Source: Acetobacteraceae bacterium (lineage in GTDB: Bacteria; Pseudomonadota; Alphaproteobacteria; Acetobacterales; Acetobacteraceae). Taken from it: 40,815 nt of DNA. The translations under genes and the position numbers were made by a program. The DNA lies in the NCBI GenBank assembly GCA_019750475.1, contig JAIEOO010000099.1:1-40815 (forward strand). The letters run 5' to 3'. Below are positions 1 to 40,815 of this stretch, piece after piece; position 1 is the stretch's first letter; each line of letters opens with the position of its first letter. Under the pieces are notes generated by a model. The model did no database searches and was not told the origin of the DNA. It was given only the letters and a program-made list of their open reading frames with translations.

Positions 1-344
1 GCATGGCCTGCCCCCGGCCCGCGAGCGGCGACGACGGCGCGCGGGGCCGCGCCGGCTGGCGGGACCGTGGCACCGCGCCCCCCGACGCGCTCGCCCGCCC
101 GCCTGGCGACACCCGGTCCGGCCACACGAGGGAGGCGGAACGTCGCCCTGCGCGACAACGGATGCGCCCCCGCCGACATCTCGGCCGCCCGGGCTCGATC
201 AGGGAGGCCGGACCCCGCGGCGTGATGCCGTCACACGGGAGCACGCGCCCGCCGGTTCGTGGAGGGCGATTCACCGCTCCGGCGTTTCCGCCGTCGCGGA
301 TCGTGCCCTAGCCACACGCCCCCGCCCCCGCCATATCGGCGCGC
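1..344. other. Left edge, no supportable gene
   Basis: I see no recognisable gene here. A 102-codon open frame on the plus strand (3-311) translates to a Pro/Arg/Gly-rich low-complexity product typical of read-through in high-GC DNA. The reverse frame over the same stretch is the antisense of fdhD running on. The stretch presumably holds the promoter region of fdhD and perhaps the end of an off-window gene. No clear Shine-Dalgarno is visible before the fdhD ATG. Confidence 0.5.
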
Positions 345-1232
345 ATGGAAACGCCGCTGCTGCAGGTCCAGCCCGATCCGGCCGATCCGCGCCTGACGAG
401 CCGCGTCGCCGGCATGGATCACACCGGCCAGCTCGTCGAGACGAGCGTGACCGTGGAGCGCCCGCTGACGCTCTACCTCAACGGTCAGGAGATCGTGACG
501 ATGATGACGATCCTCGACCGGCCGGAGGATCTCGCCGTCGGCTACCTGCTGAACCAGGGCATGCTGCGCCAGGATGATCGGCTCACCGGCGTCGAGTATG
601 ACGACGACCTCGGCGTCGTCGTCGTCCGCACCGAGGCGCGCACCGATTTCGAGGAGAAGCTGCGCAAGAAGACGCTGACCAGCGGTTGCGCCCAGGGCAC
701 CGCCTTCGGCGACCTGATGGAAGGCTTCTCCGCCGTCCACCTGCCCACCGACACCCCGCTGCGCACCAGCGACCTCTACCGCCTGCTGCACCGGATCAAC
801 ACGCTGCCGAGCCTCTACCTGGAGGCCGGGGCGATCCATGGCTGCGCCCTGGCGCAGGGCGACCAGCCCATCGTCTACATGGAGGATGTCGGCCGCCACA
901 ACGCGGTGGACAAGATCGCCGGCTGGATGTTCCGCAACGGCGTGACCGCGGGCGACAAGACCTTCTACACCACCGGCCGCCTGACCTCGGAGATGGTGAT
1001 CAAGACCGTGCGGATGGGCATCCCCATCCTCGTCTCGCGCAGCGGCTTCACCGCCTGGGGCGTCGAACTGGCGCGGGAGGCGAACCTGACGCTCATCGGC
1101 CGCTGCAAGGGCAAGCGCTTCACGGCGCTGGCGGGCGAGTCCCGCATCATCTTCGACGCCGACCTCTCCTACGTCGAGGAGGAGAGCGCCAAGCACTGGC
1201 GCAAGAACTCCCGAGAAGCGACGGATGCCTGA
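345..1232 (+). CDS. fdhD: Formate dehydrogenase accessory sulfurtransferase FdhD
   Basis: 295 residues, normal for FdhD. The family moves sulfur from a cysteine desulfurase to the molybdenum/tungsten bis-MGD cofactor before it is inserted into formate dehydrogenase. Family hallmarks are visible: the GYLLNQG segment near residue 66, the SGC motif at 113-115, and the C-terminal half with a GCAL stretch and [12 protein letters not shown]. One oddity: the classical CxxC of E. coli FdhD is reduced to a single cysteine, since C115 is followed by A-Q-G. The next gene, mobA, overlaps the 3' end by 8 bases and acts on the same cofactor, which supports translational coupling. No formate dehydrogenase subunit gene lies in the window. 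An alternative start is Met24, but the first ATG fits the family length. Confidence 0.93.
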
Positions 1233-1848
1233 GCCCATCCTCGGTCTGGTTCTCGCCGGCGGGCTGGCGCGGCGGATGGGGGGCGGGGACAAGCCGCTGC
1301 GCCTGCTCGACGGCCGGCCGATCCTCGATCACGTGCTGGAGCGGCTGCGGCCGCAGGTCGCCGCCCTCGCGCTCAACGCCAATGGCGATGCGGCGCGCTT
1401 CGCCGGCTACGGCCTCCCGGTCATCGTGGACACGCTGCCCGAATATCCGGGACCGCTCGCCGGGGTGCTGGCGGGCCTGGAATGGGCGGCGGCGCACGCG
1501 CCGCACCTGCCCGTCCTGCTGACGGTGCCGGGTGACGGGCCCTTCCTGCCGCGCGACCTCGCCGCCCGGCTGGAAGCGGCGCGGGCGGAAGCCGGGCTGC
1601 CCATGGCCTGCGCCGCCTCGGGCGGCTTCACCCACCCGCCCGTCGCCCTCTGGCCCGTCTCCCTGCGGGGGGAGTTGCGCGCCGCCCTGCTGGCCGGGGA
1701 GCGCAAGATCGACCGCTGGACCGCCCGCTTCGGCTGCGCCGCCGCCGAGTGGCCGGTGGAGCCCCTCGACCCCTTCTTCAACGCCAACACCCCCGAGGAA
1801 CTGGCGGAGGCGGAGCGGATCTTGCGTGGGGCCCCGCTCCAGGCGTAA
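1225..1848 (+). CDS. mobA: Molybdenum cofactor guanylyltransferase MobA
   Basis: 207 residues. MobA attaches GMP from GTP to molybdopterin, giving the bis-MGD cofactor used by DMSO-reductase-family enzymes such as formate dehydrogenase. The N-terminal nucleotide-binding signature is present: LVLAGG at 8-13, then [10 protein letters not shown] at 16-25. [11 protein letters not shown] stretch, the usual metal/GTP-binding aspartate region, lies near the middle, and the family ending around [11 protein letters not shown] is clear. The start overlaps the end of fdhD by 8 bases, so the two are very likely one transcript with coupled translation. The fdhD-mobA pair implies a molybdenum formate dehydrogenase elsewhere in the genome. 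Confidence 0.93.
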
Positions 1849-1934
1849 GCCTCTCGCGCGCAAGCAAGGCTCGGGGCAACCGGGCGCCCGGGACGGTCTC
1901 GACAGGACCGGCCGGGACAACAAGGAAGACGCAC

Positions 1935-2060
1935 ATGAAGTCGGTTCTCACGGGCATCATCGCCGCCGCCGTCCTCGCCGCCGCGGCCGCCTTCATCCTC
2001 GACACCAATGTGCAGCAGCCGGCCGAGGCCCGCTTCTCGACTGAGGGCGTCCGCCTCTGA
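1935..2060 (+). CDS. 41-residue single-span membrane peptide
   Basis: A short open frame with a good Shine-Dalgarno (AAGGA, 1922-1926) eight bases before the ATG at 1935. The product has one hydrophobic stretch at about residues 4-22, dominated by Ala, Val, Ile and Leu. A charged/polar tail of ~19 residues follows. The shape is a single transmembrane anchor or an uncleaved signal. It lies 86 bases after mobA on the same strand and just before a palindromic terminator zone, so it may end the fdhD-mobA transcript. I do not know its function. Small proteins of this shape are frequent in related genomes from memory, but I cannot name a family. The ribosome site, hydrophobic design and in-frame stop make it more credible than the surrounding shadow frames. 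Confidence 0.6.
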   Translation: MKSVLTGIIAAAVLAAAAAFILDTNVQQPAEARFSTEGVRL

Positions 2061-2106
2061 TCCGGCAGGCCCGGGCTTTCGGTCGCGTGGGGCGGTCGGG
2101 GTCTGA

Positions 2107-2161
2107 GCGCCGCCCGAAACCTCAAGATCGGCCTCGGGCGGCGCCGCGGCTTTCCCGCGGC
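2107..2161. terminator. Palindromic terminator zone between convergent genes
   Basis: A perfect 11-bp stem pairs 2107-2117 (GCGCCGCCCGA) with 2134-2144 around a 16-nt loop. Immediately after it, a 7-bp stem pairs 2143-2149 with 2155-2161 around a 5-nt loop. It lies between the plus-strand fdhD group and the minus-strand pmbA end, where a bidirectional terminator is expected. There is no long T tract, as is common in very GC-rich genomes. Call based on stem strength and position only. Confidence 0.55.
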
Positions 2162-2226
2162 GACGCCGAGCAGCCTGCGGCAACCGGGCGCCAGACGGCC
2201 CCCTCGGAGCCGTTTCGCGGGGAAGT

Positions 2227-3555
2227 CTAAGCCCCCGCCAGCGTCATGCCGTCCACCCGGATCGTCGGCGCGTCGGTGCCGCGCCGGAACACCAGGTCGT
2301 TCGCCGGCGTCATGTGGGCGAAGATCTGCAGCAGGTTGCCGGCGATCGTGATCTCCGACACCGGCTCGGCCAGCTTGCCGTCGCGGATCATGAAGCCCGC
2401 CGCGCCCCGGCTGTAGTCGCCGGTGATGCCGTTGACGCCCATCCCGATCAGCTCGGTCACGTAGAGGCCTTCCCGGATATCGGCCATCAGCGCCTCCGGC
2501 GTCAGCGCCCCGGGCACGAGCCAGAGGTTGCTGGGCGCCGGCGAGGGCGGGCCGCCCGTGCCGCGCGCCGCGTGACCCGTGCTGGCCATGCCGAGCTGCC
2601 GGGCGCTGCGCCCGTCGAGCAGCCAGGTCGTCAGCACCCCGTCCTCGACGATGGCGCGCCGCGTTCCGGGCTGGCCCTCGCCGTCGAAGGGGCGGGAGCG
2701 CAGGCCGCGCGGCCGGGTCGGATCGTCCCACACGGTGAGGCCCTGGGCCAGGATCATCTGGCCGAGCTTGCCGCGCAGGAAGGTGGTGCCGCGCGCGACC
2801 GAGGCGCCGTTGACCGCCGCGGCGAGGTGCCCGAGCAGCGAGGACGCGACGCGCGGGTGGTAGACGATGGGCAGCTTCGCCGTGGCCGGCCGCGACGGGT
2901 TGAGCCGCGCCACCGCCTGCTCGCCCGCGCGGCGGCCGATGGCGGCCGCGTCGTCGAGGTCCGCCAGATGGGTGGTGCTGGCGTAGTCGTAGTCCCGCTG
3001 CATCGCCGTGCCTTCGCCGGCGAGCGCCGTCATGGAGACGCCGTGGCTCGTCCGGGCATAGCGGCCCATGAAGCCGCGGGATGTCGCCAGGACGCGCTGC
3101 GAGCGGCCCCACGACGCCCCGGCCCCCTCGCTGTTGGTCACGCCCGTGACGGCGAGGCCCGCTTCCTCGGCGGCCGCCGCGCGGGCGAGCAGCGCCTCGG
3201 CGTCGGGCTCCTCCGTGTCGGTCAGGTCGAGCGGCCCGGCGGGGGGGGGCGCGGGGGCGTCCATCAGCGCGCCATGCGGATCCTCGGGCACCAGCTTCGC
3301 CATGGCGACGGCGCGCTCGGCCAGCGTGGCGAAGCCCGCCTCGCTCGCATCCGTCGTGCTGATGATCGCCTGCCGCCGGCCGAGGAAGACGCGCAGGCCG
3401 ATGTCCACGCCCTCGGCGCGCTCCAACTGCTCGATCGTGCCCATGCGGCGCTGGACCGAGAGCGACTGGGCGTGGACGAGCAGCGCGTCCGCCTCCTCGG
3501 CCCCGGCCTTGCGCGCGGCCGTCAGCAGGGCGTCGAGCAGGGCTTCGTGGTTCAT
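2227..3555 (-). CDS. pmbA: TldD/PmbA-family protein, TldE (PmbA) subunit
   Basis: 442 residues starting at the ATG whose bases overlap the stop of the M16 peptidase gene (ATGA, 3552-3555). PmbA/TldE is the non-catalytic partner of TldD. Together they form a periphery-gated metalloprotease that degrades unfolded peptides, matures microcin B17 and processes CcdA-type antitoxins in E. coli. Visible features are the N-terminal ALLVHAQSLSVQRRMG stretch, a GLRVFLGRRQA segment, the central RVASSLLGHLAAAVNGASVARG region and a C-terminal GVNGITGDYSRGAAGFMIRDG motif. The metal motif HExxxH is absent, as expected for TldE and unlike TldD at 39275. The overlap with the upstream M16 peptidase suggests two proteolytic activities made from one message. 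Confidence 0.92.
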   Translation of the reverse strand: MNHEALLDALLTAARKAGAEEADALLVHAQSLSVQRRMGTIEQLERAEGVDIGLRVFLGRRQAIISTTDASEAGFATLAERAVAMAKLVPEDPHGALMDAPAPPPAGPLDLTDTEEPDAEALLARAAAAEEAGLAVTGVTNSEGAGASWGRSQRVLATSRGFMGRYARTSHGVSMTALAGEGTAMQRDYDYASTTHLADLDDAAAIGRRAGEQAVARLNPSRPATAKLPIVYHPRVASSLLGHLAAAVNGASVARGTTFLRGKLGQMILAQGLTVWDDPTRPRGLRSRPFDGEGQPGTRRAIVEDGVLTTWLLDGRSARQLGMASTGHAARGTGGPPSPAPSNLWLVPGALTPEALMADIREGLYVTELIGMGVNGITGDYSRGAAGFMIRDGKLAEPVSEITIAGNLLQIFAHMTPANDLVFRRGTDAPTIRVDGMTLAGA

Positions 3556-4817
3556 GCGGCGAGCTTCCCGGCGATGACGTCGAGCGAGGGCACATGCCCG
3601 ACCGGGCCGAGCGTGGCCAGCGTCGGCTTCGCGCGGAACAGGCGCGCGGCGACGCGCTGGATGTCGTCCACCGTCACGGCCGCGATCTTCGCCTTGGTCT
3701 CCTCGACCGGGATGACGCGGCCGTGGATCTGGAGCTGCCGCGCCAGCTGCTCGCAACGCGAAGAGGTGCTCTCCATGGACATCAGCAGCGACGCGCGGAG
3801 CTGGGCCTTGGCCCGGTTCAGCTCGTCCTCGGTCACGTCGCGCTGCACGCGGCGCAGCTCCTCCACCGCGACGGGGACGAGCTCGGCCGCCTGTTCCTCG
3901 CCCGTGCCGGCGTAGATCGCGAAATTGCCGGTATCGGCGTAGGGGTGGGCGAAGGAGTAGATGGAATAGACCAGGCCGCGCTTCTCCCGGATCTCCTGGA
4001 ACAGGCGGGAGGACATGCCGCCGCCGAGCAGCGTGGAGAGCAGCAGGGTCGGGAAGTGGTCGCGGTCGGTGTGGTGGGGGGAGGGAAAGCCCAGCACGAT
4101 ATGGACCTGATCCAGCTCCCGCTCCTCCCGATACTCGCCACCCGTGTAACGGGCCGCTTCCGGTGCCGGCGGCGCCACGCGCGGCAAATCCGAAAAGTGC
4201 TTCTCGACGAGGGAGACGAGGTTGTCGTGGTCGAGCGCGCCGGCCGCCGCGATCACCATGCGCTCCGGCCCGTAATGCCGGCGCATGTAGCCCGACAGCG
4301 CCTCCCGCGGCATGGACTTGATGATCTCCTCGGTGCCGAGGGTCGGGCGGCCCATGGGCTGGTCGGCGAAGGCGGTGGCCTGGAAATGGTCGAAGACGAT
4401 GTCGTCCGGCGTGTCGTTCGCCTGACCGATCTCCTGCAGGATGACGCCGCGCTCGCGCTCCAGCTCCTCCGGGTGGAGGGTGGAGTGGCAGAGGATGTCG
4501 CCGATGATGTCGGCGGCCAGTGCCGTGTCCTCCTTGAGGACCTTCACGTAATAGGCCGTCTGCTCGCGCGCGGTGTAGGCGTTGATGTGGCCGCCGACAT
4601 TCTCGATCTCGCGCGCGATGGCCGCGGCGTCCCGCTTCTCGGTGCCCTTGAAGGCCATGTGCTCGAGGAAGTGGGAGGCGCCGTTCTCCGCCGCGTCCTC
4701 GTTGCGGGTGCCGGCGGCGACGTAGGCGCCGAAGGAGACGGTCTCCACGCGCGGCATGTGTTCGGTGACGATGGTGAGGCCCGAGGGGAGGCGGGTCAGG
4801 CGGACAGTGTCGGTCAT
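3552..4817 (-). CDS. M16-family zinc peptidase (mitochondrial processing peptidase-like)
   Basis: 421 residues, the standard size for a one-unit bacterial M16B peptidase related to the mitochondrial processing peptidase beta subunit. The inverted zinc motif HFLEH is at residues 49-53, and the distal glutamate ligand falls 76 residues on, at E129 in a GVILQEIGQ stretch. The second M16 half begins near residue 200 and contains the LLGGGMSSRLFQEIREKRGL hallmark. The start at 4817 places the conserved N-terminal TRLPSGLTIVTE directly after the initiator. It is the third gene of the minus-strand run thrC, DUF29, M16, pmbA and overlaps pmbA by four bases. A thrC-M16 pairing is common in Alphaproteobacteria. 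The in vivo substrate is not known from sequence. Confidence 0.93.
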   Translation of the reverse strand: MTDTVRLTRLPSGLTIVTEHMPRVETVSFGAYVAAGTRNEDAAENGASHFLEHMAFKGTEKRDAAAIAREIENVGGHINAYTAREQTAYYVKVLKEDTALAADIIGDILCHSTLHPEELERERGVILQEIGQANDTPDDIVFDHFQATAFADQPMGRPTLGTEEIIKSMPREALSGYMRRHYGPERMVIAAAGALDHDNLVSLVEKHFSDLPRVAPPAPEAARYTGGEYREERELDQVHIVLGFPSPHHTDRDHFPTLLLSTLLGGGMSSRLFQEIREKRGLVYSIYSFAHPYADTGNFAIYAGTGEEQAAELVPVAVEELRRVQRDVTEDELNRAKAQLRASLLMSMESTSSRCEQLARQLQIHGRVIPVEETKAKIAAVTVDDIQRVAARLFRAKPTLATLGPVGHVPSLDVIAGKLAA

Positions 4818-4951
4818 GGTGGGAAGATGGCCCCGATGGGCGGCTTCGGCCAGTCCGGGGTCAGGCGAAGGGCAGTGGAAGAGGGCAGCCAGGGCGCGGG
4901 TTGTCCCGACGAAGTCCTTGCGGTGAGGATCGTGCTCCGGGCCGGCGGGCC

Positions 4952-5422
4952 TCAATGCCCCCTTCCGAGCGCCTCCACCAGTTGAGCGAGGTCGGCGGAG
5001 GGATCCATCATCTGGGCAAGGCTGAGCGGAGCGGTCTCGGGAATCGGCTGGGCGGGACCATCCAACGGGGCACGCAAGGCGCGTTCCCGCGCCTTGGTGA
5101 AGCACTCCTGGATATCGAGGCTGCGGCCCATGCTCGGGAGGAAGTCGTCGCGCGCTTGGTCGAGGAAGTTCAGCGCCTCTTCCCGCCAGTGGGCAGCCGC
5201 GTCGTTCTTCGGCCAGCGCGCCAGCTTCAGCGCGTGCAGGATCGCCTGGATGAGCAGCGAGCGCACCGCCTTGGTTTCCGAGCGGCCCAGGGTCTCGACC
5301 TCCTCGATGATGTTGTCCCAGTCGAGGCCGTTCACGCGCTCCCCGGCCGCGTGGCGGCGCAGGAGCGAGGCCTGGCGTTCGGTCCAGGCGACGAAATCCT
5401 CGTCGTAGAGATCGTCGGGCAT
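4952..5422 (-). CDS. DUF29 domain-containing protein
   Basis: 156 residues. The sequence matches the DUF29 pattern from end to end: LYDEDFVAWTERQASLLRR at the start, LDWDNIIEEVETLGRSE around residue 35, then a helix rich in Leu/Ala with HALKLARWPKN, followed by WREEALNFLDQARDDFLPS. DUF29 proteins are all-helical, common in cyanobacteria and Alphaproteobacteria, often multicopy, and of unknown function. An upstream in-frame ATG at 5536 would add 38 residues of low-complexity sequence outside the domain, so I chose the ATG at 5422. It sits between thrC and the M16 peptidase on the same strand, with gaps of 292 and 134 bases, so co-transcription is possible but not shown. Confidence 0.85.
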   Translation of the reverse strand: MPDDLYDEDFVAWTERQASLLRRHAAGERVNGLDWDNIIEEVETLGRSETKAVRSLLIQAILHALKLARWPKNDAAAHWREEALNFLDQARDDFLPSMGRSLDIQECFTKARERALRAPLDGPAQPIPETAPLSLAQMMDPSADLAQLVEALGRGH

Positions 5423-5714
5423 GGCTGTGGAAAGGTGGTGCGGCCGCCGGGGCGGCGCAACAGGAAAAGGAACGGCGCTATGTCGGAGCGGCGGGGACGC
5501 AGGCTTCCGGCAGGGGGCGGCGCTCGCCGCGAGCAAGGGCCAGGCGCCACTCGCGCCTTTTCGTGCGGTACGGTCCGGCCCGCGGCTTCCATGCCGATGC
5601 GCACAACCTCGGCAAGGGCTTCCTCCGAGATGTCGCAGGCGTGCTTCAACACGGCTTCGGGGCGATCGGGGAGGCGATGGTTATGACGCCGTCCGTGGCC
5701 CGACGCAGCACATT
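5423..5714. other. Gap between thrC and DUF29 gene with a short coding-like stretch
   Basis: No gene I recognise. On the minus strand a GTG-started frame (5652-5332) begins with about 35 residues that look protein-like (acidic/amphipathic, with EEALAEVVRIGMEAAG). It then dissolves into Arg/Pro-rich sequence overlapping the DUF29 gene in another frame. The coding-like stretch also extends upstream of the GTG in the same frame toward the end of thrC. It could be a decayed fragment or a short leader peptide. I see no convincing Shine-Dalgarno. Low confidence that any protein is made. Confidence 0.25.
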
Positions 5715-7118
5715 CTACGCCGCGTTCCGCAGCGCATGCCGCCGCACGAAGGTCTGTGCGTCGGACAGCGCGTTGGGCAGCACGGTCAGCCGCTCCTCCC
5801 GCGCGTAGAGGTCCGCCAGCGCCGGCGGCAGCGGCGGGCGCAGGCCCGTGGCACGCTCGACGGCGTCGGGGAACTTGGCCGGGTGGGCCGTGGCGGCGAC
5901 GATGATCGGCACGCCGCGGTCACCGGGACGCGCGCGGGCCGCCGCCGTGCCGATGGCCGTGTGCGGGTCCGCCAGGTAGCCGGCGGTCTCGTGCAGGTGG
6001 CGGATCTCGGCCAGCGTGTCCTCGTCGGACAGGGCGAAGCCCTCGAACTCCGCCGTGGCGCGCTGCCAGGCGGCATCTGGCACGGGCATGCGGCCGTCGG
6101 CGCGGAAGTCGCGCATGGTGCGCGCCGTCGCCGCGGCGTCCCGGCCCAGCAGCTCGAACAGCAGCCGCTCGAAGTTGGAGGACACCTGGATGTCCATAGA
6201 GGGCGAGAGGGACGGCTCGACCGGCCGCGCGCTCATGTCGTTCGCGGTCAGGAAGCGCGTCAGGATGTCGTTGCGGTTGCTCGCCACCACGAAGCGCGTG
6301 ATCGGCAGCCCCATGCGCTTCGCCGCCCAGGCCGCCAGCACGTTGCCGAAATTGCCCGTCGGCACGCAGACCGCGACCTCGCGCTCCGGCGCGCCCAGGG
6401 CCAGGGCGGCGGCGACGTAGTAGGGAATCTGCGCCGCGATCCGCGCCCAGTTGATGGAGTTCACGGCCGCCAGCCGCATCTCCCGGCGGAAGGGCGCGTC
6501 CACGAACATGGCCTTCACCAGGTCCTGGCAATCGTCGAAGGACCCCTCGATGGCGAGGTTCGCGACGTTGGGCGAGAGCACCGTCGTCATCTGCCGGCGC
6601 TGCACCTCGCTTGTGCGGCCACGCGGATGCAGGATGACGATGTCCACCGCCGCGCGGTCGCGGCAGGCCTCGATGGCGGCGCTCCCGGTGTCGCCGCTCG
6701 TCGCGCCGACGATGGTGATGCGCTCGCCGCGCTTCGCCAGCACGTGGTCGAACAGCCGCCCGAGCAGCTGAAGCGCGACGTCCTTGAAGGCCAGCGTCGG
6801 GCCGTGGAACAGCTCCAGCGCGAAGGATTGCGGGTCGAGCTGGATCAGCGGCACCACGGCCGGGTGGCGGAAGCCCGCATAGGCATCGCGGCAGAGGGCG
6901 CGCAGCTCCTCCTTCGTCAGCGCGTCGCCGACGAAGCGGTGGATCACCTCCGCCGCGAGGTCCGCGTAGGGCAGGCCGCGCAGGGCGCGGCATTCGCCGG
7001 GCGAGAGGGTGGGCCAGGTCTCGGGCAGGAACAGTCCGCCATCCTCGGCCAGCCCGGCCAGCAGGACGTCCTCGAAGCCGCGCGGGGCGGCCTCGCCGCG
7101 GGTGGAGATGTAGCGCAT
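5715..7118 (-). CDS. thrC: Threonine synthase
   Basis: 467 residues, the usual length of the long proteobacterial threonine synthase, a PLP enzyme converting O-phosphohomoserine to threonine. The N-terminal MRYISTRG start is family-typical. The PLP lysine is K112 in the GPTLAFKDVALQLLG motif, and the phosphate-binding GATSGDTGSAAIEA loop and VPTGNFGNVLAAW motif follow in order. It begins the minus-strand run ending with the M16 peptidase and pmbA. The upstream amidohydrolase ends 135 bases earlier on the same strand, across a strongly palindromic GC-rich spacer that may separate transcripts. Confidence 0.96.
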   Translation of the reverse strand: MRYISTRGEAAPRGFEDVLLAGLAEDGGLFLPETWPTLSPGECRALRGLPYADLAAEVIHRFVGDALTKEELRALCRDAYAGFRHPAVVPLIQLDPQSFALELFHGPTLAFKDVALQLLGRLFDHVLAKRGERITIVGATSGDTGSAAIEACRDRAAVDIVILHPRGRTSEVQRRQMTTVLSPNVANLAIEGSFDDCQDLVKAMFVDAPFRREMRLAAVNSINWARIAAQIPYYVAAALALGAPEREVAVCVPTGNFGNVLAAWAAKRMGLPITRFVVASNRNDILTRFLTANDMSARPVEPSLSPSMDIQVSSNFERLLFELLGRDAAATARTMRDFRADGRMPVPDAAWQRATAEFEGFALSDEDTLAEIRHLHETAGYLADPHTAIGTAAARARPGDRGVPIIVAATAHPAKFPDAVERATGLRPPLPPALADLYAREERLTVLPNALSDAQTFVRRHALRNAA

Positions 7119-7253
7119 GGCGCCTGTGTAGGCCCTGCGGGGCGCCGGCGGTAGGGCCGCCCGCGCCGGATCGGCCCCGCGCCGCGCCGATGGCCGCCGG
7201 CCCCGAGGCCGGGCTCCGCGTCGCCGGCCGGGAGGCGGCCCGCCCCGGTCAGG

Positions 7254-8489
7254 TCATCCCGGACGGTGCAGCACCGCCCGCTCGCGCGTGAAGCTGCGGC
7301 GGCCGCGCTTGAAGCCCATCAGGGTGGGGGCGATGTCGCGCAGCGCCTGGGCCGGCGTGGGCGCGTCCACGATGACGAGGTCGGCCGGGTGGCCCACGGC
7401 GATCCCGTACTCCTTGAGGCGCAGGATGCGGGCGGAGTTGGTGGTGAACATGTCCCACATCTTCCGCAGGTCGTCCTCCATGCCGCGCTGGACGACGTTG
7501 GCGTAGAGGTTGGCCATCCGGATGAGCTGCGCGTCGCCGAACGGGGTGAACGGGTTCGAGACGTTGTTCGTCGAGAGGTTGCAGAGCGCGCCCGACTGCA
7601 TGAGGCGGTTCGCGTCCACCACGCCGCGGCGGATGTTGTGGTCCTGGTCGCGGCCCATGAGGTAGAGGTCGGTGGCCGGCAGCACGGTCAGGGCCACGCC
7701 CGCATCGGCCATCCGCTTGCCGACCTTGTCCATCTCCGCCGGCGGCATGGTCGAGAGCTTCGTGACGTGCCCCACCGTCACGCGCCCGCCCCAGCCCATC
7801 TTCTCGGTCAGCTCGCAGACCAGCAGCGTGTCGAGCTCGGCGGCGGAGGAGCCGCTGTCGAGATGCATGTCGATGTCGATGTCGAAGTCCCGCGCGATCT
7901 CGAAGACGCGGCGGATCTGGCCGGCGCGGTCGCGGTCGTAGTTGGGCGCGGCGCCGATGACGGTGGCGCCGGATTTCAGCGCCTCGATCATCAGCTCCTC
8001 GGTGCCCGGATTGTCGAGCATCCCCTCCTGCGGCATCACGCAGATCTCGAGGTCGAGCGCCCATTTGTAAGCGTCCACCAGGGCCTTCACGCCCTGGAAG
8101 CCGCGCAGCCCGACCTTCGGGTCCACCTCGGCATGGGTCCGCATGACGGTGCAGCCATGGCTGATCGCCTTCTCGAGGGTCGCGCGCGCGCGGGCGTTCA
8201 CGTCCTCAACCGTGAAGCTGTGCTTCACGGCGCTGGTGCGCTCCATCGCCATGTGCGGGTTGCGGCCGGTTTCGCAGGGGCAGCGGCCGATGATGCCCGA
8301 CTTGTCGAGGTGGATGTGCGTCTCGACGAAGCCGGGGGAGACGAAGCAGCCGCCGGCGTCCACCACCTCGCCGGCCTCGGCGCCGAGGGAGGGGCCGATG
8401 GCGGCGATGCGCCCGTCCGTCACGCCGATCTCCGTCTCCGTGTCGCTGTCCGCGAGGCGGGCGCGGCGGATCAGGAGGTCGAATGCCAT
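7254..8489 (-). CDS. Cytosine-deaminase-like amidohydrolase with substituted catalytic residues
   Basis: 411 residues of the amidohydrolase superfamily, CodA/AtzC-like branch. The first metal motif HIHLD is at 58-62, the mid motif HLDSGSS starts at H209, and the GHVT histidine is H241. In E. coli CodA the mid motif is HxxE with a catalytic Glu, and the last metal ligand is Asp in a DD pair. Here the aligned positions are S212 and N308-N309 (STNNVSNPF). This could mean altered metal binding, a different substrate, or loss of deaminase activity. I recall the NNV motif in other alphaproteobacterial proteins annotated as cytosine deaminase, so it is probably a subfamily trait. A Shine-Dalgarno-like GGAGAA precedes the ATG. 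It is divergent from a Bug-type binding protein, which hints at uptake plus breakdown of one N-containing ring compound. Substrate unknown. Confidence 0.85.
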   Translation of the reverse strand: MAFDLLIRRARLADSDTETEIGVTDGRIAAIGPSLGAEAGEVVDAGGCFVSPGFVETHIHLDKSGIIGRCPCETGRNPHMAMERTSAVKHSFTVEDVNARARATLEKAISHGCTVMRTHAEVDPKVGLRGFQGVKALVDAYKWALDLEICVMPQEGMLDNPGTEELMIEALKSGATVIGAAPNYDRDRAGQIRRVFEIARDFDIDIDMHLDSGSSAAELDTLLVCELTEKMGWGGRVTVGHVTKLSTMPPAEMDKVGKRMADAGVALTVLPATDLYLMGRDQDHNIRRGVVDANRLMQSGALCNLSTNNVSNPFTPFGDAQLIRMANLYANVVQRGMEDDLRKMWDMFTTNSARILRLKEYGIAVGHPADLVIVDAPTPAQALRDIAPTLMGFKRGRRSFTRERAVLHRPG

Positions 8490-8518
8490 CTGGGTCTTCT
8501 CCGGAAGGATGGCATGAT

Positions 8519-8546
8519 GCTTGCGTGATTTCGCCGGAACGCAAGC
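8519..8546. promoter_or_regulatory. Perfect 8-bp inverted repeat in divergent intergenic region
   Basis: GCTTGCGT at 8519-8526 and ACGCAAGC at 8539-8546 form a perfect inverted repeat with a 12-base spacer. It is the only strong symmetry in the 74-base gap between the divergent amidohydrolase (start 8489) and binding-protein gene (start 8564). Position and symmetry fit a dimeric regulator operator serving both promoters. An RNA hairpin in the leader of the plus-strand gene is the alternative, since it ends just before the ribosome site at 8552-8557. No regulator gene is adjacent. Confidence 0.45.
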
Positions 8547-8563
8547 CCGCCGGAGGACCGTCG

Positions 8564-9571
8564 ATGCCCTTTGCCGCTTCCCGACGCAGTCTGCTGCTCG
8601 CCACGGGGGCGATTCTCGTGGCGCCGGGGATCACGGCGGGCTTCGCCCCGGAGCGCGCCAGGGCCCAGGCGGCATGGCCCGAGCGCCCGATCCGCTGGAT
8701 CATCAACTTCCCGCCGGGCGGGGCGGCGGACACGCTGTCGCGCATCCTGGCCGGCAGCATCGGCAACCGGCTGGGCCAGCCCATCGTGGTGGAGAACCGG
8801 CCGGGGGCCGGCGGGGCGCTCGGCGCCGACATCCTGGCGAAGGCGCCGGGCGACCGGCACCTGGTGATGATGTCCTCGGCCGCGTCGCACGGCATCGGCC
8901 CGGTGCTGTACCGCAACCCGCCCTACGACGCGCTGGCCGATTTCACGCATATCCGGCTGGTCGGCACCTTCCCCTCCGTGCTGGCGGTGAATCCCGATTT
9001 CCCGACGCGCGACCTGGCGCAGTTCCTGGCCGAGGCGCGGGCGCGGCGCGGCCAGCTCTCCTACGGGTCGGGCGGCAACGGCACGCTGAACCACCTGGTC
9101 GGGCAGCTGCTCGCGCTTGCCGCGGGGGTGGAGCTGACGCATGTGCCCTATCGCGGCTCGGCCCCCGCGCTGACCGACACGATCAGCGGGCAGATCCCCG
9201 CCATCATGGAAAGCCTGCCCATCGCCCTGCCGCATCTGCGGGCGGGCCGGCTGCGCGCGCTCGCCACCAGCGAGGCGGAGCGCCCGGCGACGCTCGCGGA
9301 CGTGCCCACCTTCGGCGAGGCGGGATTCCCGGCGGTCACCTCCTCCAACTGGTTCGGCTTCTCGGCGCCCTCCGGCCTCCCGGCGGAACTGGTGGCGCGC
9401 TGGGAGGCGGAGATCGGGACGGCCCTGGCCGACCCGCAGGTGGTGGAGCGCTTCGGGGCCATCGGCGTGCGGCCCGGCGCCATGGGCCCCGCCGCCTACA
9501 CCGCGCTGATCCGCGGCGAGCTGGACCGCTGGCGCGAGTTGATCCGGGCCGGCAACATCCAGCCGGACTGA
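8564..9571 (+). CDS. Tripartite tricarboxylate transporter substrate-binding protein (Bug family)
   Basis: 335 residues. The start at 8564 has a strong Shine-Dalgarno (GGAGGA, 8552-8557) six bases before it. It is followed by a twin-arginine-like leader (SRRSLLLATG) and an Ala-rich cleavage region ending near RARAQA. The mature part opens with WPERPIRWIINFPPGGAADTLSR, the Bug signature, and continues with GQPIVVENRPGAGGALGAD. Bug receptors are periplasmic proteins feeding TctAB-type permeases or acting as solo sensors. No permease genes are in the window, typical of Acetobacteraceae and Burkholderiales, which have many orphan Bug proteins. The divergent amidohydrolase suggests a ligand related to its substrate. 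An in-frame upstream start at 8483 would overlap the divergent gene and is rejected. Confidence 0.93.
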   Translation: MPFAASRRSLLLATGAILVAPGITAGFAPERARAQAAWPERPIRWIINFPPGGAADTLSRILAGSIGNRLGQPIVVENRPGAGGALGADILAKAPGDRHLVMMSSAASHGIGPVLYRNPPYDALADFTHIRLVGTFPSVLAVNPDFPTRDLAQFLAEARARRGQLSYGSGGNGTLNHLVGQLLALAAGVELTHVPYRGSAPALTDTISGQIPAIMESLPIALPHLRAGRLRALATSEAERPATLADVPTFGEAGFPAVTSSNWFGFSAPSGLPAELVARWEAEIGTALADPQVVERFGAIGVRPGAMGPAAYTALIRGELDRWRELIRAGNIQPD

Positions 9572-9644
9572 TCCGGGCGGCCGCCAGGCCCTTTCCCACG
9601 GGGTGGCGCTGGACGCCGCTCCGTTCGGACGGGCAGGATGGGCC

Positions 9645-10787
9645 ATGTCCCGACCCACCGCCCTCGTCCTCGGCGCCGGCATCATGGGCCTCAGCGCCGC
9701 CTGGGGTCTCCACCGCGCGGGGTTCGCGGTGCGCGTGCTCGACCAGGCGCCGCCGCCGAACCCGCGCGGGTCCTCGGTGGATGATCACCGGCTGATCCGC
9801 CATGCCTACGGCGCCCAGGCCGGCTACATGCGGATGGTGGACGATGCCTACGCCGCCTGGGACCTGCTCTGGCGCGACCTGGGCGAGGCGCTGCACGTGC
9901 CGACGGGCATGCTCGCCCTCGACGAGGCCCGGGGCGCCTGGCTGCCCGCCAGCCGCGCGGCGCTCGCGGCCGATGGCCGCCCGCACGAGGACCTGACGGG
10001 CGCGCAGGTCGCCGCCCGCTTCCCGCTGCTCGACGGCGAGGGCCTGCGCGACGCGCTGTGGATGCCGACCGGTGGCGTGCTGCTGGCGGGCCGCATCGTC
10101 GCGGCGCTCGCCCGGCACCTCGCCGCGCAGGGCGTGGCGATCGAGGTCGCGCGCGCGTTCGAGGTGGATGCGGCGCGCGGCGCCCTGCGGCTCGCGGACG
10201 GGCGGACCGAGGCGGCCGACCTGCTGGTGGTCGCGGCCGGCCCCTGGGCCCCGCGGCTGATCCCGGCGCTGGCGGCGCGGGTGACGCCCTCCCGCCAGAT
10301 CATCGTCCGCCTGATGCCCGAGGATGCCGAGGCCTGGGCGCGGATGCCCATGCTGCTCGACCTGGCGGCGGAAGGCGGGTTCTACATGGTGCCGCCGGTC
10401 GCCGGCACGCCGCTCAAGATCGGCGACCACAGCTTCTCCCTCGAAGGCGACCCCGAGGCCGATCCCCGCGTCGCCAGCGAGGCCGAGGTGGAGCGGATGC
10501 TGGCCCTCGCCCGCCGGCGCCTGCGCGGCCTCGACCGGATGAGGCTGCTGGGCGGCGCCGTCTGCTTCTACGACGTCGAGCCGGACGAGCGCTTCGTGCT
10601 GGAGCGCCTGTCGCCCCGCGCCTTCGTGATGTCCGGCTTCTCGGGCCATGGCTTCAAGTTCGGCGCCCTGCTCGGCCTCGCCGTCGCGGGCGCGGCGCGC
10701 GATGCGGAGCTCGACGCCTCCCTGCCCCTCTGGGCGGCGGGCGACATCGCCACCCCGCCCGGCCTGCTGCCCACGGTGCCCGCATGA
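9645..10787 (+). CDS. Sarcosine oxidase / N-methyl amino acid oxidase-like FAD flavoprotein
   Basis: 380 residues of the D-amino acid oxidase (DAO) fold. The dinucleotide motif GAGIMG is at 10-15, followed by a basic HRLIRHAY segment. The C-terminal segment GGAVCFYDVEPDERFVLE with GFSGHGFKFG resembles monomeric sarcosine oxidase and N-methyltryptophan oxidase. The cysteine in that segment matches the position of covalent FAD attachment in those enzymes. The stop overlaps the start of the next gene (ATGA, 10784-10787), so it is co-expressed with the acyl-CoA dehydrogenase. The substrate, an N-methylated or imino acid, cannot be read from the sequence. I chose the ATG at 9645 because earlier in-frame codons precede the flavin-binding strand by too much. 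Confidence 0.85.
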   Translation: MSRPTALVLGAGIMGLSAAWGLHRAGFAVRVLDQAPPPNPRGSSVDDHRLIRHAYGAQAGYMRMVDDAYAAWDLLWRDLGEALHVPTGMLALDEARGAWLPASRAALAADGRPHEDLTGAQVAARFPLLDGEGLRDALWMPTGGVLLAGRIVAALARHLAAQGVAIEVARAFEVDAARGALRLADGRTEAADLLVVAAGPWAPRLIPALAARVTPSRQIIVRLMPEDAEAWARMPMLLDLAAEGGFYMVPPVAGTPLKIGDHSFSLEGDPEADPRVASEAEVERMLALARRRLRGLDRMRLLGGAVCFYDVEPDERFVLERLSPRAFVMSGFSGHGFKFGALLGLAVAGAARDAELDASLPLWAAGDIATPPGLLPTVPA

Positions 10788-12373
10788 CCCCGACCTCTCC
10801 CGCCGACGACATCGCCTTCGCCCTGACCCGGCTGCACGACCTGCCCGCGATCTCGGGCGGCGCGCTGGCGGCGGACGACGTGCGCGCCATCGTCGGGGAG
10901 ATCGCCCGCTTCTGCCGGGAGGTGGTGGAGCCGGGCCGGTTGGAGGCCGACCGGCTGGGAAGCCGGCTGGAGGGTGACGCGGTGACGACCCCGCCCTCCT
11001 ACAAGGCCGCCTACGCCGCCTGGCGCGACGGGGGCTGGCAGGGTCTCTGCGCATCCGAGGCGCATGGCGGGCAGGGCCTGCCCTTCGCCCTGTGGGCCGC
11101 GCTGAAGGAGCTTCTGGCGACGGCCGACATGGCCTTCAGCCTGTGCCCGACGCTGACCGCCGGCGCGGTGGAGTGCCTGGAGCGCTACGCCACGCCCGAA
11201 CAGGCGGAGGAGTTCCTGCCGCCGCTCATCAGCGGCGCCTGGAACGGCACGATGAACCTGACCGAGCCCCAGGCGGGCTCCGACCTCTCGACCATCCGCA
11301 CCCGGGCGGAACCGCTGGGAGGCGGCCGCTACGCCCTGCACGGCCAGAAGATCTACATCACCTGGGGCGAGAACGACCTGGCGGAGAACACGCTTCACCT
11401 CGTGCTGGCGCGGCTGCCGGACGCGCCGCCGGGCTCCAAGGGCATCTCGCTCTTCGCGGCGCGGAAGATCCTGGCCGATGGGCGGCGCAACGCGCTGCGC
11501 TGCGGCGGGCTCGAGCGCAAGATGGGCATTCACGCCTCGCCCACCTGCGTGATGCTCTACGAGGGGGCCGAGGCCGTCCTGATCGGCGAGCCGCATCGCG
11601 GCCTGCCGGCGATGTTCGCCATGATGAACAACGCCCGCCTGCAGGTCGGCATCGAGGGTGTCGCGGCCGGCGCCCGCGCGCTGCAACTGGCCGAAGCCTA
11701 CGCCCAGATGCGCGAGCAAGGGGGCCGGCCGATCGCGCGCCACCCCGACGTGGCGCGCATGCTGGCGGAGATGCGGGCCGTCACGCTTGCCGGCCGCCTG
11801 CTGGCGCTCGAGACCTGCGTCGCGGTGGATCGCGGCGACGAGGCGCGGGTGGCGCTGCTGACCCCGATCGTGAAGGCCTGGTGCACCGATCGCGGCGTCG
11901 AGGTGGCGAGCCTCGGCGTGCAGGTGCATGGCGGGATGGGCTTCGTCGAGGATGCGGGCGCGGCCCAGGTGCTGCGGGACAGCCGGATCGCGCCGATCTA
12001 CGAGGGCACGAACGGCATCCAGGCGCTCGATCTCGTCACCCGCAAGGTGGCGCGGGACCAGGGCGCGGGGCTGCGGGCCCTGCTGGCCGAGGCACGGGCG
12101 GCCGATCCGGCGCTCGTTCCGGCGGCGGATGCACTCGAACGCGCGACATCCTGGATCCTCGCCGCCAGTGCCGAGGAGGCGGCGGCTTCCGCGACCGCTT
12201 ATCTCGACGCCTGCGGTTGGGTTCTGGGGGGCTGGCAAATCGCGCGCGCGGCTGCTTTGAACCCTTCCTATCAGGCCCTGTCCAAGTTCTACTTGGCGCG
12301 GTTGCTGCCGAGGGCGCAGGCTCGCTGCGCGGAGATCCCGCACGCAGCCGAGGTTCTCGGTATGGTGGCGTAA
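10784..12373 (+). CDS. Acyl-CoA dehydrogenase (large, FadE-like)
   Basis: 529 residues. The protein has the large-family acyl-CoA dehydrogenase layout. The FAD/substrate-binding MNLTEPQAGSDLSTIRTRA starts near residue 157, HGQKIYITWGEND near 186, and ARLQVGIEG near 284. The catalytic base region PIYEGTNGIQALDL puts the glutamate at about E407. The enzyme oxidises acyl-CoA to 2-enoyl-CoA and passes electrons to ETF. It is shorter than the ~590-residue members of this group, with a compact N-terminus and C-terminal domain. The start overlaps the previous gene's stop by ATGA. Longer upstream open frames translate to low-complexity sequence antisense or out of frame with the flavoprotein and are not used. 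Chain-length preference is unknown. Confidence 0.92.
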   Translation: MTPTSPADDIAFALTRLHDLPAISGGALAADDVRAIVGEIARFCREVVEPGRLEADRLGSRLEGDAVTTPPSYKAAYAAWRDGGWQGLCASEAHGGQGLPFALWAALKELLATADMAFSLCPTLTAGAVECLERYATPEQAEEFLPPLISGAWNGTMNLTEPQAGSDLSTIRTRAEPLGGGRYALHGQKIYITWGENDLAENTLHLVLARLPDAPPGSKGISLFAARKILADGRRNALRCGGLERKMGIHASPTCVMLYEGAEAVLIGEPHRGLPAMFAMMNNARLQVGIEGVAAGARALQLAEAYAQMREQGGRPIARHPDVARMLAEMRAVTLAGRLLALETCVAVDRGDEARVALLTPIVKAWCTDRGVEVASLGVQVHGGMGFVEDAGAAQVLRDSRIAPIYEGTNGIQALDLVTRKVARDQGAGLRALLAEARAADPALVPAADALERATSWILAASAEEAAASATAYLDACGWVLGGWQIARAAALNPSYQALSKFYLARLLPRAQARCAEIPHAAEVLGMVA

Positions 12374-12450
12374 CAACGACCGAGGGCGTGGGGGTTGCGG
12401 TTCGTCGCCGCGTCCGCATCTTTGGCCGCGAGAAAGACACACGCGACGGC

Positions 12451-14010
12451 ATGAACGCTCCACTCTCCGCTCCTTCGCTCCGCCGTCCCCGTCCGCACAT
12501 CGCCATCGTCGGCGCCGGCCCTGGAGGGTTGGCCGCCGCCATGCTGCTGGGTGCCGCGGGGGCGCGCGTCACCGTGTTCGAGAAGGACGAGGTGGTCGGC
12601 GGCCGCACCCGCACGCTGACGGCGCCGGGCGGGTATCGCTTCGACCTCGGCCCGACCTTCTTCCTCTACCCGCGCATCCTGAAGGAGGTCTTCCAGACCT
12701 GCGGGGCGGAGCTGGAGCAGGAGGTGGAGATGCTCCGCCTCGATCCGCAGTACCGCCTCATCTTCGAGAGCGCCGGCGGCAACGCCGTGCTGGACGCGAC
12801 CCCGGACATGGAACGGATGGCGGAGCAGATCCGCCGCATCGCTCCGCAGGACGTCGAGGGGCTGCCGCGCTTCATGGCGGACAACCGCTGGAAGCTCGAT
12901 GCCTTCCGCCCGGTGCTGGAGCAGCCCTTCCTGACGACGAAGCGCATGCTCGGTGGCGACGTGCTCAAGAGCCTGCCGCAGCTGCGCGTCCACAAGAAGG
13001 TGGATGGCGACCTGCGCCGCTACTTCTCCGACCCGCGGGTGCGGCTCGCCTTCAGCTTCCAGACGAAGTACCTGGGCATGTCGCCCTTCAAGTGCCCGTC
13101 CATGTTCACGATCCTGAGCTTCCTCGAATACGAGCACGGGGTCTTCCACCCGGTCGGCGGCTGCGGCGCGGTGAGCGAGGCGATGGCCCGCATCGCCGAG
13201 AAGATGGGCGCCGAGATCCGCCTGCGCGAACCGGTGGAGCAGGTGACCTTCCAGGGCCGCCGCGCGACCGGCGTGGACGCGGGCGGCCGGCATGTCGCGG
13301 CCGACAGCGTCATCATCAACGCCGACTTCGCCCATGCCGTGCCGCGCCTCGTGCCCAACCACCTGCGCAAGGCGTGGTCCGACACGAAGATCGAGAAGGC
13401 GCGCTACTCCTGCTCGACCTTCATGCTCTACCTGGGCCTGGAGGGCCGCTTCCCGCAGCTCGCGCATCACACGGTGCTGCTGTGCGAGGAGTACCAGCGC
13501 AACATCACCCAGATCGAGGCCGGCATCCTCCCGGAGGAGCCGTCGCTCTACGTGCAGAACCCCGTGGCCTCGGACGGGACCATGGCCCCCGCGGGCCACA
13601 CCGCGCTCTACATGCTCGTGCCCGTGCCGAACCTGCGATCCGGCTTCGAATGGACGGAGGAGGACACGCGCCGCTTCCGCGACATCGCGCTCCGTCGCCT
13701 GAAGGTGCTCGGCATCGACGACGTCGAGTCGCGGATCCGCTACGAGAAGGTCGTGACGCCGCGCGACTGGCGGGACGAGTTCGCGGTGGGCTTCGGCGCG
13801 ACCTTCAACCTCAGCCACGACCTGATGCAGATGCTGAGCTTCCGGCCGCGCAACAAGTTCAACGACACGGACGGGCTGTACCTCGTCGGCGGCGGCACGC
13901 ATCCTGGCTCGGGCTTGCCCGTGATTTATGAAGGGGCGCGGATCACCTCCAAGCTGATCCAGGAGGATCTCGACCTCCGCCCGGTCATCACCACCGAAAT
14001 GTTCGCCTAA
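12451..14010 (+). CDS. crtN: CrtN-type carotenoid desaturase (C30 route)
   Basis: 519 residues, phytoene-desaturase family. The FAD-binding GAGPGGLAAA is at 21-30, followed by EKDEVVGGRTRT and the RFDLGPTFFLYP motif. The C-terminus carries LYLVGGGTHPGSGLPVIYEGA. Members remove hydrogens from C30 or C40 polyprenes. With an hpnC-hpnD-hpnE squalene set downstream and no crtM or crtB, I infer desaturation of squalene to diapolycopene-type C30 products. It is the first gene of a plus-strand run through 22718. The ATG at 12451 has only a weak AGAAAGA upstream, 77 bases after the acyl-CoA dehydrogenase, so a separate promoter may lie in that gap. Which of the two paralogues desaturates and which oxidises terminal methyls cannot be decided from sequence alone. 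Confidence 0.85.
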   Translation: MNAPLSAPSLRRPRPHIAIVGAGPGGLAAAMLLGAAGARVTVFEKDEVVGGRTRTLTAPGGYRFDLGPTFFLYPRILKEVFQTCGAELEQEVEMLRLDPQYRLIFESAGGNAVLDATPDMERMAEQIRRIAPQDVEGLPRFMADNRWKLDAFRPVLEQPFLTTKRMLGGDVLKSLPQLRVHKKVDGDLRRYFSDPRVRLAFSFQTKYLGMSPFKCPSMFTILSFLEYEHGVFHPVGGCGAVSEAMARIAEKMGAEIRLREPVEQVTFQGRRATGVDAGGRHVAADSVIINADFAHAVPRLVPNHLRKAWSDTKIEKARYSCSTFMLYLGLEGRFPQLAHHTVLLCEEYQRNITQIEAGILPEEPSLYVQNPVASDGTMAPAGHTALYMLVPVPNLRSGFEWTEEDTRRFRDIALRRLKVLGIDDVESRIRYEKVVTPRDWRDEFAVGFGATFNLSHDLMQMLSFRPRNKFNDTDGLYLVGGGTHPGSGLPVIYEGARITSKLIQEDLDLRPVITTEMFA

Positions 14011-14035
14011 GGCTCTGAGGAAAGGAGGAGGGCAC

Positions 14036-15619
14036 ATGACCTCCCATGTCGTCGTCATCGGTGCGGGGCTCGGCGGTCTCGCCGCGGCCGCCACGGCCGC
14101 CGCGCGCGGGCACAAGGTCACGCTGCTCGACAAGAACCCGTGGCTCGGCGGCAAGGCCGCCCAGCTCTGGCTCGACAACCCGGGCAGCAACGAGAAGTTC
14201 CGCTTCGACATGGGGCCCACCATCCTGACGGTGCCCCGCGTCCTGCGCCGCATCTACGCCGAGGCCGGGCGCGACCAGGCCAAGGAACTCCCGCTGATCT
14301 ACCTCGATCCGCAGTGGCGCTGCTTCTTCGACGACGGCACGCGGATCGACCTGATGGCCAATGTCGATGAGATGGCGCGCCGCATGGACGAGTTCGCGCC
14401 GGGCAAGGGCGCGGGCGAGGGCTACAGGAAGTTCCAGCGCGTCTCGAAGCACCTCCACGGCGTCTCGGAGAAGTTCTTTTTCTGGAAGTCGGTCGAGGGC
14501 GTCGGCGACACGCTCAACCTGCGCGCCAACTTCAACCCCGACACGCTGAAGGACGTGCTGTCGCTCCGCATGGGGCAGACCGTCGCCAAGGTCATTCGCG
14601 GCCACGTGCCGGATGAGCGGCTGGCGCAGATGCTCGACCATTTCTGCCAGTATGTCGGCTCCAACCCCTATCTCGCGCCCGCGGTGCTCTCCTCCATCGG
14701 GGACATGCAGGCGAGCGAGGGCGTGTGGTACCCGGTGGGCGGCACGCGCGCCGTGGCCGAGGGCCTCGCGAAGCTGGCGGGCGAGCTGGGGGCCGATCTG
14801 CGCCCCGGCTGCGACGTCACGGGCCTCGAGATCGAGAACGGCACGGTGAAGGGCGTGAAGCTCGCCACCGGGGAGCGCATCGCCTGCGACGCCGTCATCT
14901 CCAACATGGACGCCATCCGCACCTACAAGGAGCTGGTGGGCGGTTCGGCCGCGAACACCTACGACAAGAAGGGGTTCGAGCCCGCCTGCAGCGGCGTGGT
15001 GCTCTATCTCGGGCTCAAGAAGCGGTACGACCATCTGGCGCATCACTGCTTCGTCTTCTCCCGCGACGCGGAGGAGGAGTTCGACAGCATCTACAAGAAG
15101 GGCGAGCCCGCGCCCGACCCGACCGCCTACCTCGCCGCGACCTCCCTGACGGACCCGACCAGCGCGCCCGAGGGCGGGGAGGCGCTCTACGTGCTGGTGC
15201 ACACGCCCTACATCCGCCCGCATCACGACTGGAACCAGATCTTCCCCGGCTATCGCCAGAAGATCCTCGACAAGCTGAAGCGCACCGCCGGGATGGAGGA
15301 CATCGAGGAGCGGATCGTCGCCGAGGCCCGGCTGACGCCCGTCGACATCCACGAGCGCTACCGCGTGCTGAACGGCGCGATCTACGGCCTCGCCTCGCAC
15401 GGCTCCTTCACCGGCGCCTTCAAGCCCGGCAACCGCTCGCGGCAGGTGAAGGGCCTCTACCTCGCCGGCGGGGCGGCGCATCCGGGGCCGGGCATGCCGA
15501 TGGTGATGATGTCCGGCTGGATCGCGGCCGACAGCCTCGACCGCGACCTGGGTGGCCGCGGCATGAGCGCGGAGGCCGAACGCGCCGGCCGCCGCGAGGC
15601 CGAGCTGGTCGGGACCTGA
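14036..15619 (+). CDS. crtP: Second CrtN-family enzyme, CrtP/CrtNb-like diapocarotene oxidase or desaturase
   Basis: 527 residues with the same fold as the preceding gene. GAGLGG is at 9-14, followed by DKNPWLGGKAAQLW and RFDMGPTILTVPRVLRR. The C-terminal LYLAGGAAHPGPGMPMVMMSGW resembles the HPGPGMP motif of CrtP/CrtNb oxidases. Those convert the terminal methyl of C30 carotenoids to an aldehyde. An excellent Shine-Dalgarno (AGGAGG within 14021-14031) sits just before the ATG, 25 bases after crtN. Downstream the acyltransferase begins two bases after the stop, so translation is coupled. With the aldehyde dehydrogenase at 21285 this could give a C30 carotenoid carboxylic acid. An alternative is that both CrtN copies act as desaturases, as in species with crtN1/crtN2. 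Confidence 0.8.
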   Translation: MTSHVVVIGAGLGGLAAAATAAARGHKVTLLDKNPWLGGKAAQLWLDNPGSNEKFRFDMGPTILTVPRVLRRIYAEAGRDQAKELPLIYLDPQWRCFFDDGTRIDLMANVDEMARRMDEFAPGKGAGEGYRKFQRVSKHLHGVSEKFFFWKSVEGVGDTLNLRANFNPDTLKDVLSLRMGQTVAKVIRGHVPDERLAQMLDHFCQYVGSNPYLAPAVLSSIGDMQASEGVWYPVGGTRAVAEGLAKLAGELGADLRPGCDVTGLEIENGTVKGVKLATGERIACDAVISNMDAIRTYKELVGGSAANTYDKKGFEPACSGVVLYLGLKKRYDHLAHHCFVFSRDAEEEFDSIYKKGEPAPDPTAYLAATSLTDPTSAPEGGEALYVLVHTPYIRPHHDWNQIFPGYRQKILDKLKRTAGMEDIEERIVAEARLTPVDIHERYRVLNGAIYGLASHGSFTGAFKPGNRSRQVKGLYLAGGAAHPGPGMPMVMMSGWIAADSLDRDLGGRGMSAEAERAGRREAELVGT

Positions 15620-15621
15620 CG

Positions 15622-16461
15622 ATGGCCGCGCCTGTTCCAAGCCACGCTGGATCAGGCGCGCCCGTGGAGGATCCTGTCACGCTCCGCTCCGAGCGGATGC
15701 TCGGCTTCTTCGAGATCGCCTTCACCCGCACCTTCGCCGGCTCCTTCCAGGCGCTGCGCGTGGCGAAGCGGGCGGAGGCCGACTATCCGCGCGACACGCC
15801 CCTGATCCTGCTGGCGAACCACCCGTCCTGGTGGGACGGCGTGCTGTTCATGCTGCTGCTGCGGCGGCAGTTCCCGGGCCGGCCGAGCTTCTTCCCCATG
15901 GACGCCGCCGCGCTGGAGAAATACCGCTTCATGAAGCGCCTCGGCGTGTTCGGGATCGAGCAGGAGAGCGCGCGCGGCGCGGTGAAGTTCCTGCGCACCG
16001 CCCGGCAGGTGCTCGACGGCCCGGATCACATGCTGTGGATGAACGCGCCCGGCCGCTTCGCCGACGTGCGCGAGCGCCCCGTTCCCATCGCGCCCGGCGC
16101 CGTCCGCCTGCCCGAGATCGCGCCCCATGCGCGGATCGGCACCATGGCCTTCGAATACACCCACTGGACCGAGAAGCGGGGCGAGGCGCTGGTCGCCTTC
16201 GGTCCCTCCGTCCCGGGGGAGGAGCTCGCCGCCCTCGACCGCGACACGCGGCTCGAGCGTTTGCGGGGGATGCTGACCGCCACCATGGACACGCTCGCCG
16301 AGGACGCGATCAGCCGCGACCCGTCGCGCTTCCGCACGATCGTGGAAGGCAAGGCCGGAGTCGGCGGCATCTACGGCCTCGTCCAGTATGTCCGCGCGCT
16401 GCGGCGGGGGGAGAGGTACGACCCCCGCCACGAAACCCGACCCAACCGAGGGGCTGCCTGA
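15622..16461 (+). CDS. CrtO-like lysophospholipid acyltransferase-family protein
   Basis: 279 residues with the acyltransferase HX4D motif at H67-D72 (NHPSWWD), followed by a long helical region and an MNAPGRFADVRERP stretch where glycerol acyltransferases bind the acceptor. The family transfers acyl groups from acyl-CoA or acyl-ACP. Embedded between the CrtN pair and a glycosyltransferase with gaps of only 2 and 1 bases, it most plausibly acylates the sugar of a glycosylated carotenoid. That is the role of CrtO in staphyloxanthin synthesis, although this protein belongs to the PlsC-like fold. There is no signal peptide, and membrane association probably runs through hydrophobic helices such as VLFMLLL near 75. 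A general phospholipid role is possible but less likely in this context. Confidence 0.8.
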   Translation: MAAPVPSHAGSGAPVEDPVTLRSERMLGFFEIAFTRTFAGSFQALRVAKRAEADYPRDTPLILLANHPSWWDGVLFMLLLRRQFPGRPSFFPMDAAALEKYRFMKRLGVFGIEQESARGAVKFLRTARQVLDGPDHMLWMNAPGRFADVRERPVPIAPGAVRLPEIAPHARIGTMAFEYTHWTEKRGEALVAFGPSVPGEELAALDRDTRLERLRGMLTATMDTLAEDAISRDPSRFRTIVEGKAGVGGIYGLVQYVRALRRGERYDPRHETRPNRGAA

Positions 16462-16462
16462 G

Positions 16463-17554
16463 ATGGACTACGCCCATATCGCGCTGGCGCTCGCGCTCAT
16501 GCCGATCATCTTCGGGATCATCAACCTTCGCCGGATGCCGCGCCTCTCGGGGCCGGCGCCGTCCGGGACATGCGTTTCGATCCTGATCCCCGCCCGGAAC
16601 GAGGCGGCCAACATCGCCGCCTGCCTCGACGCCGCGCTCGCCTCCACCGGCACCGATGTCGAGGTGGTGGTGATGGACGACGCCAGCACGGACGACACCG
16701 CCGCCATCGTGCGCGCCTATGCCGCGCGGGACGGGCGCGTGCGCCTGGTCCAGGCGCCGGCGCTGCCGCCGGGCTGGACCGGCAAGGTGCATGCCTGCGC
16801 GCGCCTGGCCGAGGCCGCGCGGGGCACGCATCTCTTGTTCATCGACGCCGATGTGCGCCTGGCACCTCACGCCGCGGCGGCCATGGCGGCGCATGCGAGC
16901 CGCAACCAGATCGCCATGGTCTCGGGCGTGCCGCGCCAGGTGATCGGCACGCTGGGCGAGGCGCTGACGGTGCCGTTCATCAACTTCCTGCTGATCTGCT
17001 ACCTGCCCTTCGGCGGGCGGGCGGTGCAGCGGAAGCCCGGCCTCGCGGCCGCCTGCGGGCAGCTCGTCATGGTCGAGCGCAAGGCCTACGAGGCGGTGGG
17101 CGGCCACGCGACGATCAAGGGCGTGCTGCATGACGGCATCGCCATGGCCCGCCTGCTGCGCGAGCGCGGCCACGACACCGAGATCGTGGACGGCACGCCG
17201 CTCGCCACCTGCCGCATGTATGACGGCTTCGCCCAGAGCTGGGCCGGCTTCATCAAGAACGCCCGCGAAGGCATGGCGACGCCGGTGGGCCTGCCGATCT
17301 GGACCGTGCTGCTGGCCGGCGCCCATGTCTGGCCGTGGTTCCTGCTGCCCGACATCGAGGCGGTGGTGACCATCCTGCTGATGCTCGCGCTGCGCGCCGC
17401 CGTCACGCTGCGCACCGGCGAGCCCTGGTGGACCGTGCCGCTGCACCCGCTGACCGTTCTCGTCGCGCTCGCGATCCAATGGACGGCGCTGGTCAGGTCG
17501 GCACTCGGGCTGAAGGCGGGCTGGAAAGGCCGGGCCTACGAGGCGAAGGCCTGA
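16463..17554 (+). CDS. CrtQ/HpnB-like family 2 glycosyltransferase
   Basis: 363 residues with an N-terminal membrane helix (about 4-21) and a GT-A domain. The domain has VSILIPARNEAANI near 38-51, MDDASTDDT, PPGWTGKVHAC at 102-112 and a DAD metal-binding triad at 128-130. Two or three hydrophobic C-terminal segments follow (about 277-335). This layout is shared by CrtQ, which glucosylates diaponeurosporenoic acid, and HpnB, the hopene-associated glycosyltransferase. Being one base after the acyltransferase and downstream of two CrtN genes, a carotenoid acceptor is the better guess, but HpnB remains open because hpnC, D and E follow. The sugar donor is unknown. The active site would face the cytoplasm at the inner membrane. 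Confidence 0.82.
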   Translation: MDYAHIALALALMPIIFGIINLRRMPRLSGPAPSGTCVSILIPARNEAANIAACLDAALASTGTDVEVVVMDDASTDDTAAIVRAYAARDGRVRLVQAPALPPGWTGKVHACARLAEAARGTHLLFIDADVRLAPHAAAAMAAHASRNQIAMVSGVPRQVIGTLGEALTVPFINFLLICYLPFGGRAVQRKPGLAAACGQLVMVERKAYEAVGGHATIKGVLHDGIAMARLLRERGHDTEIVDGTPLATCRMYDGFAQSWAGFIKNAREGMATPVGLPIWTVLLAGAHVWPWFLLPDIEAVVTILLMLALRAAVTLRTGEPWWTVPLHPLTVLVALAIQWTALVRSALGLKAGWKGRAYEAKA

Positions 17555-17994
17555 TCCCCGCCGGCGTTCCCGCTCCACATGGGACGCCCCTCCCCGGCGA
17601 CCTGACCAGAGCTCGCCGCGTCTGGGGATGGGCGCCCATCACCTTGTCATCCGTTCATGCCGTCGCGCCCTGGGCCCGCCTCCTCGCCGGCGGAGACCAC
17701 GCGCCGGACGCTGTCCGTCTCCCGTCCGACCGACATCGCCGTCCGCCGTTTCCTCGCGCGGCGCGGCCCGGAGACGGCCGAACTGTCGAGATTCACCGGG
17801 GAAGCGGCGCGTGGCGTGTCTTCAAGCGGAGCGTCACCGACGCGCGCCAGGTTGGCCGACCTGGCGCCTGAGGAAGCGGAAGCCCTGACCGCCGACGCCT
17901 TGGCCGCCGCCCGCGAGGGCCGGGTGCCCGAGGCCGGAGAGCCTGCCCGACGCACGGGCTGGAAACCCCCGCCCTTTCCGGCCAAAACACCGGG
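17555..17994 (+). other. 440-base gap inside the carotenoid cluster with coding-like stretch
   Basis: No recognised gene. From an ATG at 17657 a plus-strand frame reads a plausible peptide for about 95 codons, with an ARRGPETAELSRFTG stretch and an acidic ADLAPEEAEALTADALAAAREG helix. Third positions are mostly G or C. The frame then runs on into the HpnC-HpnD gene without a stop until 18493, where it clearly becomes a shadow. It may be a small hypothetical gene whose stop was lost, a frameshifted remnant, or chance. A linker of this length breaks the otherwise tight spacing of the cluster. Confidence 0.3.
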
Positions 17995-19668
17995 ATGGAC
18001 GGAGCCCACATCGCGGGGGGACAGCGGGGGGCGGCCAGCGTGGCCGTCGAAGGCCCGCCCAACCGCGACCACGACACGGAAAACTTCCCCACCGCCTCGC
18101 GCATCCTCGCGCCGGAGGTGCGCGGGAAGGTCATGGCCTTCTACCGCTTCGTCCGCACCGCCGACGACATCGGCGACAGCGCCACCCTGCCGCCGGATGA
18201 GAAGCTCCGCCGCCTCGCCGCCATGCGCGACGCGCTGGACGACCCCGGCACCGCCCTCCCCGAAGCCGCGCGCCTCCACGCCACGGGCACAGGCACGGCC
18301 GAAGCGCGCCTCATGCTCGAAGCCTTCGAGCAGGACGCGCGGAAGAACCGCTACGCCGACTGGGCCGAGCTCGAACACTACTGCGCCCGCAGCGCCGACC
18401 CCGTGGGCCGCATGCTGCTGCGCCTGCACAACGCCGACACGCCCGAAGCGATCGCCGCCGCCGACGACCTCTGCACCGCGCTCCAGATCCTGAACCACCT
18501 GCAGGACCTGGTGCCGGACCGCGACAGCCTCGACCGGATCTACCTGCCCGTGCCGTGGATGGAATTGGCCGGCGGCGAAACGCCCTTCTTCGACCGCGCC
18601 AACACCGAAGCCCGCCGTCCCATCCTCGACGCCGCCCTCGACCGCGTCGAGGAACTGCTCGACCGCGCCGAAGCCCTGCCGCGCCTCATCAACGATCGGA
18701 CCCGCCGCCTCGCCCTCCAGTCGGCGATGACGATCAACTGCGCGCGCCGGCTGCTCGAAAAGCTGCGCGCCGCGGACCCCGTGCTCGGCCGCGTCGCGCT
18801 CGGCAAATCCGACTTCGCCCTCGCCCTCGCCAAGGCCCCGTTGCTCTGCCAGGCCGACGCCCCACTCGTCGCCGCCCGCGTGCGCCGCGCCGGCTCCTCC
18901 TTCGCGCGCGGCATGGCCACCCTGAAGGGGGAACGCCGCCGCGCCCTCTGGGCCGTCTACGCCTTCTGCCGCGCGGTGGACGACATCGCCGACGGCGCGA
19001 TGCCCGAAGCCGAGAAGCGCCGCTTCCTCGCTGATTGGCGCCGGAAGCTCACCCAACCCGACTGCGCCCTCTCCCGCGAACTGCTCCACGCCCGCGAGGC
19101 CTTCGGCGTCCCCCTCGCCGAATGCGAAGCCATGATCGCCGGCATGGAAACCGACGCCGGCGACCGCGTGCGCCTGCAAACCGACGCCGACCTCGACCTC
19201 TACTGCCGCCGCGTCGCCGGCAGCGTCGGCGCCATGTCCGTCCGCATCTTCGGCGCCCCCAAGGCCGAAGCCTGGGGCCTCGAACTCGGCCACACCTTCC
19301 AGCTCACCAACATCCTGCGCGACGTGGACGAGGACGCGACCCGCGACCGCGTCTACATCCCGCGGACCACCCTCGAGGCCAACGGCATCCCCCCCGACGC
19401 CCCCGCGGCCGAGATCGTGCGCCACCCGGCCTTCCCGGGCATCTGCGAGAGCCTCGCCCAACGGGCCCACGCCGGCTTCGCCACCGCCGAAGCCACCATC
19501 CCCACCGCCGACCTGACCGCCCTCAAACCGGCCCGCGTCATGATGTGGGGCTACCGCACCATCCTCGACCTCCTGCTCGCCCGCGGCTGGCGCGGCGCCC
19601 GCCCGCGCGCGCGCCTCAGCACCGGCCAGAAGCTGCGCATGGCCGCCTTCGCCATCACCGGGCGATGA
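17995..19668 (+). CDS. hpnC-hpnD: HpnC-HpnD fusion: bifunctional squalene-pathway synthase
   Basis: 557 residues, about twice a normal trans-prenyltransferase. Residues ~25-275 match HpnC: TENFPTASRILAP, first Asp motif DDIGD at 57-61, and second motif NHLQDLVPD at 167-175 followed by DRIYLP. Residues ~288-557 match HpnD: the SSFARGMATLKGERR start, DDIAD at 329-333, and LTNILRDVDED at 438-447 followed by DRVYIP. HpnD joins two farnesyl diphosphates to presqualene diphosphate, and HpnC converts that to hydroxysqualene. The frame is uninterrupted across the junction (~18830-18860) and both halves keep both Asp motifs, so this looks like a working fusion. HpnE follows. ATG 17995 has no good ribosome site. 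A GTG at 18040 in frame, nearer the domain start, is an alternative. Confidence 0.92.
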   Translation: MDGAHIAGGQRGAASVAVEGPPNRDHDTENFPTASRILAPEVRGKVMAFYRFVRTADDIGDSATLPPDEKLRRLAAMRDALDDPGTALPEAARLHATGTGTAEARLMLEAFEQDARKNRYADWAELEHYCARSADPVGRMLLRLHNADTPEAIAAADDLCTALQILNHLQDLVPDRDSLDRIYLPVPWMELAGGETPFFDRANTEARRPILDAALDRVEELLDRAEALPRLINDRTRRLALQSAMTINCARRLLEKLRAADPVLGRVALGKSDFALALAKAPLLCQADAPLVAARVRRAGSSFARGMATLKGERRRALWAVYAFCRAVDDIADGAMPEAEKRRFLADWRRKLTQPDCALSRELLHAREAFGVPLAECEAMIAGMETDAGDRVRLQTDADLDLYCRRVAGSVGAMSVRIFGAPKAEAWGLELGHTFQLTNILRDVDEDATRDRVYIPRTTLEANGIPPDAPAAEIVRHPAFPGICESLAQRAHAGFATAEATIPTADLTALKPARVMMWGYRTILDLLLARGWRGARPRARLSTGQKLRMAAFAITGR

Positions 19669-19681
19669 CGGTGGTGGTCTT

Positions 19682-19918
19682 CGGTGACCTTGGGGAGGGC
19701 GCTGCCCTCCCCAAACCCCTCCCGCCGGGGAGCCACGGGCTCCCCGGGCCCCTGCGAATCCTTTTGGGAGTTGGGGAGGGGGCGTCGCGGGTGCGCCCGT
19801 CATCAAGGTCGGTCGCCGCCCCCTCCCCAACTCCCAACAAACGGAACCGGAGGTCCAGGAACCTGAGGTTCCTGGCGGAGGGGGTCTGGGGGAGGCAGCG
19901 CCTCCCCCAGGGTGACCG
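19682..19918. repeat. Four-hairpin inverted-repeat element, copy 1
   Basis: A tree-like palindrome. The outer ends pair CGGTGACC (19682) with the complement of GGTGACCG (19918), with one mismatch. Inside are four perfect hairpins with 3-base loops: 19690-19714 (11 bp), 19725-19747 (10 bp), 19855-19875 (9 bp) and 19886-19910 (11 bp). The core is a perfect 21-bp stem, 19764-19784 with 19817-19837, around a 32-base loop. It is a non-coding insertion between hpnC-hpnD and hpnE and ends directly at the hpnE ATG. A second copy lies at 21157-21383. The core loop of both copies holds ATCAAGGTCG in the same orientation. Confidence 0.9.
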
Positions 19919-21139
19919 ATGACCATCCACGTCATTGGCGCCGGTGTAGCGGGGCTCGCCGCGGCGCTCGCTCTGGCGGATGCCGGGCGGCGTGTCGTCG
20001 TGCATGAGGGTTCGCCCGTGGCGGGCGGGCGGTGCCGGGCCTTGCCGGATGGCACGGACAACGGGACGCATGCGCTGATCGGCGCGAATCACGCGGCGCT
20101 GGCGTTCCTGGAGCGGATCGGGGCGCGGTCCGGTTGGGTGGAGCCCGAGCCGGATGGGTTGCCGGTGCTCGATCTGGCGGATGGTTCGGCGCGGCGGGTG
20201 AGCCTGTCGCCGGCGGGCTGGGTGCGGGCCGATCGTCGGCCGGCGGGGGTGTCGCTGCGGGCTGTGCTGGCCCTGATGCGGCTCGCGTTGCCGGGGCGCG
20301 ACGTGCCGGTCGAGACCGCGATGGCGGCCCATCCGGCGTTCCATCGCGGCTTCGTGGACCCGCTGGTCGTGGCGGCGCTGAACACGCCCTCGCGGGAAGC
20401 ATCGTCGCGCCGCCTGGCGCAGGTGCTGCGGCGCCTCGGCGGGCGGGGCGCGACGCGGCTCTTCGTGGCGGAGCGCGGGCTGGGACCCGATCTCGTGCAG
20501 CCGGCGCTCGCGGCGCTGTATCAGCGCGGCGCGGAAATCCTGTTCAACGACCGGCTGCGCCGCGTGCAGCACGAAGGCGGCCGCGTGACGCGGCTGCTCC
20601 TGCACGAGGGCGACATCGCCCTCGGCCCCGAGGATTCGGTGGTGCTGGCGGTTCCGCCCTGGGAGGCGGTGCGGCTCCTCACCCATGTCGAGGCGCCCGA
20701 CCTCCACGCCCCCATCGTGAACCTGCACTTCGAGCGCACAGGCGAAGGCCCGGTCCGCTTCGTCGGAATGCTGGGCGCGCTGTGCCAATGGGTGCTGGTG
20801 CGCCCCTCGGGCGTCGCCGTCACCGTCAGCGCCGGCGACGCCGAAGCCAACGAAGACGTCTCCACCCTCGCGCCCCGCGCCTGGGCGGAAATCCGCCAGG
20901 CCGCCCAGGCCTTCCACCTGCCCGGCAACTGGCCCGAAGCCCCGCCGCCCTGCCGCGCCATCAAGGAAAAACGCGCCACGCCCCGGCACATTCCCGGTCC
21001 CATCCCGAGCCCCAAGCGCCTGCACTTGGCCAACCTGGCCCTCGCCGGCGACTGGACCTTCCCGGGCCTGCCCGCCACGATCGAAGCCAGCATCGCCTCC
21101 GGCCAGGACGCCGCCGCGGCACTGGCGCGAGCCGCGTGA
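19919..21139 (+). CDS. hpnE: Hydroxysqualene dehydroxylase HpnE
   Basis: 406 residues, FAD-dependent amine-oxidase fold, the third enzyme of the HpnC/D/E squalene route, which reduces hydroxysqualene to squalene. GAGVAG is at 7-12, with AGGRCRAL near residue 35 and DNGTHALIGAN near 47. The C-terminal LALAGDWTFPGLPATIEASIASG motif is typical of HpnE. The ATG follows the last base of repeat copy 1, so its ribosome site, if any, is the GGTGA at 19911-19915 beside a strong hairpin. Codon use changes inside the gene: roughly the first 220 codons favour G-ending codons, and the last third favours C-ending codons like those of hpnC-hpnD. A second repeat copy follows within 20 bases of the stop. Confidence 0.92.
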   Translation: MTIHVIGAGVAGLAAALALADAGRRVVVHEGSPVAGGRCRALPDGTDNGTHALIGANHAALAFLERIGARSGWVEPEPDGLPVLDLADGSARRVSLSPAGWVRADRRPAGVSLRAVLALMRLALPGRDVPVETAMAAHPAFHRGFVDPLVVAALNTPSREASSRRLAQVLRRLGGRGATRLFVAERGLGPDLVQPALAALYQRGAEILFNDRLRRVQHEGGRVTRLLLHEGDIALGPEDSVVLAVPPWEAVRLLTHVEAPDLHAPIVNLHFERTGEGPVRFVGMLGALCQWVLVRPSGVAVTVSAGDAEANEDVSTLAPRAWAEIRQAAQAFHLPGNWPEAPPPCRAIKEKRATPRHIPGPIPSPKRLHLANLALAGDWTFPGLPATIEASIASGQDAAAALARAA

Positions 21140-21156
21140 TGAGGGTGGGCGCTGGT

Positions 21157-21383
21157 GTTGTTGGGAGGGGCGCTGCCCCTCCCGGACCCTCCCCGCCAGG
21201 GGGCACGGCCCCCTGGACCCACGGATCGTCTGTTGGGGATTGGGAAGGGGGCGGCGTGCTCCCTCGATCAAGGTCGCTCCTGTGATGCCCCCTCCCCAAT
21301 CCCCAAAGGGTTCGCAGGGGTCCGGGGAGCCCGTGGCTCCCCGGCGGGAGGGGTCTGGGGAGGGCGGAGCCCTCCCCAGCAGC
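21157..21383. repeat. Four-hairpin inverted-repeat element, copy 2
   Basis: The same architecture as the copy at 19682. There are four perfect hairpins with 3-base loops at 21163-21183 (9 bp), 21196-21216 (9 bp), 21322-21344 (10 bp) and 21355-21379 (11 bp). The core stem is 21233-21252 with 21287-21306 (19 of 20 pairs). Where the two copies differ in sequence, both sides of each stem have changed together, so the fold is kept. The right half is nearly identical to the complement of the left half of copy 1. The right half also runs into the aldehyde dehydrogenase reading frame and provides its only plausible ATG (21285). Confidence 0.9.
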
Positions 21384-22718
21384 GCCGCGCCCACTCCCAT
21401 CGCGGCTCTTGCCGCGCTGCGGGCGGCTTCTGACCGCGAGGGTGTGTTGTCGCTCGGCCGGCGGCGGGAGTTGCTGCGGGCCTTGGATCGCGTGTTGGTG
21501 GCGCGGGCCGAGGATGTGGTGGCGGCTGCGGCGGCGGATTTCGGGGCGCGCAGTGTGGAGGACACGCTGCTCGCCGATGTGGTGCTGGTGTTGGATGCGG
21601 CGCGCTATGCCCGGCGGAAGTTGCGCGAGTGGGCGCGGCCGCGTCGGGCGCCGGTGCCGTTTCCGTTCCAGCCGGCGCGCGCGGTGTTGGAGCCTGTGCC
21701 GAAGGGTGTGGTCGGTGTGATGGCGCCCTGGAATTATCCCTTCCAGTTGGCGTTGTTGCCGGCGGTGGATGCGGTGGCGGCGGGCAACCGCGTCGCGTTC
21801 AAGCCGAGCGAGGCGACGCCGCGTTGTTCGGCCTTGCTGGCGGAGATCGTGGCGGAGGCGTGGGGGCCTGAGGTTGGGCTGGTGGTGCAGGGTGGGCCGG
21901 AGGTGGCGCGGGAGTTTGCCGCGCAGCCTTGGGACCATCTGGCGTTCACCGGCGGGACCGAGACCGGGCGCAAGGTGATGGCGGCGGCGGCCGCGAACTT
22001 GACGCCTCTGACGCTGGAGCTGGGTGGGAAGTGCCCCGCGGTGGTCCTGCCGGGGGCGGATCTGCGTCGCGCGGCGCGGGACATCTTGGCGGCGAAGTTC
22101 GTGAATGCCGGGCAGACCTGCGTGGCGCCGGACACGGTGATCCTCGTCGGGCATGACCAGCTGGCGTTCCATGCGGCGTGTCGGGAGAGTGGGATCACCG
22201 GCACTGAGACGGCGGTGATCAACGCGGCGCAGCAGGCGCGGCTCGATCGCATCACGGCGGGCGTGACGATGGAGGCGCTGGGGCCGGAGCGGTTTCCGCT
22301 GAAGCTCGCGACGGCGAACGGGCCGCTGGCGGAGGAGGAGATCTTCGGCCCGGTGCTGGCGGTGGAGTGCGTGGCGCGGCTCGAGGAGGCGGTGGCGTGG
22401 ATCAACGCGCGGCCGGCGCCGCTCGCGATCTATCTGTTCGGTGCGACGCGGGCGGAGGAGGCGGCGGTGGCGGCTTCGACGAAGTCGGGTGCGCTGGTCT
22501 GCGACAAGGCGCTCGACCACGCGGCCTTCTTCGGGATGGCCTTCGGCGGGGTGGGCGCCAGTGGCTTCGGCCGCCGCAACGGCGAATGGGGTTTCCTGGA
22601 GTTCAGCCAGTTGCGCGCGCGGGTGCGGCACGGGCGCTGGAGCCTGGCGGGCCTGTTCGCGCCGCCGCGCAGCAGCTTCGCGAGGAAGCTGGCGCGGCGG
22701 CTGGCGGGCCTGCGATAG
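21285..22718 (+). CDS. Aldehyde dehydrogenase (coniferyl-aldehyde/CrtNc-like), carotenoid cluster
   Basis: 477 residues from the ATG at 21285, of which about the first 33 (Pro/Gly/Ser-rich) come from repeat copy 2. The conserved domain begins near residue 38. Catalytic elements are present: PWNYPF with N150, E245 in LELGGK, and C279 in NAGQTCVAPD. EEIFGPVLAV follows near 351, and the C-terminal FGGVGASGFGRR is conserved. The segment from C279 to EEIFGP is about 20 residues shorter than in usual members. NAD(P)-dependent oxidation of a C30 carotenoid aldehyde to the acid is the likely job, inferred from the two CrtN-type enzymes upstream. Codons are markedly G-ending, unlike the C-ending hpnC-hpnD. 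Initiation at a GTG inside the repeat (21333) is the alternative. Confidence 0.82.
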   Translation: MPPPQSPKGSQGSGEPVAPRREGSGEGGALPSSAAPTPIAALAALRAASDREGVLSLGRRRELLRALDRVLVARAEDVVAAAAADFGARSVEDTLLADVVLVLDAARYARRKLREWARPRRAPVPFPFQPARAVLEPVPKGVVGVMAPWNYPFQLALLPAVDAVAAGNRVAFKPSEATPRCSALLAEIVAEAWGPEVGLVVQGGPEVAREFAAQPWDHLAFTGGTETGRKVMAAAAANLTPLTLELGGKCPAVVLPGADLRRAARDILAAKFVNAGQTCVAPDTVILVGHDQLAFHAACRESGITGTETAVINAAQQARLDRITAGVTMEALGPERFPLKLATANGPLAEEEIFGPVLAVECVARLEEAVAWINARPAPLAIYLFGATRAEEAAVAASTKSGALVCDKALDHAAFFGMAFGGVGASGFGRRNGEWGFLEFSQLRARVRHGRWSLAGLFAPPRSSFARKLARRLAGLR

Positions 22719-22744
22719 GGCGCTGACCCAGGCCGGCCAGGGCG

Positions 22745-24448
22745 TTATTCGGTGCGCAGCGTGCGGAGCACGGTGCCGAGCGAGTCCTGCATGACGTCGC
22801 CCTGGCGGCTGACGTCGCTCGCGACGCGGCGCAGCTCCTCGACGGCGTCGAGGGTGGAAGCGGCCGCTTCGGACGCGCGGGCCACGTTGCCGGCGACGCG
22901 TTGCGTGCCGTGAGCGGCCTCGGCCACGCCGCGCGCGATCTCGCGCGTGGCGGCGCCCTGCTCCTCGACCGCGGCCGCGATGGAGCTGCCGATGCCGTGG
23001 ACTTCCTCGATGACGGCGCCGATGCCGCGCACGGCGCGGACGGACTGCTCCACCGCTTCGCGCATGGCGTTGATCTGCGTCGCGATCTCCTCGGTGGCCT
23101 TGGCGGTCTGGCTGGCCAGCGACTTCACCTCGCTCGCCACCACGGCGAAGCCCTTCCCCGCCTCGCCGGCGCGGGCCGCCTCGATCGTGGCGTTGAGCGC
23201 GAGCAGGTTGGTCTGGCCGGCGATGTCCGAGATCAGGCGCACCACGTCGCCGATGCGCTCCGCGCTCTCGGTCAGGCCTTGGATCGTCCCGTTGGCCGTG
23301 CGGACCTGATCGACCGCGCGGCCGACGACGAGCGTGGACTCGCCCACGCGGCGGGAGATCTCGTTGACGGATTGCGCCAGCTGCTCGGAGGCGCCGGCGA
23401 CGTTCGAGACGTTCTCGGAGGCGTCGCGTGCGCCGTCCGCGGCCGCGCCCGTGTCGTGGCGGGCGCGTCCGGCGGCGCCCTCGATGCCGTCGGCGGCCGT
23501 CTTCAGCGCCGCCGAGGAGGCGGCGAGCTGTCGCGCGGCGTCGCCGAGGGAGGCTTCGATCTCGCCGGCGATGCGCAGCGCCTCGTTCCGTTCCTGCTCC
23601 TTCGCGGCGCGGCGGCCGGCTTCGGCCTCGGCCTCCAGGGCACGGGCGCGGCGGCTGTCGGCGCAGAGCGCGTCGAGGCCGCGGCCGATGGAGCCGAGCA
23701 CGTCGGCGCGCTCCCGGCAGGGGATGGTGGTGTCGAGGCGCCCGGCGTGGATGTCCTCGACGGCCGCGCGCAGCGCGTCGAGCGGGCGGAGGGTGTGGCG
23801 GAGCAGCAGCCAGTAGCCGCCGCCGACCAGAAGCAGGGCGACAGCCCCGGCGAGGGCCGCCTCCCAGACGGCCTCCCAGACCATGGCGCTCACATCCGCG
23901 GCTGGCGTGCCGACGAAGATCAGGCCGACCTGCCGCCCGCCGGCGTCGCGCACCGGCTTGTAGATCGTGACGTAGCTGCGCCCGAGGATGTCGTTGCGGC
24001 CCTGATAGATCTCGCCGCGGGTGATGGACGCGTCGCGGGCCGGGCCGGCGGCGAGGGTGGTGCCGACGCCGCGCGTGCCGTCGGGGCGGCGGACGCTGGT
24101 CGCGATCCGGCGGTCGCCCCGGAAGATCGTCGCCACGCCGCCCATCCGCGCGATGGCGTCCACCACGTCGGTGCGGTCGTTCAGCGCCGTCTGCCCGAGG
24201 AGGAGGCGATCGCCCTCGGCCCGCCATTCCGTGCCGAAGGGACGGAGCATCTCCTCGAGCGCGATCAGCTTCTGGTCGAGATCCCACGCGGCGGTGCGTT
24301 CGGCCTGCATGGTCATGCTGCGCACGGTCCAGGCCTGGACCGCCACCACCGCGAGCGTGATGGTGAGCAGGGCGGCCAGCAAGAGGCGCGCGGTCAGGCT
24401 GACGCGGCGCGCAGGCCAATGCTGCGCCCTGGTGTGGCGGTCGAGCAT
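22745..24448 (-). CDS. Methyl-accepting chemotaxis protein with periplasmic Cache-like domain
   Basis: 567 residues. Membrane helix 1 (about 18-40) and helix 2 (about 195-217) enclose a periplasmic domain of ~150 residues. It contains [18 protein letters not shown] and [25 protein letters not shown], a pattern typical of single-Cache (sCache_3) sensors of small organic acids. A HAMP domain follows ([14 protein letters not shown] onward). The signalling tip is canonical, with [27 protein letters not shown]. There is no C-terminal NWETF-like CheR tether. It is convergent with the aldehyde dehydrogenase and is the last gene of the minus-strand run that begins with hprK, 68 bases beyond ptsI. No che genes are in the window, so it feeds a chemotaxis array encoded elsewhere. 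The ligand is unknown. Confidence 0.93.
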
Positions 24449-24516
24449 CTTCTTCGAATTCCCTGGCGATAGTCACCAGGATCCCCGACCATGATGAACA
24501 ACAAGTTGTCCGTTGG

Positions 24517-26382
24517 TCAGGCTGTGCGCGGATTCGCCGCGAACTGCTCCACCAGCTCGGCGATCCGCTTGGGGTCGCTCTGCTCCATCACGCGCCGGAC
24601 GAAGCGGGCGCAGTCGTCGATCTCGAGGGCGCGGACGGCCTGCTTCACCCGCGGGATCGAGGACGCGTTCATCGAGAGCGCCCGCAGGCCGAGCCCGAGC
24701 AGCAGGGGCACGTATTTCGGGTTTCCCGCCATCTCGCCGCAGACGGAAACCGGCATGCGAAGGCGCAGCGCGGCCTCGACCGCGAACTGCATGAGGCGCA
24801 GCACGGCGGGGTGCAGCGGGTCGTAGAGATGGGCCACGTCGATCTCGGCGCGGTCCACCGCGAGCGTGTACATCGCCAGGTCGTTGGTGCCGATGGCGAA
24901 GAAATCGGCCTCGAGCGCGATGGCGTCGGCGGCCAGCGCCGCGCCGGGCGTCTCGATCATCGCGCCGAGGGGGGGCAGCTTCTCGGGCAGCTCGACGCCG
25001 CGGCGGCGCAGGCGCTTGGCCACGCGCTCATAGATCTCGCGCGCCGCCGCGACCTCGTCCGGGACGGTGACCATGGGCAGCAGGATGCGGACATGGCCCT
25101 TGTGGGCGACGCGGAGGATGGCGGCGAACTGCTCCTCCAGCAGTTCGGGCCGGCGCAGCAGCAGGCGGATGCCGCGCAGGCCGAGCGCCGGGTTGGGCCC
25201 GACGGCGGCGGGGACGCCCTGGGCCAGCGCCTCCATGTCCTTCTCGCCGCCCCAGTCGAGGACGCGGATGGTGACGCAATCCTGGCCCATCGCCTCGATG
25301 ACCTGGGAGTAGGCGAGCATCTGCGCCTCCTCGTCCGGCAGGTCCTCGCGGTTCATGAACAGGAATTCGGTGCGCAGCAGCCCGATGCCCTGCGCGCCGG
25401 CCTGGGCGATGAGCGGCAGCTCGGCCGGGATCTCGAGGTTGGCCTGCAGCTCGACCGGCTCGCCATCGGTCGTCTCCGCGGGCAGGCGGCGCAGCTTGGC
25501 GAGGCGCGCGCGCTCCCGCGCGAAGGCGGCCAACCCATCCTTCGCGTGGGCCAGCGTGTCGGCGGAGGGGTGCAGCGCGACGGTGCCGGCGGCGCCGTCG
25601 AGGGTGACGACGTCGCCGCGCCTGGCCGCCGCGGTGAGGCCGTGGCAGCCGAGCACCGCCGGGATGCCGAGGGCGCGCAGCATGATGGCGGTGTGGCCGT
25701 CCGCCCCGCCTTCCTCGGTCGCGACGGCGGCGATCCGGCCCGGCTCCAGCAGGGCAGCGTCGGCCGGCGTCAGCTCGTCGGCGACGAGGATGGCGCCTTG
25801 CGGCACGTCCTTCAGCGTCTTGAACGGCGCCGCGACGAGGTTCCGCGTGAGGCGGCGCCCGATCTCCCGCACCTCGGCCGCGCGGCGGTTCAGGCCGGCC
25901 TTGTCGTCGTCCTTGGCGGCCAGGATGGCGGAGGCGATCGCTTCGGCCTCGTCGCCCACGGCGGTTTCGGCGGCCAGCAGCTCCTCGCCGATGCGCTTCT
26001 TCGCGCCGCGCAGCAGCCGCGAATTCCCGAGCATGAGGATGTACGCGTCGAGGAGGGGGGAGAGCTCCTCCTGCGCTTCCTCGGGCAGGACGGCGAGGCG
26101 CGTCTTGAGCTTCCCGACCTGCTTGCGGGAGAGGGCGGCGGCGTCCGCCAGGCGCTGGCGCTCGGCCTCGACCTGGTCCTCCGCGATGTGGCGGCGGGGC
26201 GCCTCGGCGGGGGCCTCGGTCGTGTCGAAGACCGGGCCGATGGCGATGCCGGGAGAGACCGCGATGCCGCGGAACAGGCGCTCCTCCGGCGGAGGGATCA
26301 GCAGCCCGGCCGCGGGCTTGCGCCGGCTCCCGCCATCGGCGGGCCGGGCCTTGGACTCGGCGGAGGCGCCGTCACTCTTCAT
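24517..26382 (-). CDS. ptsI: PTS enzyme I (phosphoenolpyruvate-protein phosphotransferase)
   Basis: 621 residues. There is no GAF domain, so it is enzyme I rather than PtsP. It autophosphorylates from phosphoenolpyruvate and passes the phosphate to HPr. The swivelling domain holds the active histidine H230 in GGADGHTAIMLRALGIPAVLG. The residue before it is Gly, where Ser is usual (GGxxSH). The PEP-binding barrel shows LLRTEFLFMNR, RVLDWGGEKD, NPALGLRGIRL and FFAIGTNDLAMYTLAVDR. About 30 residues of charged sequence precede the domain. The start overlaps the end of ptsH by 11 bases. With HPr, EIIA and HprK but no EIIB/EIIC in the window, it probably serves a regulatory phosphorelay. Confidence 0.95.
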   Translation of the reverse strand: MKSDGASAESKARPADGGSRRKPAAGLLIPPPEERLFRGIAVSPGIAIGPVFDTTEAPAEAPRRHIAEDQVEAERQRLADAAALSRKQVGKLKTRLAVLPEEAQEELSPLLDAYILMLGNSRLLRGAKKRIGEELLAAETAVGDEAEAIASAILAAKDDDKAGLNRRAAEVREIGRRLTRNLVAAPFKTLKDVPQGAILVADELTPADAALLEPGRIAAVATEEGGADGHTAIMLRALGIPAVLGCHGLTAAARRGDVVTLDGAAGTVALHPSADTLAHAKDGLAAFARERARLAKLRRLPAETTDGEPVELQANLEIPAELPLIAQAGAQGIGLLRTEFLFMNREDLPDEEAQMLAYSQVIEAMGQDCVTIRVLDWGGEKDMEALAQGVPAAVGPNPALGLRGIRLLLRRPELLEEQFAAILRVAHKGHVRILLPMVTVPDEVAAAREIYERVAKRLRRRGVELPEKLPPLGAMIETPGAALAADAIALEADFFAIGTNDLAMYTLAVDRAEIDVAHLYDPLHPAVLRLMQFAVEAALRLRMPVSVCGEMAGNPKYVPLLLGLGLRALSMNASSIPRVKQAVRALEIDDCARFVRRVMEQSDPKRIAELVEQFAANPRTA

Positions 26383-26725
26383 GGAAGCCGGCCTCGACCA
26401 GGCCGGCCACCGCGTCCAGGGCTTCGCGGGCGTCCCAGCCCTCCGCCTCGATCGTCACCGTGCTGCCCTTGCCTGCGCCCAGCATCATGAGGCCCATGAT
26501 GGAACAGGCCGGGACCGATTCGCCCGCCTTCACCACGTTGACGCAGGCGGAGAAACGCTCGGCCAGCGCCACCAGCTTCGCGGCCGCGCGCGCGTGGAGG
26601 CCGCGGCTGTTCACGATGAGCACCTGCCGCCGCAGCACCATGGCGGCGCCGCCGGTCCCGGTCTCGGGCATGGGCTCCGCCGCCGCGACGCGCGGGCTGC
26701 CGGCTTCCTCGGGCCACTCGTTCAT
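26372..26725 (-). CDS. ptsH: Phosphocarrier protein HPr
   Basis: 117 residues from the ATG at 26725. The HPr core starts near residue 29 (MVLRRQVLIVNSRGLHARAA). H44 is the enzyme I phosphorylation site, and S75 in the CSIMGLMMLG segment is the HprK target site. The upstream ~28 residues are acidic and poorly conserved-looking. The Met at residue 29 is a possible true start and would give the normal ~88-residue HPr. No clear Shine-Dalgarno precedes either. It is 30 bases after the EIIA gene and overlaps ptsI by 11 bases, in a five-gene run from hprK. Having both phosphorylation sites next to hprK implies two-way control of HPr. Confidence 0.93.
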   Translation of the reverse strand: MNEWPEEAGSPRVAAAEPMPETGTGGAAMVLRRQVLIVNSRGLHARAAAKLVALAERFSACVNVVKAGESVPACSIMGLMMLGAGKGSTVTIEAEGWDAREALDAVAGLVEAGFHEE

Positions 26726-26755
26726 CGCGAACGCGCCGCGCCGCGGGGGAGGGGA

Positions 26756-27199
26756 TCACGAGGCATTGGGGGGGGTGTCCTTGGGCATGCCGCCGGAAGA
26801 GGCGCCGTTCGGGAGATCCCCGGCGCTGGTGATGTACTTCCGGCCGGCCATGGTGGCATGGGCCACGGCGTCGGTCAGCTTCTCGCTGCCGCGGATCTTC
26901 GCGAGCTTCACCAGCAGCGGCAGGTTGATGCCCGCGATCGCCTCGACCTTGGTGTGGTCGCAGAGCGAGAGGGCGAGGTTGGAGGGGGTGCCGCCGGCGA
27001 TGTCGGTCAGCAGCACCACGCCGTCGCCCTGGTCCACGTCGCGGATGCGGGAGGCGATGTCGGCGCGGCGGCCCTCCATGTCGTCCTCGGGGCCGATGCA
27101 GACGGTCGCCACGGCCTTCTGCGGGCCGACGACGTGCTCCATCGCGTGGCGCAGCTCCTCGGCGAGGCGGCCATGGGTGACGAGAACGAGGCCGATCAT
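26756..27199 (-). CDS. PTS mannose-family EIIA component
   Basis: 147 residues. The N-terminus MIGLVLVTHGRLAEEL carries the phosphorylated histidine (H9) of EIIA-Man. The typical GVVLLTDIAGGTPSN (near residues 60-74) and INLPLLVKL motifs follow. A Gly/Ser/Pro tail of ~20 residues closes the protein. It accepts phosphate from HPr. No EIIB, EIIC or EIID genes accompany it, so it probably reports the phosphorylation state to a regulator rather than driving sugar uptake, as inferred for similar incomplete systems in Alphaproteobacteria. The start overlaps the rapZ stop by four bases (ATGA, 27196-27199). Confidence 0.93.
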   Translation of the reverse strand: MIGLVLVTHGRLAEELRHAMEHVVGPQKAVATVCIGPEDDMEGRRADIASRIRDVDQGDGVVLLTDIAGGTPSNLALSLCDHTKVEAIAGINLPLLVKLAKIRGSEKLTDAVAHATMAGRKYITSAGDLPNGASSGGMPKDTPPNAS

Positions 27200-28269
27200 G
27201 GACGGCCGGCCCCGGTGGACATCGGAGGGGGCGACGAAACGGAAGGCATGGAGGCGTGAGGCCCAGGAGCTCCCGATGGGGGGGGTCCCGAAAGGGAGGC
27301 GGCCACGATCGGGGCCGCCGATGGAGGGTCTATATCATGGCCGGGGGTCAGCTCGCGATGCGCGGAATCCGCGCGCCAGCCCTGTGCCCGGAGATGTGCG
27401 GCCAGCAGCTCCGCCGCGAAGACGGAGCGGTGGCGCCCGCCGGTGCAGCCCATCGCGATGGTGAGGTATTTCTTTCCCTCGGCTTCGTAGCGGGGCAGCA
27501 ACGGGTCGAGCAGCCGGGTCAGGTTGGTCCAGAAGCCGGCGAAGTCCGGGTCGGACCGCACATGGGCCGCCACCGCGGGGTCGTGCCCGGTCAGCGGGCG
27601 CAGCACCGGGTCGTAATGCGGGTTGCGCAGGAAGCGCAGGTCGAAGACGAGGTCCGCCTCGCGCGGGACGCCGCGCGGGAAGGCGAAGGACTGCACCTGG
27701 ATGGCGAGCCCGGGCGCGCCGTCCGGCCGGAATTCGAGCTCGACGCGGCGCCGCATGGCGTGCAGCGGCAGTTCGGAGGTGTCGATGACGACGTCGGCCG
27801 CCTCCCGCAGGGGGGCGAGAAGAGCGCTTTCCCGCGCGATGCCGTCGACGACCCGGGTGCCGAGCGGGCCGCCCGGGGCCAGCGGGTGGCGCCGCCGCGT
27901 CTCGGTGTAGCGGCGCTGGAGCACCGTCTCGTCGGCGGTCACGTAGACGAGGCGCACGGCGATCCCCGGCTGGGCGCGCAGCGCCTCGACGGCGGCCAGC
28001 GCCGCCTCGGGCTCGAAGCCGCGGGTGCGGGTGTCGATGCCGACGGCGATCGGCCCGGAACCGTCGGAGACGAGGCTGGGCAGGATGGCGAGCGGCGGGT
28101 TGTCCACCGTCTCGTAGCCGAGATCCTCGAGGGCGTTGCGCACGGCGGCCTTCCCGCCGCCCGAAAGGCCCGTGACGATGACGAAGGGCCGTTTGCGCGG
28201 ACGCTGGTCGGCCTCCGCGGCGGCATCGGCCCCGGTGGCATCGGTCACGCCTTCGCCGGGTGGGCTCAT
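27196..28269 (-). CDS. rapZ: RapZ-family RNase adapter / nucleotide-binding protein
   Basis: 357 residues, longer than the ~285 of E. coli RapZ because of an N-terminal acidic leader (~27 residues) and a Pro/Ser-rich C-terminal tail (~45 residues). The P-loop is GLSGGGKAA at 34-42, with Ala where Ser/Thr usually follows Lys, so nucleotide coordination may differ. DNPP follows near residue 55, then the YTETRRRHPL stretch. The C-terminal RNA-binding domain has LVFDLRFLRNPHY, the LTGHDP motif and the MGCTGGRHRSV stretch. RapZ in enterobacteria steers RNase E to the GlmZ small RNA. In Alphaproteobacteria it sits in the hprK-EIIA-HPr operon with unclear targets. Four-base overlaps on both sides support a tight operon. 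Confidence 0.94.
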   Translation of the reverse strand: MSPPGEGVTDATGADAAAEADQRPRKRPFVIVTGLSGGGKAAVRNALEDLGYETVDNPPLAILPSLVSDGSGPIAVGIDTRTRGFEPEAALAAVEALRAQPGIAVRLVYVTADETVLQRRYTETRRRHPLAPGGPLGTRVVDGIARESALLAPLREAADVVIDTSELPLHAMRRRVELEFRPDGAPGLAIQVQSFAFPRGVPREADLVFDLRFLRNPHYDPVLRPLTGHDPAVAAHVRSDPDFAGFWTNLTRLLDPLLPRYEAEGKKYLTIAMGCTGGRHRSVFAAELLAAHLRAQGWRADSAHRELTPGHDIDPPSAAPIVAASLSGPPPSGAPGPHASMPSVSSPPPMSTGAGRP

Positions 28270-28718
28270 GCCGCGAAGGCCCCGGCCGTCATGGTCAGCC
28301 GCCCGCGCAGCACGGCGAGGGCGTGTTCGAGCTTGTCGGGTGCCGAGGCTTCGAAGGGACGGAGCGGCATGGCCGGGATGGAAACGCCGAAGCCGGCCCA
28401 GGGACGCGGCTCGGGCAGGCGCGGAACCTCCGCCGCCAGCTCGGCGACGAGGCGCAGCGGGGCGGCGGCGGTGGCGAGGCCGCCGAGGATGCCGAGGCCG
28501 CGGGCCTCCACCATGCCGGCGAGGCGCGGGGGCGCCGAGGCGAGCAGGCCGTCCGCCGCGGCGTCGAGCTGCACCTGGTCATCGGCGACGAGCGCCCAGC
28601 CCCGGCCGAGCAGTCGGAGCAGCAGGTCGGACTTGCCGCTGCCGGGTGGCCCGAGGAGGAGCACGCCATCCCCGTTCCAGGCGGCGCAGCTGCCGTGGAT
28701 CAGGTGGCTCGGGGGCAT
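28266..28718 (-). CDS. hprK: HPr kinase/phosphorylase, short alphaproteobacterial form
   Basis: 150 residues, lacking the N-terminal domain of Gram-positive HprK as is usual in Alphaproteobacteria. The P-loop GPPGSGKS is at 23-30, the acidic VADDQVQ at 45-50, and the HprK signature VEARGLGIL at 70-78. It phosphorylates or dephosphorylates HPr at the regulatory serine (S75 of the HPr here). The start at 28718 opens with MPPSHLIHGSCAAW. A longer frame upstream to 28913 is low-complexity and would overlap the divergent dehydratase. The two-component pair (chvI/chvG) that precedes hprK in many Rhizobiales is absent, and the neighbour is instead a divergent threonine dehydratase. It overlaps rapZ by four bases. 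Confidence 0.93.
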   Translation of the reverse strand: MPPSHLIHGSCAAWNGDGVLLLGPPGSGKSDLLLRLLGRGWALVADDQVQLDAAADGLLASAPPRLAGMVEARGLGILGGLATAAAPLRLVAELAAEVPRLPEPRPWAGFGVSIPAMPLRPFEASAPDKLEHALAVLRGRLTMTAGAFAA

Positions 28719-28887
28719 CGCGGCTCGACGCGCGAGATTTGGAGAGGGTTTGGCATCCCGGTTGCCAGTTCGCTGGCGCAGGGCCGCTTTATGGCAGGAA
28801 TGGGGCGCCGCTGGAAGGGATGGCCGCGGCCGGGCTTCCCAGGGCGCGATCTGTTGCGCGGCGAGTGGCGCGGCGGCAACAAGCGGC

Positions 28888-29814
28888 ATGTCCTTTCCCG
28901 ACCGTGCGGCCATCGCCGCTGCTCATCAACGCATCGCGGGCGATATCCGCCGAACCCCGATCCTGCGGCTGCGCGACGGGCTCGAGCTCAAGCTCGAGTT
29001 GCTCCAGGTCTCGGGCAGCTTCAAGCCGCGCGGCGCCTTCAACCGCATGCGCGCGGCGGGGCTGCCGGGCGCCGGCGTGATCGCCGCCTCGGGCGGCAAC
29101 CACGGGGCCGCCGTCGCCTTCGCCGCGCGGGCCCTCGGCGCGCGGGCGGAGATCTTCGTCCCCGAACTCGCGAGCCCGGCGAAGCGCGCCCTGATCGAGG
29201 GGCTGGGCGCCAGGCTGATCGTCGGCGGCGCCACCTATGACGAGGCGCGCCAAGCGAGCGAGGCGCGCGCGGCCGGGACGGGCGCGCTGCTGGTCCACGC
29301 CTATGACCAGGCCGAGGTGCTCGCGGGCCAGGGCACCGTCGCCCGCGAATGGGCGGAGCAATCGCCCGGCCTGACCCACCTCCTCGTGGCGGTGGGCGGG
29401 GGCGGGCTGATCGGCGGCATGGCCGCCTGGCTGCGGGAGGGCGGACCGAGCCTCGTCGCCGTGGAGCCCGAGGGTTGCCCCTGCCTCTCGGTGGCGCTGC
29501 GGGAGGGGCGGCCGGTGCCGGCGCCGGTGGGCGGCCTCGCGGCGGACAGCCTGGGCGCGCGGCAGGTGGGCGCGCTGATGTTCCCGCTCGCCGCCGGGCT
29601 GCACGCCGAAGGGCGGCTGGAACCGGTCCTCGTGCCCGACGGCGCCATCCGCGCGGCGCAGCGCCATCTCTGGGCCGAGGCGCGGCTGGTGGCGGAGCCG
29701 GGCGGCGCTGCGGCGCTCGCGGCGCTGCTCTCGGGGCGCTGGGTGCCGCCGGAGGGCGCCCGGGTCGGCGTGCTGGTCTGCGGCGCCAACACCGACCCCG
29801 GCACGGTGGGGTGA
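28888..29814 (+). CDS. Threonine/serine dehydratase-like PLP enzyme
   Basis: 308 residues, fold type II PLP enzyme. The PLP lysine is K46 in SGSFKPRGAFNRM, and the SGGNHGAAVA loop (near 70) and VGGGGLIGGMAAW phosphate-binding loop follow. The C-terminus ends in GARVGVLVCGANTDP, without an ACT regulatory domain. It is therefore a short catabolic-type dehydratase that would deaminate threonine or serine to an oxo acid. Serine racemase and hydroxyaspartate dehydratase activities are alternatives in this family. The ATG at 28888 lacks a strong Shine-Dalgarno. A 169-base divergent gap to hprK probably holds promoters for both sides. A much longer upstream open frame is antisense to hprK and rapZ and is not used. 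Confidence 0.9.
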   Translation: MSFPDRAAIAAAHQRIAGDIRRTPILRLRDGLELKLELLQVSGSFKPRGAFNRMRAAGLPGAGVIAASGGNHGAAVAFAARALGARAEIFVPELASPAKRALIEGLGARLIVGGATYDEARQASEARAAGTGALLVHAYDQAEVLAGQGTVAREWAEQSPGLTHLLVAVGGGGLIGGMAAWLREGGPSLVAVEPEGCPCLSVALREGRPVPAPVGGLAADSLGARQVGALMFPLAAGLHAEGRLEPVLVPDGAIRAAQRHLWAEARLVAEPGGAAALAALLSGRWVPPEGARVGVLVCGANTDPGTVG

Positions 29815-29928
29815 ATCGGCCCGCCGCCAAGGCCCGGGCGCCGAATGGCGGTCATCACCTGTCGGAATTTCAAGCGCGGCCCCCGGCTCCCCATCCTGGT
29901 CCCGACACCCCGACAGGGACACAGGACC

Positions 29929-30981
29929 ATGAGCCAGCTCTTCTCCCCCGTGCGCCTCGGCGCCTACGACCTGCCCAACCGCGTCGTGATGGCGCCCATG
30001 ACGCGCAGCCGCAGCCCGGGTGGCGCCCCCAACGCGCTGAACGCGGAGTACTACGCCCAGCGCGCCGGCGCCGGGCTGATCGTGACCGAGGGCACCTCCC
30101 CCGCGCCGGAAGGCATGGGCTACCCCTGGATCCCCGGCCTCTACGCGCCGGAGCACGTTGCCGGCTGGCGCCTCGTCGCCGATGCCGTGCACGCGCGGGG
30201 CGGGCGCGTCTTCGTCCAGCTCATGCACACGGGCCGCGTCGCGCATGAGAGCCTGATCGGTGGCCGGCCGCCCGTCGCGCCCTCGGACCTCCCGCTGCCG
30301 GGCGAGATGTTCACCGGCACCGGCATGGCGCCATACAGCCAGCCGCGCGCCCTGACGGCGGAGGAGATCCCGGGCGTCATCGCCACCTATGGCCGCGCCG
30401 CGACGCTGGCGGCCGAGGCCGGGCTGGACGGCGTCGAGGTGCACGGGGCGAATGGCTACCTGCCGAGCCAGTTCCTCGCCCCCAACGTCAACACCCGCAG
30501 CGATGCCTGGGGCGGCAGCATCGAGAAGCGGGCCCGCTTCCTGCTGGAGGCGACGGACGCGGCGGTGGCGGCCATCGGCCCCGGGCGGGTCGGCGTGCGG
30601 CTGTCGCCGGGCGGGACGTTCAACGACATCCAGGACCCGGACGCGGCCGGCACGCTGGCCCATGTCGCGACGGAGCTGGCGAAGCGGAACCTCGCCTACC
30701 TGCATGTCATGGACACGAACCCGGGCTGGGACGTGGCGGGCGTGGCGCGGCGCCACTATCCGGGCACGCTGATCCTGGCGGGCGGCTACGACCGTGCCCG
30801 GGCCGAGGCCGATCTCGCCGCCGGACGGGCCGACCTGATCGGCTTCGGCACGCCCTTCATCGCCAACCCGGACCTGCCGGAGCGGCTGCGCCGGGATGCC
30901 CCGCTGGCCACGCCGGACAAGACGACGTTCTATGGCGGGGATGCACGCGGCTACACCGACTACCCGACCCTCGCGGCCTGA
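29929..30981 (+). CDS. Old yellow enzyme-family alkene reductase (NADH:flavin oxidoreductase)
   Basis: 350 residues, FMN-dependent TIM barrel of the NemA/OYE class. It has MAPMTRSRSPGGAPN at 21-35, the VQLMHTGRVAH stretch at 96-106 and the substrate-binding H172 and N175 with Y177 in VHGANGYLPSQFLAPN. The FMN phosphate-binding LAGGYDRARAEADLAAGRADLIGFGTPFIANPDLPERL closes the barrel. Members reduce activated C=C bonds of enals, enones, maleimides or nitro esters using NAD(P)H. The ATG at 29929 follows a weak AGG-type ribosome site. An in-frame start at 29845 would add 28 residues outside the domain. It stands alone, 114 bases downstream of the dehydratase. Confidence 0.95.
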   Translation: MSQLFSPVRLGAYDLPNRVVMAPMTRSRSPGGAPNALNAEYYAQRAGAGLIVTEGTSPAPEGMGYPWIPGLYAPEHVAGWRLVADAVHARGGRVFVQLMHTGRVAHESLIGGRPPVAPSDLPLPGEMFTGTGMAPYSQPRALTAEEIPGVIATYGRAATLAAEAGLDGVEVHGANGYLPSQFLAPNVNTRSDAWGGSIEKRARFLLEATDAAVAAIGPGRVGVRLSPGGTFNDIQDPDAAGTLAHVATELAKRNLAYLHVMDTNPGWDVAGVARRHYPGTLILAGGYDRARAEADLAAGRADLIGFGTPFIANPDLPERLRRDAPLATPDKTTFYGGDARGYTDYPTLAA

Positions 30982-31041
30982 CGGATCGAGGACGCGCCGC
31001 CCCGCGCGGCGCGTCCCTTCACCTGCCGGGCGGCGTCGCTG

Positions 31042-32496
31042 ATGCCACGCATCGCCGTCGCGCGCCTCTGGTTCGAGGGCAACAGCTTCTCCCCGGTCGT
31101 GACGGGGCTCGATGCCTTCCGCTCGCGCGAGTGGAACATCGGCGCCCTCGCCCTCGAACGCTATCGCGGCACCGCGACCGAGCTCGGCGCCGTGTCGGCC
31201 TTCCTCGAGGACCGGCCGGGCTGGTCGGCGACCCTGCTGCGCTGCGCCTCGGCGCAGCCGGGCGGGCCCATGGCCGACGACGCCTTCGCCAGCTGGATGG
31301 AGGAGGTCGAGGACGGGCTGTCGGGCGGCGGCTTCGACGGCGTCTATCTCTCGCTGCACGGGGCCTGCGTCACCGAGACCGACCCCGAGGCGGACCTGAC
31401 CGTCATCCGTCGCGTGCGCGCCGCGGTCGGCCCGGGCGTGCCGGTGACCGCGAGCTTCGACTTCCACGGCAATGTCTCGCCGCAGATGATCGGGCTGCTG
31501 GACGGGGCGAGCGTCTATCGCACCTACCCGCATGTGGACATGGACGCGGCCGCCCGCCGCGCGCTGCGCCTGCTGGAGCGCGCCATCCGCGGCCGGCCGG
31601 CGGCGGGCGCGCTGGTGAAGCGGCCGATGGTGCTGCACAGCTTCCACATGCGGCACGAGGCCGGGCCCATGGCCGAGGTCTGGGCCGAGGCCGCGCTCGC
31701 CGAGCGCGAGCCGGTCCTCGATGCCTCCGTGTTCGGGGGATTCGCCTGGGGGGATTCGCCCTGGGCCGGACCCTCCGCGATGGTCTGGGCGGAGGAGGCC
31801 GGCGCGGCCCGCGCCCTGGCGCGCGAACTGGCCGACGCCATCGCGCGGCGGCGCGACCGCTTCGCCGTCACCCTGCCTGCGCCGGAGGTCGCGCTGCGCC
31901 AGGCGCTCGATCAGCCGCCGGGCGTGGTCGCGCTGCTCGACCCGGCGGACAACCCGCTCTCGGGCGGGATCGCCGACACGCCGGGCCTGTTGCGCGCTCT
32001 GGTGGAGGCGGGGCCACCGGTCGAGACCGTCCTCGCCTTCCTGCACGACCCCGACGGCGTGGCGGCGGCGCGCGAGGCGGGCGAGGGCGGCGTGCTGGAA
32101 CGGTGCCTCGCCGGCCAGGTCACGGCCACCTTCGGCCCGCCCGTGCCCTTCGCCGGGCGGGTGGAGAAGCTGACCGACGGCCGCTTCGTGAACGAGGGAC
32201 CGATGGAGCGCGGCGCGCCCGTGGATCTCGGCCCCACGGCGGTGCTGCGGCAGGGCCGGCTGCGCGTGATCCTCACCAGCCGGAAGGAGGCGGCGGTGGA
32301 CCCGGCCTTCTTCGCCCTGCACGGCGTGGAGTGGGGCGGCGTGCGGCTGCTGGCCAACAAGGCGAAGAACCACTTCCGCGCCGCCTTCGCCGGCCGCTGC
32401 GCCGCCATCGTGGAATGCGACACGCCCGGCCCGGCGGCGCTCGACCTCGCGGCGCTGCCCTTCCGGCACGTGCCGGCGGAGTGGCGGCGGGGCTGA
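31042..32496 (+). CDS. M81-family metallopeptidase (MlrC-like)
   Basis: 484 residues. MlrC proteins are zinc-dependent hydrolases first known from microcystin degradation, but they occur widely with unknown natural substrates. The putative zinc ligands D140, H142 (SFDFHGN) and H164 (TYPHVDMD) have the same spacing as those of the MlrC reference. An SLHGA motif with H106 is also present. The C-terminal DUF1485-like half ends with a GVRLLANKAKNHFRAAF stretch typical of the family. The start at 31042 follows the previous gene by 60 bases with no clear ribosome site. It is oriented with the OYE gene and converges with the VTT gene at 32540. The natural substrate is unknown. Confidence 0.92.
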   Translation: MPRIAVARLWFEGNSFSPVVTGLDAFRSREWNIGALALERYRGTATELGAVSAFLEDRPGWSATLLRCASAQPGGPMADDAFASWMEEVEDGLSGGGFDGVYLSLHGACVTETDPEADLTVIRRVRAAVGPGVPVTASFDFHGNVSPQMIGLLDGASVYRTYPHVDMDAAARRALRLLERAIRGRPAAGALVKRPMVLHSFHMRHEAGPMAEVWAEAALAEREPVLDASVFGGFAWGDSPWAGPSAMVWAEEAGAARALARELADAIARRRDRFAVTLPAPEVALRQALDQPPGVVALLDPADNPLSGGIADTPGLLRALVEAGPPVETVLAFLHDPDGVAAAREAGEGGVLERCLAGQVTATFGPPVPFAGRVEKLTDGRFVNEGPMERGAPVDLGPTAVLRQGRLRVILTSRKEAAVDPAFFALHGVEWGGVRLLANKAKNHFRAAFAGRCAAIVECDTPGPAALDLAALPFRHVPAEWRRG

Positions 32497-32511
32497 CGCG
32501 CGGCGGGATTG

Positions 32512-32538
32512 ACCGCCGAAGCCTTTCGTGGCGGCGGT
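32512..32538. terminator. Hairpin between convergent MlrC-like and VTT genes
   Basis: ACCGCCG at 32512-32518 pairs with CGGCGGT at 32532-32538 around a 13-base loop containing CCTTTCG. It sits between two convergent stop codons (32496 and 32540), where a terminator is expected. Stem of only 7 bp, so modest confidence. Confidence 0.4.
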
Positions 32539-32539
32539 G

Positions 32540-33205
32540 CTACCCGCCGACGACCTTCCCCGCCCGGTGCCGCCGCATGAGCCAGAGCCCAAGCGCCACG
32601 CTCGCGGCCAGCAGCGCGGCGGAGAGGCCGAGCTGCCAGGCGCCATCCACCCGGATGCCCTTCCCCAGCAGCGCGAACACCACCGTCTGCGGCAGGTATC
32701 CGAGGGCGGAGGCCGCCAGGAACGGTCCGGCCGCGATGCCCGAAACGCCAGCGAGCAGGTTCAGCGCCAGGTTGTTCCCCACCGGGAAGAGCCGCAGAGC
32801 CAGCGCCGCCTGGAAGGGATGCGCGCGCAGCGTCTCGACCAGCGGCCGCAGCTTCGGGCCGAAGCGCCCGTCGAGCCGCCGCTCCACCCAGCCCTGACCG
32901 ACGGCGCGCGCCCAGCCATAGGCGATGGCGCAGCCCAGAAGCTGCGCCGCCAGCGCCAGCGCGGCCCCCAGCGCGGCGCCGAAGGCGTAGCCGCCCAGGA
33001 AGGCGACCGCCTGGCGCGGCACGCCCACCACCGTCGCGGCGGCGGCGACAAGGACGAACAGCGTCTCGCCCAGCAGGCCCTGGTCACGGACATAGAGGTC
33101 CACCCACTCGGCCCCGGGCGCGGCCCCCAGCGCCCGCAGCAGCAGCCCGCCGACGGCAAGCCCGAGCGCGAGCAGCGCGGCCTTGGCCCAAGGAGAGCCG
33201 CTCAC
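32540..33205 (-). CDS. TVP38/TMEM64 (VTT/DedA-like) membrane protein
   Basis: 221 residues starting at a GTG that overlaps the stop of the upstream glycosyltransferase (GTGA). I infer four to six hydrophobic spans, including AALLALGLAVGGLLL, TLFVLVAAAATVVG and AALALAAQLLGC. The VTT core is visible as VGVPRQAVAFLGGYAFG at about residue 60 and LRLFPVGNNLALNLLAGVSGI near 140. Family members are inner-membrane proteins related to lipid scramblases and DedA. The coupled glycosyltransferase suggests a lipid-linked sugar or phospholipid role, but no substrate can be assigned. Confidence 0.88.
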   Translation of the reverse strand: MSGSPWAKAALLALGLAVGGLLLRALGAAPGAEWVDLYVRDQGLLGETLFVLVAAAATVVGVPRQAVAFLGGYAFGAALGAALALAAQLLGCAIAYGWARAVGQGWVERRLDGRFGPKLRPLVETLRAHPFQAALALRLFPVGNNLALNLLAGVSGIAAGPFLAASALGYLPQTVVFALLGKGIRVDGAWQLGLSAALLAASVALGLWLMRRHRAGKVVGG

Positions 33206-33942
33206 AGTTCCTCCGCGACCGGGCGCTTCCAGCGGCGCTGCAGCCAGGCGACGCCCACGAGGTCGAGGAAGGAGACCAGCAGCCGGTCGAGCGTGCCGTA
33301 GTTGGAGACGCCCCGGACGCGCGGGCGATGGTTCACCGGCTCGCTCACCACGCGGCCGCCCTGGCGCAGCACCAGGGCCGGCAGGAAGCGGTGCATGTGG
33401 TCGAAATGCGGAAGCTCGAGGAAGAGCGCGCGGGGAAACACCTTCAGCCCGCATCCCGTATCCGGGGTCGCGTCGCGCAGCAGCCGCGCGCGAATGCGGT
33501 TCGCCATGCGGGAGGTGACGCGCTTCACCTGCGTGTCGCGGCGGTTCACGCGGTGCCCGGCGATGAGGATCGCGCCGCCCGCCCCGGCCGCCTCGGCCTC
33601 GGCGCGCGCCAGCAGGCGAGGGATGTCGGCCGGATCGTTCTGCCCGTCGCCGTCGAGCGTCGCGATCCAGCGGCCCCGCGCCGCCTTCACGCCGGTGATC
33701 ACGGCGGCGGATTGGCCGCAGCTCTGCGCGTGGCGCAGCCGCCGCACGGGCGCGACGGAAGCGGCCTCGGCCAGGGCCTCCGGCGTTGCGTCCGACGAAC
33801 CGTCATCCACGTAGACGATCTCGTGCGGGACGTCGGCGAGCGCCGCCTCGATCTCGGCGACGAGGGGCGCGATGTTCGGTGCTTCGTTCCGGACGGGAAT
33901 CACCACCGAGACGAGCGGGGCGTGGGAAGGCTCGGCGGGCAT
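33202..33942 (-). CDS. Dolichyl-phosphate-mannose synthase-like glycosyltransferase (GT2)
   Basis: 246 residues. The N-terminal VSVVIPVRNEAPNI (11-24) and VDDGSSD are GT-A strands, and DGD at 97-99, in DGDGQNDP, is the metal-binding triad. The stretch CGQSAAVITG and the late TPDTGCGLKVFPR place it with DPM1/GtrB-type polyprenyl-phosphate glycosyltransferases. No C-terminal membrane helix is evident, which is unusual for GtrB but normal for DPM1. It would load a sugar onto a polyprenyl phosphate at the cytoplasmic face. The ATG at 33942 starts directly before the domain. A start at 34014 would add 24 residues without domain character. It overlaps the VTT membrane gene by GTGA. Confidence 0.9.
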   Translation of the reverse strand: MPAEPSHAPLVSVVIPVRNEAPNIAPLVAEIEAALADVPHEIVYVDDGSSDATPEALAEAASVAPVRRLRHAQSCGQSAAVITGVKAARGRWIATLDGDGQNDPADIPRLLARAEAEAAGAGGAILIAGHRVNRRDTQVKRVTSRMANRIRARLLRDATPDTGCGLKVFPRALFLELPHFDHMHRFLPALVLRQGGRVVSEPVNHRPRVRGVSNYGTLDRLLVSFLDLVGVAWLQRRWKRPVAEEL

Positions 33943-34051
33943 CGCGCGGGCGTTACCAGCGGCATCCCGGTGGGGCAACCCGCGGCGCAGGGCAGCCCGT
34001 GTGTCTTTGGGCACTACGCGGGTCGGAAATTCCGCCTATACATTCGAGGCC

Positions 34052-35143
34052 ATGCCGTTCGACTCCCGCAGCTTCCCCGTCATGCCCGCCGAGCGGGGGG
34101 ACCGCGCGAATCCGCGCGCCATCGCGGCCTGGCTGCTCTCTGTCGCCGGCCTCGTCTGGATCATGGTGGCCATCGGCGGCGCCACACGGCTGACGGGCTC
34201 CGGCCTGTCCATCATGGAGTGGGCGCCGCTGTCCGGCACGCTGCCCCCGCTGTCCGAGGCCGAGTGGCAGCGCCTGTATGACCTCTACCGCACCATCCCG
34301 CAGTACCAGCTCGTCAACGCGGGCTTCGGGATGGAGGGGTTCAAGCAGATCTTCTGGCTGGAGTGGGTCCATCGCTTCTGGGGCCGGCTGATCGGCCTCG
34401 CTTACTTTCTGCCCCTGCTCTGGTTCACCGTCCGCGGCGCCGTGCCGCGCGCCTCGCGCACGCGGCTATGGTTGCTGCTCGCGCTCGGCGGCCTGCAAGG
34501 CGCGATCGGCTGGTTCATGGTCGCCTCCGGCTTCGACGCCGACCGCACCGCCGTCTCGCCATACCGGCTCGTGCTGCATCTCGGCATGGCCTTCCTGCTG
34601 TTCGGGCTGCTGACCTGGACCGCGCTCGGCCTCCTGCGGCCGGAGCCGCTCTCCCTGCCGGGCGAGGCGCGCGCGAAGGTGCGGGCCTGGCTCGTCGCCG
34701 CCTTCTGGCTCGCGGTCGCGACCATGCTGGCGGGCGGGTTCGTCGCCGGCATCCGCGCGGGCTTCTCCTACAACACCTTCCCGCTGATGGACGGGCGGCT
34801 GGTGCCCGAGGGCTACTTCGACCTCTCGCCGACGTGGAAGAACCTGACCGCCAACATCGCCGCGGTGCAGTTCAACCACCGGATTCTGGCCACGCTGACC
34901 GGCGTGGCGGCGCTGGCGGCGGCGCTGGCCGCCTGGCGATGGCTGCCGCGCGGACAGGCCCGCGGCGCCGTGCTGATCTTCGCCGCGACGGTGACCGGGC
35001 AATACGCCCTCGGCGTCGTCACGCTGCTGCACGTCGTTCCCGTGTCGCTCGGCACGCTGCATCAGACCGTCGCCGTCGGCGTGCTGGCCACCGGACTCGT
35101 CGCGCTGCACGCGCTGCGGCGGGGACGGGACCCGACGCCGTGA
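34052..35143 (+). CDS. ctaA: Heme A synthase (CtaA/Cox15, type 2)
   Basis: 363 residues with about eight hydrophobic spans. Heme A synthase oxidises the C8 methyl of heme O to a formyl group, for aa3-type cytochrome oxidase. Cox15-type signatures are present: GGATRLTGSGLSIMEWAP (42-59), a long first loop, EWVHRFWGRLIGLAY with H107, RAGFSYNTFPLMDG, the NHRILA stretch and GTLHQTVAVG. Paired histidines in these helices bind the two hemes. No other oxidase assembly genes are nearby. A Met at residue 11 (34082) is an alternative start. The stop overlaps the next gene's GTG, coupling it to a large sensor kinase, an unexpected partner. Confidence 0.95.
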   Translation: MPFDSRSFPVMPAERGDRANPRAIAAWLLSVAGLVWIMVAIGGATRLTGSGLSIMEWAPLSGTLPPLSEAEWQRLYDLYRTIPQYQLVNAGFGMEGFKQIFWLEWVHRFWGRLIGLAYFLPLLWFTVRGAVPRASRTRLWLLLALGGLQGAIGWFMVASGFDADRTAVSPYRLVLHLGMAFLLFGLLTWTALGLLRPEPLSLPGEARAKVRAWLVAAFWLAVATMLAGGFVAGIRAGFSYNTFPLMDGRLVPEGYFDLSPTWKNLTANIAAVQFNHRILATLTGVAALAAALAAWRWLPRGQARGAVLIFAATVTGQYALGVVTLLHVVPVSLGTLHQTVAVGVLATGLVALHALRRGRDPTP

Positions 35144-38100
35144 ACCTTCAGGAGGACCTCCGCCTTCGCGCCCTAGAGGCCCTGCCCTGCCCGATTGCCG
35201 TGTTCGACGCGGGGCGCAGGCTCGTCCTGTCCAACGCGGCCCTGGCGCGGGTGCTGTCGGCCGATCCCAGCGCCCTCCCGCTGGGACTGCCGCTGGCCGA
35301 CGCGCTCCACCTCATCGCCTATTGCGGCCTGCTCTCCCGGGGAGAGGCCGAATTGCTGCTGGCCTCCCTGGGCGCTGAGCCGGAGCCGCGCAGCCACGCG
35401 CTGAGCCTGCCCGATGGCCGGCGTTTCGAGATGCAGTTCCGCGCGATGCCCGGCGGCGGGCTGCTGCTGCTGCTGCTGGATCGCACCGACGAGGCGAGGG
35501 CCCGCGTCGCCGCGGAGGCCGAGGTGGCACGGCTGATGGACGTGGTCGCGCGGCTCGGCAGCGGCGTCGCCATCTACGACGCGGAGGCGCGGCTTCGCCT
35601 CAGCAACCCGGCCTATGCCAGCCTGATCGGCCTGCCCCCTTCGGTGACGCTGCCCGGGCGCAGCCTGACCGATCTGGTGGCCGAGCAGGCGCAGCGCGGC
35701 GAATTCGGGCCCGTCCCGGTCGAAGCGATGGTGCAGGCCGCGCAGGCGCGCGACCGCAGCCGGCGCCGCGTGCACGAGCGCCGGCGGCCGAACGGCGCGG
35801 TCATCCGTTTCGAGAACCAGCCCCTGCCGGAGGGCGGCTGGCTGTCGGAGGTGACGGACGTCACCCTGGAACGCCGGGCCGAGCTCGAGGCCAGCCGGCG
35901 CGCCGCCCTGCACGATGCCGTGATGTCGGTGCTGCCGATCGGCGTCCTCGTCTTCGGTCCCGACCGCCGCGTGGCGATGGTCAATCCGGCCTACAACCGG
36001 ATCGTCGCCGACAGCCCCGTGGCTCCCGGCGAAACCATGCGGGAGCTGCTGCTGCGGCGCGCGCGGCAGGGACAGTACGGGCCCGGCGACCCGGTGCAGC
36101 AGGTGGACGAGATCATCGCGAGCCTCGCCCAGCCGAAGACCTACATGCGGGAACGGCCGGGCGGCACCATCACCCTGCACCGGTCGGTCCCCCTGCCCGA
36201 CGGCGGGCAGGTCGTCGTCGTCAGCGACGAGACGCAGCTCCACAAGGCCCAGGAAGAGGCGCGGCGGCGCAACGAGATCCTGACCGCGATGATCGAGAAC
36301 ACGCGGCACGGGATCGCCCTGTTCGACAAGGACGGCGTCACCGTCGCGGCGAACACCCTGGCCGAGGAGTTCTGCGGCCTGCCCAAGGGCAGCTTCCGGC
36401 CCGGCGCCCACATCAACGATCTGCGGGCCCTGCAGCTGCGCGACGACGCGCACGCGGGCAGCCCCGAGACGCGGCGCTGGCTCGAGGACCGGCTGACGCG
36501 CCCGCTCCGCGCGCCGGAGCGCTACACGCGCCGGCGGACCGACGGCCGCGTCATCGAGGTCGTGACCGACCAGCTCGCCGATGGCGGCTATGTCCGCTCC
36601 TTCACGAATGTGACCGCGCTCTTCGAGGCGGAGGAGGAAGCTCGGCGCCGGGCGGAGGTCACGCAGGCCCTGCTGGAATCGGTCCGTCACACCCTCGCGC
36701 TGTACGGGCCCGACCGCCGCTGCATCGCGGCGAACGGCCTCGTCTCCGAGCTGGCCGGCTTCTCCACCTCGGATGAGGTCATCGGCGTCCCCTTCGAGGA
36801 GGTGATCGCCCGGCAGGCGAAGCGGGAATGGCCCGACGATCCCGCCCGGCAGGCCGCGTTCCGCGAGCAGATGGCCGCGCTCGACCGCTCCGTGCCGATC
36901 CGGTACCAGCGCCGGCTGGAGGATGGGCGGGTGTTCGACGTCGCCTCCGACCCGACACCGAATGGCGGCTTCGCCGTCTGCATCAGCGACATCACGCCGC
37001 TGGTCCAGGCCGAGGAGGAAGCCCAGCGCCGCGCCGAGCGGCTGCAGGCGATGATCTCGAACAGCCGCCAGGGCGTGCTGCTCTACGACGCGGATGACCG
37101 GCTGGTGGCCGCCAACGACCTCGCCGGCGAGCTGACCGGCATCCCGGACCTCACGTCGCGCCTCGGCATCCATCTGCACGAGCTGCTGGCCGAGCAGGCG
37201 CGTCGCGGCCGCGAGCTGGGGCTCGCGGAAGCCGATGAGATCGAGGTGGAGCTCGTGCGGCTCGACCGCACGCGGCCGCAACGCGGGACGCGTCCCGGTC
37301 ACGGCGGCCGCGTGCTCGACGTGGCGTCCGATCCGGTGCCGGGCGGCGGCTTCGTCGTCTCGATCGCGGACGTGACGCCGCTCGCGGCGGCCAAGGCCGA
37401 GGCCGAGCAGAGCGCCGCGGCGCTGCGCGCCACGCTCAACGCCACGCAGCACGGCGTGGTGCTCTTCAGCGCCGACGCGAGGGTGGTCGTGGCCAACGAC
37501 CTGATGGCGCGCATCGCCGGCTTCGGCTCGGCGGCGGAGATGGTCGGCCTGACCGCCGCCGAGGTGATCGCCAACCAGGCCCGGCACGAATACGGCAAGG
37601 ACATCGATCCGGCGCCCTTCGTCACGACCTACACCGCGCTCGATCGCTCGCAGCGGCACCGCTACACGCGCCGCACCGGCGACGGCCGTGTCGTGAGCGT
37701 CGTGTCGGACCCGATGGCCGAGGGCGGCTACGTCCTGACCGTCACCGACATCACGGCCCTCGTCACCGCGCAGGAGACGGCGGAGCGCCAGGCCGCCGTG
37801 ATGCGGGCGGCGCTGAACGCCTCGCGCCACGGTCTGGCGCTGTTCGGCGGCGAGGGCGGCGCGCGCATCGTCGCCGCCAACGAGCTGTTCGCCCAGATGA
37901 CCGGCTTCTCCTCGGGCGGCGCCATGCTGGGCCTCGACATGCCTTCCGTCATCCGGTCCTACGCGGCGATGGAGCACCCGGGCGATGCCGCGGCGGCGGC
38001 CCGTCTCGCCCAGCGGCTGGAGGCCGCGGCGCTGGAAGGGCGGTTCCAGCACCGCCGCCGCGACGGCCGCGTGCTCGACGTCGCGAACGATCCCACGGCC

Positions 38101-39270
38101 GATGGCGGCTTCTCCGTCTCGCTGAGCGACGTGACGCCGCTCGTCGCGGCGGAGACGGCGGCGCGCGAGCGGGCCGCGCACCTCACGGCCATGCTCGACA
38201 ACATCCGCCACGGCATCGCGCTGTTCGATGCGCAGGCGCGGATCGTCGCCGTCAACCCCAAGATGTACGAGCTGCTCAGCCTGCCGGCGGACGCGCTGGC
38301 GCCCGGCCGGACGCTGGCCGAGATGGTCGCGGCCCTCAAGGCGCGCGGGGAGTACGGGGAGGGCGAGGAGGCCGAGCGACAGGCCGAGGCGATCGTCTCG
38401 CGCGACCGCAGGCAGGCCTTCCGGGCCGTGCGCGAGCGCGGCAACGGCCGGACGCTCGATGCCGTGTCCGACCCCACGCCCGATGGGGGCTTCGTCCTCA
38501 CCTTCACCGACATCACCGAGGACCGCGCCGTCCGCGCCGAGCTCGAGCGCGCGCGGCAGGCCGCCGAGGCCGCGAGCCTCGCGAAGTCCCGCTTCCTCGC
38601 GACGATGAGCCACGAGCTGCGCACCCCGCTCAACGCCGTCATCGGCTTCTCCGAGGCGCTGAAGGCCGGCATCGCTCCCGACCAGACCGCCGAATTCGCC
38701 GAGGCGATCCACGAAGCGGGCCGCCACCTGCTGTCGCTCATCGACGACATCCTCGACGTCACCCGGGCCGAGGCCGGCGCCCTGCCCGTGCTGGAGGAGC
38801 GCGTGGACGCCGCCCGGGCGGTGCAGGATGCGGCCCGCCTGATGGGACCCGCGGCCGACGCCGGCCGGCTGCGCCTGATCCAGGAGGTCGAGCCTGGTCT
38901 GCCCGCGCTGCGCGGCGACGGCCGGCGCCTGCACCAGATCCTGCTCAACCTGCTGTCGAACGCGGTGAAGTTCACGCCCGAAGGCGGCGAGGTGCGCATC
39001 GCCGCGCGGCGCGAAGCCGGCGGCGTGACCTTCCTGGTCACCGACAGCGGCATCGGCATCTCGCCCGCCGACCTGCCGCGCGTCTTCGAGCCCTTCATGC
39101 AGGCCGACAGCTCCCTGTCCCGCCGCTTCGGCGGCTCCGGCCTCGGCCTGCCGCTGTCGCGCGTCCTCGCCGAAGCCCAGGGCGCCACGCTGACGCTGGA
39201 CAGCGCGCCCGCCGGTGGCACAAGCGTCCGGCTGCACTTCCCCGCGTCGCGCCTCTGGGCGCCGGAGTGA
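35140..39270 (+). CDS. Soluble histidine kinase with nine tandem PAS domains
   Basis: 1,376 residues from a GTG overlapping the ctaA stop (35140-35143). Nine PAS (PAS_7-type) repeats run at about 11-115, 132-243, 256-366, 379-493, 507-621, 633-748, 760-873, 885-1001 and 1013-1127. Each opens with a motif like RHGIALFD and closes with a GGxxVxxxDVTPL-like strand. The HisKA box has H1158 in MSHELRTPLNAVIGF. The ATPase domain has N1270-N1274 (NLLSNAVKF), DSGIGIS near 1302 and GGSGLGLPLS near 1331. There is no membrane helix, receiver or HPt domain, and no response regulator nearby, so it is an orphan cytosolic kinase. Helical linkers rich in EEARRRAE join the repeats. What the PAS domains bind cannot be read. 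Confidence 0.92.
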   Translation: MNLQEDLRLRALEALPCPIAVFDAGRRLVLSNAALARVLSADPSALPLGLPLADALHLIAYCGLLSRGEAELLLASLGAEPEPRSHALSLPDGRRFEMQFRAMPGGGLLLLLLDRTDEARARVAAEAEVARLMDVVARLGSGVAIYDAEARLRLSNPAYASLIGLPPSVTLPGRSLTDLVAEQAQRGEFGPVPVEAMVQAAQARDRSRRRVHERRRPNGAVIRFENQPLPEGGWLSEVTDVTLERRAELEASRRAALHDAVMSVLPIGVLVFGPDRRVAMVNPAYNRIVADSPVAPGETMRELLLRRARQGQYGPGDPVQQVDEIIASLAQPKTYMRERPGGTITLHRSVPLPDGGQVVVVSDETQLHKAQEEARRRNEILTAMIENTRHGIALFDKDGVTVAANTLAEEFCGLPKGSFRPGAHINDLRALQLRDDAHAGSPETRRWLEDRLTRPLRAPERYTRRRTDGRVIEVVTDQLADGGYVRSFTNVTALFEAEEEARRRAEVTQALLESVRHTLALYGPDRRCIAANGLVSELAGFSTSDEVIGVPFEEVIARQAKREWPDDPARQAAFREQMAALDRSVPIRYQRRLEDGRVFDVASDPTPNGGFAVCISDITPLVQAEEEAQRRAERLQAMISNSRQGVLLYDADDRLVAANDLAGELTGIPDLTSRLGIHLHELLAEQARRGRELGLAEADEIEVELVRLDRTRPQRGTRPGHGGRVLDVASDPVPGGGFVVSIADVTPLAAAKAEAEQSAAALRATLNATQHGVVLFSADARVVVANDLMARIAGFGSAAEMVGLTAAEVIANQARHEYGKDIDPAPFVTTYTALDRSQRHRYTRRTGDGRVVSVVSDPMAEGGYVLTVTDITALVTAQETAERQAAVMRAALNASRHGLALFGGEGGARIVAANELFAQMTGFSSGGAMLGLDMPSVIRSYAAMEHPGDAAAAARLAQRLEAAALEGRFQHRRRDGRVLDVANDPTADGGFSVSLSDVTPLVAAETAARERAAHLTAMLDNIRHGIALFDAQARIVAVNPKMYELLSLPADALAPGRTLAEMVAALKARGEYGEGEEAERQAEAIVSRDRRQAFRAVRERGNGRTLDAVSDPTPDGGFVLTFTDITEDRAVRAELERARQAAEAASLAKSRFLATMSHELRTPLNAVIGFSEALKAGIAPDQTAEFAEAIHEAGRHLLSLIDDILDVTRAEAGALPVLEERVDAARAVQDAARLMGPAADAGRLRLIQEVEPGLPALRGDGRRLHQILLNLLSNAVKFTPEGGEVRIAARREAGGVTFLVTDSGIGISPADLPRVFEPFMQADSSLSRRFGGSGLGLPLSRVLAEAQGATLTLDSAPAGGTSVRLHFPASRLWAPE

Positions 39271-39274
39271 CCCC

Positions 39275-40708
39275 ATGCCCCTCGACACCGCGCTCTCCGT
39301 CACCGACCGCCTGTTCTTCGCCGAACTCGACCGCGACGCGGCTTCGCGCCGGCTGCGCGACGCGACCGCCGGCTGCGAGGACGGGGAGCTGTTCCTCGAA
39401 TACCGGGAGAGCGAGGCGATCAGTCTCGAGGACGGGCGCATCCGCAACGCGGCCTATGACACCTCCCGCGGGTTCGGGCTGCGCGCGATCTCGGGCGAGG
39501 CGGCGGGCTACGCCCATTCGGGCGAGCTGACGGACGCCGCGCTCGCCCGCGCCGCCGCCACCGTCGCCGCCGTGCGGCAGGGGCGGAGCGGCACGCTCGA
39601 CGTCGGGCCGCGGCGGACCAACGAGCGCCTCTACGAGGCCGCGAACCCGCTCCAGGCGATGGACTTCGCCGCCAAGACCGAGCTGCTGCTGGAGCTCGAC
39701 GCCTATGCCCGCGGCCTCGACCCCCGCGTGGTGCAGGTCATGGCCTCGATCACGGGCGAGTGGCAGGCCGTGCAGATCCTGCGCCCGGATGGTGAGCGCG
39801 TCGCGGATCTGCGCCCCCTCGTGCGTTTCAACGTCTCCGTCGTCGTCGAGGAGAATGGCCGCCGAGAAACGGGCAGCTTCGGCACGGGCGGCCGCTTCGC
39901 CTATGGCCGCGTGCTCGACAATGGGGGCTGGCAGGCCGGCGCGCGGGAGGCGCTGCGCCAGGCGGTCGTCAACCTCTCCGCCGTTCCGGCCCCGGCCGGC
40001 GAGATGGAGGTCGTCCTCGGCCCCGGCTGGCCCGGCATCCTGCTGCACGAGGCGATCGGCCACGGCCTCGAGGGCGACTTCAACCGCAAGAAGACCAGCG
40101 CCTTCGCCGGCCTCGTCGGCCAGCGCGTCGCCGCACCCGGCGTGACCGTCGTGGATGACGGCACCATCCCCGATCGCCGCGGATCGCTCACCGTGGACGA
40201 CGAGGGCACGCCGTCCGGCCGCACCGTCATGATCGAGGACGGCATCCTGCGCGGCTTCATCCAGGACCGGCAGAACGCGCGCCTGATGGGCGTGGCCCCC
40301 ACCGGCAACGGCCGCCGCCAGTCCTTCGCGCACATCCCGATGCCGCGCATGACGAACACCATCATGCTCAACGGCGCGCACGATCCGGCCGAGATCCTCT
40401 CCTCGGTGAAGCGCGGGGTCTACGCGGTGAACTTCGGCGGCGGGCAGGTGGACATCACCTCGGGCAAGTTCGTCTTCTCGATGAGCGAGGCCTACCTGGT
40501 GGAGGACGGGAAGATCGGCCCGGCGCTCAAGGGCGCGACGCTGATCGGCAACGGCCCGGACAGCCTCACCAAGGTCGAGATGATCGGCAACGACAGCGGC
40601 ATGGACCCTGGCATCGGGACCTGCGGCAAGAACGGCCAGGGCGTTCCCGTCGGCGTCGGCCAGCCGACGCTGAAGATGCGGGGCCTGACCATCGGCGGGA
40701 CCGGGTAA
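39275..40708 (+). CDS. tldD: TldD metalloprotease subunit
   Basis: 477 residues. The zinc motif HEAIGH lies at H258-H263 within LHEAIGHGLEGDFNRK, and a C-terminal cysteine, C450 in GTCGKNGQG, matches the third zinc ligand known from E. coli TldD. TldD forms a heterodimer with PmbA/TldE that degrades unfolded peptides inside a closed chamber. Its partner is encoded here at 2227-3555 on the other strand, some 36 kb away. It starts four bases after the stop of the PAS kinase, with the sequence CCCC between them, so co-transcription with ctaA and the kinase is likely. An upstream in-frame ATG (39215) lies inside the kinase gene and is not used. Confidence 0.95.
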   Translation: MPLDTALSVTDRLFFAELDRDAASRRLRDATAGCEDGELFLEYRESEAISLEDGRIRNAAYDTSRGFGLRAISGEAAGYAHSGELTDAALARAAATVAAVRQGRSGTLDVGPRRTNERLYEAANPLQAMDFAAKTELLLELDAYARGLDPRVVQVMASITGEWQAVQILRPDGERVADLRPLVRFNVSVVVEENGRRETGSFGTGGRFAYGRVLDNGGWQAGAREALRQAVVNLSAVPAPAGEMEVVLGPGWPGILLHEAIGHGLEGDFNRKKTSAFAGLVGQRVAAPGVTVVDDGTIPDRRGSLTVDDEGTPSGRTVMIEDGILRGFIQDRQNARLMGVAPTGNGRRQSFAHIPMPRMTNTIMLNGAHDPAEILSSVKRGVYAVNFGGGQVDITSGKFVFSMSEAYLVEDGKIGPALKGATLIGNGPDSLTKVEMIGNDSGMDPGIGTCGKNGQGVPVGVGQPTLKMRGLTIGGTG

Positions 40709-40711
40709 TCC

Positions 40712-40768
40712 CCGCGACGGTTGCGCGCGTCACTCCGCTGCGCTGCGTCGCGCGCGAGGCCGTCGCGG
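40712..40768 (+). terminator. Strong hairpin after tldD
   Basis: CCGCGACGG (40712-40720) pairs with CCGTCGCGG (40760-40768), and GCGCGCG (40723-40729) with the CGCGCGC inside 40749-40756. This gives a ~16-bp stem with one small internal bulge and a ~19-base loop. It begins three bases after the tldD stop codon. No T tract follows, so it may be a Rho-assisted or RNA-stabilising 3' structure rather than a classic intrinsic terminator. The remaining bases to 40815 show no gene. Confidence 0.6.
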
Positions 40769-40815
40769 CGGCCCCGATCGCGCGGGCCGGGCGCCGCGGA
40801 GGCCTCGCCCCGGGC

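Follow-up and report, generated by a model that had tools for sequence, protein, structure and literature searches.

Gene-end repeats of the Acetobacteraceae with predicted tandem triplex hairpins whose three segments vary in register

The window, by which we mean the whole stretch of 40,815 nucleotides that was analysed, comes from a member of the Acetobacteraceae near Roseococcus, Rubritepida and Sabulicella. In it, an hpnE-like gene is bracketed by paired inverted-repeat elements of about 220 bp each, placed in opposite orientation at 19690-19910 and 21161-21379. These are the limits of the elements proper; the span of the original prediction, 19682-21383, comprises both elements and hpnE. 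Both follow one plan: outer hairpin, linker, inner hairpin, linker, then a core stem, then the same series inverted. Each copy thus has two hairpins per side around its core stem, with hairpin loops of 3 bases. The features are as follows.

19690-19910, unstranded: element copy 1, between the hpnD-like gene and hpnE
19690-19714, plus strand: copy 1 outer hairpin (hp1), stem G4AG3C, loop GCT
19716-19723, plus strand: copy 1 left putative third strand, CCCCTCCC, mirroring the right arm of hp1; spacer 19713-19715
19725-19747, plus strand: copy 1 inner hairpin (hp2), loop ACG
19748-19753, plus strand: copy 1 short putative third-strand stretch, 3' of hp2, from the inner-hairpin rule (see below) and direct reading
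19764-19837, unstranded: copy 1 core palindrome, 21-bp arms 19764-19784 and 19817-19837, from the fold and direct reading
19855-19875, minus strand: copy 1 right-end inner hairpin, loop TGA
19877-19884, minus strand: copy 1 right putative third strand, GGAGGGGG on the plus strand, mirroring the last hairpin
19886-19910, minus strand: copy 1 right-end outer hairpin, stem G5AG2C
19919-21139, plus strand: hpnE-like gene, matching Pfam flavin amine oxidoreductase; the name hpnE is that of the original prediction
21161-21379, unstranded: element copy 2, in opposite orientation, between hpnE and the aldehyde dehydrogenase gene
21163-21183, plus strand: copy 2 outer hairpin, stem G3AG4C, loop GCT
21187-21194, plus strand: copy 2 putative third strand, CCCTCCCC
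21196-21216, plus strand: copy 2 inner hairpin, loop ACG
21233-21306, unstranded: copy 2 core palindrome, arms 21233-21252 and 21287-21306, one A.C mismatch, from direct reading
21322-21344, minus strand: copy 2 other-end inner hairpin, loop CGT
21346-21353, minus strand: copy 2 other-end putative third strand, GGGAGGGG on the plus strand
21355-21379, minus strand: copy 2 other-end outer hairpin, stem G4AG3C
21285-22718, plus strand: aldehyde dehydrogenase open reading frame (ORF); in-frame ATG at 21285 and GTG at 21333 upstream of the conserved N-terminus, both inside copy 2

Folded as DNA, copy 1 reached -93.4 kcal/mol, with a z-score of -9.5 relative to dinucleotide shuffles (0 of 200 as good); folded as RNA, copy 2 had a z-score of -7.8 (again 0 of 200). 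The sequence and these comparisons bear out the two four-hairpin elements, with hairpins, core stems and 3-base loops as first described. The mirrored loop triplets (GCT with AGC) are also present, but they reflect the same kind of hairpin seen from the inverted end. Among the 31 Rfam matches listed within 19400-21700, none reached the gathering score.

The genes around the elements were then considered. The conserved N-terminus of the dehydrogenase, PTPIAALAALRAA, has no adjoining ATG, GTG or TTG, and the in-frame ATG and GTG sit in copy 2. It thus appears that copy 2 displaced the start of the downstream gene and now provides its start codon, a point that the original prediction had missed; at 21285-21400, the dehydrogenase seems to draw from copy 2 this codon and up to about 32 residues, a situation that resembles palindromic elements captured in reading frames. 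On the other side, the squalene/phytoene synthase match at 17995-19668 consists of two stretches of a single ORF of 557 amino acids, and hpnC and hpnD may therefore be fused. Several relatives have nothing between hpnD and hpnE, which overlap as ATGA (for example L054, L068, L069, L091, L092 and L097). Among 80 hpnE loci, some of which end at contig ends, a search with the model R1 (described below) found elements in the gap between hpnE and the aldehyde dehydrogenase gene at four (L032, L036, L068 and L092), and upstream of hpnE at two (L104, and L061 with one end only). Element presence at both junctions thus differs among genera.

Matching one copy against its own genome gave 77 matches, with many copies found in both orientations. 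A covariance model of one element end, R1, was built from aligned ends of this genome. It detected 97 ends there: 30 paired elements of 146 to 223 bp, and 37 single ends, several of them at contig ends. In a sample of the family, 86 of 200 genomes had R1 matches (the present genome included), and these fell in 49 of 102 genera. In a sample of the order, the 50 positive genomes out of 150 were all Acetobacteraceae, and in a class-wide sample only 4 of 288 genomes other than the present one gave a match, one weak match apiece. On plasmids, two weak partial matches were obtained, in Pseudoroseomonas. One of the four class-wide matches (L190, 1500-1560), from another family of the same class, is a single two-hairpin end that by eye fits the mirror rule described below; judging from this sequence, the two-hairpin unit may be older than the four-hairpin element.

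The location of elements was assessed by hand on a crude gene call (ORF and GC3), for 26 elements of the present genome and 17 of a trio of Roseococcus-like genomes at about 93% identity. Of these 43, 37 either overlap a gene 3' end (two cases) or are at most 40 nt away from one; the neighbouring genes are convergent for 17 elements, codirectional for 23 and divergent for 3. Outside hp1, about nine positions are moderately conserved in 52 flanks of the present genome (up to 1.4 bits at the first base, 0.8 to 1.2 bits at four others, and less farther out). The original prediction of a multicopy, non-coding family of nested palindromes, REP/BIME-like in its placement, with copies to be found by a covariance model and a possible preference for 3' ends, agrees with these counts.

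It had further been claimed that stem sequences differ while pairing stays perfect, and that this covariation says the folded shape is what is kept. We analysed 49 end sequences of the present genome (47 distinct) against 500 shuffles. Paired cells amounted to 99.0%, compared to 88.7% in shuffles, and the covariation score was 0.383, compared to 0.177 (0 of 500 as high in both cases); both values also exceeded those of all slid versions of the alignment. Pairs with a double change were not in excess (10 compared to 8.6, matched by 88 of 500 shuffles), nor were further pair types (16 compared to 19.4, matched by 500 of 500). The stems thus covary and are not fixed, and the compensating changes are real, but pairing is not always perfect: outer-hairpin cells are 98.3% paired, and the core of copy 2 has its A.C mismatch.

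According to the parts of PMC8794818 and PMC8604942 available, template switching between inverted repeats can introduce compensating changes, make arms alike and flip spacers. In the trio, 6 of 16 shared sites show an in-place inversion of the whole element or of its inner part between one genome and another (L210/L227, L215/L230, L217/L226, L221/L224, L225/L246 and L237/L253), the reversed match being 76 to 87% in these pairs, compared to 68 to 75% elsewhere. At one of the sites (L209), one end now resembles the opposite end, apparently rewritten by arm-to-arm copying. Some orthologous copies (L216 and L232) decay without compensating changes. At another site (L235, genome G044), the element has been cleanly deleted between the inner hairpins, with loss of the core and parts of the inner arms. 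Because template switching can produce stem covariation, and because inversions and one arm copy are seen among orthologues, stem covariation by itself does not prove selection for shape here. The inference of a conserved fold from compensating changes alone was therefore insufficient, and more generally stem covariation alone cannot be read as selection where template switching is active.

A further constraint, which the original prediction had missed, concerns the linker, and it is this mirror-image constraint, not the stem changes, that points to a selected shape. Inward of each outer hairpin, the linker is a mirror image of the hairpin arm, with C opposite G, and T or A opposite A. Outer stems in the aligned ends of the present genome have the form G(n)AG(m)C, where (n,m) is (4,3), (3,4), (5,2) or (2,5), except for one stem with two A's; their linkers have the form C(n)TC(m), a few single substitutions aside. 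Examples of arms with their linkers are GGGGAAGG with CCCCATCC, GAGGAGGG with CTCCACCC, GGAGAGGG with CCTCACCC, and GGGGAGGA with CCCCACCT; ends lacking any A also exist (L009 and L016).

The rule was quantified on ends gathered with a model that was built from the ends of the present genome and that scores arm and linker columns independently. The 229 ends entered were 93 hits of at least 35 bits among 125 listed (29 weaker and 3 overlapping hits being omitted), 87 of 89 further hits (two repeated sites omitted), and 49 ends of the present genome. From these, 28 were dropped (2 without a hairpin, 13 with a loop other than 3 bases, 10 with a tract shorter than 5, and 3 duplicates), as were 2 more without A. 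With a fixed spacer of 3 nt, 157 of the remaining 199 ends obeyed the rule perfectly, and mean agreement was 0.934, across 47 genome labels that mix genome handles and named records, so that a few may be one genome. When these hairpins were read outward with an equal spacer, no end was perfect (0/199) and agreement was 0.456; other inward spacings gave at most 10 perfect ends of 199, and an antiparallel reading gave 20 of 199. There were 36 distinct arm patterns, 26 of which had at least one perfect linker. Sixteen of the 42 imperfect ends belong to patterns that never fit, most of which have an outer A that leaves the limit of the stem uncertain.

Arm and linker were next permuted relative to each other; these permutations ignore relatedness, and since ends share ancestry, independent events are fewer than 199. 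For the 47 distinct pairs of length 8, agreement was 0.878, compared to 0.672 +/- 0.020 after permutation (0 of 5000 as high). The effect was weaker at length 7 (24/5000, 15 pairs) and at length 9 (277/5000, 5 pairs), and it was not significant at length 6 (2271/5000, 6 pairs). An earlier count on 132 ends, superseded by the set of 199, had given 0.928 compared to 0.700 for 40 distinct pairs (0/10000). Opposite G, the linker has C in 1197 of 1258 cases; opposite A (n = 261), it has T in 170, A in 53, C in 33 and G in 5. The base that follows the linker also matches the middle base of the loop: among the 174 ends with linker agreement of at least 85%, the combination is C-G in 160, T-A in 9 (from 8 genome labels) and another in 5. 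This match would put the end of the third strand at the hairpin loop, as expected of a triplex.

Inner hairpins follow a shorter version of the rule. Over their first six positions, agreement was 0.815 for 81 distinct cases, compared to 0.610 +/- 0.020 permuted (0/5000), and of 116 distinct cases of A at the first three positions, 109 have A opposite. Beyond about four bases the rule weakens; at the fifth, A faces C in 16 of 18 distinct pairs. Each end is thus made of two tandem hairpins, each with a putative third-strand segment on its inner side, long after the outer hairpin and short after the inner one. Along the G-rich strand, the putative third strand comes first, then the purine arm and then the pyrimidine arm, as in an intrastrand DNA triplex of class I (purine motif, reverse-Hoogsteen). 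This order, with short loops and with the triplets G.GC, A.AT and T.AT, which the available text of PMC4666352 names for the purine motif, is seen in the 157 of 199 ends that are perfect at spacing 3. Because A and T opposite A are both purine-motif triplets, this motif on the G-rich strand fits the linkers, whereas a pyrimidine motif read on the C-rich strand would not tolerate A at these positions. Because reverse-complement copying cannot make mirror repeats, the mirror rule, in contrast to stem pairing, points to selection or to a fold-dependent process.

The two ends of an element are rarely alike. Both ends were obtained from 25 of 25 elements of the present genome, 8 of 16 of the trio and 28 of 29 others; among these 61, only L209, the apparent conversion, carries the same arm at both ends, while random pairing expects about 7. 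The deficit was significant only in the present genome (0/25, reached by 29 of 5000 permutations); it was not in other genomes (0/28, 689 of 5000), and the trio showed none (1/8). Similarly, all five inverted TM_ECO pairs of E. coli MG1655 combine two types, according to the part of PMC4666352 available. It is plausible that unlike ends avoid a perfect palindrome.

Signs of mobility were sought in the same data. None of the 20 family-bearing genomes searched had a match to Y1_Tnp (PF01797); the control search was positive in 5 of 14 named genomes. Of the 18 element sites compared in the trio, 11 are occupied in all three genomes, 5 in two and 2 in one. Among the sites and junctions examined (hpnE junctions and trio), no clean empty site with target duplication was found. 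One candidate empty site, the L214 site in G124, contains a remnant hairpin and looks like a deletion. A possible target duplication at copy 1, where the left flank resembles a second start of hpnE, is not claimed: the junctions are strongly diverged, and this possible repeat of the hpnE start sequence, seen at copy 1 only, is not found at the other junctions read. At L245 (1146-1356, G124), an element stands at the junction of a stretch of about 19 to 20 kb that is present in G202 and G044 and missing in G124. From the lack of Y1_Tnp matches and of clean empty sites, we infer that the spread of the family is slow or old. The idea of a mobile element, put forward in the original prediction, is therefore weakly favoured by the variable presence at the two hpnE junctions between genera, while the common trio sites and the results on empty sites and RAYT-type transposases weigh against it.

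Taken together, these elements are probably non-autonomous, REP-like gene-end repeats, found almost only in Acetobacteraceae directly behind stop codons, with conserved tandem hairpins that are predicted to form triplexes. Dispersed palindromes, inverted pairs and placement at gene ends would also be compatible with REP/BIME elements mobilised by a RAYT, but given the 20 genomes negative for Y1_Tnp and the 11 of 18 sites common to all three species compared, this is very improbable. Could the covariation be wholly mutational, template switching and arm-to-arm copying having written compensating changes with no fold selected? The mechanism is published (PMC8794818 and PMC8604942, as far as available), the six in-place inversions among 16 orthologous sites and the arm conversion illustrate it, and it accounts for the stems. 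It gives reverse complements, however, not mirror images, so that a process copying mirror repeats would have to be added, and neither T nor A at the mirror position is expected from copying; we regard this explanation as unlikely.

An RNA element deserves more weight, although we still consider it the less likely reading. The transcript of the upstream gene would fold behind its stop codon and stabilise or terminate the mRNA, and the mirror rule would describe an RNA triplex of the pyrimidine motif (C+.GC, U.AU). The proximity of 37 of 43 elements to gene 3' ends, on the crude gene call, agrees with this, as do the 17 placed between convergent genes, where either transcript meets a hairpin and then a C-rich linker. 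A opposite A is nevertheless frequent (53 of 261 at hp1, and the 109 of 116 at hp2), and it is not among the triplets of the pyrimidine motif as described in the available text of PMC4666352; runs of C+ moreover favour acid conditions. Finally, the G-rich strand (G-run, A, G-run, spacer, G-run, A, G-run) might form a G-quadruplex. Ends of the (4,3) and (3,4) classes do have four G-runs of at least three, and the same competition was noted by the TM_ECO authors (PMC4666352, in the part available). The classes G5AG2, G2AGAG3 and G4AAG2 do not have four runs of three, and a quadruplex requires no mirror register, Watson-Crick arm or loop base match, which makes this reading more doubtful still than a purely mutational origin.

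Returning to DNA triplex hairpins, the mirror rule suggests the following course of events. Each G-rich end would fold into tandem triplex hairpins on single-stranded DNA at the replication fork. The fold could stall the polymerase and so cause template switching within the palindrome, which would homogenise arms and invert the core; this outcome is the one seen in the trio orthologues. The triplex may be kept up by some use that is made of it, or by the better persistence of ends that retain it; as for placement, gene ends may be where copies are least harmful, or copies may benefit 3' ends. A more far-reaching proposal, which we advance tentatively and hold somewhat less probable than its negation, is that a DNA triple helix is under natural selection in bacteria: arm, complementary arm and third strand would be kept in register over at least 26 arm patterns (199 ends), and the three-stranded hairpin would probably be recognised by, or stall, a replication or recombination protein that propagates the repeat. 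Searches of the open-access literature on such elements gave nothing specific, the available part of PMC2680597 describes no such element, and no report of a three-strand covariation of this kind was found there.

Comparison with known systems places the family between several of them. Like MITEs, it has inverted ends and no coding content, but no parent transposon or target-site duplication was found, in a search that covered some of the transposase families. Like REPs, BIMEs, and GTAG- and CGTC-tagged palindromes, it is made of short palindromic repeats lying mostly downstream of coding regions (PMC3733652, in the part available, where CGTC repeats are also stated to be missing in Acetobacteraceae); unlike REP/BIME, it is without a Y1/RAYT gene in the 20 genomes searched, and its nested structure is much larger. 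With H-DNA, it has in common a homopurine-homopyrimidine mirror repeat (PMC4666352, same part), but here an inverted repeat adjoins the mirror repeat, so that one strand alone can fold.

The nearest known relatives are the BoxC/PIT/TM_ECO intrastrand triplex motifs of E. coli (Holder 2015, PMC4666352, of which a part was available for all that follows). Common to both are a G/C-rich three-segment purine-motif layout, 9-nt stems and short loops, a dispersed and intergenic distribution with no transposase seen nearby, and the occurrence, sometimes, of inverted pairs whose two members differ in type. For a related E. coli motif, CD and NMR demonstrated a triplex in vitro, to which the authors ascribed a primer-extension stop; in vivo, DMS footprinting of the analogous motif did not reveal a stable triplex. 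In TM_ECO the pyrimidine arm comes first (class II), the sequence is highly uniform, and the motif is found upstream of genes more often than downstream. By eye, its pattern with BoxC, CCCTCNCCC...GGGNGAGGG...GGGNGAGGG in class II order, differs from the present elements in both order and sequence. The Acetobacteraceae family is class I on the G-rich strand (class III on the other), lies just after stop codons, and has two putative triplex units per end around a long palindromic core. On whether intrastrand DNA triplexes matter in living bacteria, the high uniformity of the E. coli motif leaves little covariation to judge from. The present family varies, all three strands together, so that nature itself provides matched and mismatched sequences and a comparison by which DNA triplex function can be tested.
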